Source: Mitsuaria chitosanitabida ATCC BAA-476 = NBRC 102408 (lineage in GTDB: Bacteria; Pseudomonadota; Gammaproteobacteria; Burkholderiales; Burkholderiaceae_C). Taken from it: a DNA stretch of 64,000 nt. The translations under genes and the position numbers were made by a program. Below the pieces are notes generated by a model, which saw nothing but the letters and a program-made list of their open reading frames with translations, was not told where the DNA came from and ran no database searches. Position 1 is the stretch's first letter, and every line of letters begins with the position of its first letter. The stretch lies in contig NZ_BCYP01000010.1 in the NCBI RefSeq assembly GCF_001598255.1, forward strand, positions 124,001 through 188,000, given 5' to 3'. Shown piece by piece: positions 1 through 64,000 of the stretch.

Positions 1-723
1 ACCAACAAGAACGAGCTGATCGTCTGGGACCTGTCCGCCGATCCGTCCGAGCTGCTGGGCCTGGACGCCGAGACCATCCGCCTGCGGATGTACACGAAGC
101 AGGACGAGTTGCCCGAGGGCGTGACCCGGCTGCCGATCAAGACCATCCATGTCAACAAGTCGCCGATCGTGATCTCGGCGCTGAAGATCCTGTCGCCGGA
201 GATGGCCGGCCGCTGGGGCCTGGACATCGCCGCCGGTCTGGCGAACGCCGAGATCCTGGCCGCGCGCGGCGGCGAGCTGACGCGGCTGTGGCCGCAGGTG
301 TTCCAGCGGCCGGGCGGCGGCGCGGCCGCGGTCGACGTGGACGAGGACCTGTACGGCGGCTTCGTCGGCAACGAGGACCGGCGCACGCTGGAGCGCTTGC
401 GCGGGCTGTCGGGCGAGGCGCTCGCGGGTCGCGTCGCGCAGGGCAAGGCGGTCTTCGACGACGGCCGGCTGGACGAGATCCTGTTCCGCTACCGCGCCCG
501 CAACTTCGCCGAATGGCTGAACGAGGGCGAGCGGGAGCGCTGGGAGCGCCATTGCGCGGAGCGCCTGCACCTGGGGCAGGGCGGGGCGCAGACGCTGGAG
601 GCCTTCTTCGAGCGCATCGACACGCTCGGCCAGGCGGCCGAGGAGTCGGACGACGAGCGCGCCCAGGAGATCCTGTCCGCCCTGTACGAGTGGGCGGAGC
701 AGATCGCGCCGCCGCCGCCCTGA
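1..723 (+). CDS. sbcB: Exodeoxyribonuclease I, 3' part of gene
   Basis: This is the C-terminal 240 residues of exonuclease I, a 3'-5' single-strand DNA exonuclease of mismatch repair and recombination. The frame is open from base 1, so the start and the N-terminal DEDD nuclease domain lie outside the window. The visible part starts in the region linking nuclease and SH3-like domains (KNELIVWDL) and contains the conserved stretch KTIHVNKSPIVISALKIL. It then runs through the helical C-terminal domain (YRARNFAEWLNEGER) that wraps the DNA. The hyper-acidic end followed by a short proline run is unremarkable. Identification rests on family similarity recalled from sequence; confidence is high because the TIHVNKSP segment is characteristic. 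Confidence 0.9.
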   Translation, partial: TNKNELIVWDLSADPSELLGLDAETIRLRMYTKQDELPEGVTRLPIKTIHVNKSPIVISALKILSPEMAGRWGLDIAAGLANAEILAARGGELTRLWPQVFQRPGGGAAAVDVDEDLYGGFVGNEDRRTLERLRGLSGEALAGRVAQGKAVFDDGRLDEILFRYRARNFAEWLNEGERERWERHCAERLHLGQGGAQTLEAFFERIDTLGQAAEESDDERAQEILSALYEWAEQIAPPPP

Positions 724-725
724 GG

Positions 726-761
726 CCGTCACCGGTCTGACGGTCCGGCCCCGGCCCGGAC
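726..761 (+). terminator. Hairpin pair after sbcB
   Basis: Two adjacent GC-rich dyads lie directly after the sbcB stop: CCGTCA/TGACGG (726-743) and GTCCGG/CCGGAC (743-761). There is no T-tract, so this is at best a weak or Rho-assisted terminator. Confidence 0.3.
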
Positions 762-903
762 GCCCTCGCGCCGAGGTGGCGGTCGAGCCTTCGGTCGTCG
801 GCGAGAGGCGGGGCCGCCGTCCCCGGCCCCGGAACGAGGTCCTCTCCGGGGTTCCCAGCGCCCGCCAAAACGGGTACACCTGCGGCATTCCCCAGGAGAC
901 GAC

Positions 904-1833
904 ATGCAATCCCAACACGACGCCGCCGATCCCATCGCCGCCCGCATGCGGGCGCTGCTGGTGCGTGCGCCGCTGGCGGTGGCCTTCGTGGCCGCCGGCC
1001 GCTTCGAGGTGGTCAGCGAGCAGTTCAACCATCTCTTCGGCCACGGCGACGACACCGACCTGACCGGTCAGGACCAACGCGGCGTGGTGGTCTCCGAATC
1101 CGCCCAGCAGGCCTTGCAGGCCCGCGTCGGCGCGGCCTTCGCCGCCGGCCGGCCGCTGGACGAGGAAATCGAGTTCGTGCGCCGGGACGGCTCCCGCTTC
1201 TGGGGGCGGCTGCAGGCCACCCCCGTGCACTGGGAGCATCCAGCGGGCGAGGCGATGTGGGTCGTCGACGACGTCACCGCCGCCCGCACGCAGCGCATGC
1301 AGCCGACCTGGTCGGCCAAGCACGACGAGGTGACCGAGCTCTCCAACCGGCGCGAGATCGAGCGTCGCCTGGCCGAGCACGTCGGCAGCCGGCGGCATGA
1401 GCCGGTGTCGGTGCTCTTCGTCGACATCGATCGCTTCAGCGACATCGTCCAGGGCATGGGCGGGGAGGTCGCCGAGCACTTCCTGTACGGCCTGGGCCAG
1501 ATGCTGGTGACCAAGGTGCGGGCGTCCGACACGGTGGCGCGGCTGGAGAACGACCATTTCGTCGTCCTGCTGCCGGACTGCGACCAGCACTACGCCCAGA
1601 TCGTGGCCGAGAAGATGCGCGGCGCCATCGCCGCCTACCGGCTGCGCTGGGGCCTGCACCGCGCTCGGGTGAAGGCCAGTCTGGGTGTGGTCCAGCTGCA
1701 GCCCTCGCTGGATACGGTGGATGCGGTGCTCGGGGCTGGTCAGCTCGCCTGCACTGAAGCCAAGGCCGCTGGCGGCGACAGCGTCCGGGTGTTCGTGTCC
1801 AGCGGCAGCTATGAGGAGCTGGCGGGCGCCTGA
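904..1833 (+). CDS. PAS-GGDEF-like protein with degenerate active site
   Basis: A 309-aa cytoplasmic protein. Residues about 15-130 look like a PAS sensor domain (FEVVSEQFNHLFG; FVRRDGSRFWGRLQATPVHW). Residues about 135-300 form a GGDEF-fold domain opening with HDEVTELSNRREIERRL and VLFVDIDRFSDIVQGMGG (Asp174, Asp176). The signature that should read GG(D/E)EF is E215-N-D-H-F219 in the context VARLENDHFVVLLP. Family knowledge says both glycines and the acidic residue are needed to bind GTP and make c-di-GMP, so this protein is probably inactive as a cyclase and may be a GTP or effector sensor. An AGGAGA ribosome site sits 6 nt before the ATG. It stands alone between sbcB and a REP cluster; another c-di-GMP-type gene (HD-GYP) lies at 34.7 kb. 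Confidence 0.85.
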   Translation: MQSQHDAADPIAARMRALLVRAPLAVAFVAAGRFEVVSEQFNHLFGHGDDTDLTGQDQRGVVVSESAQQALQARVGAAFAAGRPLDEEIEFVRRDGSRFWGRLQATPVHWEHPAGEAMWVVDDVTAARTQRMQPTWSAKHDEVTELSNRREIERRLAEHVGSRRHEPVSVLFVDIDRFSDIVQGMGGEVAEHFLYGLGQMLVTKVRASDTVARLENDHFVVLLPDCDQHYAQIVAEKMRGAIAAYRLRWGLHRARVKASLGVVQLQPSLDTVDAVLGAGQLACTEAKAAGGDSVRVFVSSGSYEELAGA

Positions 1834-1836
1834 ACC

Positions 1837-2031
1837 CGAAGACCCTCACCCCAGCCCTCTCCCGCAAGCGGGCGAGGGGGCCATGCAGGGCCGGGCGATT
1901 CGGGGTGGCGGGGGGCCTGAGAACGACGCTCGGTGCCGGATACTCCCTTTCCCTTTCCCTTTCCCTTTCCCTTTCCCTCTCCCTCTCCCTCTCCCTCTCC
2001 CGCGGGGCGGGAGAGGGTCGGGGTGAGGGTG
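1837..2031. repeat. REP-like inverted pair (cluster A)
   Basis: Two copies of a REP-like element in opposite orientation. One starts GACCCTCACCCC and carries the dyad CTCTCCCGC..GCGGGCGAG (1837-1880). The other is CTCTCCCGC-GGG-GCGGGAGAG followed by GGGGTGAGGGT (1993-2031). The same units recur near 34.5, 55.2 and 61.9 kb. Confidence 0.75.
1945..1998. repeat. Compound hexanucleotide array (CCCTTT)5(CCCTCT)4
   Basis: Nine uninterrupted 6-bp units, five CCCTTT then four CCCTCT. They lead without a break into the palindromic half of the neighbouring REP-like element, whose own arm is CCCTCTCCC. The array looks like an expansion out of that arm. Confidence 0.9.
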
Positions 2032-2139
2032 GGAGCGTGGCAGTCCCATGGCGCCGCTCGGCGTAGCCGATCGCCGGAAACTAGGGTTTATACCTGGCGT
2101 TTTGACGTGAAGAACTGGCGGGAAAAACCCATTCTTTTC

Positions 2140-2166
2140 TAAAGATCGGCTGGGAAATGCCGATGA
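2140..2166 (+). promoter_or_regulatory. Near-consensus sigma-28 (FliA) promoter
   Basis: TAAA (2140-2143), a spacer of exactly 15 nt, then GCCGATGA (2159-2166). The known FliA consensus is TAAA-N15-GCCGATAA, so 11 of 12 fixed positions match. It points at the flagellar-rod-like gene whose ATG is about 70 nt downstream. Confidence 0.75.
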
Positions 2167-2235
2167 CGGCGAATAGAGTGACCGCTTGAGACCCGCCGAA
2201 ACGACGTCGGGCCAGCGCAGTACGAGGGTTCCGCC

Positions 2236-2541
2236 ATGTCCACGATCAGCCTGTCGACCGCCTTGTCCGGCATGTCCGCCGCGAATGAACGGCTGCGCGC
2301 GTCCGCCAACAACGTGGCCAACGCGAACACGCCGGGCTACCGTCGCGAGCGCATCGAGGCCCAGACCGCCGAGGACGGCAATGGCGTGACCACCCAGGTC
2401 ACCAAGCTCCCCGAGCCCGGCGCCGACCTGACCGCCGACCTGGTCGAGCAGAAATCCGCCACCTACGCTTTCGTCGGCAACCTGCGGGTGCTGCAGACCC
2501 AGATCCGCGCCGAGGGCTCGCTGCTCGACATCCACGTCTGA
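2236..2541 (+). CDS. Orphan flagellar basal-body rod-like mini-protein
   Basis: A 101-aa protein that joins the two conserved ends of the flagellar rod/hook family with almost nothing between. The N-terminus (LSTALSGMSAANERLRASANNVANANTPGYRRE) carries the ANNVANxNTPGY rod motif. The C-terminus (TYAFVGNLRVLQTQIRAEGSLLDIHV) resembles the FlgC/FlgG-type terminal helix. Axial proteins use both helices to form the coiled-coil core of rod or hook. No other flagellar gene is in the window, but a near-consensus FliA promoter precedes it at 2140-2166 and a hairpin follows the stop, so it is probably a monocistronic late flagellar gene. Its position in the structure is unknown. Confidence 0.85.
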   Translation: MSTISLSTALSGMSAANERLRASANNVANANTPGYRRERIEAQTAEDGNGVTTQVTKLPEPGADLTADLVEQKSATYAFVGNLRVLQTQIRAEGSLLDIHV

Positions 2542-2572
2542 GCCTCGCGGGCGTTCCCGCTCGCCATGAAAG

Positions 2573-2604
2573 ACGGCCGCATCGCGCGGCCGTTGGCATT
2601 TCTG
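2573..2604 (+). terminator. Terminator of the rod-like gene
   Basis: Stem ACGGCCGC/GCGGCCGT with loop ATCGC, followed by a T-rich stretch (TTGGCATTTCT), 30 nt after the stop. Confidence 0.6.
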
Positions 2605-2700
2605 GCGTGTTCCCCGGACGGTGCCGGACTTCCCCAGGCGCTCGCGGGCGGACCCGGAGGCCGCCGCGCCGCGGGGGCGAGGCCACCGTCCGAGCGCCGA

Positions 2701-4658
<1,958 letters not shown>

Positions 4659-4662
<4 letters not shown>

Positions 4663-5174
4663 GCCCAGTCGGTCCCGGCGACGAGCGCGGCGATGGCGCG
4701 CTGGAAGCCGTCGGCGTCGATCGCGTCGAAGCGGGCGGGTTCGGGGCTGTCCAGGTCGAAGACCGCGCGCAGGCGGCCGTCGACGACGACGGGGAGCACC
4801 AGTTCCGAACGCGAGGCCGCGTCGCAGGCGATGTGACCGGGGAAGGCGTGCACGTCCTCGACGAGCTGGACTTCCTGCGTGCGGGCGCAGGCGCCGCAGA
4901 CGCCGCGCTCGAAGGCGATGCGCACGCAGGCGACCTTGCCCTGGAACGGGCCGAGGACCAGCTCGCGCTCGTTCCTGGCATTGACCATGTAGAAGCCGGA
5001 CCAGTTCAGCTGCGGGACCGAGTTGAAGACCAGCGCCGCGAACTGGGCCAGGTTGGCGAGCCAGTCGCGCTCGCCGTGCAGGACGGCCTGGGTCTGGGCG
5101 ACGAGGGTGTCGTAGGAGGCGCGCTTGGCCTCGGGGCTGGACATGTCCAGCAGGGGCGTGGGGTCGAAGCTCAT
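4659..5174 (-). CDS. msrC: Free methionine-(R)-sulfoxide reductase, GAF type
   Basis: A 171-aa single GAF-domain protein that reduces free L-methionine-R-sulfoxide. The diagnostic segment spans residues 81-130: VACVRIAFERGVCGACA, then VEDVHAFPGHIACDAASRSELVLPVV. Cys83, Cys93 and Cys117 align with the three redox cysteines of E. coli MsrC (84, 94, 118); Cys96 is an extra one. E124 and the aromatic SGFY substrate-pocket elements are present. It is the first gene of a two-gene unit with cpdB (ATGA overlap). Why a cytoplasmic sulfoxide reductase is coupled to a periplasmic phosphodiesterase is not evident from the sequence. Confidence 0.9.
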
Positions 5175-5309
5175 GGGGCGGGATTGTCGCGGGAGAACGT
5201 GACGCCCGCGCGCCGTGGGGGCGATCGACGGCCGCGCGCGCGGGTCCGGGCGGCGGTCGCCGCTCCGTCGCCCGGTCGAGGGCCTGGACCGGCCCGCGGC
5301 GTCAGGCGT

Positions 5310-5786
5310 TCAGCCCCACAGGACCGGCTTGTTCACCATCAGGTAGAAGACCACCAGCACGGCGATGAAGGCGGGATAGCCCAGGCCTTCCCACCAGCGG
5401 GCGAAGTGCCAGTAGCGCGCGGGCAGGGCCTGGCCGCTGGCCAGCGCGGCGTCGGCCATCTTCGAGAGCTGGATCTGCAGCCACAGCACCGGCAGCCAGC
5501 AGGCGCCCGCGAGCAGGTACAGCGCGATGGACACCGCCAGCCAGGGCGTGTCCAGCGACCAGCCGGCCTGCATGGCCAGCCACACCCCAGTGACCGGCTG
5601 CACGATCACGGCCGGCGTGGTGAACCACAGGTCCGCGCGCTTGACCAGCCGCGCCACCACCGCCTGCGCGGCCAGCGAGCCGCTGCGGTTGGCGAAGAAC
5701 AGGTAGAAGGCCGAGCCGAAGCCCGTGCCGGCCAGCAGCACGCTCGAGACGATGTGCAGCCACTTGATGACGAGATAGGTGTTCAT
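5310..5786 (-). CDS. DUF2269-family integral membrane protein
   Basis: A 158-aa protein with four predicted membrane helices: IKWLHIVSSVLLAGTGFGSAFYLFF near the N-terminus, VIVQPVTGVWLAMQAGW, AVSIALYLLAGACWLPVLW, and PAFIAVLVVFYLMVNKPVLWG at the end. The pattern K-W-L-H-I-V-S-S followed by a GxGxG-like turn and a late W-H-F-A-R-W-W-E-G-L-G-Y-P motif fits DUF2269. Function is unknown. A GGAGG ribosome site precedes the ATG. It lies 172 nt downstream of the DoxX-like gene on the same strand, and I group it with the GbsR-controlled cluster on position only. Confidence 0.8.
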   Translation of the reverse strand: MNTYLVIKWLHIVSSVLLAGTGFGSAFYLFFANRSGSLAAQAVVARLVKRADLWFTTPAVIVQPVTGVWLAMQAGWSLDTPWLAVSIALYLLAGACWLPVLWLQIQLSKMADAALASGQALPARYWHFARWWEGLGYPAFIAVLVVFYLMVNKPVLWG

Positions 5787-5867
5787 GAGGTCCTCCCTGG
5801 GGTCAGGTCTTGTCGACGTTGAGCTCGGTGTCCATCCGTGATCGGGATCCGGGTCGATGTCGAGTCG

Positions 5868-5915
5868 CTGTAGCTGTAGCTGTAGCTGTAGCTGTCGTTG
5901 TCGTTGTCGTTGTCG
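5868..5915. repeat. Compound hexanucleotide array (CTGTAG)4 CTGTCG (TTGTCG)3
   Basis: Eight contiguous 6-bp units in the gap between the DoxX-like and DUF2269 genes, with the unit drifting by one or two bases part-way. It has the same two-phase structure as the array at 1945-1998. Confidence 0.9.
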
Positions 5916-5958
5916 GGCGGCCCCGCGGCCGGGCGCGATTCTGTCGCGGGTTGAGGGC

Positions 5959-6348
5959 TCACGCGGGCGCGTCCTCGTCCAGGATCAGCAGGAGCACCGC
6001 GATCGGCAGGTTCTTGGTCAGGCTGCCCAGCGGGTCCAGCCACAGCGAGGGCAGGATCAGCGTGGCGACCCCGGTCATCAGCAGCATCACCGCGCCCGCG
6101 AGCCGGTAGACCCAGCGGCGGTGCCAGCGCCACATCGCCAGTCCGATGAAGAGATCGGCCAGCGCGCCCGCCACGATCAGCGGCGCGATCCAGCGCTCCG
6201 GCGTCGCCGCGGCGACCAGCAGGGCACGGCTCTGGCCGTCGAGCTCGACCAGGCTCGCGGCGGCCGTGGCCAGCCACAGCGCGACGAGCACGCCACGCGC
6301 CAGCACCCGCGTGCGGCGGTGGCGGAAGTTGATCAGACCGATGCCCAT
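5959..6348 (-). CDS. DoxX-like four-helix membrane protein
   Basis: A 129-aa membrane protein starting MGIGLINFRHRRTRV, then hydrophobic segments LARGVLVALWLATAAASLVEL, WIAPLIVAGALADLFIGLAMW, AGAVMLLMTGVATLILPSLWL and LTKNLPIAVLLLILDEDA. This topology and the LTKNLP..L..L ending fit the DoxX-like (DoxX_3) family. I chose the ATG at 6348 because GGAGG lies 5 nt before it; a much longer open frame upstream is only a shadow of the SDR gene. It overlaps the SDR gene by 16 nt in another frame. In related bacteria these two domains are, to my knowledge, often fused into one protein of about 430 aa. Confidence 0.8.
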   Translation of the reverse strand: MGIGLINFRHRRTRVLARGVLVALWLATAAASLVELDGQSRALLVAAATPERWIAPLIVAGALADLFIGLAMWRWHRRWVYRLAGAVMLLMTGVATLILPSLWLDPLGSLTKNLPIAVLLLILDEDAPA

Positions 6349-7208
6349 GCGGCCTCCATGAACTGCTCGACGGGAATCGGCGCGCGACCCAGCACGCGGG
6401 CGAAGGCCTGCGCGTCGCCGACGTTCTCCTGCTCCAACAGGGACAGGGCCTCGCTGCTCCAGGGCTGGGCGCTGACGAGGTCGCCCAGCCGGGCGCTCCA
6501 GCGGCTGGGCAGGTCCGGCAGCGGGATCACGGTGGCGGGACCGTGCCCGCGCTGGCGGCGCAGCTCGCCGAGGTAGTCGGCCAGCGTCAGCGCCCGCGGA
6601 CCGACGGCGGTGACGATGTCCGGGCCGCCGTCCTGGAGCAGGCGCAGCACGGCCAGCGCGACATCCGGCACCGCGACCGGCTGCACGCGGGCCTGGACCG
6701 CGGCGCGCGGCAGGATGAGCAGCGGCATCCGGGCCAAGGCCATGAAGAGCGCGGTGCTCGCGCCGCCGCGGCCGAAGACGATGCTCGGGCGCAGCACCAG
6801 ACCGTCGAGGCGGCCCTCGGCGCGCAGGCGCAGCAGGACCTCGTCGGCGGCGCGCTTGGTCGTCGCATAGCGGGTATCGCCGCAGTCGACGCCGTTGGCC
6901 GACACCTGCACCACGCGCGCCACGCCGGCCCGGGCGCAGGCCTCGAAGAGCGCGGCCGGCGCCTGGTGGTGGATGGGCTCGAGCTGGCGGGCGCCGGTGT
7001 CGCGCAGGATGCCCACCGCGTTGACGACGGCGTCGAAACCGGCGACGCGCGGCTCCCAGGTCTTGGGGTCGAGGTCGCGTTGGAAGTCCTGCGTGCGGGA
7101 GCTGCCTTCGGTGACCGAGAGACCGGCTTCTCGAAGCGCGCGCACGATGCGCCGGCCGAGGAAGCCGCTGGCGCCGCAGACCAGGACGGAGCGGATGGCG
7201 GGGGTCAT
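6333..7208 (-). CDS. Extended SDR / NAD(P)-dependent epimerase-like protein
   Basis: A 291-aa cytoplasmic Rossmann protein. The nucleotide-binding loop SVLVCGASGFLGRRIVRAL (about residues 6-24) has the GxxGxxG pattern of atypical or extended SDRs. NAVGILRD and VVQVSANG follow, and then YATTKRAADEVL in place of the YxxxK catalytic motif. The substrate is not recognisable; the NmrA/YbjT-like layout suggests a sensor or quinone/sugar reductase. The start at 7208 is preferred over an upstream in-frame codon because it forms an ATGA overlap with a 26-aa ORF and is preceded by GGAGA. The 3' end overlaps the DoxX-like gene. Confidence 0.82.
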   Translation of the reverse strand: MTPAIRSVLVCGASGFLGRRIVRALREAGLSVTEGSSRTQDFQRDLDPKTWEPRVAGFDAVVNAVGILRDTGARQLEPIHHQAPAALFEACARAGVARVVQVSANGVDCGDTRYATTKRAADEVLLRLRAEGRLDGLVLRPSIVFGRGGASTALFMALARMPLLILPRAAVQARVQPVAVPDVALAVLRLLQDGGPDIVTAVGPRALTLADYLGELRRQRGHGPATVIPLPDLPSRWSARLGDLVSAQPWSSEALSLLEQENVGDAQAFARVLGRAPIPVEQFMEAAWASV

Positions 7209-7285
7209 GAGGCGTCTCCGGCGTGAGCAAACTGGGGTGTCGCAGCGGCGGTCTGCAAGCGCGGGGACAGGGTCCACTCGGTCAT
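7205..7285 (-). CDS. 26-aa small ORF leading the SDR-DoxX operon
   Basis: A 27-codon frame, MTEWTLSPRLQTAAATPQFAHAGDAS, with a strong AAGGAG site 8 nt before its ATG. Its stop overlaps the SDR start codon in an ATGA. The good ribosome site, and the weaker one in front of the SDR gene, suggest it is translated and couples translation to the SDR. It is hydrophilic with no membrane segment. It is either a leader peptide or a small protein; no family was recognised. Confidence 0.5.
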   Translation of the reverse strand: MTEWTLSPRLQTAAATPQFAHAGDAS

Positions 7286-7324
7286 GACATCACTCCTTGG
7301 GTTGGTCGTTTGACTATCTCGAAG

Positions 7325-7342
7325 TTTCAGTAAAAACAGAAA
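7325..7342 (-). promoter_or_regulatory. Candidate GbsR operator before the small ORF/SDR operon
   Basis: TTTCAGT-AAAA-ACAGAAA, a 7-4-7 dyad with one mismatch. It matches the architecture and all but one arm base of the perfect dyad at 7923-7940 in the regulator promoter. It lies 40 nt upstream of the small ORF. Confidence 0.6.
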
Positions 7343-7365
7343 TCATTGGCCAAAAAAGGGGCGGG

Positions 7366-7896
7366 TCAGGACCCGTCTCCGCGGACGAAGCGCTGGACAC
7401 TCGCGCCCAGCTTCAGCACCTTCTCCAGCGTGCTGGGGGAGAGCCGCATCATCTCGTCCGACCAGGCGCCCAGCGTCTCCATGAAGCGCAGCGCCTCGCG
7501 GACGCGGTCCTGGGCGTCGGGGGGGTCCTGGTCGAAGGACTCGTCCTTGACGAGTTCGGTCAGCATGCGGACCGTGGGATCGAACTCGCGGTGCTTGCGC
7601 TCCCGCACGATGGTGCGGAACAGCTCCCACACGTCCACCGAGGTCTCGAAGTAGTCGCGGCGATCGCCCAGCACGTGGGTGACGCGGATCAGGTTCCAGC
7701 TGGTCAGTTCCTTGAGGCTGGTGCTGACGTTGGAGCGCGCGACCGACAGGGTCTCGGCCATCTGCTCGGCGTTCAGCGGCTGACCGTGGATGTAGAGCAG
7801 GGCATGGATCTGCGCCACGGTGCGATTCACACCCCAGGCGCTGCCCATCTCGCCCCAGTGCAGGACGAATCGGCGGGCGGTGTTGCTGAGTTCCAT
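7366..7896 (-). CDS. GbsR/MarR-type transcriptional regulator
   Basis: A 176-aa winged-helix regulator. After MELSNTARRFVLHWGEMGSAWGVNRTVAQIHALLYIHG comes a helix-turn-helix of MarR type: LNAEQMAETLSVARSNVSTSLKELTSWNLI, then the wing VTHVLGDRRDYFET. The long helical C-terminus (VWELFRTIVRERKHREF) is typical of the GbsR family. I start at 7896 because upstream lies a promoter-like TTGACA-N16-TACACT whose start site would fall on the ATG, implying a leaderless mRNA; there is no ribosome site. A perfect dyad covers the -35 box, suggesting autorepression, and a copy precedes the adjacent operon. The GbsR family is named for glycine-betaine genes, but none are nearby. Confidence 0.85.
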   Translation of the reverse strand: MELSNTARRFVLHWGEMGSAWGVNRTVAQIHALLYIHGQPLNAEQMAETLSVARSNVSTSLKELTSWNLIRVTHVLGDRRDYFETSVDVWELFRTIVRERKHREFDPTVRMLTELVKDESFDQDPPDAQDRVREALRFMETLGAWSDEMMRLSPSTLEKVLKLGASVQRFVRGDGS

Positions 7897-7904
7897 GGGG
7901 TTGG

Positions 7905-7940
7905 AGTGTAGGTCGACAGAAATTTCTGTCAATACAGAAA
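7905..7940 (-). promoter_or_regulatory. Promoter and overlapping operator of the GbsR-type gene
   Basis: On the minus strand, TTGACA (7932-7927), 16-nt spacer, TACACT (7910-7905), 8 nt before the ATG. The -35 box lies inside the perfect dyad TTTCTGT-CAAT-ACAGAAA (7923-7940). A second perfect palindrome GACAGAAATTTCTGTC (7915-7930) shares one arm with it. Confidence 0.65.
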
Positions 7941-8040
7941 TTGACGTCGAAGATCGCTTCGAATGGCAGTGAATCTCCGCCCGGCTCGACTCGACCGGTC
8001 CCGTCCGGACCGAGAGCGAAGGCGATCGGGTGAGCGCCCA

Positions 8041-8076
8041 ATGACAAGGGCCCGGAGACTTTCGCCACCGGGCCCG
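8041..8076 (-). terminator. Terminator of acnB
   Basis: On the minus strand GGGCCCGG-(12-nt loop)-CCGGGCCC is followed by TTGTCATT, 54 nt after the acnB stop. Confidence 0.6.
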
Positions 8077-8129
8077 GGGGCAGGGGACTCAACACCCCCG
8101 CGGTCTTCAGCCGCTGAGCGGCCGATCGA

Positions 8130-10718
8130 TCAGGCGACCGTCTTGGCCGTGTCCGCGTATTCCTCGATCTGGTCGAAGTTCATGTAGCGGTAGACGCTGG
8201 CCTTGTCGGCGTCGATCACGCCCATTTCCTTGAGGTACTCCTCCTTGGTCGGCAGGCGGCCCAGGCGGGACGCGATCGCCGCCAGCTCGGCCGAGCCCAG
8301 GAACACGTTGGTGTTCTTGCCCAGACGGTTGGGGAAGTTGCGGGTCGAGGTCGAGATGACCGTCGCGCCTTCGCGGACCTGCGCCTGGTTGCCCATGCAC
8401 AGCGAGCAGCCCGGCATTTCGGTGCGCGCGCCGGCGGTGCCGAAGGCGGCGTAATGGCCTTCCTTGATCAGCTCGCTCTGGTCCATCTTGGTCGGCGGGG
8501 CGACCCACAGCTTGACCGGGATGTCGCGCTGGCCGCCCAGCAGCTTGGCCGCCGCGCGGAAGTGACCGATGTTGGTCATGCACGAGCCGATGAAGGCTTC
8601 GTCGATCTTGGTGCCGGCGACGTCGGATAGGAACTTGGCGTCGTCCGGGTCGTTCGGGCAGCAGACGATCGGCTCGGTGATGTCGGCCAGGTCGATCTCG
8701 AACACGGCGGCGTATTCGGCGTCCTTGTCGGCCTCGAGCAGGTCCGGCTTGGCCAGCCAGGCCTCGACCTTCTCGATGCGGCGTTGCAGCGTCTTCGCGT
8801 CCGCGTAGCCGTCGGCGATCATGTTCTTCATCAGCACGATGTTGCTGGTGAGGTACTCCTTGATCGGCGCCGGGTTCAGCTTGATCGTGCAGCCGGCGGC
8901 GGAGCGCTCGGCCGAGGCGTCGGACAGCTCGAAGGCCTGTTCCACCTTCAGGTCGGGCAGACCTTCGATTTCCAGGATGCGGCCCGAGAAGATGTTCTTC
9001 TTGCCGGCCTTGGCCACGGTCAGCAGACCGGCCTTGATCGCGTACAGCGGGATCGCATGGACCAGGTCGCGCAGGGTGACGCCCGGTTGCATCTCGCCCT
9101 TGAAGCGGACCAGCACCGATTCCGGCATGTCCAGCGGCATCACGCCGGTCGCGGCGCCGAAGGCCACCAGGCCCGAACCCGCCGGGAACGAGATGCCGAT
9201 CGGGAAACGGGTGTGCGAGTCGCCGCCGGTGCCGACGGTGTCGGGCAGCAGCAGACGGTTCAGCCAGCTGTGGATCACGCCGTCGCCCGGACGCAGGGCC
9301 ACGCCGCCGCGGTTGGAGATGAAGGCGGGCAGCTCACGGTGCGTCTTGACGTCGACCGGCTTCGGGTAGGCGGCCGTGTGGCAGAAGGACTGCATCACCA
9401 GGTCGGCCGAGAAGCCCAGGCAAGCCAGGTCCTTCAGCTCGTCGCGGGTCATCGGGCCGGTCGTGTCCTGCGAACCGACGGTGGTCATCTTGGGCTCGCA
9501 GTAGGTGCCCGGGCGCACGCCTTGGCCTTCCGGCAGACCGACCGCGCGGCCGACCATCTTCTGCGCCAGCGTGAAGCCGGCCTTGGTCTCGGCCGGCGCT
9601 TGCGGCAGGCGGAACAGCGTCGAAGCGGGCAGACCCAGGAACTCGCGCGCCTTGGCGGTCAGCGAGCGGCCGATGATCAGGTTGATCCGGCCGCCGGCGC
9701 GGACTTCGTCGAACAGCACGTCGCTCTTGAGCTTGAACTCGGCGACGGTCTCGCCGTTCTTCACCAGCTTGCCGTCATAAGGCAGCACGTCGATGACGTC
9801 GCCCATCTCCAGCTTGGACACGTCGACCTCGATGGGCAGCGAGCCCGAGTCTTCCTGCGTGTTGAAGAAGATGGGGGCGATCTTGCCGCCCAGCGTCACG
9901 CCGCCGAAGCGCTTGTTCGGGACGAAGGGGATGTCCTGGCCGGTGGCCCAGATCACCGAGTTGGTCGCCGACTTGCGCGAGGAGCCGGTGCCGACCACGT
10001 CGCCGACGTAGGCCACGATGTGGCCCTTCTTCTTCAGGTCCTCGATGAACTGCATCGGCCCGCGCTTGCCGTCTTCTTCCGGCTTGAAGGCCGCGTCGGG
10101 ACGCGTGTTCTTCAGCATCGCCAGGTAATGCAGCGGGATGTCCGGGCGGCTCCAGGCGTCCGGCGCCGGGGACAGGTCGTCGGTGTTGGTTTCGCCGGGG
10201 ACCTTGAAGACGGTGATGGTGATCTTCTTCTCGACTTCCGGACGCGAGGTGAACCACTCGGCGTCGGCCCAGCTCTGCATCACTTCCTTGGCCTTGGCGT
10301 TGCCGGCCTTGGCCTTGGTCGCCACGTCGTTGAAGTAGTCGAACATCAGCAGGGTCTTCTTCAGACCGTCGGCCGCGACGCCGGCGACTTCGGCGTCGTC
10401 CAGCAGCTCGATCAGCGGATGCACGTTGTAGCCGCCGACCATGGTGCCCAGCAGCTCGGTGGCCTTGGCCTTGGAGATCAGACCGACCTTCAGATCACCG
10501 TGCGCGACGGCGGCCAGGAAGCTGGCCTTGACCTTGGCGGCGTCGTCCACGCCCGGGGGCACGCGATGCGTCAGCAGGTCCAGCAGGAAGGCGTCTTCGC
10601 CGGCGGGCGGGTTCTTGATCAGCTCGATCAGCTCGGCAACTTGCTTCGCGTCGAGCGGCAGCGGCGGGATGCCGAGGGCGGCGCGCTCGGCTTCGTGTTG
10701 GCGGTAGGCTTGCAGCAT
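8130..10718 (-). CDS. acnB: Bifunctional aconitate hydratase 2 / 2-methylisocitrate dehydratase
   Basis: An 862-aa cytoplasmic [4Fe-4S] enzyme that interconverts citrate and isocitrate in the TCA cycle; the family also handles 2-methylisocitrate. It begins with the HEAT-like AcnB-specific domain ([22 protein letters not shown]) followed by the swivel domain; E. coli AcnB is 865 aa. Cluster-ligand cysteines are visible in [20 protein letters not shown] and in [29 protein letters not shown] and [16 protein letters not shown] are further hallmarks. GGAG lies 6 nt upstream of the chosen ATG; a longer frame running into the vapC region is a shadow. It is separated from vapC by 53 nt on the same strand, so it may share a transcript with vapBC. 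Confidence 0.97.
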
Positions 10719-10771
10719 GCGAACTCCAGTTTCTGTGGTCTCTGCTTGGGTCGGAAAGCGGGTCTCGGGGG

Positions 10772-11215
10772 TCAGGGTGCGCTGGGCACGATGACCTTCA
10801 GGCCCTTGAAATAGTCTCGGAAGAAGCCCTGGTCGCGGGTGATCAGGCCCTCGCATTGCAGCATCGCGTGGGCGCCGACCAGGAAGTCGGGCATGGCCTT
10901 GGAGCCGGACTCGGACGCGCCCGCGGCGGTCTTGCCGGCGGCCTTCTCGGCCAGGCGCTGCTTGAACTTGCGTTGCATCTCGCCGGCGCGGATGGCGGCG
11001 CGCTGGTCGATGGCCAGGAAGCGCAGGCCCATCTCCTCCAGCGCGTCCATCACCTCGGAGCCGTGGCCCAGGCCGGCGGTGACCTCGGTCAGCACGACGT
11101 CGCACAGCACCACCGGACCGCTGGACAGCGCCAGCCGCAGGGCGGCCTCGGCCGCGTCGGCGCCGGGCGCGTCGCCCAGGAGGTCGATGAGGACGGAGCT
11201 GTCGACGGCGATCAT
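10772..11215 (-). CDS. vapC: VapC-type PIN-domain toxin ribonuclease
   Basis: A 147-aa PIN-domain protein. The acidic metal-binding residues expected of VapC RNases are present: Asp5 ([13 protein letters not shown]), Glu44 ([10 protein letters not shown]), Asp110 ([11 protein letters not shown]) and Asp128 (LITRDQGFF). Residues about 82-106 hold a Lys/Ala/Gly-rich insertion ([20 protein letters not shown]) that is longer than usual. It starts 4 nt after the stop of the AbrB-type antitoxin gene, the standard vapBC order. Family knowledge says such toxins cut tRNA or rRNA when the antitoxin is degraded; the target here is unknown. It sits directly upstream of acnB. Confidence 0.88.
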
Positions 11216-11219
11216 CGGA

Positions 11220-11465
11220 TCAGGCCTCGGACGCCTCGTCGGACGAGCGGCCGCGCAGGTCGCGCATCACGTCGTCGGTGGTGGTGCCCTCGGGCAGCTT
11301 GAAGCGGCCGCGGGCGCGGGAGATGGCGTCGTCGACGTTCTTGCGCAGGATGATGCGCGCGCCGTCCAGTTCGACCTTCAGCGTGGTGCCCTTGGTCAGG
11401 CCCAGCGCGTCACGGACGGCCTTGGGCAAGGTGATCTGACCTCGTTCGGCGACGGTGGCTTCCAT
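11220..11465 (-). CDS. vapB: VapB-type AbrB/SpoVT antitoxin
   Basis: An 81-aa protein with an N-terminal AbrB/MazE-like swapped-hairpin DNA-binding domain, MEATVAERGQITLPKAVRDALGLTKGTTLKVEL. Its acidic C-terminus (TTTDDVMRDLRGRSSDEASEA) would wrap the toxin. The start at 11465 is preceded by AGGAG at a good distance; the longer in-frame extension lacks one. It is the first gene of the vapBC pair, and a TACAAT -10 box inside an inverted repeat lies upstream at 11559-11587. Such pairs usually repress their own promoter, which fits that arrangement. Confidence 0.87.
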   Translation of the reverse strand: MEATVAERGQITLPKAVRDALGLTKGTTLKVELDGARIILRKNVDDAISRARGRFKLPEGTTTDDVMRDLRGRSSDEASEA

Positions 11466-11516
11466 GCTGCGGGCTCCTGACGATCCTGGGAGATTAGGCG
11501 ACGGCCTTGGCGAATT

Positions 11517-11530
11517 CATGACCGGTCATG
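11517..11530. repeat. 14-bp palindrome in the vapB leader
   Basis: CATGACCGGTCATG is a perfect palindrome about 50 nt upstream of the vapB start, between the promoter dyad and the gene. It could be a second operator site. Confidence 0.45.
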
Positions 11531-11558
11531 TTCGGTACGGCACCGTGGGTATGACGCG

Positions 11559-11587
11559 GAAAGTATGCATTGATTGTACGTACTTTC
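11559..11587 (-). promoter_or_regulatory. Promoter and candidate operator of vapBC
   Basis: Inverted repeat GAAAGTA/TACTTTC with perfect 7-bp arms. On the minus strand TACAAT (a good -10 box) lies inside it. The stretch is AT-rich compared with its surroundings. The -35 box is weak, which is common where regulation is by VapBC binding. Confidence 0.5.
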
Positions 11588-11716
11588 AGTTCGCGAAAGC
11601 CAGCGCCGGAGGAGGAAGCCCGACAGCGCCAGTATGGATAGGCCCGGCGAGCCGCCGTCTTTGGCGTCCCGCGGCCGGGCGGATGTCCTTGGCGGCCCGG
11701 CGCGGAGGATCGTTCA

Positions 11717-11743
11717 TGAAAAAGCCGCCTCGAGGGCGGCTTC
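11717..11743 (-). terminator. Rho-independent terminator of the exported-protein gene
   Basis: On the minus strand GAAGCCGCC-CTCGA-GGCGGC is followed by five T residues, 22 nt after the stop of the exported-protein gene. Confidence 0.85.
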
Positions 11744-11764
11744 GTCGGTCGGCGCGGGAGCGGC

Positions 11765-12322
11765 TTACTGCGCGCTCGGCGTGATGCCCAGGCCCTGGCC
11801 GGCGGGCGCCGAGGCGGAGCGGGCGGCCTCGATGGCGGCGCGCTGGTCGGGGTTGACGCAGTCGTCGACCAGGCGCTGGCCGGCCTTGACGTCCAGCAGC
11901 ATGGACTTGTTGGCGATCTGGACCATCAGCGTGCGACCGGTGACGTCCTCCAGGCGCAGCGCGCCCGTGGTCGACAGCACCGGCTTCATCGTCAGCGTTT
12001 CCTTCTTGTAGGCCACGTTGATGTAGCCGGCGTGCTTGGCGTCGGGCTCGATCTCGATGGTCTGCTTGAACTCGCACTCGTACTTGCCGAGGTAGGCCTG
12101 CTTGGCGGCGGCCAGCTGTTCCTCGTTGGCTTCCGGCAGCGGGGGCGGAGGAGGCGGTGTCTTGGCGGCGGGCTTGCGGCCCTTGGCGGGCGTCGCGGCC
12201 TTGGCCTTGGCGGCGGCGGGCTTGGCCGGCGTGCCGTTGGCGGCGGGTTGGGCGGCGGCGATGCCGGCGGTCAGCGTCAGCGCGGCGGCGGCGCCGGACA
12301 GGAGGAGGGCGGTCAGTCGCAT
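11765..12322 (-). CDS. Secreted protein of unknown function
   Basis: A 185-aa protein with an N-terminal signal peptide (RLTALLLSGAAAALTLTAGIAAAQ, cleavage near residue 25). An Ala/Pro/Lys-rich linker (AAKAKAATPAKGRKPAAKTPPPPPPLPE) covers about residues 28-64. A small folded domain follows, with two cysteines (KYECEFKQTIEIEPD and RLVDDCVNPDQ) that could form a disulfide in the periplasm. No enzyme motif was seen. The linker resembles those tethering envelope proteins to peptidoglycan, but that is only a guess. No clear ribosome site precedes the ATG. A strong terminator follows, so it is probably monocistronic. Confidence 0.75.
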   Translation of the reverse strand: MRLTALLLSGAAAALTLTAGIAAAQPAANGTPAKPAAAKAKAATPAKGRKPAAKTPPPPPPLPEANEEQLAAAKQAYLGKYECEFKQTIEIEPDAKHAGYINVAYKKETLTMKPVLSTTGALRLEDVTGRTLMVQIANKSMLLDVKAGQRLVDDCVNPDQRAAIEAARSASAPAGQGLGITPSAQ

Positions 12323-12566
12323 TCGGGAATGGAGGGTGAGGACCTGAAAAAACACCAGCTCATGCGGGTGCTCGAAAAAGCAAAACGCCGGAGCGCGGCG
12401 ATGCGCGATTGTCACCGCTCGCGGCAGGCCCGGCGGCGCGAATTAATGTGTCAAAGGGTTGATCGACCCTAGGGCAATCACTGCTTGTGCGCGCCGCGGT
12501 GCGCGGCGGGCGCGAAGCGCGTGACCATCGCGTGAAAACGCGATCGGCATGTTCGCGATGCGTCGC

Positions 12567-13577
12567 TCACAGGGGCGAGGGCTGAGGGGCGAACCAGGCC
12601 TGCTCGACCTCCGTCGGCAGGACCTGTCCGGTGCTATGCGCGCGCTGCAGCAGATGCCAGAACAGCCGGTAGCTGGCGCGGTCGTGGAGCATGTCGCGAT
12701 GCTGGATCGGGCCCCACTGCGCGGCCTGCGCGGCGAGCAGGATCTCGATGGCTTCGTCGATCTCCGCGACGCTGGGCGCGAAGGCGTCGACGATGGGGCG
12801 GATCTGATTCGGATGGATGCTCCACATCCGCGTGTAGCCGAACTCGCGCGCGGCGCGCTCGGCGGCGGACTGGATGGCGCGCTCGCTCTTGAACTCGGTG
12901 ACCACGCAGTGCGAGGGCGTCTTGCCGAAGGCGTGCGCCGCGGCGGCGATCTCGAGCTTGGCGCGGCGCACCAGCGGATGGGTGAACTGGCCCTCGACCG
13001 TCAGCGCCGAGCGGGGGATCGCGCCGCGATGGGCGGAGACGAAGTCCATCAGCCCGAAGGACAGTGACTCGATGCGTGGATGCGCGGCGAAGGCCATCGC
13101 GTCGCGCAGCGCGCCATGGGTCTCGATCAGGGTGTGCAGCGGGAGCGGCTTGCGGACGTGGTGACGGGCGAGCGCGCCGTCGATGAAGTCGATCGCGCGC
13201 TGCAGGTCCGCCAGGCCCTCGGGCTTGGGGATCATGAGATAGGCGAGCTTCTCGCCGCCGCCGGCGATCACGGCCTCGACATCGGCTTCGAACGACGGGT
13301 GCGAGACGGGGTGCACCCGCACGCCGACGCGGCCGTGCGCGTTCAAGGCGCCGTTGAGCAGGTGCAGCACCAGCAGCATGTGCTCGGCCTCGCCGCCGAC
13401 GGGCGCGCCGTCCTCGCAGTCCAGGGTGATGTCGAACACCGGGCCCATCGCGACCTGCAGCTCCAGGCTCTTGATCATGCGGGCCTCGACGCCGCAGTAA
13501 TGGTCGACCACCGGCAGGACCGTGGGCGCGCGGCCTTCCTCGAAGAGGGCGTCGGCGGGATGGAGGGCGGTGCTCAT
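12567..13577 (-). CDS. CitE-like HpcH/HpaI aldolase-citrate lyase family protein
   Basis: A 336-aa TIM-barrel lyase-family protein. Recognisable parts are FDITLDCEDGAPVGGEAEH (acidic metal-binding strand), VGVRVHPVSHPSFEADVE (Arg contacting the acyl group), AYLMIPKPEGLADLQ, LIETHGALRDAMAFAAHP and SLSFGLMDFVSAHRG. The family cleaves or forms C-C bonds of malyl-, citramalyl- or citryl-CoA-type substrates. There are no genes for the other citrate-lyase subunits, so a stand-alone CitE-like or malyl-CoA lyase-like role is more likely. It is downstream of mdh on the same strand with a hairpin between them, in a TCA-cycle neighbourhood. Confidence 0.85.
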   Translation of the reverse strand: MSTALHPADALFEEGRAPTVLPVVDHYCGVEARMIKSLELQVAMGPVFDITLDCEDGAPVGGEAEHMLLVLHLLNGALNAHGRVGVRVHPVSHPSFEADVEAVIAGGGEKLAYLMIPKPEGLADLQRAIDFIDGALARHHVRKPLPLHTLIETHGALRDAMAFAAHPRIESLSFGLMDFVSAHRGAIPRSALTVEGQFTHPLVRRAKLEIAAAAHAFGKTPSHCVVTEFKSERAIQSAAERAAREFGYTRMWSIHPNQIRPIVDAFAPSVAEIDEAIEILLAAQAAQWGPIQHRDMLHDRASYRLFWHLLQRAHSTGQVLPTEVEQAWFAPQPSPL

Positions 13578-13604
13578 CGGTGGGGAATGGGTGTCGGGAA
13601 AGAA

Positions 13605-13635
13605 GAAGGGCCGGCCCTCTTGCGAAGGCCGGCCC
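13605..13635 (-). terminator. Terminator between mdh and the CitE-like gene
   Basis: On the minus strand a 9-bp stem GGGCCGGCC/GGCCGGCCC with a TTCGCAAGAG-type loop is followed by CTTCTTCTTTCCC. Confidence 0.7.
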
Positions 13636-13682
13636 GTCGAGTGTCGCTCAGCGTGGAGACCCTGCGGGTCTCGGGCTGGGGA

Positions 13683-14669
13683 TCAGAGCAGGTGCTTGAC
13701 GCCGTTCTGCTCTTCCAGCAGCTCGTTCAGCGTCTTGTTGATGCACTCTTGCGAGAAGGCGTCGATCTCCAGGCCCTGGACGATCTTGTACTCGCCGTTC
13801 TCGACGGTCACCGGGTAGCCGAACATGACGTCCTTGGGGATGCCGTACTCGCCGCCCGACGGGATGCCCATCGTGACCCACTTGCCGTTGGTGCCCAGGG
13901 CCCAGTCACGCATGTGGTCGATGGCGGCGTTGGCGGCCGAGGCGGCCGACGACAGGCCACGGGCGGCGATGATCGCCGCGCCGCGCTTGCCGACGGTCGG
14001 CAGGAAGGTGTTGCGGTTCCACTCTTCGTCGTTGATCAGGTCCTTGACCGACTGGCCGTCGATGGTGGCGTAGCGGTAGTCCGCGTACATCGTCGGCGAG
14101 TGGTTGCCCCACACGGCCAGCTTCTCGATGCCGGCGACCGGCTTGCCGGTCTTGGCGGCGATCTGCGAGGCGGCGCGGTTGTGGTCCAGGCGCAGCATGG
14201 CGGTGAAGTTCTTGGCCGGCAGGTCCGGGGCCGACTTCATCGCGATGTAGGCGTTGGTGTTGGCCGGGTTGCCGACCACCAGCACGCGCACGTTGCGCGA
14301 GGCGACGGCGTTCAGGGCCTTGCCTTGCACCGTGAAGATCTGGGCGTTGGCGGCCAGCAGGTCCGAACGCTCCATGCCCGGGCCGCGCGGACGCGCGCCG
14401 ACCAGCAGCGCGTAGTCGGTGTCCTTGAAGGCGGTCATCGGATCGCTGTGGGCTTCGATGCCGGCCAGCAGCGGGAAGGCGCAGTCTTCCAGTTCCATGA
14501 TCACGCCCTTGAGCGCGTTCTGGGCCTTCTCGTCAGGGATCTCCAGCAGCTGCAGGATGACGGGCTGGTCCTTGCCCAGCATCTCGCCGGAAGCGATGCG
14601 GAACAGCAGGGCGTAGCCGATCTGGCCGGCGGCGCCGGTGACGGCGACGCGAACGGGTTTCTTGCTCAT
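13683..14669 (-). CDS. mdh: Malate dehydrogenase
   Basis: A 328-aa NAD-dependent malate dehydrogenase of the cytosolic-like type common in betaproteobacteria. The Rossmann loop is [38 protein letters not shown] contains the substrate-binding arginines, [13 protein letters not shown] follows, and the catalytic His lies in [15 protein letters not shown]. The ATG at 14669 has GGAGACC upstream; the open frame continues far upstream only because of high GC. It is divergent from the GntR-family gene with a 237-nt gap holding a 14-bp palindrome, so the regulator could act on both sides. It supplies oxaloacetate to the citrate synthase encoded 5 kb away. Confidence 0.97.
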
Positions 14670-14865
14670 CAGAGGTCTCCGAGAAGTGCGAGTGAATTGA
14701 TGCGGGAGGCGCGCTGCGCGCCTGGCGGCGGCAAGTGTAGGCCAGCACGGGCGCGGCACGCATACCGATAGGGTCTTCTTCGCCCACCGGTGCCCGGGAC
14801 GTCCCTCTAAATCGGCGAGGCTTCCTCTCTGTGGCGGGCGCATTGCGGCAATCTGACACTCTTGT

Positions 14866-14879
14866 GTCTTATATAAGAC
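14866..14879. promoter_or_regulatory. 14-bp palindrome between mdh and gntR (candidate operator)
   Basis: GTCTTATATAAGAC is a perfect palindrome in the divergent mdh/gntR gap. It has the GT..TA..AC spacing seen at HutC-subfamily GntR operators and overlaps the only AT-rich, -10-like stretch in the gap. Confidence 0.55.
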
Positions 14880-14906
14880 TAATCTCCTCGGTCTCCCGGT
14901 CGGAAG

Positions 14907-15728
14907 ATGGACGCTGGCGCCGCGTTTGTGCTCGAATGCCGGCCCATGTCGCCCCCCGCCGCCCCGGTCCATCCCGTGACGCCGCTCAATGAGCTGGCGC
15001 GCGCCGAGGCCGCGCCGTCGTTCAGCCCGCTGTATCGCCAGATCAAGGGGCTGATCCTCAAGGGCCTGCAGGCCGGGGAGTGGAAGGCGGGCGAGATCAT
15101 CCCCAGCGAGATGGAGCTGGCCGCGCGCTTCGGTGTCAGCCAGGGCACCGTCCGCAAGGCCGTCGACGAACTGGCCGCCGACAACCTGCTGGTGCGCCGG
15201 CAAGGGAAGGGGACCTTCGTCGCCACCCACGCCGAGCAGCAGCAGCAATACCGCTTCCTGAGGCTGACGCCGGAGGGCGACGCGTCCGCGACGCTCGGCC
15301 GCCAGCTGCTGGATTGCCGCCGTCAGCGCGCGCCCGCCTGGATCGCCAAGCTGATGCAGCTGCGCGCGGGCGATCCGGTGATCGAGATCCGCCGCCTGCT
15401 GCACAGCGACGGCCGGCCGGTGGTGCTCGACGACATCTGGCTGCCCGGTGCGCTCTTCAAGGGTCTGACGACCGAGAGGCTGCTGGAGCATCGCGGACCG
15501 TTTTACGGTCTGCTCGAAACCGAATTCGGCGTGCACATGATTCGCGCGCAGGAAAAGATCCGGGCGGTCGCGGCGGACGAAGAATCCGCCGCGCCGCTGC
15601 AGGTAGCGCTGGGCAGTCCGCTGCTGAGCGTGGAGCGGCTCTCCTTCACCTACGGCGACAAGCCGGTGGAGTTGCGCCGCGGTCTCTACAACACCTCCCA
15701 TCACTTCTATCGCAACGACCTGAATTGA
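14907..15728 (+). CDS. GntR/HutC-family transcriptional regulator of the sdh-mdh region
   Basis: A 273-aa regulator. Residues about 38-105 are a GntR winged helix ([66 protein letters not shown]). Residues about 115-265 are a UTRA/HutC effector domain ending [28 protein letters not shown]. It is divergent from mdh and precedes sdhC by 126 nt, an arrangement that suggests control of TCA genes in response to a small acid; the effector is not visible. The start is uncertain: neither 14907 nor the in-frame ATG at 14946 has a good ribosome site, and the first 35 residues are low-complexity. Confidence 0.85.
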
Positions 15729-15789
15729 TTCTTTCGCATGGCCTCGCTGACGTTTTCATGGCACGCCATGAGCGCGATAGGCGAACCAG

Positions 15790-15806
15790 ACACCCTTCCG
15801 GGGTGT
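15790..15806 (+). terminator. Hairpin in the gntR-sdhC gap
   Basis: ACACCC-TTCCG-GGGTGT stem-loop 60 nt after gntR and 49 nt before sdhC. No T-run follows, so it may be an mRNA structure in the sdh leader rather than a terminator. A TAAAAT sequence 10 nt further on could be the sdhC -10 box. Confidence 0.35.
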
Positions 15807-15854
15807 TGCGTTGCAATAAAATCTTCGGGTTTCACATCCATTACAAGGTCGGAC

Positions 15855-16295
15855 ATGACGGACGCCACTCAAGCCACCACGAAGAAACGACCGGTCTACA
15901 CCAACATCCATGTGACGCAGATCGTGTCGTATCGCCTGCCCCCGGCCGGCATCGTCTCGATCCTGCACCGCATCAGCGGCCTGCTGATGTTCTTCCTGCT
16001 CCCCTTCGTGATCTGGATGTTCGACACCAGCCTCACGTCGGAGATCTCGTACGAGACCTTCACCGCCGCTTTCGTGTCCGGCATTGGCTTCCTGCCCGGC
16101 TGGTTCATCAAGCTGGTGGCACTGGCGCTGATCTGGGGCTACCTGCACCACTTCATCGCCGGCGTGCGTCACCTGTACATGGACGCGACGCATAGCGTGA
16201 GCAAGGAATTCGGCAAGAGCAGCGCCGTCGCGACGCTGGTGCTGAGCGTCGTGCTGACCCTGGCGCTGGGCGCCAAGCTGTTCGGCCTGTATTGA
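15855..16295 (+). CDS. sdhC: Succinate dehydrogenase cytochrome b556 subunit
   Basis: A 146-aa membrane anchor of complex II. RPVYTNIHVTQIVSYRLPPAGIVSILHRISGLLMF contains the conserved SILHRxSG motif of the quinone site. Three membrane helices follow: LMFFLLPFVIWMF, FIKLVALALIWGYLHHFIAGVRHL (with the haem-ligand His region) and VATLVLSVVLTLALGAKL. The start at 15855 is preceded by AAGG; the in-frame extension to 15738 is rejected because it lacks a ribosome site and adds an unrelated tail. It is the first gene of sdhCDAB. Confidence 0.93.
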   Translation: MTDATQATTKKRPVYTNIHVTQIVSYRLPPAGIVSILHRISGLLMFFLLPFVIWMFDTSLTSEISYETFTAAFVSGIGFLPGWFIKLVALALIWGYLHHFIAGVRHLYMDATHSVSKEFGKSSAVATLVLSVVLTLALGAKLFGLY

Positions 16296-16373
16296 TTCCG
16301 CCGCGATCGCGCGGCCGGCAGGCCGCTCGATCGGGGATGAATTCCGACGATTGACCCAAGAGGCAAATCAACA

Positions 16374-16736
16374 ATGACAACCTACGGAAGCAAGCGCATC
16401 GTCACCGGTGCGCATTACGGCCTGCGCGACTGGATGGCGCAACGCGCCACCGCGCTGCTCATGGCGCTGTTCACCATCGTGCTGCTCGCGCAAGTGCTGT
16501 TCACCAGCCAGCCGATCGGCTACGACCTGTGGGCGGGCATCTTCAGCAAGCAATGGATGAAGTTCCTGACCTTCGCGCTGATCGTCTCGCTGGGCTATCA
16601 CGCCTGGGTCGGCGTGCGCGACATCTGGATGGATTACGTGAAACCGGTGGGCCTGCGTCTGGCGCTGCATGTGTTCACGCTGGTGTGGTTGACGGGTTGC
16701 GCGGGTTGGGCGATCCAAGTGCTCTGGAGGCTGTAA
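16374..16736 (+). CDS. sdhD: Succinate dehydrogenase hydrophobic membrane anchor subunit
   Basis: A 120-aa protein with three transmembrane helices: ATALLMALFTIVLLAQVLFT, FLTFALIVSLGYHAWVGVRDIW and LALHVFTLVWLTGCAGWAIQVLW. GLRDWMAQRATA at the N-terminus and the HAWVGVRDIWMDYVKP segment are typical of SdhD, whose His/Asp-Tyr region helps bind haem b and ubiquinone. It stands 78 nt after sdhC and 3 nt before sdhA. Confidence 0.92.
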   Translation: MTTYGSKRIVTGAHYGLRDWMAQRATALLMALFTIVLLAQVLFTSQPIGYDLWAGIFSKQWMKFLTFALIVSLGYHAWVGVRDIWMDYVKPVGLRLALHVFTLVWLTGCAGWAIQVLWRL

Positions 16737-16739
16737 GAA

Positions 16740-18557
16740 ATGCAAAACGGAACCTCGCTGCCCAAGCGTAAATTCGACGTCGTCATCGTGGGAGCCGGCG
16801 GCTCCGGCATGCGCGCCTCGCTCCAGCTGTCGCTGGCCGGGCTGAACGTCGCCGTCCTGTCCAAGGTCTTCCCGACCCGCTCGCACACCGTGGCCGCTCA
16901 AGGCGGCATCGGCGCCAGCCTGGGCAACATGTCGGAAGACAACTGGCACTACCACTTCTACGACACCGTCAAGGGCTCGGACTGGCTGGGTGACCAGGAC
17001 GCCATCGAGTTCATGTGCCGTGAGGCGCCCAAGGTCGTCTACGAGCTCGAGCACTTCGGCATGCCGTTCGACCGCAACCCGGACGGCACGATCTACCAGC
17101 GTCCGTTCGGCGGCCACACGGCCAACTACGGCGAGAAGCCGGTCCAGCGCGCCTGCGCCGCGGCCGACCGCACCGGCCACGCGCTGCTGCACACGCTGTA
17201 CCAGCAGAACGTCAAGGCCCGCACCAACTTCTTCGTGGAGTGGATGGCGCTGGACCTGATCCGCGACGCCGACGGCGACGTGGTCGGCGTGACCGCGCTG
17301 GAAATGGAAACGGGCGACGTCCACATCCTGGAAGCCAAGACCGTGCTGCTGGCCACCGGTGGTGCCGGCCGCATCTTCGCCGCCTCGACCAACGCGTTCA
17401 TCAACACCGGCGACGGCCTGGGCATGGCGGCGCGCGCCGGCATCCCGCTGCAGGACATGGAGTTCTGGCAGTTCCACCCGACCGGCGTGGCCGGCGCGGG
17501 CGTGCTGCTGACCGAAGGCTGCCGCGGCGAGGGCGCGATCCTGCGCAACGCCAACGGCGAGCGCTTCATGGAGCGCTACGCCCCGACGCTGAAGGACCTG
17601 GCGCCGCGTGACTTCGTCTCGCGCTGTATGGACCAGGAGATCAAGGAAGGTCGCGGCTGCGGTCCCAACAAGGACTACGTCGTGCTGGACATGACCCACC
17701 TGGGTGGCGACACCATCGCCAAGCGCCTGCCCTCGGTGCTGGAGATCGGCCACAACTTCGCCAACGTCGACATCACGAAGGAACCCATCCCCGTCGTGCC
17801 GACCATCCATTACCAGATGGGTGGCATCCCGACCAACATCCACGGCCAGGTCGTGGTGCAGAAGGGCGACGATCACAAGAGCGTGGTCAACGGCCTGTAC
17901 GCGGTGGGCGAGTGCTCCTGCGTGTCGGTGCACGGCGCCAACCGTCTGGGCACCAACTCGCTGCTGGACCTGGTGGTCTTCGGCCGCGCCGCGGGCAACC
18001 ACATCGTCGAGGCGCACAAGGCCTTCAAGGCCGCGGGCGTCGCCCACAAGCCGCTGCCCAAGGACGCCGCCGACAAGACGCTGGCGCGCCTGGCGCGTCT
18101 GGAGTCCAACACCGGCGGTGAATACGCGCAGCAGGTCGCCGACGACCTGCGCGCCGCGATGCAGTCGCACGCTGGCGTGTTCCGCACCAGCAAGCTGCTG
18201 GACGAGGGCGTCGTCGCCATCGCCGCCATCCGCGAGCGGGTCAAGAACATCACGCTGAAGGACAAGTCCAAGGTCTTCAACACCGCGCGTGTCGAGGCCC
18301 TGGAAGTGGACAACCTGATCGAGGCCGCGCAGGCCACGATCGTGTCCGCCGCCGCCCGCAAGGAATGCCGTGGCGCCCACACCGTGAACGACTTCGAGCG
18401 CAGCGCGGACGATGCGGAGTTCCCGCTGGGCCGCAACGACAAGGAATGGATGAAGCACACCCTGTGGCATTCCGAGTCCAACAGCCTGACCTACAAGCCG
18501 GTCAATCTGCAACCGCTGACCGTCGACAGCGTCCCCCCGAAGGTCCGTACCTTCTGA
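16740..18557 (+). CDS. sdhA: Succinate dehydrogenase flavoprotein subunit
   Basis: A 605-aa catalytic subunit of complex II that oxidises succinate to fumarate. The FAD dinucleotide fold is FDVVIVGAGGSGMRASLQL. The covalent FAD histidine lies in FPTRSHTVAAQGGIGASLGN. Substrate-site elements include EFWQFHPTGVAGAGVLLTEGCRGEGAIL, RCMDQEIKEGRGCG, and HGANRLGTNSLLDLVVFGR. Length equals that of typical bacterial SdhA. Its FAD attachment would use SdhE, encoded two genes downstream. The ORF begins 3 nt after sdhD, consistent with one operon. Confidence 0.98.
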   Translation: MQNGTSLPKRKFDVVIVGAGGSGMRASLQLSLAGLNVAVLSKVFPTRSHTVAAQGGIGASLGNMSEDNWHYHFYDTVKGSDWLGDQDAIEFMCREAPKVVYELEHFGMPFDRNPDGTIYQRPFGGHTANYGEKPVQRACAAADRTGHALLHTLYQQNVKARTNFFVEWMALDLIRDADGDVVGVTALEMETGDVHILEAKTVLLATGGAGRIFAASTNAFINTGDGLGMAARAGIPLQDMEFWQFHPTGVAGAGVLLTEGCRGEGAILRNANGERFMERYAPTLKDLAPRDFVSRCMDQEIKEGRGCGPNKDYVVLDMTHLGGDTIAKRLPSVLEIGHNFANVDITKEPIPVVPTIHYQMGGIPTNIHGQVVVQKGDDHKSVVNGLYAVGECSCVSVHGANRLGTNSLLDLVVFGRAAGNHIVEAHKAFKAAGVAHKPLPKDAADKTLARLARLESNTGGEYAQQVADDLRAAMQSHAGVFRTSKLLDEGVVAIAAIRERVKNITLKDKSKVFNTARVEALEVDNLIEAAQATIVSAAARKECRGAHTVNDFERSADDAEFPLGRNDKEWMKHTLWHSESNSLTYKPVNLQPLTVDSVPPKVRTF

Positions 18558-18579
18558 TCGGCCGCAGGAGCATCCAGAA

Positions 18580-19284
18580 ATGATCAAGCGCACTTTCAAG
18601 ATCTACCGCTACGACCCGGACAAGGACGCCAAGCCGTACATGCAGACCATCGAGCTCGAGCTCGCGGGCAACGAACGCATGCTGCTGGACGCCTTGCTCA
18701 AGCTCAAGGTGGTCGATCCGTCGCTGTCCTTCCGTCGCTCGTGCCGCGAAGGCGTGTGCGGCTCGGACGCGATGAACATCAACGGCAAGAACGGTCTGGC
18801 CTGCCTGACCAACCTGCGCTCGCTGCCGGACGTGATCGTCCTGAAGCCGCTGCCGGGTCTGCCCGTCGTCCGCGACCTGATCGTGGACATGACGCAGTTC
18901 TTCAAGCAGTACAACTCGATCCGCCCGTTCCTGGTGAACGAGGAAGCGCCGCCCGAGAAGGAGCGCCTGCAGTCCCCCGAGGAGCGCGAAGAGCTCAACG
19001 GCCTGTACGAGTGCATCCTGTGCGCGAGCTGCTCGACGAGCTGCCCCAGCTTCTGGTGGAACCCCGACAAGTTCGTCGGTCCCGCCGGCCTGCTGCAGGC
19101 CTACCGCTTCATCGCCGACAGCCGCGACCAGGCCACCTCGGAGCGCCTCGACAACCTCGAGGACCCGTACCGTCTGTTCCGCTGCCACACCATCATGAAC
19201 TGCGTCGACGTCTGCCCGAAGGGTCTGAACCCGACGAAGGCGATCGGCAAGATCAAGGAACTGATGGTGCGTCGCGCCGTCTGA
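18580..19284 (+). CDS. sdhB: Succinate dehydrogenase iron-sulfur subunit
   Basis: A 234-aa electron-transfer subunit. The N-terminal ferredoxin-like domain holds the [2Fe-2S] ligands in SCREGVCGSDAMNINGKNGLAC. The C-terminal domain has CILCASCSTSCPSFWW and CHTIMNCVDVCPKGLNP, which supply the [4Fe-4S] and [3Fe-4S] clusters. An AGGAG site precedes the ATG 22 nt after sdhA. Confidence 0.98.
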   Translation: MIKRTFKIYRYDPDKDAKPYMQTIELELAGNERMLLDALLKLKVVDPSLSFRRSCREGVCGSDAMNINGKNGLACLTNLRSLPDVIVLKPLPGLPVVRDLIVDMTQFFKQYNSIRPFLVNEEAPPEKERLQSPEEREELNGLYECILCASCSTSCPSFWWNPDKFVGPAGLLQAYRFIADSRDQATSERLDNLEDPYRLFRCHTIMNCVDVCPKGLNPTKAIGKIKELMVRRAV

Positions 19285-19324
19285 GGACGCGGTCCGCATC
19301 AGCATTCGCACCGGCAGTACGCGC

Positions 19325-19603
19325 ATGAGTCACGCCTCGCCCGACAACCTCGTTTCCGAGAGGGATCTCTCCAAGCTTCGGTGGCGCTGCCGCCGTGGTC
19401 TGCTGGAGAATGACCTCTTCATCGAGCGCTTCTTCCAGCGGCACGAAACTCGGCTCACCGAGTTCCACGCGGAAGGGCTGCGGCAGTTGATGGACCTGTC
19501 CGACAACGACCTGCTCGACCTGATGCTGGCTCGCAAGGAGCCGGCGGACGACCTGGATCGGCCCGACGTGCATGCCGTGCTCGCGCTGCTGCGGACCCAG
19601 TAA
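19325..19603 (+). CDS. sdhE: FAD assembly factor SdhE
   Basis: A 92-aa protein of the SdhE/YgfY family, needed for covalent flavinylation of SdhA. The conserved motif appears as RWRCRRGLLENDLFIERFF (RGxxE near residues 24-28), followed by an acidic helix DLSDNDLLDLMLARKEP. Its place directly after sdhB and before gltA supports the call. Confidence 0.92.
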   Translation: MSHASPDNLVSERDLSKLRWRCRRGLLENDLFIERFFQRHETRLTEFHAEGLRQLMDLSDNDLLDLMLARKEPADDLDRPDVHAVLALLRTQ

Positions 19604-19635
19604 ACAAGAAACCCCCGAAGTCATAAGGAATGCCC

Positions 19636-20946
<1,311 letters not shown>

Positions 20947-20985
20947 TCGACCTGAGATCGGGCCGCTTGCGCGGTCCGATGCCGA

Positions 20986-21018
20986 GAAGCCCCTGGCCGC
21001 AAGGCGCAGGGGCTTTTT
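20986..21018 (+). terminator. Rho-independent terminator of the sdh-gltA operon
   Basis: Stem AAGCCCCTG/CAGGGGCTT enclosing a GCCGCAAGGCG loop, followed by TTTTT. Confidence 0.9.
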
Positions 21019-21164
21019 CACATGGGTGCTGTGTGAGTCGCGACCCGCGGCGACGGTGCGGAGCAGAGACCGAGTGCGGTCCGTGGCGATGGTCGACCGG
21101 CGTCTGAATATTTGATGCGCGACCTCCGCCCGGAGGGGGAATGCATCACCGATCAGGTATGCTC

Positions 21165-21178
21165 TGCAAACGTTTGCA
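21165..21178 (+). promoter_or_regulatory. LacI-family operator upstream of the rbs-like operon
   Basis: TGCAAACGTTTGCA is a perfect palindrome with the CG centre typical of LacI/PurR/RbsR operators. A half-site GCAAACG repeats at 21176-21182. It lies 49 nt upstream of the LacI-family gene and just after a TATGCT (-10-like) sequence, so it should give autorepression. Confidence 0.8.
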
Positions 21179-21226
21179 AACGATCGAATCCGCCAGTTTG
21201 GCACGAGACAAGGACCGAATCTACCG

Positions 21227-22243
21227 ATGAGCACCATCAAGGATGTGGCCGCTTTGGCGGGGGTGTCCTTCACCACGGTCTCCCACGTGCTGAACAACAC
21301 CCGGCCGGTGAGCGCCGAGGCCCGTGCCCGCGTGCTGGCCGCCGTCGACGAGATCGGCTATCTGCCCAGCGCCGTCGCCCGCTCCCTGCGTCGCAGCGAG
21401 ACCAAGATCGTCGGCGTCCTTGTCCCCAACGTCCGCAACCCCTTCTTTGCCGAGCTCGTCGTCGGCGTCGAGGAGTGGTGCCGGCAGGCCGGGTACTCGG
21501 TCTTTCTCTGCAACTCGGACAACGAACCCAAGCATCAGCAGGCCTATCTGCGCACGCTGCTCGAGAAGCGCATCGACGGCCTGCTGCTGAGCTCCGCCGG
21601 CGACACCGAGGCGCTGGCCGGCACCTTCCGCCACGCGAGCGTCCCCGTCGTCACCGTCGACCGCCTGGTGCCCGGCGCGCGCGCGGACCGCGTCAGCGTC
21701 AACAACCAGCTGGGCGCCTTCGAGGTGGTGCGCCATCTGCTCGAGCTGGGCCATCGCCGCATCGGCTGCGTCAGCGGCCCGGCGGAATTCGAGGTCACCA
21801 CCGAACGCGTCGCCGGCTGGCGCAACGCGCTGAGCCAGCGCGGCCTGCAGGCCCGCGAGGAGTGGCTGGCCGAGAGCGACTTCAGCACCGCCGGCGGCTA
21901 CGAGGCCGTCAAGGCGCTGCTGAAGCGGCAACCCGAGCTGACCGCCATCTTCACCTGCAACGACCTGATGGGCATGGGCGCGCTGCGTGCCGCGGCGGAG
22001 ATGGGGCTCAGCGTCCCGCGCCAGCTCTCGGTCGTGGGCTTCGACGCGATCGAGCTCGGCAGCTATGTCTATCCCGCGCTGACCAGCGTGGGCTGCTCGA
22101 TCCGCGACCTGGGCCGCGAGGCCGGCCGCGCGCTGATCGAGCGTATCGAGAATCCCCAGGCGCCCTTCAAGGACCTGCAACTCGTGCCGCACGTGGTGCT
22201 GCGCGAGAGCACCGCGGCGCCGTCGTCCCCGGAGACTGCATGA
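21227..22243 (+). CDS. LacI-family regulator of ribose/nucleoside catabolism
   Basis: A 338-aa repressor. The helix-turn-helix and hinge are MSTIKDVAALAGVSFTTVSHVLNNTRPVSAEARARV (residues 1-36) and YLPSAVARSLR. The periplasmic-binding-protein-like core follows, with IVGVLVPNVRNPFFAELVVGVE, VPVVTVDRL, GHRRIGCVSGP and SVVGFDAIELGSYVYPALTSV. It most resembles RbsR/PurR-type regulators. A perfect operator palindrome lies in its own promoter, and its stop overlaps the ribokinase start (ATGA). The inducer is probably ribose or a nucleoside product, inferred from the operon. Confidence 0.9.
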   Translation: MSTIKDVAALAGVSFTTVSHVLNNTRPVSAEARARVLAAVDEIGYLPSAVARSLRRSETKIVGVLVPNVRNPFFAELVVGVEEWCRQAGYSVFLCNSDNEPKHQQAYLRTLLEKRIDGLLLSSAGDTEALAGTFRHASVPVVTVDRLVPGARADRVSVNNQLGAFEVVRHLLELGHRRIGCVSGPAEFEVTTERVAGWRNALSQRGLQAREEWLAESDFSTAGGYEAVKALLKRQPELTAIFTCNDLMGMGALRAAAEMGLSVPRQLSVVGFDAIELGSYVYPALTSVGCSIRDLGREAGRALIERIENPQAPFKDLQLVPHVVLRESTAAPSSPETA

Positions 22244-23259
22244 CTTCAGCATCGGCTCCCGCCACCGTCGTGGTGGTGGGCAGCATCAACATGGACCTCG
22301 TGGCGCACGCCGCGCGCCTGCCCGCGCCGGGTGAAACCCTGATCGGCGAGTCCTTCGCCGGCACGCCCGGCGGCAAGGGCGGCAACCAGGCGGTGGCCGC
22401 GTCGCGGCTGGGCGCCGAGGTCGCGATCATCGGCCGCATCGGCATGCGCCAGCACGGCCAGGACCTGATCGCCGCGCTGCAGGCCGAGCGCGTGCGCACG
22501 GACGCCGTCCGCCGCGATGAGCGCGCCTGGCCCGGCGTGGCCGTGATCATGGTCGCCAGCGAGGGCGGCGAGAACGCCATCGTCGTCGTCCCCGGCAGCA
22601 ACGCCGATCTGGACACGGGCGACGTGGAGCAGGGCGGGGCGCTGCTGCGTCAGGCCAAGGTGGTCGTCGCGCAGTTGGAGGTGCCGGTGCCGGCCGTCCA
22701 GCGCGCCTTCGAGATCGCCCGGGAAGCCGGCGTGACCACCGTGCTGAACGCCGCGCCCGCGCAGGAGCTGCCGGCCGCGCTGCTCGCGCTGAGCGACTGG
22801 CTGATCGTCAACGAGACCGAGGCCCTGCAACTGGCCCGCGACGTCCAGCTGGCCGGCGACGCCTGCGAGCTCGACATCGCCCGCGCGACCGCCAAGGAGC
22901 TGCGCGCGCGGGGGCCGCGTCATGTGCTGGTCACGATCGGCGGCGCCGGCGCCTGGCTGCTGTGCGACGCGCATCCCGAAGGGCTGCATCTGGTCGCCCC
23001 CCGCGTCGACGCGGTGGATACAGTCGGTGCCGGCGACACGCTGGTGGGCGGACTCGCCGTTGGTCTGGCCGAGGGCCTGGTGCCGGCGCGCGCCGTCGCG
23101 CTGGGCCAGTCGGCCGCGGCGCTGTCGGTCAGCCGCTCCGGCGTGCAGCAAGCGATGCCGCACCGCTCCGAGCTGCCGGACCTGCCCGAGCTCCATGCGC
23201 TGACGGCTCTGGCCGAGCAAGCCGCCGCCGCTCAAACGGCCGCCGCAGGCAAGGCCTGA
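22240..23259 (+). CDS. rbsK: Ribokinase (PfkB family)
   Basis: A 339-aa carbohydrate kinase that phosphorylates ribose at O5. Family signatures are present: VVVVGSINMDLVAHAARLPAPGETLIGESFAGTPGGKGGNQAVAASRLGAEV at the N-terminus (PfkB signature 1 region) and VDTVGAGDTLVGGLAVGL near residue 260, where GAGD holds the catalytic Asp and anion hole. The start codon overlaps the LacI gene stop. The following nucleoside hydrolase would release ribose as its substrate. The C-terminal AAAAQTAAAG tail is low-complexity. Confidence 0.92.
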   Translation: MTSASAPATVVVVGSINMDLVAHAARLPAPGETLIGESFAGTPGGKGGNQAVAASRLGAEVAIIGRIGMRQHGQDLIAALQAERVRTDAVRRDERAWPGVAVIMVASEGGENAIVVVPGSNADLDTGDVEQGGALLRQAKVVVAQLEVPVPAVQRAFEIAREAGVTTVLNAAPAQELPAALLALSDWLIVNETEALQLARDVQLAGDACELDIARATAKELRARGPRHVLVTIGGAGAWLLCDAHPEGLHLVAPRVDAVDTVGAGDTLVGGLAVGLAEGLVPARAVALGQSAAALSVSRSGVQQAMPHRSELPDLPELHALTALAEQAAAAQTAAAGKA

Positions 23260-23334
23260 CCCCGGTGCGCGCGTCCGCGATGTCGTGGAGGCGCGCTTCG
23301 ATCAACGATCTCTGACCCTGGACGCAGTATCCCC

Positions 23335-24300
23335 ATGGACAGCACCCGCATCCCCGTCATCTTCGACACGGACCCCGGCATCGACGACGCGCTCGCGCTC
23401 GCGCTGCTGGCGAGCCACCCGCGCTTCGACCTGCTGGCCGTGACCTCGGCCTTCGGCAACGCGTCGGTCGACATCACCACCCGCAACGCGCAAGGTCTGG
23501 CCGCGCTGTATCGCAAGGACATCCCGGTCGCCCGCGGCGCCGAGGGCCCGCTGCGCGACGAGCGCCGCCGCGAGCACGCCACCCACGTCCATGGCGACGA
23601 CGGCATCGGCGGCCTGAGCGCCCAGCTGCCCGCGCCGACGCGCCCGCTGGACCCCCGTCCCGCGGACCAGCTGCTGTGCGACCTGGTCAACGAGCGACCG
23701 GGCGAGATCACGCTCGTCGCCGTCGGCCCGTTCACCAACCTGGCCCTCGCGCTCCAGCGCGACCCGTCGATCGCCGCGAAGGTGAAGGGCGTGATCGTGA
23801 TGGGCGGCGCCTTCGGCCTGCGCGGCCACGGCGGCAACGTCAGCCCGGTGGCCGAGGCCAACATCATGGCCGACCCCGAGGCCGCCGATCGGGTCTTCAC
23901 CGCGCCCTGGCCGGTGACCATCGTCGGTCTGGACGTGACGCAGGAAGCGATCATGCGCGAGGCCGACCTGGCCAAGCTGCAGGGGCGCGGCGATGGCGCC
24001 GGCGATCTGCTGTGGCAGGCCACGCGGCACTACCAGCGCTTCTACGACGAGCGCGACGGCATCGGCGGCATCTACGCCCACGACGCCAGCGCCGCGGCCA
24101 TCCTGCTGGTGCCGGAGGCCTTCACGCTGCGCCGCGGTCCGGTGCGCGTGGTGCTGGAGGGCATCGCCACCGGCCAGACCATCCAGGACTGGCGCAACGA
24201 GCACGGCAGCGGCACCGCCTGGAGCGGCCACCCGGCGCAGCAGGTCTGCGTCGAGGTCGACGCGCCGCGCGTGCTGGCCCTGTTCGACGAGATCTTCTGA
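23335..24300 (+). CDS. Ribonucleoside hydrolase
   Basis: A 321-aa inosine-uridine-preferring nucleoside hydrolase family enzyme that splits the N-glycosidic bond to base plus ribose. The Ca-binding cluster IFDTDPGIDDALALALLA (residues 9-26) is diagnostic. GPFTNLALAL, VIVMGGAFGLRGHGGNVSPVAEANIMADPEAA and the HDASAAAILL C-terminal Asp region complete the active site. It lies 75 nt after rbsK, and together they form a LacI-controlled salvage path from nucleoside to ribose-5-phosphate. Substrate preference (purine or pyrimidine) cannot be read from the sequence. Confidence 0.9.
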   Translation: MDSTRIPVIFDTDPGIDDALALALLASHPRFDLLAVTSAFGNASVDITTRNAQGLAALYRKDIPVARGAEGPLRDERRREHATHVHGDDGIGGLSAQLPAPTRPLDPRPADQLLCDLVNERPGEITLVAVGPFTNLALALQRDPSIAAKVKGVIVMGGAFGLRGHGGNVSPVAEANIMADPEAADRVFTAPWPVTIVGLDVTQEAIMREADLAKLQGRGDGAGDLLWQATRHYQRFYDERDGIGGIYAHDASAAAILLVPEAFTLRRGPVRVVLEGIATGQTIQDWRNEHGSGTAWSGHPAQQVCVEVDAPRVLALFDEIF

Positions 24301-24420
24301 CCGAGATCCACTGACCGCCGCCCGAGGCGACCGGTCCGCGCGGAGCGTCCCCGCGACGGCGCCTTCGAGAATCAAGACAATGCACGACGCGCCGCGCGGC
24401 GCGTTCAAGGAGAACCCGAG

Positions 24421-25743
24421 ATGACGACCCAAGCCGTGAAGCTGCTGTTGCCCCGTTGGCTGATCACCATGACCCCGGACAGCCCGGTGCTGGAGAACCA
24501 CGCCCTGGCCATCGAGGGTGAGCGCATCGCCGCCGTGCTGCCTCGCGAGGAGGCGCTGCAGCGCTATGCCAGCGCCGAGCGCGTCGAGCTGCCGCACCAC
24601 GTGCTGATTCCCGGCCTGATCAACGCGCACACGCACTCGGCGATGTCGCTGCTGCGCGGCGTGGCCGACGACCTGGCGCTGATGGACTGGCTGAACAACC
24701 ACATCTGGCCGCTGGAGCGCCAGTGGGTCAGCGAGGACTGGACCTACACCGGCTCGCTGCTGTCGGCGGCCGAGGCCATCCGCGGCGGCGTGACCTACCT
24801 GAACGACATGTACTTCTTCCCCACCGCGATGGCTCGCGCCGCGGTGGACAGCGGCATCCGCGCCGGCGTGTCGATCAACGTCATCGACTTCCCCACCGGC
24901 TACGCCGCCAATGCCCAGGACTACATCGCCAAGGGCCTGGCCGCCTATGAGCAGTTCAAGGGCGAGAAGCTGTTGGACTGGACCAGCGCGCCGCATGCGC
25001 CGTACACGGTCTCCGACGAGACCTTCGTCCAGCTGCGCGAGCTGTCCGAGAAGTACGACCTGCAGATGCACTGCCACATCCACGAGACGCAGGACGAGAT
25101 CGACGGCAGCATCAAGCAGTACGGGGAGCGTCCGCTGGCGCGCCTGCACAAGCTGGGCCTGCTCAACGCGAAGATGATCGCGGTGCACATGGTCCACCTG
25201 AACGACGCGGAGATCGACCTCGTCGCGAAGCAGGGCGTGCACCTGGTCCACAACCCCAGCTCCAACCTGAAGCTCGCCTCGGGCGTGGCGCCGGTCAAGG
25301 CGCTGGAAGCCGCCGGCGTGAACACCATCCTGGGCACGGACGGCGCGGCCTCCAACAACCGCCAGGACATGTTCAGCGAGATCCGCGCCGCGGCGCTGCT
25401 GGCCAAGGGCGTGACGGGCGATCCGCTGACCGTGTCCGCGCGCACCGCGCTGGAGATGGCCACCGTGCGCGCCGCCAAGGCCATGGGCCGCGCCAGCGAC
25501 CTGGGCACGCTGGAGGCCGGCAAGCTGGCCGACGTCGTCGCCGTGGCGCTGGATTCGATCGAATGCCAGCCCGTCTATCACGCCGACGCGCAGCTCGTTT
25601 ATGTCGCCGGCCGTGAACATGTCACGGACGTGTGGGTGGGCGGTCGCCAGCTGCTGGCAAATCGCAACGTTGTGACCATCGACACCTCGGGATTGCTGGG
25701 TCGCGTGCAGGACATCGTCGCTAAGATGCGCGCCGGGCGCTGA
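24421..25743 (+). CDS. mtaD: 5-methylthioadenosine/S-adenosylhomocysteine deaminase-like amidohydrolase
   Basis: A 440-aa amidohydrolase of the TRZ/ATZ family. Metal ligands appear in LIPGLINAHTHSAMSLLRGVADD (HxH), LQMHCHIHETQDEI, KMIAVHMVHLNDAEI and ILGTDGAASNNRQDMF. Enzymes with this HTHSAM plus CHIHET pattern deaminate MTA, SAH or adenosine. AAGGAGAA precedes the ATG. It follows the nucleoside salvage genes after 120 nt, so a role in purine recycling is likely, but guanine or triazine substrates cannot be excluded. Two GC hairpins follow the stop. Confidence 0.85.
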   Translation: MTTQAVKLLLPRWLITMTPDSPVLENHALAIEGERIAAVLPREEALQRYASAERVELPHHVLIPGLINAHTHSAMSLLRGVADDLALMDWLNNHIWPLERQWVSEDWTYTGSLLSAAEAIRGGVTYLNDMYFFPTAMARAAVDSGIRAGVSINVIDFPTGYAANAQDYIAKGLAAYEQFKGEKLLDWTSAPHAPYTVSDETFVQLRELSEKYDLQMHCHIHETQDEIDGSIKQYGERPLARLHKLGLLNAKMIAVHMVHLNDAEIDLVAKQGVHLVHNPSSNLKLASGVAPVKALEAAGVNTILGTDGAASNNRQDMFSEIRAAALLAKGVTGDPLTVSARTALEMATVRAAKAMGRASDLGTLEAGKLADVVAVALDSIECQPVYHADAQLVYVAGREHVTDVWVGGRQLLANRNVVTIDTSGLLGRVQDIVAKMRAGR

Positions 25744-25744
25744 G

Positions 25745-25783
25745 CCCCCCTGAACGTGGGGGTGCCGGCGCCGTGGCGCCGGC
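25745..25783 (+). terminator. Double hairpin after mtaD
   Basis: CCCCC-TGAACGT-GGGGG (25746-25762) then a perfect 9-bp stem GCCGGCGCC/GGCGCCGGC with a 2-nt loop (25764-25783). There is no T-run; probably transcript-end structures. Confidence 0.45.
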
Positions 25784-25852
25784 GTCCTCGCGACCGCCGG
25801 CTGGCAGGAGACAGTGCCGGCGCGACTCAACCCGCCGGCGGGATACAACAGC

Positions 25853-26992
25853 ATGAACACCCCTTCCTGGAGCCGGCGCCTGGGCGCCTCCTTCGCCGTC
25901 GCCGCGGCGGCCATGAGCCTGAGCGGCGCCGCCCACGCGGACATCCTGATCGGCCAGACGGCCGGCTTCACCGGCCAGGTGGCCGCCAGCGTCAAGGAAC
26001 TGACGCTCGGCGCGAAGCTCTACATCGACAAGGTCAACGCCAATGGCGGCGTCAACGGCCAGAAGATCGACCTGGTGTCGATGGACGACGGCTTCGAGCC
26101 CAAGCGCGCCGCGGCCAACGCCCAGACCTTGATCGACAAGGGCGCCGTGGCGATGTTCCTGACCCGCGGCACGCCGCACACGCAGGCCGTGATGCCGCTG
26201 CTGGAGAAGGCGCAGGTGCCGCTGGTGGCCCCGTCCACCGGCGCGATGCTGCTGCACAAGCCGGTCAACCCGTATGTCTTCAACGTCCGCTCGACGTATC
26301 AGCGCGAGGCCGAGCGGGCCGTGCAGCTGCTGCTGGAGATGGGCAACACCCGCATCGCCCTGGTGCAGGTCAACGACACCTTCGGCGCCGACGGCGTGAC
26401 CGGCGCGATGAACGGCTTCAACGGCCGCAACGTCAAGCCGCTGGTGCACCTGACCTATGACCGCGAGAAGCCGGACATCCCCGGCGTGGTCAAGAAGCTG
26501 ATCGCGGCGGACCCGCAGGTCGTGCTGCTGGTGGCCTCGCAGCAGATCACCTCGGACACGATCAACGCGCTGCGCGCGGCGGGTTCGCGCATCCTGGGCG
26601 CGACGCTGTCCAACAACGCGTCCAACGGCTTCGTGCAGCTGCTGGGCCAGAACGCCGCCGGCGTGATCGTCTCGCAGGTCTTCCCCAGCGAGCGCAGCAA
26701 CAACATCCCGATGGTGCGCGAGCTCGGCGACCTGGTGAAGGCCAAGCCCGCCGAGTCCGGCGGCCAGGTCACGCCCGCGATGATGGAAGGCTTCGCCTCG
26801 GCCAAGGTGCTGGTGGAGGCGCTCAAGCGCGCGGGCAAGGACACCACGCGCGCCGGGGTGCTCAAGGCGCTGAACGGCATGTCCAAGTACGACCTGGGCG
26901 GCATGGAGCTGGGCTACAGCCCGACGGACCACACCGGCACCAACTACGCGGACATCGCCATCATCGACCCGCGCGGCCGCTTCCTGCGCTGA
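25853..26992 (+). CDS. Leu/Ile/Val-type ABC transporter substrate-binding protein
   Basis: A 379-aa periplasmic binding protein of the type I (LivJ-like) fold. A signal peptide (SRRLGASFAVAAAAMSLSGAAHA) is followed by ILIGQTAGFTGQVAASVKELTLGAKLYIDKVNANGGVNGQKIDLVSMDDG, typical of this family. AVMPLLEKAQVPLVAPSTGAMLLH forms the ligand cleft. The start at 25853 removes a 13-residue extension lacking a signal sequence. No permease or ATPase genes adjoin it, so it is an orphan receptor. The ligand is unknown; placement between purine genes is suggestive only. Confidence 0.88.
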   Translation: MNTPSWSRRLGASFAVAAAAMSLSGAAHADILIGQTAGFTGQVAASVKELTLGAKLYIDKVNANGGVNGQKIDLVSMDDGFEPKRAAANAQTLIDKGAVAMFLTRGTPHTQAVMPLLEKAQVPLVAPSTGAMLLHKPVNPYVFNVRSTYQREAERAVQLLLEMGNTRIALVQVNDTFGADGVTGAMNGFNGRNVKPLVHLTYDREKPDIPGVVKKLIAADPQVVLLVASQQITSDTINALRAAGSRILGATLSNNASNGFVQLLGQNAAGVIVSQVFPSERSNNIPMVRELGDLVKAKPAESGGQVTPAMMEGFASAKVLVEALKRAGKDTTRAGVLKALNGMSKYDLGGMELGYSPTDHTGTNYADIAIIDPRGRFLR

Positions 26993-27139
26993 TGCGGCGG
27001 GCCATCGCCGGCGTCGGGAGGCGTCCGGCGGTGCGCTCAGGCACCACGATCCGCCGGGTAAACCCGGTGCGATGAGCGGTGCTGGCTAGAATGGCGGGCT
27101 CACGCCGCGGCGACGCGCGGCGCAACCCCCCGGGATCCC

Positions 27140-30100
27140 ATGGCCAGCACCCAAACCCCCAAGCATCTGATTCACTTCGAGGGGGGCAATGCCCTCTCGT
27201 CCTTCCGGGCCGCGGCGCTGCTGGCGCGACTGCAGGCCGTCAGCGACCGCGTCACCGCGGTCCATGCGCGCCACGTGCACTGGGTCTGGACCGATTCGGC
27301 CCCCGGGGCGGAGCAGGGCGCCAAGCTGCAATCGCTGCTCGACTACGGCGACCGCTATGAAGGCCCGGCCGAGGGCGCGCTGATCGTCGTCGCCCCGCGA
27401 CTGGGCACGCTGAGCCCCTGGGCCTCCAAGGCCACCGACATCGCCCACAACTGCGGCCTGGACATCCACCGCGTGGAGCGGGTCACCGAATTCCGCCTGA
27501 CGCTCAAGACCGGCCTGCTGGGCGGCCTGACCGGTGGCGCCAAGCCGCTGTCGCAGGACGAGCTGCTGGCCTGCGCCGAGCTGCTGCACGACCGCATGAC
27601 CGAGAGCGTACTGTTCTCGCGCGCGGACGCGGCCCACCTCTTCGACGACAAGCAGGCCCAGCCGCTGGCCCACGTGGACGTGATCGGCCGCGGCCGCGTC
27701 GCGCTGGACGAGGCCAACGGCGCCTGGGGCCTGGCGATGTCGGAGGACGAGATCGTCTATCTGGACGACGCCTTCCGCAAGCTGGGCCGCAACCCCAGCG
27801 ATGTCGAGCTCATGATGTTCGCGCAGGCCAACAGCGAGCACTGCCGTCACAAGATCTTCAACGCCCAGTTCACCATCGACGGCGAGGCGCAGCCGCTGTC
27901 GCTGTTCGGCATGATCCGCAACACCGAGAAGCTCTCGCCGCAGCACACGGTGATCGCCTACTCGGACAACGCCGCGGTGATGGAAGGCCACGCGATCGAG
28001 CGCTGGATCCCGGCCGGCGACCGCCGCGCCCCGAAGTACGAGGCCCGTGCCGAGACCGCGCACGTGCTGATGAAGGTCGAGACGCACAACCACCCGACGG
28101 CCATCTCCCCGCACCCGGGCGCCTCCACCGGCGCCGGCGGCGAGATTCGCGACGAGGGTGCGACCGGCCGCGGCTCCAAGCCCAAGGCCGGCCTGACCGG
28201 CTTCTCGGTCTCCAACCTGCACCTGCCCGGCCTGAGCGAGCCCTGGGAACAGAACCCCGTCGGCAAGCCGGCGCACATCGCCAGCCCGCTGCAGATCATG
28301 ACCGAGGGCCCGCTGGGCGGCGCCGCGTTCAACAACGAGTTCGGCCGTCCGAATCTGGGCGGCTACTTCCGCGTCTACGAGCAGGACGTCGACGGCATCC
28401 GCCGCGGCTATCACAAGCCCATCATGATCGCCGGCGGCCTGGGCGCGATCCGCTCGGACCTGACCAAGAAGATCGAGTTCCCCGCGGGCTCGCTGCTGAT
28501 CCAGCTGGGCGGCCCCGGCATGCGCATCGGCATGGGCGGCAGCGCGGCCAGCTCCATGGCGGCGGGCACCAACACGGCCGACCTGGACTTCGACTCGGTC
28601 CAGCGCGGCAACCCCGAGATCCAGCGCCGTGCGCAGGAGGTCATCAACCACTGCTGGGGCCTGGCCGAGCGCAACCCCATCCTGGCGGTGCATGACGTCG
28701 GCGCGGGCGGCATCTCCAACGCCTTCCCGGAACTGGTGAACGACGCCGGCCGGGGCGCGACCTTCGACCTGAGCCGGGTCCCGCTCGAGGAGAGCGGGCT
28801 GGCCCCGAAGGAGATCTGGTGCAACGAGAGCCAGGAGCGCTACGTCCTGGCGATCGCCCCGGAGAGCCTGGAGCTCTTCAAGTCCATGTGCGAGCGCGAG
28901 CGCTGCCCGTTCGCGGTCGTCGGCGTGACGACCGAGCACCGCGAGCTGGTGCTGGAGGACGGCCCGCGGGGCGAGCGCGCCATCGACATGCCGATGGACG
29001 TGCTGCTGGGCAAGCCGCCCAAGATGCATCGCGAGGTGACGCGCGTGGCCCGCTCGGGCGGCGCGCTGTCGCTGGACGGCGTCGAGCTGGCCACGGCCGC
29101 TCGCACCGTGCTGCGTCACCCGACGGTGGCCTCCAAGCGCTTCCTGATCAGCATCGGCGACCGTACCGTGGGCGGCCTGAACCACCGCGACCAGATGGTC
29201 GGTCCGTGGCAGATCCCGGTGGCCGACTGCGCGGTCACGCTGGCCGACTTCAAGGGCTTCGCCGGCGAGGCGATGAGCATGGGCGAGCGCACGCCGCTGG
29301 CCTCGGTCGACGGTCCCGCCTCCGGCCGCATGGCGGTCGGCGAGGCCATCACCAACCTGCTGGCCGCGCCCATCGAGCTGGCGCGGGTGAAGCTGTCCGC
29401 CAACTGGATGGCCGCCTGCGGCGAAGCCGGCGAGGACGCCGCGCTGTACGACACGGTCAAGGCCGTGGGCATGGAACTGTGCCCGGCGCTGGGCATCTCG
29501 ATCCCGGTGGGCAAGGATTCGCTGTCCATGCGCACGCGCTGGACCGACGAGGGCCAGACCAGGCAGGTGACGGCGCCGGTGTCGCTGATCGTCACGGCCT
29601 TCGCCTCGCTGAGCGACGTGCGCGGCACGCTGACGCCGCAGCTGCAGGACGGTGACACCACGCTGATCCTGGTAGACCTGGGCGAGGGCCGCATGCGCAT
29701 GGGCGGCTCCATCCTGGCGCAGACGCTGAACCAGTTCGGCCCCAGCGTGCCGGACCTGGACAACCCCGCGCTGCTGAAGTCGCTGGTCGACGCGGTCAAC
29801 GACCTGCGCGGCCAGGGCAAGCTGCTGGCGTACCACGACCGCAGCGACGGCGGCCTGTTCGCGGCCGCGATGGAGATGGCCTTCGCGGGCCAGCGCGGCG
29901 TGAGCCTGAACGTCGACATGCTGGTCACCGAAGGGGACGGCATCAGCGACAGCCGCGCCGAGATGGGCGACTCCAAGAACTGGGCCGCGCAGGTCAGCGG
30001 CCGCCGCGACGAGCTGACGCTCAAGGCGCTGTTCAACGAGGAGCTGGGCGCGGTGCTGCAGGTCGCCACCGGTGACCGCGACGCGGTGCTGCAGACGCTG

Positions 30101-31144
30101 CGCGCGCACGGTCTGTCCAAGCTGAGCCACGTGGTCGGCAAGACCAACGAGACCCGGCAGGCGGAAGTCTGGCGCGACGCCAAGAAGGTCTTCGCCGCAT
30201 CGCTGAACGCGCTGCAGGAGGAGTGGGACCAGGTCTCGTGGCGCATCGCCCGCGACCGCGACAACCCCGCCTGCGCGGACCAGGAGCACGCGCTGGCGGT
30301 GACGCCGGACGCGGGCCTGCACTGGCTGCCCAGCTTCGACGTCAAGGACGACGTGGCCGCCCCGTACATCGCCAGCGGCGTGCGTCCGAAGGTCGCGATC
30401 CTGCGCGAGCAGGGCGTGAACTCGCATGTCGAGATGTCCTACGCGATGGCGCAGGCCGGCTTCGACGCGTACGACGTGCACATGAGCGACCTGCAGGCCG
30501 GCGCGGTCGATCTGAAGGACTTCAAGGGCTTCGTGGCCTGCGGCGGCTTCAGCTACGGCGACACGCTGGGCGCGGGCGAGGGCTGGGCGCGGTCGATCCT
30601 GTTCAACCCGGTGCTGAAGGCGGCCTTCGAGGCCTTCTTCGCGCGATCCGACAGCTTCGCGCTGGGCGTGTGCAACGGCTGCCAGATGCTGGCGGCGCTG
30701 TCGCCCATGATCCCGGGCGCGCAGCACTGGCCCAAGTTCGTCCGCAACCGCAGCGAGCAGTTCGAGGCCCGTCTGGCGCAGGTCGAGATCGTCGAGTCGC
30801 CGAGCATCTTCTTCACCGGGATGGCCGGCAGCCGCCTGCCCATCGCGGTCGCGCACGGCGAGGGCTTCGCGGACTTCTCGCAGCGCGGCGACCCGTCGCA
30901 GGTGCTGCGCGCGATGCGCTATGTCGACGGCAAGGGCCAGCCGACCGAGCAGTACCCGCTGAACCCGAACGGCAGCCCGCAGGGCCTGACCGCGGTGACC
31001 ACGGCCGATGGCCGCTTCACCGCGCTGATGCCGCATCCGGAGCGCGTGTTCCGCAACGTGCAGATGAGCTGGACCGGCGGCGACAAGGGCGAGTTCAGCC
31101 CCTGGATGCGCATGTTCCGCAACGCGCGGAAGTGGGTGGGCTGA
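27140..31144 (+). CDS. purL: Phosphoribosylformylglycinamidine synthase (large form)
   Basis: A 1334-aa enzyme that makes FGAM from FGAR, ATP and glutamine in purine synthesis. It is the single-chain proteobacterial form (E. coli about 1295 aa). N-terminal and linker domains lead to the AIR-synthase-like halves, with [51 protein letters not shown] and [17 protein letters not shown]. The C-terminal glutamine amidotransferase has the nucleophile Cys1178 in [13 protein letters not shown] and the His1299/Glu1301 pair in [17 protein letters not shown] -10-like box lies 48 nt before the ATG. It appears monocistronic; a long hairpin follows. Confidence 0.97.
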
Positions 31145-31171
31145 TCCCGGGCGCGTGAAGGCGGCCCTTGC

Positions 31172-31209
31172 GGCGCCCGTGGCTGACCAAAGTCAACGGC
31201 CACGGCGCC
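31172..31209 (+). terminator. Long hairpin after purL
   Basis: GGCGCC-C-GTGGC..GAC pairs with GTC..GCCAC-G-GCGCC across a CAAA loop. No T-run follows. It separates purL from the BPSL0067-family gene. Confidence 0.5.
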
Positions 31210-31255
31210 CGAGTGCTTCTACAGTGGCGTGGTCACAAGCAAGGACCTCGACCTC

Positions 31256-31726
31256 ATGGCCACTGCCGTCGCCTCCCGCCTCTACGCCGAACACCAGGGC
31301 GCTGTCCACGATCCCATGCGCTTCGCCGGTCAGCCGGTGATTCCACGCCCCTCGGACAACGCCATCCAATGCGCCGAGCTGGTCAAGGAGCTGGCGGGTG
31401 CGCCGCGTACCCAGCCGGACAACTGGAAGAAGGGCATGGCGCTGACTCCCGCGGTCGTGGCGTCGCTGACGCTGGGGACGCCGATCGCCAGCGGCTGGGA
31501 CGCCCGCGGCTTCTATCCCAACGGGAACACCGGTCAGCACTCCGGCATCTACGCGGGCGTGGTGCTGGACAAGAAGTCCAACGAGGTGATCGGTTTCAAG
31601 ATCATCGAGCAGTACCGCGGCCTCCTGCGCATCCAGGCGCGTGAGGTCTACTTCGATCCGGCCGCGCACGGGAAAGCGTCCAGCTACCTGAACAACGGCC
31701 TTGGCTACGCGACGATCCAATGGTGA
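31256..31726 (+). CDS. BPSL0067-family protein, putative papain-like amidase
   Basis: A 156-aa protein without signal peptide. IQCAELVKELAG (Cys39) and NTGQHSGIYAGVVLD (His95) form a Cys/His pair in the order seen in NlpC/P60- and CHAP-like amidases, with GTPIASGWDARGFYPNG between them, as I recall for the BPSL0067 family. The next gene overlaps it by 7 nt and encodes a secreted STY0301-type protein. An amidase without an export signal next to a periplasmic partner is the usual layout of type VI peptidoglycan-amidase effector and immunity genes; that role is inference. The start at 31256 is chosen over a GTG at 31229, which has no ribosome site; AAGGA lies 12 nt upstream. Confidence 0.72.
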   Translation: MATAVASRLYAEHQGAVHDPMRFAGQPVIPRPSDNAIQCAELVKELAGAPRTQPDNWKKGMALTPAVVASLTLGTPIASGWDARGFYPNGNTGQHSGIYAGVVLDKKSNEVIGFKIIEQYRGLLRIQAREVYFDPAAHGKASSYLNNGLGYATIQW

Positions 31727-32193
31727 GCACGCTTCTTCATGCCGCGCGCCGACGCGCGATGGGTGGCGCCGTCCTCGCGGCGCTGGGCCTGAGCGCCGGC
31801 GTGGCGATGGCCGCGCCGGAACCCTTCAGCTGCCCGGCGCAGATCGCCGGCACGGCGCAGACGGCCCAGGACGTGCCCGCGGGCTGGCAGTCCGTCGTCG
31901 ACCAACCCGTGGCCGTGCACGTGCTGCAGGGCTTCCGGATCAACCTGGGTCCGCTGGACACCGCCGATGGCGACGTGCCCGACGACACGGTGGAGAAGGG
32001 GGACGGCAAGGGCGGCAAGCGGGAGACGACCACCTGGAAGCTGGCCGGCAAACGCGGCGCGTATGCCGTCTGCCAGTACGCCGCGACCAAGCTGGTGCTC
32101 GCGCGGCCGCTCGACGGCTACACGCAATGCACCCTGGTCAATCACCGTCGGCGCGAGGGCGTGTACCGCCTGGAGTCGGCCGGCTGCCAGTGA
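31720..32193 (+). CDS. STY0301-family secreted protein, putative immunity partner
   Basis: A 157-aa protein with a signal peptide (RAMGGAVLAALGLSAGVAMA, cleavage near residue 31). The mature part has four cysteines (38, 118, 137, 156), enough for two disulfides, in FSCPAQIAG, YAVCQYAATKLVLARPL, YTQCTLVNH and ESAGC. This spacing and the PxxIxG...GWxxV opening recall the STY0301 family. Its ATG overlaps the stop of the amidase-like gene (ATGGTGA), so both are made together. If the partner attacks peptidoglycan, this periplasmic protein would be its inhibitor; this has not been shown by anything in the window. Confidence 0.7.
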   Translation: MVSTLLHAARRRAMGGAVLAALGLSAGVAMAAPEPFSCPAQIAGTAQTAQDVPAGWQSVVDQPVAVHVLQGFRINLGPLDTADGDVPDDTVEKGDGKGGKRETTTWKLAGKRGAYAVCQYAATKLVLARPLDGYTQCTLVNHRRREGVYRLESAGCQ

Positions 32194-32271
32194 GCCGGCG
32201 GGCCTGAGCCCCGCGGCCGCGGCCGTCGCCCCCTGACGGCGACGGGCAGCGAAGGCCAGCGGCCGTGAACC

Positions 32272-33285
<1,014 letters not shown>

Positions 33286-33377
33286 GGCGGCGCAGTCTAG
33301 GCGCGGACCCCGGACCGGAGTGGCGGGAGGGTTATGGCACGCCCTCGGCGCCTGTGGCAGGGGCGCCCACCGGGCGC

Positions 33378-34433
<1,056 letters not shown>

Positions 34434-34494
34434 GGCGGTCGATTATGGGGCGCCTCCCGGCGGGACTGGCGACGTCCCATTCCTGGCGCCCTCA

Positions 34495-34665
34495 CGAAGA
34501 CCCTCACCCCAACCCTCTCCCGCAAGCGGGCGAGGGAGTCGATCCGGGACGCTCGCAGGGACGAGCAGGTTCCCCCTCCCGCTGTGCGGGAGAAGGGGCG
34601 ATCGGCAACCCTCGCCGGCTCTTTCCCCTCTCCCGCTGCGCGGGAGAGGGGCAGGGGTGAGGGCC
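34495..34665. repeat. REP-like cluster B
   Basis: Three units. Forward GACCCTCACCCC with CTCTCCCGCAAGCGGGCGAG starts near 34499. A diverged CCCTCCCGCTGTGCGGGAGAAG lies near 34577. A reverse unit with CTCTCCCGCTGCGCGGGAGAG followed by GGGGTGAGGG starts near 34627. It lies between the protease and HD-GYP genes. Confidence 0.75.
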
Positions 34666-34717
34666 GGTGCAGGCAGCGAGCGCGGGGCCGGGCCTTTCCC
34701 AGGCAGCGAGCGCGGGG

Positions 34718-35883
34718 TCAGGTCGTGCCCAGATGGGGAATCGCGGCGGTGTCCATGAACTCCCGCTTGCGGCGCAACGCCTCGTCGTCGTCGGCGAAGC
34801 GCCGGGCGATGTCCTGGAACTGCGGCTGGATGCGGATGAAGGCCTCGACGACGTCCGGGTCGAAGTGCCGGCCCGCCCCCTCGGCGATGAGGACGGCGGC
34901 CTGGTCGTGCGGCATGCCGTCCTTGTAGACGCGGCGGCTGATCAGCGCGTCGTAGACGTCCGCCAGCGCCATCAACCGCGCGGAGATCGGGATCGCGTCG
35001 CCCCGCAGCCCCTGCGGATAGCCGGACCCGTCCCACTTCTCCTGATGCCCGTAGGCGATGTCCTTGGCCATGGCCAGGAAGGCCACCGGCGTGCCCAGCT
35101 GCGCCTCGGCCTGGGCGATGGCGTCGCGTCCCAGCGTCGGATGCGACTTCATGATCTCGAACTCCTCCGGCGTGTAGCGGCCCGGCTTGAGCAGGATGCG
35201 GTCCGGAATGCCCACCTTGCCGATGTCGTGCAGCGGGGCCGACTTGAACAGCGTGGCGATGTAGGCCGGCGTCAGCGTCGCCGCGAAGCGCGGATGCGCC
35301 CGCAGCGCCTCGGCCAGCACCTGGACGTAATGCTGGGTGCGGCGGATGTGGTTGCCGGTGTCGCTGTCCCGCGTCTCCGCCAGCGAGGCCATCGCGTGGA
35401 TGGTCACGTCCTGGATCGCGGACAGCTCGGCGCTGCGCCGCGCGACCTCGGCCTCCAGGAAGGCGGCCTTGTCCCGCAGGAAGTCCGCGCTGGCCTTGAG
35501 CGTCAGGTGCGTGCGCACTCGCGCCATCACGATGGGCGGGCTGATGGGCTTGGTGATGTAGTCCACCGCGCCCAGCGCCAGGCCGCGCATCTCGTCGGCG
35601 ACATCGGCCTTGGCGGTCAGGAAGATCACCGGGATCTCGCGCGTGTCGGGATCCGCCTTGAGCCGGGCGCAGACCTCGTAGCCGTCCATGCCCGGCATCA
35701 TCACGTCCAGCAGGATCAGGTCGGGCCGCGGGTCGCCGGCCGCGATGCGCAGGGCCTTCTCGCCGCCGGTGGCGATCTTGACGCGGTAGCGGTCGCGCAG
35801 CAGCTCGCTCATCAGCGTCAGGTTGTCCGGCGTGTCGTCGACGACCAGCAAGGTCGCGCCGTCGGTCGGATCGGAGGACGGGT

Positions 35884-35887
<4 letters not shown>
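34718..35887 (-). CDS. Response regulator with HD-GYP phosphodiesterase domain
   Basis: A 389-aa protein. Residues about 12-130 are a receiver with phospho-acceptor Asp61 ([13 protein letters not shown]) and KPIS. A coiled linker leads to an HD-GYP domain with HD at 220-221 ([13 protein letters not shown]) and GYP at 289-291 ([17 protein letters not shown]). These are intact metal- and substrate-binding motifs, so it should hydrolyse c-di-GMP (to pGpG or GMP) under phosphorylation control. Its start codon overlaps the stop of the hybrid kinase gene (ATGA), making the kinase its likely partner. No transmembrane part. Confidence 0.93.
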
Positions 35888-39756
<3,869 letters not shown>

Positions 39757-39925
39757 CCCTTTCCTCCCCAGGAAAGCCCGGTCGGCGGGCGCCGGGCCTG
39801 TTTGGATGCTGGTTGCGAAGCCTCGGGGCAGTGTAGGGGAGCGCGGGCGGGCGTCAACGCCCGTCGCGCCACAACGCGTCGCCGTCCTACACGGCCGGTC
39901 CGGCGGGCTGGCTAGGATCGCCGTC

Positions 39926-41020
39926 ATGGCCGACCCGCATCCGGACCGATCGCCCCGCGAGCCCGGCCCCGACGACCTGGTGATCGCCCGGCCCGAGGGG
40001 CTGTACTGCCCACCCGGCGATTTCTACATCGACCCTTGGCGCCCCGTCGACCGGGCCGTCATCACGCACGGCCACAGCGATCACGCGCGCCGGGGCCATG
40101 CGCATTACCTCGCGCATCGCGACAGCGCCGCCATCCTGCGGCGCCGGCTGGGCGAGGACATCACCCTGCAGACGCTGGCCTACGGCGAGGTCGTCACCCA
40201 TCACGGCGTGCGGCTGTCCCTGCATCCGGCGGGTCATGTGCTGGGCTCGGCCCAGGTCCGGCTGGAACACGCGGGCCGCGTCTGGGTCGCGTCGGGCGAC
40301 TACAAGCTCGAGGCCGACGGGACCTGCGCGCCCTTCGAGCCGGTGCGCTGCGACACCTTCATCACCGAGTCCACCTTCGGCCTGCCGATCTACCGGTGGC
40401 CGTCGCAGGCGGCGCTGTTCGCCGAGATCGACGCCTGGTGGCGCGCCAACGCGCGGGCGGGACGCGCCTCGGTGCTGTACGCCTACGCGCTGGGCAAGGC
40501 GCAGCGGCTGCAGCATGGCGTGGACGCGTCGATCGGGCCCATCGTCGCGCATGGCGCGGTCGAGCCGCTGAACGCGATCTACCGCGAGGCGGGCGTGACA
40601 TTGCCGCGGACGTTCCACGCGATGGATCCGGTGCTCGACCGGGCGGCCCTGTCACGCGCGCTGGTGATCGCGCCGCCCTCGGCCGCGCGCTCGCCGTGGC
40701 TGCGGCGCTTCGGCGCGGATCTCTCGGACGCCTTCGCCAGCGGCTGGATGCGGTTGCGCGGCACGCGGCGGCGGCGGGGCGTCGACCGCGGCTTCGTCGT
40801 GTCGGACCACGCCGACTGGCCCGGCCTGATGGCGGCGATCCGCGGCACGGGCGCGGAGCGCGTCTTCGTCACGCATGGCAGCGTGCCGGTGATGGTGCGT
40901 TGGCTCAACGAGCAGGGCCTGCGCGCGCAGGCCTTCGCCACCGAGTACGGCGAGGAGGACGACGCCCCGGCGGCCGGCGAGCCTCCGGAGGTGGGCGATC
41001 CCCAGGAGGGCGGCGCATGA
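39926..41020 (+). CDS. Ligase-associated metallo-beta-lactamase-fold DNA exonuclease
   Basis: A 364-aa MBL/beta-CASP-type nuclease, resembling SNM1/CPSF exonucleases, of the ligase-associated family. The zinc site HxHxDH is [14 protein letters not shown] (His48, His50, Asp52, His53); further ligands lie in [13 protein letters not shown] and [24 protein letters not shown] and [15 protein letters not shown] complete the fold. It is the first gene of a four-gene unit in which every stop and start overlap (ATGA here). The family trims damaged DNA ends before ligation. The acidic Gly/Pro tail is low-complexity. A hairpin (39848-39863) and a TAGGAT sequence lie upstream; no SOS box was seen. Confidence 0.88.
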
Positions 41021-42675
41021 GAGCCTTCGCCGCCCTCTACCGCGATCTGGACGCCTCCACCTCCAGCCTCGCCAAGCAGGCCGCGCTGCAGGCCTTTCTG
41101 CGCGCCGCGCCGCCGGAGGACGCCGCCTGGGCCGTCTACTTCCTCGCGGGCGGCAAGCCGCGGCAGCTCGTGCCGACGAAGCTGCTGCGCGAGCAGGCCC
41201 GGCTCGCCGCCGGGCTGCCCGAGTGGCTCTTCGACGAGAGCTACGAGGCGGTCGGCGATCTGGCCGAGACCCTGTCGCTGCTGTTGCCCGAGCCCACGGC
41301 GGTCGTCGAGCGCCCCTTGTCCGTCTGGATGGCCGAGCATCTGCTGCCGCTGCGCGGCATGCCGCCCGAGGCGCTCGCCCCCACGCTGCAGAGCCAATGG
41401 GCCGCGTTGGCCGTCGAGCAGCGCTTCGCCTACTTCAAGCTGATCACCGGCGCGCTGCGGGTCGGCGTCTCGCGCTTGCAAGTGACGCAGGCCCTGGCGG
41501 CGGTGAGCGGTGTCGATGCCAAGCTCGTCGCGCAGCGCCTGATGGGCTATACGCATGTCGGCGCGCGTCCCACCGCCGAGGACTACGCGGCGCTCGTCGC
41601 GCCGCCCGGCCCCGAGGCGGAGACCGGCCCCTCGCGCGGCGCTCAGCCGTATCCCTTCTTCCTCGCGCACCCGTTCAACGCGCCGATCGATGACTTCGAC
41701 GCGCAGCTGGGGCCGCCCGCGGACTGGCTCGTCGAGTGGAAGTGGGACGGCATCCGCGCGCAGCTGGTCCGGCGGGCCGGTGAGGTCGCGATCTGGTCCC
41801 GCGGCGAGGAGCTCATCACCGACCGCTTCCCCGAGCTCCGCGCCCTCGGCGAGGCCTTGCCCGAGGGCACGGTGCTGGATGGCGAGATCCTGATCTGGCG
41901 CGACGACCAGGTCCGGCCCTTCGCCGAGCTGCAGCAGCGCATCGGCCGCAAGACCCTGAGCGCCAGGCTGTTGCGCGAACTGCCGGCGGCGCTGTGCGTC
42001 TACGACCTGCTGGAGGAGGGCGGCGACGACCTGCGCGCACGGCCCCAGCAGGAGCGCCGCGCGCGGCTGGAGCAGCTGGTGGCGGTGCATCCGCTGCCGG
42101 GCCTCATCCTGAGCCCGCTCGTGTCCGGCGTCGACTGGGCCGACCTGGCGCGGCAGCGCGAGCAGGCGCGGGCCCGGGGCGTCGAGGGCTTCATGCTCAA
42201 GCGGATCGACGCGCGCTACGGCGTGGGTCGGACCAAGGACGTGGGCGTGTGGTGGAAGTGGAAGATCGATCCGCTGTCGGTCGACGCGGTGCTGATCTAC
42301 GCGCAGCGGGGCCACGGCCGGCGCGCCAGTCTCTACACCGACTACACCTTCGCCGTCTGGAACGGGCCGCGGGACGACCCGGCGCGCCAGCTGGTGCCCT
42401 TCGCCAAGGCCTATTCGGGCCTGACGGACGCGGAGATCCGGGAGGTGGACGCCGTCGTGCGCCGCACCACGGTGGAGAGCTTCGGGCCGGTGCGCAGCGT
42501 CACGCCGACGCTGGTGTTCGAGCTGGGCTTCGAGGGCATCGCGCGCAGCGGTCGGCACAAGAGCGGCATCGCGGTGCGCTTCCCCCGCATGCTGCGGCGA
42601 CGCGAGGACAAGCCCGTGGCCGAGGCCGACACCCTCCAGTCCCTGCAGGCGCTGCTGCCCGAGGGCGACGCGTGA
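41017..42675 (+). CDS. ATP-dependent DNA ligase
   Basis: A 552-aa ligase of the bacterial LigB/LigC-type, not the NAD-dependent replicative LigA. An N-terminal helical DNA-binding domain (about 1-215) precedes the nucleotidyltransferase domain with the adenylated Lys242 in [13 protein letters not shown]. Motifs [29 protein letters not shown] and [19 protein letters not shown] follow. The OB-fold domain ends the protein. It starts within the exonuclease stop (ATGA), and its own stop overlaps the GTG of the helicase. It should seal ends prepared by the exonuclease. Confidence 0.93.
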
Positions 42676-45365
42676 AGCGGGCCGCGCCGCCCTCGGCGAA
42701 CGACGCGGCGGACTCGCCGGCGGGCCCCGGCGCGCGAGCGTCCTCCGTCATCGAGGAGTGGCTCGCGGAGAAGGGCTGGACGCCGTTCCCCTTCCAGCGC
42801 CGCGTCTGGGCGGAGATGGCCGCCGGTCGCAGCGGTCTGCTGCACTCGAGCACGGGCAGCGGCAAGACGCTGGCCGTGTGGCTGGGCGCGCTCGGCGCCC
42901 TGCGCGAGTCGGTCGGCGAGGCGACGCTCGCGCGCGGCAAGCCGGTGGCGCCCCCACTGGCCGTCCTGTGGATCACGCCGATGCGGGCGCTCGCGGCCGA
43001 CACGCTGCGGGCGATCGAGGCGCCGATGGCCGCGCTGTGCCCCGCCTGGAGCGCGGGCCTGCGCAGCGGCGACACCACGACCTCCCAGCGCGCCGCGCAG
43101 GACCGGCGCCTGCCCACGGTGCTGGTCACCACGCCGGAGAGCCTGTCCCTGCTGCTGTCCCGGGCCGACGCGAGCGAGCAACTCGGCCGCGTGCGTCTGG
43201 TCGTCGTCGACGAATGGCACGAGCTGATGGGCAACAAGCGCGGCGTGCAGACCCAGCTCGCGCTGGCCCGGCTGCGGCGCTGGCGGGCGGCACGTGGCGC
43301 CGGCCTCATGACCTGGGGGCTCTCGGCGACGCTGGGTCATCTGGACGAGGCGTTGCGGACGCTGGTCGGCACCGGATCGGCCGCTTCGACGTCCGCTTTC
43401 GACGCCGATGCCGATGCCGATGCCGATGCCGATGCCGATGCCGATGCCGATGCCGACGCCGCTTCCCTGCCGGCATCGACCGCCGCGACCGCATCCGGGT
43501 CGCGCGTCGGGGCCACCGCGTCGCGAGAGGCCGTGCTCGTGCAGGGCGAGACCGACAAGACCCTGATCATCGACACGCTGCTGCCCGAGACGGTCGAACG
43601 CTTCGCCTGGGCCGGACACATGGGCCTGCGCATGCTGCCCCAGGTCGTGGACGCCATCGCGTCGAGCGCGAGCAGTCTGGTCTTCACCAACACGCGCTCG
43701 CAGGCGGAGCAGTGGTATCGCGCGCTGCTCGGGGCCCGGCCCGACTGGGCCGGCGTACTGACCTTGCACCACGGCTCGCTGGACCGCGAGCTGCGGGAGT
43801 GGGTCGAGCTCGGGCTGAAGGAAGGCCGGGTGAAGGCGGCGGTCTGCACCTCCAGCCTGGACCTGGGCGTCGACTTCCTGCCGGTGGAGCGGGTGCTGCA
43901 GATCGGCTCGGCCAAGGGCGTGGCGCGGCTGGTGCAGCGGGCCGGCCGGTCGGGCCATGCGCCAGGTCGACCGTCGCGGATCACGCTGGTGCCCACGCAC
44001 GGGCTGGAGCTGGTGGAGGCCGCCGCGGCCCGCGAGGCCGTGCGGCAGGGGCGCATCGAGTCGCGACACAGTCCGCGCGAGCCGCTGGACGTGCTGGTCC
44101 AGCACCTGGTCACCGTCGCGCTGGGCGGCGGCTTTCGGCCAGAGGCGCTGCGCGAGGAGATCGGCACGACCGTGGCCTACGAGGCGCTGCCGGACGCCGC
44201 CTGGCAGTGGTGCCTGGACTTCGTGCGCCAGGGCGGTCCGTCGCTGACCGCTTATCCGGACTATCACCGCGTGGTGCCCGACGAGGACGGGCTCTGGCGC
44301 GTGCCCGACGCGCGACTGGCGCGCCGTCACCGGGCCAACATCGGGACCATCGTCAGCGACGCGGCGATGCAGGTGCGGTTCATCACCGGCGGAAGCCTCG
44401 GCACCGTCGAGGAGAGCTTCATCGCCCGCCTGAAGCCGGGCGATGCCTTCATGTTCGGGGGCAGGCTGCTGGAGCTGGTGCGCGTCGAGCAGATGACCGC
44501 GCTGGTGCGGCGCGCTGCCTCGAGCCGGGCGGCGCTGCCGCGCTGGAACGGCGGCCGGATGCCGCTGTCCAGCACCCTGGCCGATGCCGTGCTACGTGAA
44601 CTGGCCGAGGCGGACGAGGGCCGCTTCGACTCGCCGGAGATGCGCGCCGTGCGGCCGCTGATCGACGTGCAACGGCGATGGTCCGGCGTGCCGCGCCCGG
44701 ACACGCTGGTGGCCGAGACGCTCAAGACGCGGGAGGGCTGGCATCTGTTCCTCTATCCCTTCGCCGGCCGCCAGGTGCATCTCGGCCTGGCGGGCTTGAT
44801 GGCCTGGCGGGCCGCGCAGCCGGAGGCGGGCACCTTCTCGATCGCGCTGAACGACTACGGGTTGGAGCTGCTGAGCGCCCGCCCCATCGACTGGGCCGAG
44901 CGCCTCCCGGGCTTGCTGCGCGTGCCGCCCGAGGCCGCCTTGCTGGACGAGGTCCTGGCCAGTCTGAACGCCACCGAGCTGGCGCGGCGCCGCTTCCGCG
45001 AGATCGCGCGCATCGCGGGACTGATCTTCCAGAGCCATCCCGGGGAGCGCCGCAGCAGCCGCCAACTGCAGGCGTCGGCGACCCTGTTCTTCGAAGTCTT
45101 CCAGCAGTACGACCCCGGCAACCGGCTGCTCGCGCAGGCGGAGCAGGAATTGCTGACGCAGGAGCTGGATCTGCGCCGCCTCGCGGACGCCCTGAGGCGG
45201 ATGGCGGGGCAGACCTTGCGGATCCATGCGCTCAAGCGTCCCACGCCGCTGGCCTTTCCGCTGATGGTCGAGCGCTTCCGCGAGAAGCTGAGCAACGAAT
45301 CGCTCGCGGATCGGCTGGCGCGCATGGTGGCGTCGCTGGAACGCAGCGCGGGTGACCCCACATGA
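42672..45365 (+). CDS. Ligase-associated Lhr-like DEXH-box DNA helicase
   Basis: An 897-aa superfamily 2 helicase of the Lhr core type. It starts with GTG overlapping the ligase stop (GTGA). Motif I is SSTGSGKT (61-66), II is VVVDEWHEL (DEWH 180-183), III is GLSATLG, and motif VI-like is [17 protein letters not shown] winged-helix and Lhr C-terminal domain follow. Between motif III and the second RecA lobe lies (Asp-Ala)10 at residues 244-263, encoded by a hexanucleotide array, in a place where the family normally has a short loop. Related proteins are ATP-driven 3'-5' translocases on single-stranded DNA. Confidence 0.9.
43401..43460. repeat. In-gene hexanucleotide array (GATGCC)8
   Basis: Eight perfect GATGCC units flanked by one GACGCC at each end, in frame, encoding ten Asp-Ala pairs in the helicase. 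Confidence 0.92.
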
Positions 45366-46087
45366 GCCGGCATCATGGCGCCATGAACGCCACGCCCCCA
45401 GGCATCGACCGCGCGACCGACCGCGATCCGCCGGCCGGGGCCCTGGCGCTGACGCTGGCGGGCGAGCGGGTGTGGCTGCTGCCCGAGCGCGCGCTGTGGT
45501 GGCCGGCGGCACGGACGGTCTTCGTCGCCGACGTGCATCTGGGCAAGGCCGCGGCCTATCGGGCGCTGGGCCAGCCGGTGCCCTCGGGCACGACGCGCGA
45601 CAACCTGGCGCGTCTGAGCGGGCTGCTCGATGGCACGGGCGCCGCGCGGCTGGTGGTGTTGGGCGACCTGCTGCATGCGGCGGCGGCGCACCAGGCGCAG
45701 GTGCTCGATCCGGTGCACAGCTGGCGCGAGCGGCATGCCGCGCTGGACTGCGTGCTGATCCGCGGCAACCACGACAGCCGCGCCGGAGATCCGCCATCGT
45801 CCCTGCGCATCGTGATCGAGGACGAGCCCTGGCGGATCGGTCCCTTCGCCGCCTGCCATCACCCGCGCCGGGTGGCCGAGGCCCATGTGCTGGCCGGCCA
45901 TCTGCATCCGGCCGTGACCCTGCGCGGGCGCGCGCATGAGCGCCACCGGCTGCCATGCTTCTGCGAGTCCGAAGGGCTGATGATCCTGCCGGCCTTCGGC
46001 GCGTTCACGGGGACGACGCTGGCGGGGCTGCCGGCGGGCGCGCGCTGCCATGCGGTCGGGGGCGGCGCGGTCTGGGCGGCGCCGTAG
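45362..46087 (+). CDS. pdeM: Ligase-associated DNA damage response endonuclease
   Basis: A 241-aa calcineurin-like metallophosphoesterase. Metal ligands appear in [17 protein letters not shown] (DxH), [11 protein letters not shown] (GD), [11 protein letters not shown] (GNHD), [10 protein letters not shown] and [10 protein letters not shown] (GHxH). In the ligase-associated gene set this is the PdeM protein. The start at 45362 overlaps the helicase stop (ATGA); a second in-frame ATG at 45383 is possible. It completes the exonuclease-ligase-helicase-endonuclease unit. Confidence 0.9.
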
Positions 46088-46119
46088 CGGGGCGGGCCGC
46101 GCGACGCGCGGCGTCGATG

Positions 46120-46356
46120 TCAGAGGTGGAAGCCGCCGACGTCGGTGTGGAAGTCGCCGACCTCGGTCCATTCGCGCAGGTCGGACGGGACGGCGAAGTG
46201 CTTGGCGAGCTCGCCGGCCGCTTCCTCGGCGGTGGCGAAGGACTCGCCCCAGGGCATGCTGTCGTGTTTCACGCGCCAGCGCTTGGACAGGCGCGGCTTG
46301 ATCGTGAAGGTGCCGTCCAGGCTCTGGAACACGTAAGAGACGGTGTCGAGGTCCAT
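46120..46356 (-). CDS. Small conserved-looking protein of unknown function
   Basis: A 78-aa soluble protein, MDLDTVSYVFQSLDGTFTIKPRLSKRWRVKHDS, then an amphipathic helix SFATAEEAAGELAKHFAVP and a short end. The start at 46356 has GGAG 9 nt upstream; the longer frame is GC-driven. No motif or partner recognised. It is convergent with pdeM (32-nt gap) and divergent from the EF-hand gene. Confidence 0.6.
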   Translation of the reverse strand: MDLDTVSYVFQSLDGTFTIKPRLSKRWRVKHDSMPWGESFATAEEAAGELAKHFAVPSDLREWTEVGDFHTDVGGFHL

Positions 46357-46506
46357 GCTGTGCGCTCCGGATCGCCTCCAAGCGGCGACCCTAACGCATG
46401 TGGCGGCAACTGTCATGCCCGCGTCGCGCGCGGTGGGGACGGGCGGAGTGGCGGACGGGCCGGTCCCGACGGCCGCGGGAAGGGCCTCGGACTCACGCGG
46501 GTGCGC

Positions 46507-46573
46507 ATAGGGCATGGCGCGCGCAGCGCGCGGGGCGGGCGGCATCGCGCTTGCCGCACCATGCGCACCCTAT
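46507..46573 (+). promoter_or_regulatory. Long-range hairpin covering the start of the EF-hand gene
   Basis: ATAGGG (46507-46512) and CATGG (46513-46517) can pair with CCATG (46559-46563) and CCCTAT (46568-46573); the last two bases are the first two of the start codon. A GCGCGC-GCA-GCGCGC hairpin lies inside. No purine-rich ribosome site is visible, so translation may depend on this structure opening. Confidence 0.4.
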
Positions 46574-48704
46574 GAAAAATTCCTGGCGATTCTTCCGGGC
46601 GGGCGGTGCCGATCAGGCACGCATCAGTACCGCCGACGACCTGCTCCAACTGCGCGACCTCGACCAGAAGCGCTGGGTCGCGCTGGCCTGCCCCACGCGC
46701 GGCCTCGAATTCGACGAACGCACCCTCGACCTGATCGACCTGGACCGCGACGGCCGCATCCGCGCGCCCGAACTGGTCGCCGCCTGCGAATGGGTCGGCG
46801 CGCGCCTGCGGGACTGGGACCCGCTGCTGCGCGGCGAGTCGCGGCTGGCGATCGCCTCGCTGGCCGACACGGAGGAAGGCCGCGCGCTGGCCGAGGAGGC
46901 GCGGCGCACGCTCACACTGGCGGCGATGGACACGCACGCCGATATCGGTCTCGAGGAGATCCGCGAGCGCCAGACCCATCTGACGACCGAGCGCCACAAC
47001 GGCGACGGCATCGTGCCGGTCGAGTCCTTCGAGGACGCCGCCGAGCGCGCGCTGGCGCGACGCATCGGCGAGACCCTGGGCACGGTGGCCGACGCGGGCG
47101 GCGAGCCGGGCATCGACGAGACGCGCATCGCCACCTTCTTCGACCAGGCGGCGACGCTGCTGGCCTGGCATCGCGAGGGCGAGGCCGATTGCGCCGGCCG
47201 GCGCGCCGCCGCGATGGCGGTGCAGGCGGTGCATGACAAGGTGGAGGACTTCTTCGCCCGCTGCCGACTGGCCAGCTACGACGCCTCGGCCGCCGCGACG
47301 CTGAACGCGACCGATCCGGAGCAGCTCAAGCAGCACGCGTCGGCGCTGCTGTCGCTCGACGCGGGACCGCTGCGGCAACTGCCGATGGCGCCGGTCGCGG
47401 CCCACGCGGCGCTGCCGCTGGACGATCGCGCGAATCCGGCGTGGCGCGTCGCGCTGGGGACGCTGCGCGAGCAGGCCGTGCGGCCGCTGCTGGGCCGCGA
47501 CGCGACGGAGATCACCGAGACCGACTGGCGCCTGCTCAAGGAGCAGGTGCAGGCCTGTCGCGAGTGGCTGTCGCGCCAGCCCACCGGACCGGTGGCCGCG
47601 TTGGGCGTGGACGCGGTGGCGGCGCTGGTCGGCGCCGCGGCGGTGGAGGACGCCGCGGGCGGGAGCGCCGATGGCGCCGAGGCGCTGCGGGCACGGCTGC
47701 TCCAGCGCATCGAGGAGGACCGCGCGGCCGCGCCGCGGCATGCGGCCCTGAACGACCTCGAGAAGCTGGTGCTGCTGCAGCGCGGTCTGCTGCGGCTGGC
47801 GCGCAACTTCGTGTCCTTCGAGGACTTCTACGAGGGCGACGGCGCGGTGTTCCAGGCCGGCACGCTGTTCCTGGACGGGCGCGCCTGCGAGCTGACGGTG
47901 GAGGTGGCCGACCCCGCCAAGCACGCCGGCATCGCGGGTCTGGCCAAGGCCTACCTGGCCTACTGCGAATGCACGCGCCTGAACCAGAAGCGGACCATCG
48001 TGGCGGTGGTCAGCGCGGGCGACGTGGACTTCCTCTTCGTCGGCCGCAACGGGCTGTTCTACGACCGTGAGGGTCAGGACTGGGACGCGCGCATCGTCAA
48101 GGTGATCGAGAACCCGATCAGCGTCGGCCAGGCCTTCCTGTCGCCGTACAAGAAGCTGGTGCGGCTGGTCGAGGAGCAGGTGGCCAAGCGCGCCGCGGCC
48201 AGCGACACGATGCAGCAGGGCAAGCTGGGCGACCTGGCTGGGCGCATCGCCACGGCCGACAAGGCGGCCGATCCCGCGGCCCCGGCGGCGCCCGCCGCGC
48301 CGGCCGGCGTCCCGGGCGCCCCGGGCCGGCGCGTGGACGTCGGCACCGTGGCCGCCTTGGGCGTGGCGCTGGGCAGCATCAGCACGGTGATCGTGGGCCT
48401 GTTCGGGCGCTTCGTGGACCTGGGGTGGTGGATCCCGCTGGCGCTGGTGGGGATCATGCTGTCGATCTCGGGACCGAGCATGCTGATCGCGTGGCTGAAG
48501 CTGCGCCAGCGCAGCCTGGGTCCGATCCTGGACGCGAGCGGCTGGGCCATCAACAACCGGATGAAGCTGAGCACGCGTCTGGGCACCTCGCTGACCAAGC
48601 GCCCGCCGCCCGTGCCGCATGCGGTGAAGCTGCCCGAGGTGCCGGCGCTGCGCCGGCGCGGCGCACAGGATCCGGACGTCGGGAACGAGGCGACGGCTGG
48701 CTGA
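46572..48704 (+). CDS. Large EF-hand membrane protein of unknown function
   Basis: A 710-aa protein I cannot assign to a described function. Near the N-terminus DLDRDGRIRAPE (residues 56-67) is a complete 12-residue EF-hand calcium loop in LDLIDLDRDGRIRAPELV. A second, weaker loop-like stretch is RHNGDGIVPVESFE. The middle is helical, including LNDLEKLVLLQRGLLRLARNFVSFEDFY. The segment YLAYCECTRLNQKRTIVAVVSAGDVDFLFVGRNGLFYDREGQDWDARIVKVIENPISVGQAFLSPYKKLVRLVEEQV looks the most conserved. An Ala/Pro hinge leads to two membrane helices (about 592-612 and 617-645) and a basic tail. It stands alone. Confidence 0.78.
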   Translation: MKNSWRFFRAGGADQARISTADDLLQLRDLDQKRWVALACPTRGLEFDERTLDLIDLDRDGRIRAPELVAACEWVGARLRDWDPLLRGESRLAIASLADTEEGRALAEEARRTLTLAAMDTHADIGLEEIRERQTHLTTERHNGDGIVPVESFEDAAERALARRIGETLGTVADAGGEPGIDETRIATFFDQAATLLAWHREGEADCAGRRAAAMAVQAVHDKVEDFFARCRLASYDASAAATLNATDPEQLKQHASALLSLDAGPLRQLPMAPVAAHAALPLDDRANPAWRVALGTLREQAVRPLLGRDATEITETDWRLLKEQVQACREWLSRQPTGPVAALGVDAVAALVGAAAVEDAAGGSADGAEALRARLLQRIEEDRAAAPRHAALNDLEKLVLLQRGLLRLARNFVSFEDFYEGDGAVFQAGTLFLDGRACELTVEVADPAKHAGIAGLAKAYLAYCECTRLNQKRTIVAVVSAGDVDFLFVGRNGLFYDREGQDWDARIVKVIENPISVGQAFLSPYKKLVRLVEEQVAKRAAASDTMQQGKLGDLAGRIATADKAADPAAPAAPAAPAGVPGAPGRRVDVGTVAALGVALGSISTVIVGLFGRFVDLGWWIPLALVGIMLSISGPSMLIAWLKLRQRSLGPILDASGWAINNRMKLSTRLGTSLTKRPPPVPHAVKLPEVPALRRRGAQDPDVGNEATAG

Positions 48705-48856
48705 TCGACGCGGACGCGCGTCGAGACCCGAGGCCGGGCACGGGCCGGAACTGGAGCCGGAAACGGAAACGGAAACGGAACCCGAGCACAAGCACGAGCG
48801 CAGGCCCGCGTCGGGCCGTGCCGTGCCGAGGGGCGGACGCGGCAACCGGGCGCGAG

Positions 48857-49417
48857 TCAGTCGAGCTGCGACGGCGTGGTGCCGCGGTGCGCCGGTCCGC
48901 CGAGGACATCGGCCTTGCCGCTGCCGTTGCCATTGGTCCCGGGGTGCTTCTTGCGCTTGCGCACGACCTTGGGGCCCCACTCGAGGATGGCGAAGGCCAG
49001 GAGGGTGCTGAGCACGGCGGTGGCCTCGCGGCCGAGTCCGCAGGCCACGCCGATGGCGGCGACCATCCAGATGCCGGCGGCGCTGGTCAGGCCGTGGACC
49101 TGTTCCTCGTCGGTGAGCTTGAGGATGGCGCCCGCGCCGAGGAAACCGATGCCGGCGATGACGCCTTGCATGACGCGGCTGAGGTCGGTGAGGTGCATCC
49201 CGCCTTGCTCGGGCACGAGCACGAAGAGCGCCGCGCCGATGGACACCAGCATGTGGGTGCGCATGCCCGCGGCCTTGCCATGCTGCTCGCGCTGATAGCC
49301 GAGCAGCCCGCCGAGCGCGGCGGCCAGCAGCAAGCGGACGGTGATGCGGGTGAGCTGCTGGACATCCGGGATGTCCGAGAACTCGTCACGCAGGGTCGCG
49401 AGGATCGCGTCGATCAT
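48857..49417 (-). CDS. MgtC/SapB-family membrane protein
   Basis: A 186-aa protein with the MgtC N-terminal domain: ITVRLLLAAALGGLLGYQREQHGKAAGMRTHMLVSIGAALFVLVP, VMQGVIAGIGFLGAGAIL and LTSAAGIWMVAAIGVACGLG, giving four or five membrane helices. The C-terminal cytoplasmic domain of virulence-type MgtC is absent; only a short Lys-rich and Gly/Asn tail follows. Family roles range from Mg-starvation response to inhibition of F-type ATP synthase in pathogens; which applies here is unknown. Confidence 0.88.
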   Translation of the reverse strand: MIDAILATLRDEFSDIPDVQQLTRITVRLLLAAALGGLLGYQREQHGKAAGMRTHMLVSIGAALFVLVPEQGGMHLTDLSRVMQGVIAGIGFLGAGAILKLTDEEQVHGLTSAAGIWMVAAIGVACGLGREATAVLSTLLAFAILEWGPKVVRKRKKHPGTNGNGSGKADVLGGPAHRGTTPSQLD

Positions 49418-49553
49418 GAAGGACGGTGGGCGCTGAGGGCCTCCGAGCCGGAGACCGGGCGCGACGCCGCCGCGGGCGCCGCGGGGTGATCGTAGCGGGA
49501 GCGCGCGCCACTTTCCTCCAGCCCTCGATCCCGACGCCGATCCAGGCGTGGAT

Positions 49554-50165
49554 TCAATGAAACGCCTTCAAGAACAGCGCGCCGAGCGCGCCAAGCGCGC
49601 CAGAGCTCAAGGTCGCCCCTCCGACCCACTTGAACAAGCGGCTGCTGATCCGATCATCGACACGAGAGAGCAGATCCTGGGCGTACTCCCGAAACTCGGC
49701 CCTCATCTCTTTCCTGAAGCTCTCGGACTCCGATTTCATCTCCTGCCGGAAGCGTTCGGACTCGGCCTTCATGTCTTGCCTGAACTCGCTGAACTCTTCC
49801 CGCATGTCCTGGCGGAACCGGTCGAACTCCGCTCGCATCTCTTGGCGGAACTTGTCCGATTCCGCTCGCATGTCTCGACGGAAGTCGGCGGACTCGGCCT
49901 TGATGTCCTGCCGGAACTTGTCGGACTCCGACTTGAGGCCGTCGACCTGCCGCTGCATGTGCTTGAAGTCCGACCTCAACTCCGTGATGTGGAGATCGGT
50001 CTGAGACTGTCGGTCATTGAGGCGCTGCAGGCTGGCATGGATGGCTTGCAGATCCTGGAGGTGACTGGAAGGGGGGAGGATCTCGACGGATTCGGGCTTG
50101 CGCGTGGGCAGCAGCACGGGTGGGCTGCCGTGCGTGGGCGAGGGTTCGGAAGAAGACGCGGCCAT
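49554..50165 (-). CDS. Membrane-anchored hendecad coiled-coil protein
   Basis: A 203-aa protein. After a Ser/Pro-rich start and LQAIHASLQRLNDRQSQTDLHITELRSDFKHMQRQVDGLK come about seven consecutive 11-residue repeats of the form F-R-Q-D-M-K-A-E-S-E-R (about residues 95-170). The C-terminus is a single membrane helix (WVGGATLSSGALGALGALFL) and KAFH. Eleven-residue periodicity gives a right-handed coiled coil. At DNA level this is a 33-bp tandem repeat. The start at 50165 has AAGGAG upstream. It resembles DUF1640/CCDC90-like proteins in layout; function unknown. Confidence 0.78.
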   Translation of the reverse strand: MAASSSEPSPTHGSPPVLLPTRKPESVEILPPSSHLQDLQAIHASLQRLNDRQSQTDLHITELRSDFKHMQRQVDGLKSESDKFRQDIKAESADFRRDMRAESDKFRQEMRAEFDRFRQDMREEFSEFRQDMKAESERFRQEMKSESESFRKEMRAEFREYAQDLLSRVDDRISSRLFKWVGGATLSSGALGALGALFLKAFH

Positions 50166-50314
50166 GAAGCACTCCTTGGGGCGACGGGGAGGCTGCAAAT
50201 CCTAGAAGCGCCTGGACGGGCGTGCTGTCGCAACGACGCCGAAAGCCGAGCCGGTTTGACGAGCCGCAAACTTTTCGCGTTGGCGACCACTGCGCTTCGA
50301 ACCGCCGCGCCGAT

Positions 50315-51541
50315 CTAGACGAACAGCGCCGCCAGTCGCCGCAGCGCGTCCTCGCTCATGGTCCGGTCCACGCGGCGGTCGGCGTTGTTGAAGTCGTGCT
50401 CGCCCTGCGCCTGCACGAGCAGGCCGTCCCGACGCGGGACCACCATCAGGTTGTGGCCGCGCCAGGCCACCATGTAGTCGACCTCCGGCTGCGGCACCAG
50501 TCGCGCGATCTGGCCGCGCACCGGGATCAGCGACTCGTCCCCGAACAGCGCCCGCGCGCCGTAGCCGGTGCAGTTCACGATCGTGCGCTCGGGCAGCGCG
50601 GCGAGCTCGCGGGGATGCGTGAACTCGCGCGTCACGATCTCGCCGCCGTCGCGGTGGAAGTCCTCCAGCAGCATCCGCTGGTAGGGCCGGATGTTGAAGG
50701 TCATCTGCGTGAATCGGCGCGCATGCGGCACCGGGAACGGATGTTCCGCCGGCGACAGCGCCCGCGAGCGCGGATGCAGGTCGGGGATCAGGTCCAGGAG
50801 CTCGGGGTAATCGGGCTCGGTGGCAGGACCGTGGGACGGGAGGGGCTGCTCGAAGGGCGTGTCCGAGAGCACGTAGCCGTCGCGCCATTCCACCGGCGAG
50901 CCGGCGATTCCCAGCAGGTCCTGCCAGGCCTTGAAGCTGTGCCGCGCCATGCCTTCCCACATCGCGTTGAAGGCCGGCGTGGCGTACGACGCGGCGACGA
51001 TGCGCGACTCCGGCGACCACATGCCGGTGGCGAAGGTGGAGGCCACTTCGGGTGGCCGCTCGCGGCAGTAGATGCGGACCTGGAAGCCCGCCCGCTGCGC
51101 CACGCGCGCCGTCGTCAGGCCCACCGCGCCGGAGCCGATCACCGCGATGCGCCGGGCGCCCGCGGCCCGGATCAGCGGCAGCGCGCCCAGCGTCGCGGAG
51201 CCCCAGGACAAGGACCAGCCCGCGCCGCCGTGCCCGTAGTGGTGGACGATGGTCTTGCCGTGTAGCCGCTGCGACTCGATGCGCGGACCGGCCATGCGGA
51301 AGGGCCGCGTGCACACGGTGATGTCGACGATGCGATCGGCGCTTACCCGCATGCGCGAGGGACGCGGGAGCTCGGCGAAGGCCAGCCGGCCCGGGACCGG
51401 ACCGGGACCCGAGGCGGCCGATGCCGGCGCGTTGGCGGCCTCGGCGGCGGGTGGGGTGGGTGAGACCGCTTGCGCGCGGCCGGCGAGCGGCCATGCGGCG
51501 GCGCAGGCGCTCGCGGCGCCGAGCCAGTGACGTCGGTTCAT
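50315..51541 (-). CDS. TAT-exported FAD-dependent oxidoreductase (D-amino-acid oxidase like)
   Basis: A 408-aa protein starting with a twin-arginine signal (MNRRHWLGAASACAAAWPLAGRAQA), so it is exported folded with cofactor. After a Pro/Ala-rich linker the FAD fold is RRIAVIGSGAVGLTTARVAQRAGFQVRIYCRE. YGHGGAGWSLSWGSA precedes it, and IVNCTGYGARALFGDESLIPVRGQI and DRTMSEDALRRL follow, as in DAO/DASOX-type enzymes. Substrate unknown; a periplasmic D-amino-acid or secondary-amine oxidase is plausible. It is encoded next to a peptidoglycan peptidase gene, which may be coincidence. Confidence 0.85.
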   Translation of the reverse strand: MNRRHWLGAASACAAAWPLAGRAQAVSPTPPAAEAANAPASAASGPGPVPGRLAFAELPRPSRMRVSADRIVDITVCTRPFRMAGPRIESQRLHGKTIVHHYGHGGAGWSLSWGSATLGALPLIRAAGARRIAVIGSGAVGLTTARVAQRAGFQVRIYCRERPPEVASTFATGMWSPESRIVAASYATPAFNAMWEGMARHSFKAWQDLLGIAGSPVEWRDGYVLSDTPFEQPLPSHGPATEPDYPELLDLIPDLHPRSRALSPAEHPFPVPHARRFTQMTFNIRPYQRMLLEDFHRDGGEIVTREFTHPRELAALPERTIVNCTGYGARALFGDESLIPVRGQIARLVPQPEVDYMVAWRGHNLMVVPRRDGLLVQAQGEHDFNNADRRVDRTMSEDALRRLAALFV

Positions 51542-51615
51542 CAGGAACTCCAGGGGGCGCCGGCCCGCGCCGGTCCGGGCGAGCCGGGACCTCCCGGCCT
51601 GCCCGCGGATCTCAG

Positions 51616-51664
51616 GCGATCAGGCGATCAGGTGATCGCGCGATCGCGTGATCGGCCGATCAGG
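51616..51664. repeat. Octanucleotide array with GATC every 8 bp
   Basis: Six GATC sites at 51619, 51627, 51635, 51643, 51651 and 51659, exactly 8 bp apart, in the pattern NNGATCNN with variable flanks. The last site overlaps the stop codon of the PBP7-type gene, so the array forms its immediate 3' end. Confidence 0.85.
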
Positions 51665-52748
51665 TCAGCTCGGCGAGCTTGGACAGCGACTTGCGGATCA
51701 GCGACGCGTCCCGCAGCCGCTGGGCCGAGCCGTCGGTGTCCAGCAGCACGACGGTGATCGTGCGGCCGCCGCTCTTCATCCGCATCGCCAGGCAGCGGCC
51801 AGCTTCCTCGGTATAGCCGGTCTTGGAGAGCTTGATGTCCCAGCCCTTGGCGCCGACCAGGTGATTGGTGTTGCGCAGCTCGCGCGGCCGGCCGTCGACG
51901 GCGACCTCGCTGGACTTGTCGCTGCTGATGCGCGCGATCGCCGGATAGCGCGACGCCGCGGCGGCGATGCGAGCGACCTCGGACGCGGTCGAGGTGTTGG
52001 TCGGCGACAGGCCGGTCGGGTCCGCCAGCGAGGTGTGACGCAGGCCCAGCGCGCGGATCTTGGCCTCGACCGCCAGCTCGAAGGCGGGCATGCCGCCGGG
52101 GAAGTGGCGCGCCAGCGCCGACGCGGCGCGGTTCTCGGACGAGATCAGCGCCAGCTCCAGCGCCGCCTCGCGGCTCATGGTCGCGCCGACCTTGACGCGC
52201 GACTTGCTGTGCTTGAGCCGGTCCACGTCGGCGTCGTCGATGCGGATCAGCTCGGCCATGTCCTGTTTCGCGTCCAGCACCACCATCGCGGTCATCAGCT
52301 TGGTCAGCGAGGCGATGGGCACGACGGCGTCCGCGTCCTTGGCCATCAGCACCTGGCCGCTGTCGTCGATCACCAGCATGTGGCGGGCGTTGACCGGCAG
52401 CTTCATCAGCGGGGCCGCGGCCTCCACCGTGGGGGTGGGCGCGGTGGGCGCGATCGGCGCGGCCGACGTCGCGGGGGACGGCGCGACGGCCGGCGGGAAC
52501 TGGGGCGACCGCGCCAGCGGCGGCGTGGCGGCGGGCGCGCTCGCGGCATCCGGGCTCGAGGGCGCGGGCGTGAGCTCGCCGTTGGGGCCGATGGCGGCGG
52601 TGGTCGGGGCCGTGGTGGGCACGACGACCTCAGGGTCGCTGCTGGCGGCTCGCACGATCAGGCTGCCGCAGAGCAGCAACAGGGCGGGCAGCGCGAGGCG
52701 CCAGTTCGTGTGGGCAAGGGTGCGGAGAGCGGTGTCGCGGATCGTCAC
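51660..52748 (-). CDS. pbpG: D-alanyl-D-alanine endopeptidase, PBP7 type
   Basis: A 362-aa penicillin-binding peptidase that cuts peptidoglycan cross-links. It begins with GTG, an N-terminal hydrophobic segment (ALPALLLLCGSLIVRA) and a long Pro/Ala/Thr linker (about 40-115). The active-site triad motifs are SLTK (147-150), SEN (204-206) and KTG (309-311). It lacks the C-terminal domain of DacA-type enzymes, hence PBP7-like. The start has no clear ribosome site. The GATC array begins at its stop codon. Confidence 0.9.
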   Translation of the reverse strand: MTIRDTALRTLAHTNWRLALPALLLLCGSLIVRAASSDPEVVVPTTAPTTAAIGPNGELTPAPSSPDAASAPAATPPLARSPQFPPAVAPSPATSAAPIAPTAPTPTVEAAAPLMKLPVNARHMLVIDDSGQVLMAKDADAVVPIASLTKLMTAMVVLDAKQDMAELIRIDDADVDRLKHSKSRVKVGATMSREAALELALISSENRAASALARHFPGGMPAFELAVEAKIRALGLRHTSLADPTGLSPTNTSTASEVARIAAAASRYPAIARISSDKSSEVAVDGRPRELRNTNHLVGAKGWDIKLSKTGYTEEAGRCLAMRMKSGGRTITVVLLDTDGSAQRLRDASLIRKSLSKLAELT

Positions 52749-52903
52749 GGCGGTCGGGGAGGGCTGGCGGCGAGGTGGGCGGCCAGGGGCCGCTCGGGGG
52801 TCATCTGTTGACTGGCGCGGAGTTTAATTTCTTCCGCGTCCGCGTCCGCGCACATGCGGGCTTCCCGTGACGTGCGTTACACGGCGCGCGCGGCGACGGC
52901 GCC

Positions 52904-55066
52904 TTAATCCCAGGCCTTGCGCAGCTTGGCCGCGACGTCCAGCGCCGGCTTGAGCAGCTCGGGCAGCGGCGCCTGCCGCTCGTTGGCCGGGCCGGTCTTG
53001 TCGAAGTGGCGAGCGACCTTGCCGGGCAGGAAGCGGGACACGGTCGCATACAGATGGCGATCGCCGTGGCGCGCCTGCTGGGTCACGTAGAAGCGCTGCG
53101 GCGCCATGACCGCCAGGTGCTCCTTGGCCCGCGTCATGGCGACGTAGAGCAGCCGCCGCTCCTCCTCGATCTGCGCCTGCGCGCCGGTGCTGAGGTCCGA
53201 GGGCATGCAGCCGTCGACGCAGTTGAGCAGGTAGACCGCGTTCCACTCCTGGCCCTTGGCCGAGTGGATGGTGGACAGGATCAGGTAGTCCTCGTCCTTG
53301 AGCGGCACGCCGGACTCGTCGCTGCTGGCTTCCGGCGGATCGAGGGTGAGCTCGGTCAGGAAGCGCTCGCGCGAGCCGTAGCCCTGCGCGATGCGGGCGA
53401 TCTGCTCCAGGTCGGCCTGCCGCACCGGGGCGTCGTCATGCAGGCGCTCCAGGTGCGGGGCGTACCAGGTGATCACCTCCTCGAGGTCCATCGGCCAGCG
53501 GTCGGAGGCGCCGTCCAGGCCACCGCCGCCGTCACCGTCACCGCCGCCGTCGCCGCTGTCGCTGTCGCCGTCATCGCCACCGAGCAGGCGCAGCATCAGC
53601 GCGCGCAGACTCGCCCAGCCGGCCGCCGCGGCGGCGGGCGGCTTGAAGTCGCGCAGCGCCTGCACGGGGTCGGGGGCGGGCGCCATCTCGTCGAGCAGCC
53701 GTCGCGCGCTCGCCGGGCCGAAGCCCGGGAGCAACTGCGCGACGCGGAAGCCCGACAGCCGGCCGCGCGGGTTCTCGGCCCAGCGCAGCACGCTGAGGAC
53801 GTCCTTCACATGGGTGCTCTCGAGAAATTTCAGCCCGCCGAACTTGACGAACGGGATGTTGCGACGCGTGAGCTCCAGCTCCAGCGGCGCGCTGTGGCTG
53901 GAGGTGCGGAAGAGCACCGCCTGGCGCTTGAGCTTGAGGCCTTGCTCGCGGCGCTCGAGCACCTTGTCGGCGACCCAGATCGCCTGGCGCGCCTCGTCGT
54001 CGACGGTGACCAGCTGCGGGCGCTCGCTGGAGGTCTTGTCGGTCCACAGGCGCTTGTCGTGGCGGTCCTTGGCCATCTCGATCACCGCGTTGGAGGCGTC
54101 GAGGATGGGTTGCGTCGAGCGGTAGTTGCGCTCCAGCGCGACGACGCGGGCGGGCGGGTCGTACTGGGTCGGGAACTCCAGGATGTTGCGGACCTCGGCG
54201 GCGCGGAAGGAATAGATCGCCTGCGCGTCGTCGCCGACCACGGTGAGGCGATCGCCGCCGGGCTTCAGGCGCTTGAGGAGGGTCGCCTGCAGGCGGTTGG
54301 TGTCCTGGTACTCGTCGACCAGCACATGCTGGAAGCGTTCGCCGAGCTCGGCGGCCAGGGTGTCGTCGCTCATCAGCTCGGACCAGTAGAGCAGCAGGTC
54401 GTCGTAGTCGAGCAGCTGCTGGCGCTGCTTCTCCTCGACGTAGGCCTTGAACAGGCGCTTGAGGTCGTCGTGGGCGGGGAAGACCCAGGGGAAGTGCTCC
54501 TGGAGCACCTGGTCCAGGCGGGCCTCGGCGTTCACGACGCGCGAGTAGATCGTCAGGCAGGTGCCCTTGAGCGGGAAGCGGTCGGCGGTCTCGGCCAGGC
54601 CCAGCGCCTGACGCTGCCAGCCCATCAGGTCCTCGGCGTCCGCGCGGTCGAGGATGGTGAAGTTGGGGACCAGGCCGATGCGGTGGGCGTACTCGCGCAG
54701 CAGGCGGGCGCCGACGCTGTGGAAGGTGCCGGCCCAGGGGAAGCGCGGCGGCATCTGGGAGGCGCGCAGGCCGAGGGCGCGATGGAGCATGCGGCCGGCG
54801 CGGCGCTCCATCTCGCCGGCGGCGCGGCGGGAGAAGGTCAGGAGCAGGAGTCGTTGCGGGTCGGCGCCGGCCTGGATGAGGCGGGCGACGCGGGCGGCGA
54901 GGGTCTTGGTCTTGCCGGAACCGGCGCCGGCGATGACCAGCAGCGGGCCGTGACGGTCCAGCGTGGCCAGGCCGTGCTCGACCGCGGCGCGCTGCTCCGG
55001 GTTGAGGTCGGCGTAGACGTCCTGGGGCTGGGCGACGTCGGCGGCGAGGGCTTCGGCGGGGGGCAT
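52904..55066 (-). CDS. UvrD/Rep-family ATP-dependent DNA helicase
   Basis: A 720-aa superfamily 1A helicase. It opens with YADLNPEQRAAVEHG (Q motif) and VIAGAGSGKTKTLAARV (motif I). HVLVDEYQDTNRLQ (II), VVGDDAQAIYSFRAAEVRNI (III), LERNYRSTQPIL (IV), STIHSAKGQEWNAVYL (V) and RRLLYVAMTRAKEHL (VI) follow, all intact. A Gly/Asp-rich insertion (GDDGDSDSGDGGGDGDGG, about residue 505) is repeat-encoded and looks like a flexible loop. A 3'-5' repair or replication-restart role is expected; it is not the longer UvrD or AddAB type. The start is taken at 55066, before a REP cluster. Confidence 0.92.
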   Translation of the reverse strand: MPPAEALAADVAQPQDVYADLNPEQRAAVEHGLATLDRHGPLLVIAGAGSGKTKTLAARVARLIQAGADPQRLLLLTFSRRAAGEMERRAGRMLHRALGLRASQMPPRFPWAGTFHSVGARLLREYAHRIGLVPNFTILDRADAEDLMGWQRQALGLAETADRFPLKGTCLTIYSRVVNAEARLDQVLQEHFPWVFPAHDDLKRLFKAYVEEKQRQQLLDYDDLLLYWSELMSDDTLAAELGERFQHVLVDEYQDTNRLQATLLKRLKPGGDRLTVVGDDAQAIYSFRAAEVRNILEFPTQYDPPARVVALERNYRSTQPILDASNAVIEMAKDRHDKRLWTDKTSSERPQLVTVDDEARQAIWVADKVLERREQGLKLKRQAVLFRTSSHSAPLELELTRRNIPFVKFGGLKFLESTHVKDVLSVLRWAENPRGRLSGFRVAQLLPGFGPASARRLLDEMAPAPDPVQALRDFKPPAAAAAGWASLRALMLRLLGGDDGDSDSGDGGGDGDGGGGLDGASDRWPMDLEEVITWYAPHLERLHDDAPVRQADLEQIARIAQGYGSRERFLTELTLDPPEASSDESGVPLKDEDYLILSTIHSAKGQEWNAVYLLNCVDGCMPSDLSTGAQAQIEEERRLLYVAMTRAKEHLAVMAPQRFYVTQQARHGDRHLYATVSRFLPGKVARHFDKTGPANERQAPLPELLKPALDVAAKLRKAWD

Positions 55067-55391
55067 GGGGGCGGATGATAGCTGTACGTAAAAACAGCCA
55101 TTCAGGTCGCCCCCACAACGCTCGGCCTCTCGACTCCCTCGCCCGCGGGGCGGGAGGGCGGCAGTCGGCAAGACCCCGAAGACCCTCACCCCAGCCCTCT
55201 CCCGCAAGCGGGCGAGGGAGTCGAGGGGCTCGCGGTCTTCGATGTCTCGATGAACTCGGTGCCTTCTCTCTCCCTCTCCCGCGGGGCGGGAGAGGGCGGG
55301 GGTGAGGGTGGGAGGGCGGCAGTCAGCAAGACCTCGAGGCCTCGCCGACGACGGGGTATGCGGCTTGCCACGCGAGGAGCAGACTTCCTCG
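55067..55391. repeat. Gene-free 325-nt gap holding REP-like cluster C
   Basis: The gap lies between the divergent UvrD-like and TspO-like genes. It holds three REP-like units: a partial CTCGCCCGCGGGGCGGGAG (near 55140), a forward unit GACCCTCACCCC with CTCTCCCGCAAGCGGGCGAG (near 55189), and a reverse unit CTCTCCCGCGGGGCGGGAGAG followed by GGGGGTGAGGGT (near 55274). GGCAGTC.GCAAGACC flanks two of them as a short direct repeat. No promoter could be picked out. Confidence 0.75.
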
Positions 55392-56184
55392 ATGCTCATG
55401 GTCCAACTGCTCGTCATCCTGTCCGCGCTGTCCATGCCCCTGGTCGCCTGGGCCTCCCAGCGCGGCTACTTCGGCCCCGACAACGGCGCGATCTCCGACC
55501 GCTACCCCACGCTGCTGGTCGCCGACGGCTACGCCTTCTCCATCTGGGGCGTGATCTTCCTGCTCGATCTGGTGCTCGCCCTCTGGCTGCTGCGCGGCAA
55601 CCACCACGTGCCCGATCGCGACGGGCATCGCGACTCCCATCGCTGCCATTGGCTGGTGATCCTCGGCTTCGCGCTCACCGCCAGCTGGATGATCGTCTTC
55701 TCCCAGCAATGGTTCTGGCTCGCGCTGGCCGTCATCTGGGCCTCGCTCGTCTGTCTGCTGTGGGCGGCGATGCTGCTCGCGCGGGCGGTCCCGCGCGGCG
55801 CGCCATCGTGGCTCGCGGTCCTGCCGCTCGCGCTGCATGGCGGCTGGCTGTCGCTGGCGGCGTTCCTCGACACCGCGCAGACCATCGTCGCCGCGCAGCT
55901 GCTGCCGACGGCCGATCAGCTCCCGTGGACGCTGGTGCTGTGGGCGCTCGCGGGCCTGCTGCTGCTGGTGGCCAACGCGCGCCTGCACGCGCCGGGCACG
56001 GGGCCCGCGGCGTTGGGCTATGCCGCCGCCGCGGTCTGGGGGCTCGTCGGGGTCCACCTCAAGCAGTTGTCCTCGACGATGCCCGGCGCCCACGTCTCCG
56101 CGTGGGTCGCCGTCGCGCTGGCCGTGGTGCTCGCGGCGCAGACGCTGTGGCTGCGCCTGCGCGCGCGGCCGCCGTCACGGCCGA

Positions 56185-57252
<1,068 letters not shown>

Positions 57253-57267
57253 GGCGTGTGACTCCTC

Positions 57268-58155
57268 TTAACCCTTGACCGCGCCGGCCGTGAGCCCGCG
57301 CACGAAGTACTTGCCGGCGACGATGTAGACCACCAGCGTCGGCAGCGCGGCGATCAGCGCCGCGGCCATGTCCACGTTGTATTCCTTGACCGAGCTCGAG
57401 GTGTTGGCCAGGTTGTTCAGGCCGACGGTGATCGGCTTGCTGTCCGCGCCCGAGAACACCACCCCGTACAGGAAGTCGTTCCAGATCGCGGTGAACTGCC
57501 AGATCAGCGTGACCACCAGGATCGGCGTCGACAGCGGCACCACGATCCGCCAGAAGATCTGCCAGAACGAGGCCCCGTCCAGCGTCGCCGCCTTCACCAG
57601 CTCGTCGGGCAGGCCGGCGTAGTAGTTGCGGAAGAACAGCGTCGTCGAGGGCATGCCCGCGAGCACGTGGACCAGGATCAGGCCCCAGACCGAGCTCGCG
57701 ATGCCCAGGTGACCGAGCACCTGGCTCATCGGCAGCAGCACGACCTGCATCGGCATGAACACGCCGAACAGCAGCATCGCGAACAGCAGCTCGCTGCCGC
57801 GGAAGCGCCACTTGGTCAGCACGTAGCCGTTGAGCGCGCCCAGCGCGGTGGAGATCAGCACCGCGGGCACGACCATGAACACCGAGTTCATGAAGAAGGG
57901 CGCCAGGCCGCCGCAGTCGGTGCCGGTGCAGGCGCTGGACCAGGCCTTGGACCAGGCGGCGAGGCTGGGGCTCATCGGCAGCGACAGCAGGGTGCCGTTG
58001 CGGACCTCGTCCATGCTCTTGAGCGAGGTGCTGACCATCACGTACAGCGGCGCCAGGAAGAAGACCGCGAACAGCGCCAGCGCCGTCCACAGCAGCAGGC
58101 GCTGCAGCGTCAGGCCGCGCGCGCGCGACGGGGTGAGGGGGGAGGATGCGTGCAT
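57268..58155 (-). CDS. Sugar ABC transporter permease, MalG type
   Basis: A 295-aa inner-membrane permease with six helices, starting LLLWTALALFAVFFLAPLYVMVSTSLK, and the EAA loop LPDELVKAATLDGASFWQIFWRIVVPLSTPILVVTLIWQF, which docks to the ATPase. It is 15 nt before the ATPase gene and 10 nt after the partner permease. Confidence 0.93.
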   Translation of the reverse strand: MHASSPLTPSRARGLTLQRLLLWTALALFAVFFLAPLYVMVSTSLKSMDEVRNGTLLSLPMSPSLAAWSKAWSSACTGTDCGGLAPFFMNSVFMVVPAVLISTALGALNGYVLTKWRFRGSELLFAMLLFGVFMPMQVVLLPMSQVLGHLGIASSVWGLILVHVLAGMPSTTLFFRNYYAGLPDELVKAATLDGASFWQIFWRIVVPLSTPILVVTLIWQFTAIWNDFLYGVVFSGADSKPITVGLNNLANTSSSVKEYNVDMAAALIAALPTLVVYIVAGKYFVRGLTAGAVKG

Positions 58156-58165
58156 GTCGCCTCGC

Positions 58166-59044
58166 TCAGGACTTCGAGCGCAGCTCGGAATAGAGATAAG
58201 GGACGACGATGGCGGCGATGGTCGCCAGCATCATCGTGGCGCTGGCCGCGCCCAGGCCGATCTGGCCGCGGGTGAAGGCCATCGTGTACATGAAGGTCGC
58301 GGGCAGGTCGGTCGCGTAGCCGGGACCGCCGGCCGTCAGCGCCATCACCAGGTCGAAGCTCTTGATCGCCAGGTGGGCCACCACCATCAGCGTCGAGAAG
58401 AACACCGGTCGCAGCGTCGGGATGATGATGCGCCAGTAGATGCGCGGCAGCGAGGCGCCGTCCACCTGCGCGGCCTTGATGATCGAGTCGTCGATGCCGC
58501 GCAGCCCCGCCAGGAACAGCGCCATCACGAAGCCCGAGGACTGCCACACGCCGGCGATGACGACGCAGTAGATGGCCATGTCCGGGTCGACCAGCCAGTC
58601 GAAGCTGAAGTGGGGGAAGCCCCATTGCTGCATCAGGTGCTCGATGCCCAGGCCGGGGTTGAGGATCCACTTCCAGGCCGTGCCCGTGACGATGAAGGAC
58701 AGCGCCATCGGGTACAGGTAGACGGTGCGCAGCACGCCTTCGCCGCGGATCTTCTGGTCCAGCAGGATGGCCAGCAGCAGGCCCACCACCAGCGCGCCGC
58801 CGATGAACAGGCCGCCGAAGAGGCCCAGGTTGGTCAGGGCCAGCCACCAGCGCTCGTTGTCGAACAGGGCCCGGTACTGGTCCAGGCCGACGAACTCGTA
58901 GTTGGGCAGCAGGCGCGAGGCCGACAGCGACAGATAGCCGTTCCAGGCCATCAGCCCATAGATGAAGAGGAAGGAGACGAGGAAGGTCGGCGCGACCACC
59001 AGCTTGGGAAGCCAGGGACTGCGAGGGGCTCTTGAGGCGGACAT
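58166..59044 (-). CDS. Sugar ABC transporter permease, MalF type
   Basis: A 292-aa permease that pairs with the MalG-type subunit. It starts APRSPWLPKLVVAPTFLVSFLFIYGLMAWNGYLSLSAS and has the EAA motif LRGIDDSIIKAAQVDGASLPRIYWRIIIPTLRPVFFSTLMVV. At 292 residues it lacks the extra N-terminal helices of enteric MalF, like GtsB/UgpA-type subunits. Confidence 0.92.
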   Translation of the reverse strand: MSASRAPRSPWLPKLVVAPTFLVSFLFIYGLMAWNGYLSLSASRLLPNYEFVGLDQYRALFDNERWWLALTNLGLFGGLFIGGALVVGLLLAILLDQKIRGEGVLRTVYLYPMALSFIVTGTAWKWILNPGLGIEHLMQQWGFPHFSFDWLVDPDMAIYCVVIAGVWQSSGFVMALFLAGLRGIDDSIIKAAQVDGASLPRIYWRIIIPTLRPVFFSTLMVVAHLAIKSFDLVMALTAGGPGYATDLPATFMYTMAFTRGQIGLGAASATMMLATIAAIVVPYLYSELRSKS

Positions 59045-59133
59045 GCGTGGGCGGACCTGCGGCGCACGCGGGGCGTGCGGGATGAAGCTTCTGAACGGAG
59101 CGGAGGAACGGACCTGCGATCGGATCGAGGGGA

Positions 59134-59159
59134 GGGGCGGCCCCGTGCGGCGCCGCCCC
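59134..59159 (-). promoter_or_regulatory. Intercistronic hairpin between binding protein and permease genes
   Basis: GGGGCGGC/GCCGCCCC stem in the 148-nt gap after the binding-protein stop. Hairpins in this position commonly protect the upstream message or partly terminate it, so the binding protein is made in excess of the permeases. Confidence 0.5.
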
Positions 59160-59192
59160 GTCCGTCTCAGATCGTCACCGGGTTCAGCGGAC

Positions 59193-60446
59193 TCACTTGG
59201 ACTTGGCGGCGGCGGCCAGACGCGTCTGCGCGTCCTTGGCCGTCATCTTGTCGCTGTTCCAGAACTGGCTCACGACGTCCTTCATCGCGCCCTCGGCGGC
59301 GGCGTGCACCGCCATGCCGTGCGCGATCGAGGGCACCAGCGTGCCGGCCTTGGCATCGGCGGCGAAGTCCGCGGCCGACTGCTTGGCGCAGTCGTCGAAC
59401 TTGTCCATCTTCATGCCGGTGCGCACCGGGATCGAGCCCTTGTTCAGGTTGAACAGCTCCTGGAACTCCGGCGACATGATCGCGGTGGCCAGGTCCTGCT
59501 GGGCCTTCTCGTTGGCGGCGTTCTTGAGCTTGAACATCGCGAACGAGTCGATGTTGAAGGTGAACGCCTTCTGCGTGCCGGGGGCGGCGGCGCAGATGAA
59601 GTCCTTGCCCGGCACCTTGCCCGCGGCGACGAACTCGCCCTTGGCCCAGTCGCCCATCAGCTGCATGCCGGCCTCGCCCTTGATCACCATGGCGGTGGCC
59701 AGGTTCCAGTCGCGGCCCGGGGCGTTCTTGTCGGTGTAGTCCTTGATGCGCTTGAAGGTTGTCAGCACCTTCTCCATCGTCGGGCCGGTCAGCGTGACGG
59801 GATCCAGCTGGACCAGCGCCTTCTTGTAGAAGTCCACGCCGCCGACGCCCAGGGCGACGGATTCGAAGGTGGTGAAGTCCTGCCAGTTCTGGCCGCCATG
59901 GGCCACCGGGACGATGCCGGCCTTCTTGAGCGCCTCGGCGGTGACGAAGAACTCGTCCCAGGTGGTCGGCAGCTTGGCGCCGGCCTTCTTCAGGGCCTCG
60001 GGGTTGGCCCAGATCCAGTTGACGCGGTGGACGTTGACCGGGGCCGCGATGTAGTGGCCCTGGTACTTCATGATGTTGGCCACCACGGGCGGGATGACCT
60101 CGTCCCACTTGCCGGCCTTGGCCACGCCGTCGATGTTGGTGAGCACGCCTTCCTGCGCCCATTCCTGCAGCGAGGGGCCCTTGATCTGCGCGGCCGCCGG
60201 GGCGTTGCCCGACACGACGCGGGACTTCAGCACGGTCATGGCGGAGTCGCCGCCGCCGCCGGCCACGGCGAAGTCCTTCCAGGTGTGGCCCTGCTTCTGC
60301 AGCGTGGCCTTCAGGGCGGTGGCGGCCTTGGCCTCGCCGCCGCTGGTCCACCAGTGCAGGACCTCGACCTCGCCGGCCTGGGCCGCGCCCGCGGCCAGCA
60401 GCGCGCACAGCGCCGCGGCGCGAGAGAGATGCTTGAGCTTCATCAT
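59193..60446 (-). CDS. Sugar ABC transporter substrate-binding protein
   Basis: A 417-aa periplasmic binding protein of the extracellular solute-binding family 1. A signal peptide (KHLSRAAALCALLAAGAAQA) is followed by GEVEVLHWWTSGGEAKAATALKATLQKQGHTWKDFAVAGGGGDSAMTVLKSRVVSGNAPAAAQIKG. PTTWDEFFVTAEALKKAGIVPVAHGGQNWQDF and GEAGMQLMGDWAKGEFVAAGK follow. This pattern is that of GtsA-type glucose/mannose binding proteins, but with a LamB-like porin upstream a maltooligosaccharide ligand is also possible. Confidence 0.92.
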   Translation of the reverse strand: MMKLKHLSRAAALCALLAAGAAQAGEVEVLHWWTSGGEAKAATALKATLQKQGHTWKDFAVAGGGGDSAMTVLKSRVVSGNAPAAAQIKGPSLQEWAQEGVLTNIDGVAKAGKWDEVIPPVVANIMKYQGHYIAAPVNVHRVNWIWANPEALKKAGAKLPTTWDEFFVTAEALKKAGIVPVAHGGQNWQDFTTFESVALGVGGVDFYKKALVQLDPVTLTGPTMEKVLTTFKRIKDYTDKNAPGRDWNLATAMVIKGEAGMQLMGDWAKGEFVAAGKVPGKDFICAAAPGTQKAFTFNIDSFAMFKLKNAANEKAQQDLATAIMSPEFQELFNLNKGSIPVRTGMKMDKFDDCAKQSAADFAADAKAGTLVPSIAHGMAVHAAAEGAMKDVVSQFWNSDKMTAKDAQTRLAAAAKSK

Positions 60447-60492
60447 CGTGTTGTCTCCTTGTTCCGGGGGGAAGATGCGGTCAGTGTGTCAC

Positions 60493-61677
60493 TCAGAACC
60501 ACACTTCGACCTGGGCGCCGAAGCTGGTGCCCGAGGTCTCGTTGTCGAAGCCGGGCTGGCCGGTCACGTTGCCGGCGGCGCGGTTCCACTTGGCGTGGGT
60601 CACGTAGAGGCGGAACTCGGGACGGTCCATCAGGGCCGGGCCGGTGGACAGCGTGGGGGCGAAGGTCACCTTGGTCAGGCGCGCGGTCTGGCCGCCGTCG
60701 GGCTTGTACTGGGAGACGCCGGCCTCGGTCAGCAGCTTGAAGTTGCGGGTGACGCCGTAGGACACGCGGCCGCCGACGGAGGTCGAGACCGTCGCCTTGC
60801 CGGCGTTGTCCTTCTCGTTGGCCCACAGCAGCATGCCCATGCCGCCCCAGGCGCCTTCCTGGAAGTTCACCGACTCGACGATGCGGAACTTCTTGGCCGC
60901 GGAGGTGGCGGTCTGGTCGCCGAAGTTGGAGTTCAGGCCGGCCGAGCCCTGGGCGTACTGCACCCAGACCACGTTGTTCAGCGAGCTGCCGAACAGCTTG
61001 TTCTGGTTGTGGCGGATGGCCAGGCCCCAGCCGTTGGTGCCGCCGGCGAACTGGGACTTGGTCACCGTGCCGAAGACGTTCAGCGCGCCGTCCTGGCCGG
61101 TCGCGATGTCCATGTACTCGAAGTTGCCGCGGTGGCCGGGGCGCTGGTTGTTGTCCTTGTCGTTCGTGTAGTAAGCGACGCCGAACTTGCCGGGGCCCAG
61201 GTTCAAGCCCTTGAAGCCGGCGCCGATGCCGGCCATCTCGGTGAAGTAGGTGTCGACGATGTGCACGTCGCCGCGACGGCCGCGTTCCTTGCCGGCCCAG
61301 ACCGTCATCTCGGGCGCGAAGTCGAAGCCCTTGGCCTCGGTGTACATCTGGGCCAGGCGCAGGTGCTTGGTGTCGTCGGCGTCGGAGTGGGGGTTCCAGT
61401 AGTCCGTCATCAGCACGACCTTGTAGTCGATGCCGTCCTTCTTGAAGCCCTGGGCGAGCTGGAACTCGCCGTAGATGTCGCACTCGTTGCCCAGGCGGTA
61501 CTTCATGCCGTTGGTGCCGCCGTTCAGGGCGTAGCAGGCGCGGCTCTCACCGTGCTGCGTGCCGCCGGGACCGGCCCGGAAGTAGCCGGTGAAGTCCACC
61601 GCGCTGGCGGAACCGGCGGCGAAGAGCAGGCCGGCGGCGATCGAGAGGGGCGCTCGCAAAAGCGGGAAGCGGGTCAT
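60493..61677 (-). CDS. LamB-type maltoporin
   Basis: A 394-aa outer-membrane trimeric beta-barrel porin for sugars. A signal peptide (RAPLSIAAGLLFAAGSASA) is followed by VDFTGYFRAGPGGTQHGE and KYRLGNECDIYGEFQLAQ, hallmarks of LamB/maltoporin. The C-terminus ends in Phe (SFGAQVEVWF), the outer-membrane assembly signal. The start at 61677 excludes an upstream extension that reads an AT-rich promoter region, where TATAGT on the minus strand (near 61790) is a possible -10 box with a weak -35, fitting an activator-dependent promoter. First gene of the sugar transport row. Confidence 0.92.
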   Translation of the reverse strand: MTRFPLLRAPLSIAAGLLFAAGSASAVDFTGYFRAGPGGTQHGESRACYALNGGTNGMKYRLGNECDIYGEFQLAQGFKKDGIDYKVVLMTDYWNPHSDADDTKHLRLAQMYTEAKGFDFAPEMTVWAGKERGRRGDVHIVDTYFTEMAGIGAGFKGLNLGPGKFGVAYYTNDKDNNQRPGHRGNFEYMDIATGQDGALNVFGTVTKSQFAGGTNGWGLAIRHNQNKLFGSSLNNVVWVQYAQGSAGLNSNFGDQTATSAAKKFRIVESVNFQEGAWGGMGMLLWANEKDNAGKATVSTSVGGRVSYGVTRNFKLLTEAGVSQYKPDGGQTARLTKVTFAPTLSTGPALMDRPEFRLYVTHAKWNRAAGNVTGQPGFDNETSGTSFGAQVEVWF

Positions 61678-61898
61678 GTTCAGGTCTCCGTTGTGGGTCC
61701 GCGAAACGCAGCTCCGGGCGTGCGTCGTTAAGCAGACGTTCATTTTTCTTGCATGCGGGCTGAACTTTAATTTTTCATTAATCAAACTATATTGGTGCTT
61801 ACCACTACCGTTGTATGAGCTTGTTTGGGGATGTTTCGTGCGGTATGCGCGCGAGTGGGCCGGTCAGGTGCGGGGGGCCGTTTGCGATAGAGCGCTGG

Positions 61899-61946
61899 AG
61901 ACTCCCTCTCCCGCTTGCGGGAGAGGGCAGGGGTGAGGGTCTTCGG
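61899..61946. repeat. REP-like element D
   Basis: A single unit, CCCTCTCCCGC-TT-GCGGGAGAGGG followed by CAGGGGTGAGGGTCTTC, just after the 3' end of the sensor kinase gene. Confidence 0.75.
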
Positions 61947-61953
61947 CGGCCGC

Positions 61954-63417
61954 TCAGGCCGCCGGCACGCTGAGCGTCACGCGCAGCCCACGCGGCTCCG
62001 CGTCGGAAAGCGCGATCCGCCCCCCGTGCCGCTCGACGATCTCCTTGACGATCGCCAGCCCCAGGCCACAGCCGTTGCCCTCGTGGGTGCCGCGGAAGAA
62101 GCGCTCGAAGACCTGCTCCCGCAGGGCCTCGGGCACGCCGGGACCGTTGTCGCTGACGATCAGCTCGACCTCGGCGCCGGCCCGCCGGACCTGCACCGTC
62201 ACGCTCGAGCCGCGACCCGCGTAGCGCATCGCGTTGTCGACCAGGTTCACCAGCGCCTCGCGCAGCAGCAGCGCGATGCCGGTCACCTCCACCGATTCGG
62301 ATGCCGTGGCCTGGTCCGCCCCGTCGTCATCGCGGTCGCCGCAATCGGGACCGTCGTAGCCCAGGTCGACCTGCTGCTGCAGCGCGCGCGGCACCAGCTC
62401 GGCCGTCACCTCGCGCGCGAGCCGCCCCAGGTCCAGCCTCACCGGCGTCTGCCGCGTGACCGATTCGGGCTCGGTGCGCGCCAGCGCCAGCAACTGGTTC
62501 ACCAGATGCGCGCTGCGGGCGGCGCTCTCCTGCACCCGCGCCAGCCGCATGGTCAGCGGCCCGGGCGGGGCCTCGGCCAGCGCGAGCTCGCTCTGGCTCT
62601 TGAGACCGGCCAGCGGCGTGCGCAGCTGATGCGCGGCGTCGCTGATGAAGCGCCGCTGGCCCTGCACGTTGTGGCGCACGGCGTCGAGCAGGTCGTTGAT
62701 CGCCTGCGCGAGCGAGCGCAGCTCCTGCGGCGCGGCGTCGAGCTCGATGGGCCGCAGGTCGTTGGGCTTGCGGCCCTCGACCAGCCGCCGCAGGCGCGCG
62801 ATCGGGGCGAGCCCGGCGCCGACGCCGGCCCACACGATCATGCTCATCAGCACGATCAGGACGGACAGCGGCAGCATGGTGTCGATCAGCAGCCGGCGCG
62901 CGAGCAGCTCGCGGTTGGCGCTGGAGCGCGCCACCTGCACCAGCATGGTCTGCTGCGCCTTGGGGTTCTCGCCGAACTGCAGGTACAGCGCGGCCACGCG
63001 CACCGGGGAGGCGGGCTGGCCGTCACCGTCGGCGCCGTCGAGCTCCCCGTCGTAGAACTGGGCCTCGCCCAGTGGCGGGCTGGCCGGCTTGGCCGGCGGG
63101 CTCGGCAGGTTGCGGTTGCCCAGGATGAACTGGCCCGGCGGCGAGCTCACGGTGTAGAGCAGCTTGTCGCTGGGGTCGGCCTCCAGCACGTCCTGCGCGG
63201 CGCGCGGGAAGTCGATCAGCAGGCCGTTGCCCATGGGCTTGACCTGCCGCGCCAGCGAGCGCGTGGCCTGCAGCAGCGTGGCGTCGACCGCCTCGTTGGC
63301 GTAGCGGCCCGCCAGGCGATAGCTGAACAGCGCCCCGGCCAGCCACAGCACGATCTGCGGCAGCAGCAGCCACAGCAGCAGCTGGCGCTTGAGCGAGAAG
63401 CGGGACGAGGGGCCCAT
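61954..63417 (-). CDS. TctE-like sensor histidine kinase
   Basis: A 487-aa inner-membrane kinase. TM1 is LLLWLLLPQIVLWLAGALFSY, a periplasmic domain covers about 37-180, TM2 is MLPLSVLIVLMSMIVWAGVGAGL, and HAMP follows (LAPIARLRRLVEGR). His263 in FISDAAHQLRTPLAGLKSQ is the phosphorylation site; DNAMRYAG, IVSDNGPGVP and GLGLAIVKEIVERHGG are the ATPase boxes. The N-terminus and sensor layout fit TctE/2CSK_N kinases, which sense carboxylates or sugars. It follows the response regulator gene by 68 nt and precedes the porin, so it may control the sugar locus. Confidence 0.92.
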   Translation of the reverse strand: MGPSSRFSLKRQLLLWLLLPQIVLWLAGALFSYRLAGRYANEAVDATLLQATRSLARQVKPMGNGLLIDFPRAAQDVLEADPSDKLLYTVSSPPGQFILGNRNLPSPPAKPASPPLGEAQFYDGELDGADGDGQPASPVRVAALYLQFGENPKAQQTMLVQVARSSANRELLARRLLIDTMLPLSVLIVLMSMIVWAGVGAGLAPIARLRRLVEGRKPNDLRPIELDAAPQELRSLAQAINDLLDAVRHNVQGQRRFISDAAHQLRTPLAGLKSQSELALAEAPPGPLTMRLARVQESAARSAHLVNQLLALARTEPESVTRQTPVRLDLGRLAREVTAELVPRALQQQVDLGYDGPDCGDRDDDGADQATASESVEVTGIALLLREALVNLVDNAMRYAGRGSSVTVQVRRAGAEVELIVSDNGPGVPEALREQVFERFFRGTHEGNGCGLGLAIVKEIVERHGGRIALSDAEPRGLRVTLSVPAA

Positions 63418-63485
63418 GAGCGCGAGCGGACGGGGTGGGGGGCGACGCGGGCAGGGGCGACGGGACGGGCGCGGCGAGCCCGCCC

Positions 63486-64000
63486 TCAGGCGCGCTCGAG
63501 CTCCAGCAGATAGCCCAGGCCCCGCACCGTGCGGATCGCCACCTGCGCGCCCTCGAGCTTGCGGCGCAGGCGGTGGATGTAGACCTCGACCGCGTTGTTG
63601 GCGCCGGCCCCGTCGCCGGCCGCGCTCGCGCCGCCCGACCAGGCCTGGTTGATCTGCTCTTTCGTGATCACGCGGCCCTGGTGGGTGAGCAGCAGATCCA
63701 GCAGGTCGAACTCGCGCGGGCTGAGCTCCAGCATGTCGCCGCGCACCTGCGCGCTGCGCGTCTCGCGCTGCATGCTGAGCTGCCCGAGCTCGGTGCTGGC
63801 CTTGAGCGCGCGGCTGCGACGCAGCAGGGCGCGCAGCCGGGCCTCCAGCTCAGGGAAGTCGAAAGGCTTGGTGAGGTAGTCGTCGGCGCCGGCGTTCAGG
63901 CCGGCGACGCGGTCCTCCAGGCTGTCCAGCGCGGTGAGGATCAGCACCGGCAGCGAGGCATCGGTCTGGCGCAGCTGCCGCAGCACCTCCAGGCCGTCGA
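63486..64000 (-). CDS. OmpR/TctD-type response regulator, 5' end beyond window
   Basis: The C-terminal 171 residues of a two-component regulator; the frame is open to the window edge, so the start and phospho-Asp are missing. The visible receiver part has LPVLILTALDSLEDRVAGLNAGADDYLTKPFDFPELEARLRALLRR, including the conserved Thr/Ala and Lys. The OmpR-type winged helix is LELSPREFDLLDLLLTHQGRVITKEQINQAW and NAVEVYIHRLRRKLEGAQVAIRTVRGLGYLL. It has a short Gly/Ala insertion before NAVEVYIHRLR. Partner of the adjacent kinase. Confidence 0.92.
   Translation of the reverse strand, partial: DGLEVLRQLRQTDASLPVLILTALDSLEDRVAGLNAGADDYLTKPFDFPELEARLRALLRRSRALKASTELGQLSMQRETRSAQVRGDMLELSPREFDLLDLLLTHQGRVITKEQINQAWSGGASAAGDGAGANNAVEVYIHRLRRKLEGAQVAIRTVRGLGYLLELERA

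Follow-up and report, generated by a model that had tools for sequence, protein, structure and literature searches.

A membrane-anchored bacterial protein family with one conserved canonical EF-hand loop

We analysed a 64-kb stretch of the Mitsuaria chitosanitabida genome (64,000 nucleotides, hereafter the window) and found that one of its genes encodes a 710-residue membrane-anchored EF-hand protein, the window protein, with relatives in several bacterial phyla. The protein carries a canonical EF-hand loop that is conserved among these relatives; its domain order is described here from an AlphaFold2 model, and its C-terminal membrane segments appear both in hydropathy and in that model. The reading we prefer, and to which we would give about an even chance, is that of a cytosol-facing protein anchored in the membrane, in which the first EF-hand, EF1, binds Ca2+ and controls or conditionally stabilises the rest of the molecule. 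Bacterial cytosolic Ca2+ signalling is a long-debated question with few candidate sensors; the family offers such a candidate, usually encoded by a single-copy gene and with one conserved predicted site.

Results

Gene and protein

The gene is read from an ATG at 46572, and its interval in Table 1 includes the stop codon. A second in-frame ATG lies 58 codons upstream, at 46398; in the homologues, however, similarity sets in no more than a few residues from the shared WxFFRAGG motif, so that translation probably starts at 46572. The genome holds a single copy of the gene. Homologues in six genomes of the same genus share 79–84% identity with the window protein, one of them being matched as two pieces, and the nearest named relatives among the matches listed are Mitsuaria and Roseateles records and one Rubrivivax MAG (76–82% identity); in our tree the window protein adjoins a Mitsuaria row. 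A sequence-only reading of this DNA had described a 710-aa frame with an EF-hand loop at residues 56–67 and two C-terminal membrane helices. The frame, its length and the loop are borne out by the ORF, its translation and a motif check, and the two helices by hydropathy peaks and by helices in the AlphaFold2 model.

Table 1. Features of the window protein and its gene, in window coordinates
Feature	Residues	Position	Strand	Evidence
Gene for membrane-anchored EF-hand protein, 710 aa		46572..48704	+	ORF, translation, homologue identity, shared start motif
EF-hand loop 1, DLDRDGRIRAPE, sole canonical loop	56–67	46737..46772	+	Conservation, AlphaFold2
Degenerate EF-like loop, NGDG, without conserved acid at position 12	143–146	46998..47009	+	Conservation, AlphaFold2
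Degenerate third EF-like loop, DxxGxPGI	174–181	47091..47114	+	Conservation, AlphaFold2 strand 179–181
Helical middle region	183–415	47118..47816	+	AlphaFold2; mostly pLDDT >90, dips near 241–270 and 351–370
Conserved small beta domain	425–515	47844..48116	+	AlphaFold2 strands 430–512, conservation
Long helix	518–560	48123..48251	+	AlphaFold2
Membrane helix 1 (TM1)	590–615	48339..48416	+	AlphaFold2 helix; hydropathy 2.21 at 593–611
Membrane helix 2 (TM2)	620–645	48429..48506	+	AlphaFold2 helix; hydropathy 1.93 at 621–639
Conserved positively charged segment after TM2, KLRQRSLGPILDASGWAIN	643–661	48498..48554	+	Conservation, K/R counts

Conservation of the EF-hand loop

Loop 1 has the make-up of a canonical EF-hand loop: ligands occupy positions 1, 3, 5 and 12, position 6 is glycine and position 8 is hydrophobic. 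It is the only match to the strict pattern DxDxDGx[ILV]xxxE in any of the window's six reading frames, and since only 9 of 20,000 shuffles of the window protein reproduce this pattern, the loop is not an accident of composition. The insignificant Pfam scores of the single protein would suit a motif that arose by chance in an otherwise ordinary helical protein, but the shuffles and the retention of the loop across phyla speak against this explanation, which the conservation counts given below refute and to which we assign next to no probability.

We aligned the window protein with 79 of the best-scoring 80 loci out of at least 538 relatives found by N-terminal patterns, excluding L075, whose frame is broken. 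In the resulting 80 rows D56, D60, R64 and E67 never vary, and D58 is present in 73 and G61 in 76; positions 56, 60 and 67, which supply three of the four side-chain ligands, are among 68 invariant columns. Since the selection of these rows had rested on N-terminal patterns and top scores, we collected a second set through residues 386–566 only, taking 50 loci from 64 matches (the 30 best and 20 chosen lower) minus two genes already counted. All 48 of its rows have D56, D60 and E67, and 46 have G61; at position 58, 40 rows have D, 7 have N and 1 has S.

A wider alignment of 165 members, the window protein included (163 distinct sequences), takes in 40 distant members from Verrucomicrobiota, Myxococcota and Planctomycetota that were found via the membrane segment alone and chosen from the gene-carrying genomes of these phyla (20 of 71, 13 of 89 and 7 of 24, respectively). 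The 145- and 165-row sets exclude seven rows, namely L075, a fragment, three genuine repeats, and the non-repeats L123 and L133, whose loops retain their ligands. At loop positions 1, 3, 5 and 12, 158 of the 165 rows are ligand-competent (160 of 167 with L123 and L133), a count that permits E at position 3 and any residue at position 6; 142 rows are also canonical, with D, N or S at position 3 and glycine at 6. Taken singly, position 1 is D in 163 rows, position 3 is D, N, S or E in 163, position 5 is D, N or S in 161 (D or N in 160), position 6 is G in 151, position 9 is R in 160, position 11 is P in 126 and position 12 is E in 159. The sequence-only reading had named a loop unconserved in orthologues as one result that would overturn it, and in this comparison the loop proved conserved apart from a few distant losses.

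On a tree of 99 of the 165 rows, rooted by midpoint only, the seven ligand losses need at least five events, all inside one distant 33-row branch, and none falls among the other 66 rows, the branch of the window protein. A three-row clade from the Myxococcota sample (L217, L218, L226) has Q or R in place of E at position 12, which breaks the site, and two of its members have K at position 5. The loop 1 site is thus old and strongly kept by most family members, and a few lineages can do without it; in the lineages that lost ligands, the losses count against metal binding in the core function. The loop is conserved as expected of a working metal site.

These counts bear on the idea that loop 1 no longer binds Ca2+ physiologically and serves as a fold element or a site of protein contact, like an inactive EF-hand. 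An arginine in position 9 of the loop is unusual for EF-hands, and this residue, the proline at position 11 and the seven rows that lost ligands would all suit such a loop, the first two being marks of the family. Retention of D at position 1, D or N at 5 and E at 12 at the levels given above would be unexpected of an inactive hand, and we consider this explanation unlikely. Physiological binding of a divalent ion by EF1 is, in our judgement, quite probable.

EF-like repeats and the N-terminal domain

Loop 1 is followed by two degenerate EF-like loops that span about residues 120–181. In the NGDG loop, N143 and G144 are present in all 80 rows of the first set, D145 in 77 and G146 in 79, the corresponding counts in the wider set being 151, 157, 153 and 159 of 165; the AlphaFold2 model places a strand at 148–149 between helices 127–139 and 156–169. 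The DxxGxPGI loop has G180 in 80 of 80 and 155 of 165 rows and D174 in 58 of 80, and likewise shows no conserved acid at position 12. Five of the 48 rows of the second set are without the second EF-like region and one more has a decayed copy; all six retain loop 1. The second EF-like region is absent, and loop 1 canonical, in a sub-clade formed by L136–L139 and L155, with frames of 632–637 aa in L136–L139. Lineages of this kind, together with those that lost ligands, are natural built-in controls.

In the full model, helices 49–55 and 65–78 flank loop 1 and a short strand lies at 62–64, the helix-loop-helix with loop strand by which an EF-hand is recognised, with a pLDDT of 97 over residues 51–80. 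The N-domain modelled alone (pLDDT 84.7, pTM 0.58) keeps both helices, lacks the strand and is of lower confidence at residues 41–70 (pLDDT 59–83). A profile of the N-domain matched 21 PDB sequences, 20 of them titled EF-hand proteins and the other named ubiquitin; the best E-value, 0.001, is summed over repeats, with no stretch individually significant (i-Evalue 8.6). With a whole-protein profile, positions 137–197 aligned weakly with a calcium-binding EF-hand protein (E 0.8–1.6). Nearly all of the 50 Foldseek matches listed for the N-domain model are EF-hand proteins or complexes by title, with E-values of at least 0.19, and its fold matches to calmodulin lobes have Z-scores of at most 4.3; such matches agree with EF-hands without proving their arrangement. 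Pfam EF-hand models score the window protein below their gathering thresholds (PF13202, 13.1 bits against 25.9; PF13405, 12.9 against 25), and when 58 members were scanned singly, weak EF-hand matches were the commonest Pfam result (32 of 58, best E 8.9e-4). It is therefore the loop, its conservation and the model, not Pfam membership, that lead us to call the window protein an EF-hand protein. The sub-threshold Pfam scores, the weak Foldseek and Z values and the less certain lone N-domain model all weigh against the reading of EF1 as a controlling Ca2+ site.

The strongest rival to that reading is a purely structural site: EF1 would always be loaded with Ca2+ or Mg2+ and hold the N-domain, the protein would be no sensor, and its job would lie in the beta domain and the membrane segment. 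One canonical hand with degenerate partners is what this would lead us to expect, as is the retention of the remainder of the protein in the ligand-loss lineages, and the most conserved 12-residue windows fall elsewhere, within residues 29–44 and 632–661, the loop 1 window ranking 121st of 699. The invariance of positions 56, 60 and 67 and the persistence of loop 1 where the second EF-like region is lost are points on the other side, although neither separates structural from regulatory use. We regard a structural site as a serious possibility that falls somewhat short of probable.

Domains beyond the EF-hand

Where the sequence-only reading had recognised no domain beyond the EF-hand, the model adds degenerate EF-like loops, a beta domain and further folded parts, so that description was too narrow. 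AlphaFold2, given a 58-row alignment, modelled the whole protein with a mean pLDDT of 87 and a pTM of 0.73, in the order EF region, helical middle, beta domain, long helix, low-confidence linker and two membrane helices. Whole-model fold searches returned no convincing match in the PDB (best E 0.15), with VIA-align (best Z 4.9) or in a viral library (best E 0.15); this lack of a match does not in itself speak for a new fold. The top whole-model PDB rows, the toxin subunits PaxB and XaxB, align with an rmsd near 10 and were set aside.

Several residues of the beta domain are well conserved across the 165 rows: the nearly invariant H451 in 164, R437 in 158, D435 in 154, G483 in 163, G491 in 162 and F496 in 163. 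This conservation would fit an enzyme or ligand-binding protein with its site in the beta domain (H451, R437, D435) and an EF-hand that tunes it, a reading compatible with the one we prefer. The replacement of D435 by G, A or N in 11 rows argues against it, as does the lack of similarity to solved enzymes by profile (one match, E 3.3) or by whole-model fold, and we rate it as improbable.

Membrane segments and topology

After residue 560, three hydrophobic segments are present in 69 of the 80 rows and two in 11, namely the window protein with its clade mates L015–L019, and L033, L061, L066 (where the contig end cuts it), L085 and L088. The double anchor proposed by the sequence-only reading holds for the window protein; three segments are the family norm, and two are found in its clade and five other rows. 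The exit segment after TM2, KLxxRxLGPxLDAxGWAxN, ranks among the most conserved parts of the protein: K643, L644, R647, G650, P651, L653, A655, W658, A659 and N661 are invariant in 24 aligned rows, and in the 165 rows K643 is found in 158, R647 in 161, P651 in 134, W658 in 158, A659 in 162 and N661 in 164. Each row has on average 4.05 K/R at 641–664, against 0.79 in the TM1–TM2 loop and 1.9 at 575–590 before TM1. By the positive-inside rule, positive charges flanking membrane helices mark the cytosolic side, and the excess after TM2, together with the absence of an early hydrophobic segment in 73 of 80 rows, suggests that the EF domain is cytosolic. The window protein is among the seven rows that have an early segment, and its peak, the third in its hydropathy profile (340–358), is a mild point against a simple topology; the stretch is Ala-rich and the model puts it in the soluble helical part.

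Proposed function

Under the preferred reading of a Ca2+-controlled membrane-anchored protein, the first EF-hand (residues 49–78) would bind one divalent ion, most likely Ca2+, with the degenerate EF-like repeats as its structural partners. Ion binding would control, or at least conditionally stabilise, the helical and beta domains, which the C-terminal helices would hold at the inner membrane with the EF side in the cytosol, and the positive exit segment after TM2, predicted to be cytosolic, probably contacts lipid or a partner. A calcium-responsive membrane regulator is accordingly plausible as a description. Two more points tell against the preferred reading: at least five lineages dropped the ligands yet kept the protein, so that metal binding is not essential everywhere, and R occupies loop position 9 in 160 of 165 rows. 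A more specific proposal, which we treat as a long shot, is a Ca2+-gated family, in which Ca2+ at EF1 would move the long helix and gate or remodel the two- or three-helix membrane segment; this segment would be a channel, transporter or membrane-shaping device, and the conserved TM2 and exit segment its output.

Relation to known EF-hand proteins

Calerythrin, CabB and CabC are small and soluble, with no membrane segments. The window protein resembles these actinomycete calmodulin-like proteins in being bacterial, in having a canonical EF-hand loop and in its predicted intracellular placement, and differs from this small soluble type in its one canonical hand, its 710 residues and its two membrane helices. 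Calerythrin is described as an intracellular buffer with four EF-hand motifs and three Ca2+ sites, and CabB has four motifs according to a title cited there (PMC10574481). EfhP (PA4107) of Pseudomonas aeruginosa is described as envelope-associated; it takes part in Ca2+ homeostasis and has two EF-hands predicted to be periplasmic (PMC4053335). Going by that description, it shares with the window protein the trait of an envelope-associated bacterial EF-hand protein, whereas the EF domain of the window protein is predicted to be cytosolic. Schaffer et al. 2020 describe prokaryotic fusions of EF-hands with 7TM, Tic110-like, haem oxygenase, NADPH oxidase, sulfatase and other partners; these likewise couple EF-hands with membrane or effector modules, Verrucomicrobia included, and none of the named partners considered here fits the domain order of the window protein (PMC7016017). 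The XopAW family calcium-binding effector model (NCBIfam NF041410) matched 7 of 58 members weakly, with a best E-value of 0.015, far below significance; we take this match to come from the EF-hand motif and claim no common architecture.

The literature searched, which took in PMC3123361 and few subscription papers, yielded no description of the family, of its domain order or of its DxDxDGRIRxPE signature. The family is apparently undescribed, while bacterial EF-hands and their fusions to membrane parts are already known (PMC7016017, PMC10574481, PMC4053335).

Distribution and detectability

When one genome per species was scanned with the N-terminal patterns, at least 538 relatives emerged, the pool from which the first set was drawn. 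Near home the gene is patchy, occurring in 7 of 16 genomes in the genus, 64 of 399 in the family and 11 of 299 in the phylum Pseudomonadota; farther off it occurs in 71 of 145 Verrucomicrobiota, 89 of 146 Myxococcota, 24 of 149 Planctomycetota and 3 of 101 Gemmatimonadota genomes, the names of these four phyla being taken from the records of the seed loci, and every tally counts the own or seed genome, which was picked for having the gene. The gene is common in Verrucomicrobiota and in Myxococcota, the latter including tractable myxobacteria, provided that a laboratory strain has the gene. To call the protein simply uncharacterised, as the sequence-only reading did, understated the case, since these tallies make it a member of a phylum-spanning family.

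No Pfam or NCBIfam model reached its cut-off on the window protein, and NCBIfam matches among the 58 members were scattered, with a shikimate transporter model in 6 of 58 and a single GltJ match as the best (2.5e-4). Routine annotation would probably miss the family, because no model for the whole of it emerged in these scans. PADLOC gave no match for the window protein and one insignificant match among two relatives. No phage match was found, and 23 stretches of viral contigs that fitted the pattern included no relatives. A conjugative Aeromonas salmonicida plasmid (L095) carries at 1784–2125, near tet(Y), an unannotated fragment of the family that corresponds to query residues 373–484 at 48% identity. 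Family genes at L010 (G050), G184, G221, G1152, L144 and L075 have in-frame stops or frame breaks, which may reflect decay or sequencing error.

Gene neighbourhood

Upstream of the EF-hand gene lie genes for an Lhr-type helicase and a calcineurin-like phosphoesterase, and downstream, in convergent orientation, an MgtC family gene at 48857–49417 (−; Pfam E 4.8e-37). When ORFs in the flanks of 80 loci were clustered, linkage was found mostly inside genera, among the matches listed. Larger cross-group clusters were discarded as apparent antisense or out-of-frame readings of the EF-hand gene, or as common gene types (kinases, response regulators) of varying place and strand. The gene lists of thirteen flanks, compared by eye, have neighbours in common between the window and L017, which belong to one genus, and differ elsewhere. 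Neither the 80-locus clustering nor these thirteen lists, in which a minority of neighbours carry an identification, showed a recurring partner gene. As flanks differ outside the genus and no partner recurs, the neighbours give no clue to the output, which is a further point against the preferred reading of EF1 as a controlling site. L017 has a similar-looking gene at the MgtC position, and the pairing of EF-hand and MgtC genes may be genus-specific. A small divergent ORF of about 78 aa at 46120–46356 (−), which starts MDLDTVSYVFQSL, has relatives in five close loci (L015–L019) and no Pfam match when scanned without its first residue. Within the Lhr helicase ORF, ten Asp-Ala dipeptides follow one another at 43401–43460 as a short, simple coding repeat.
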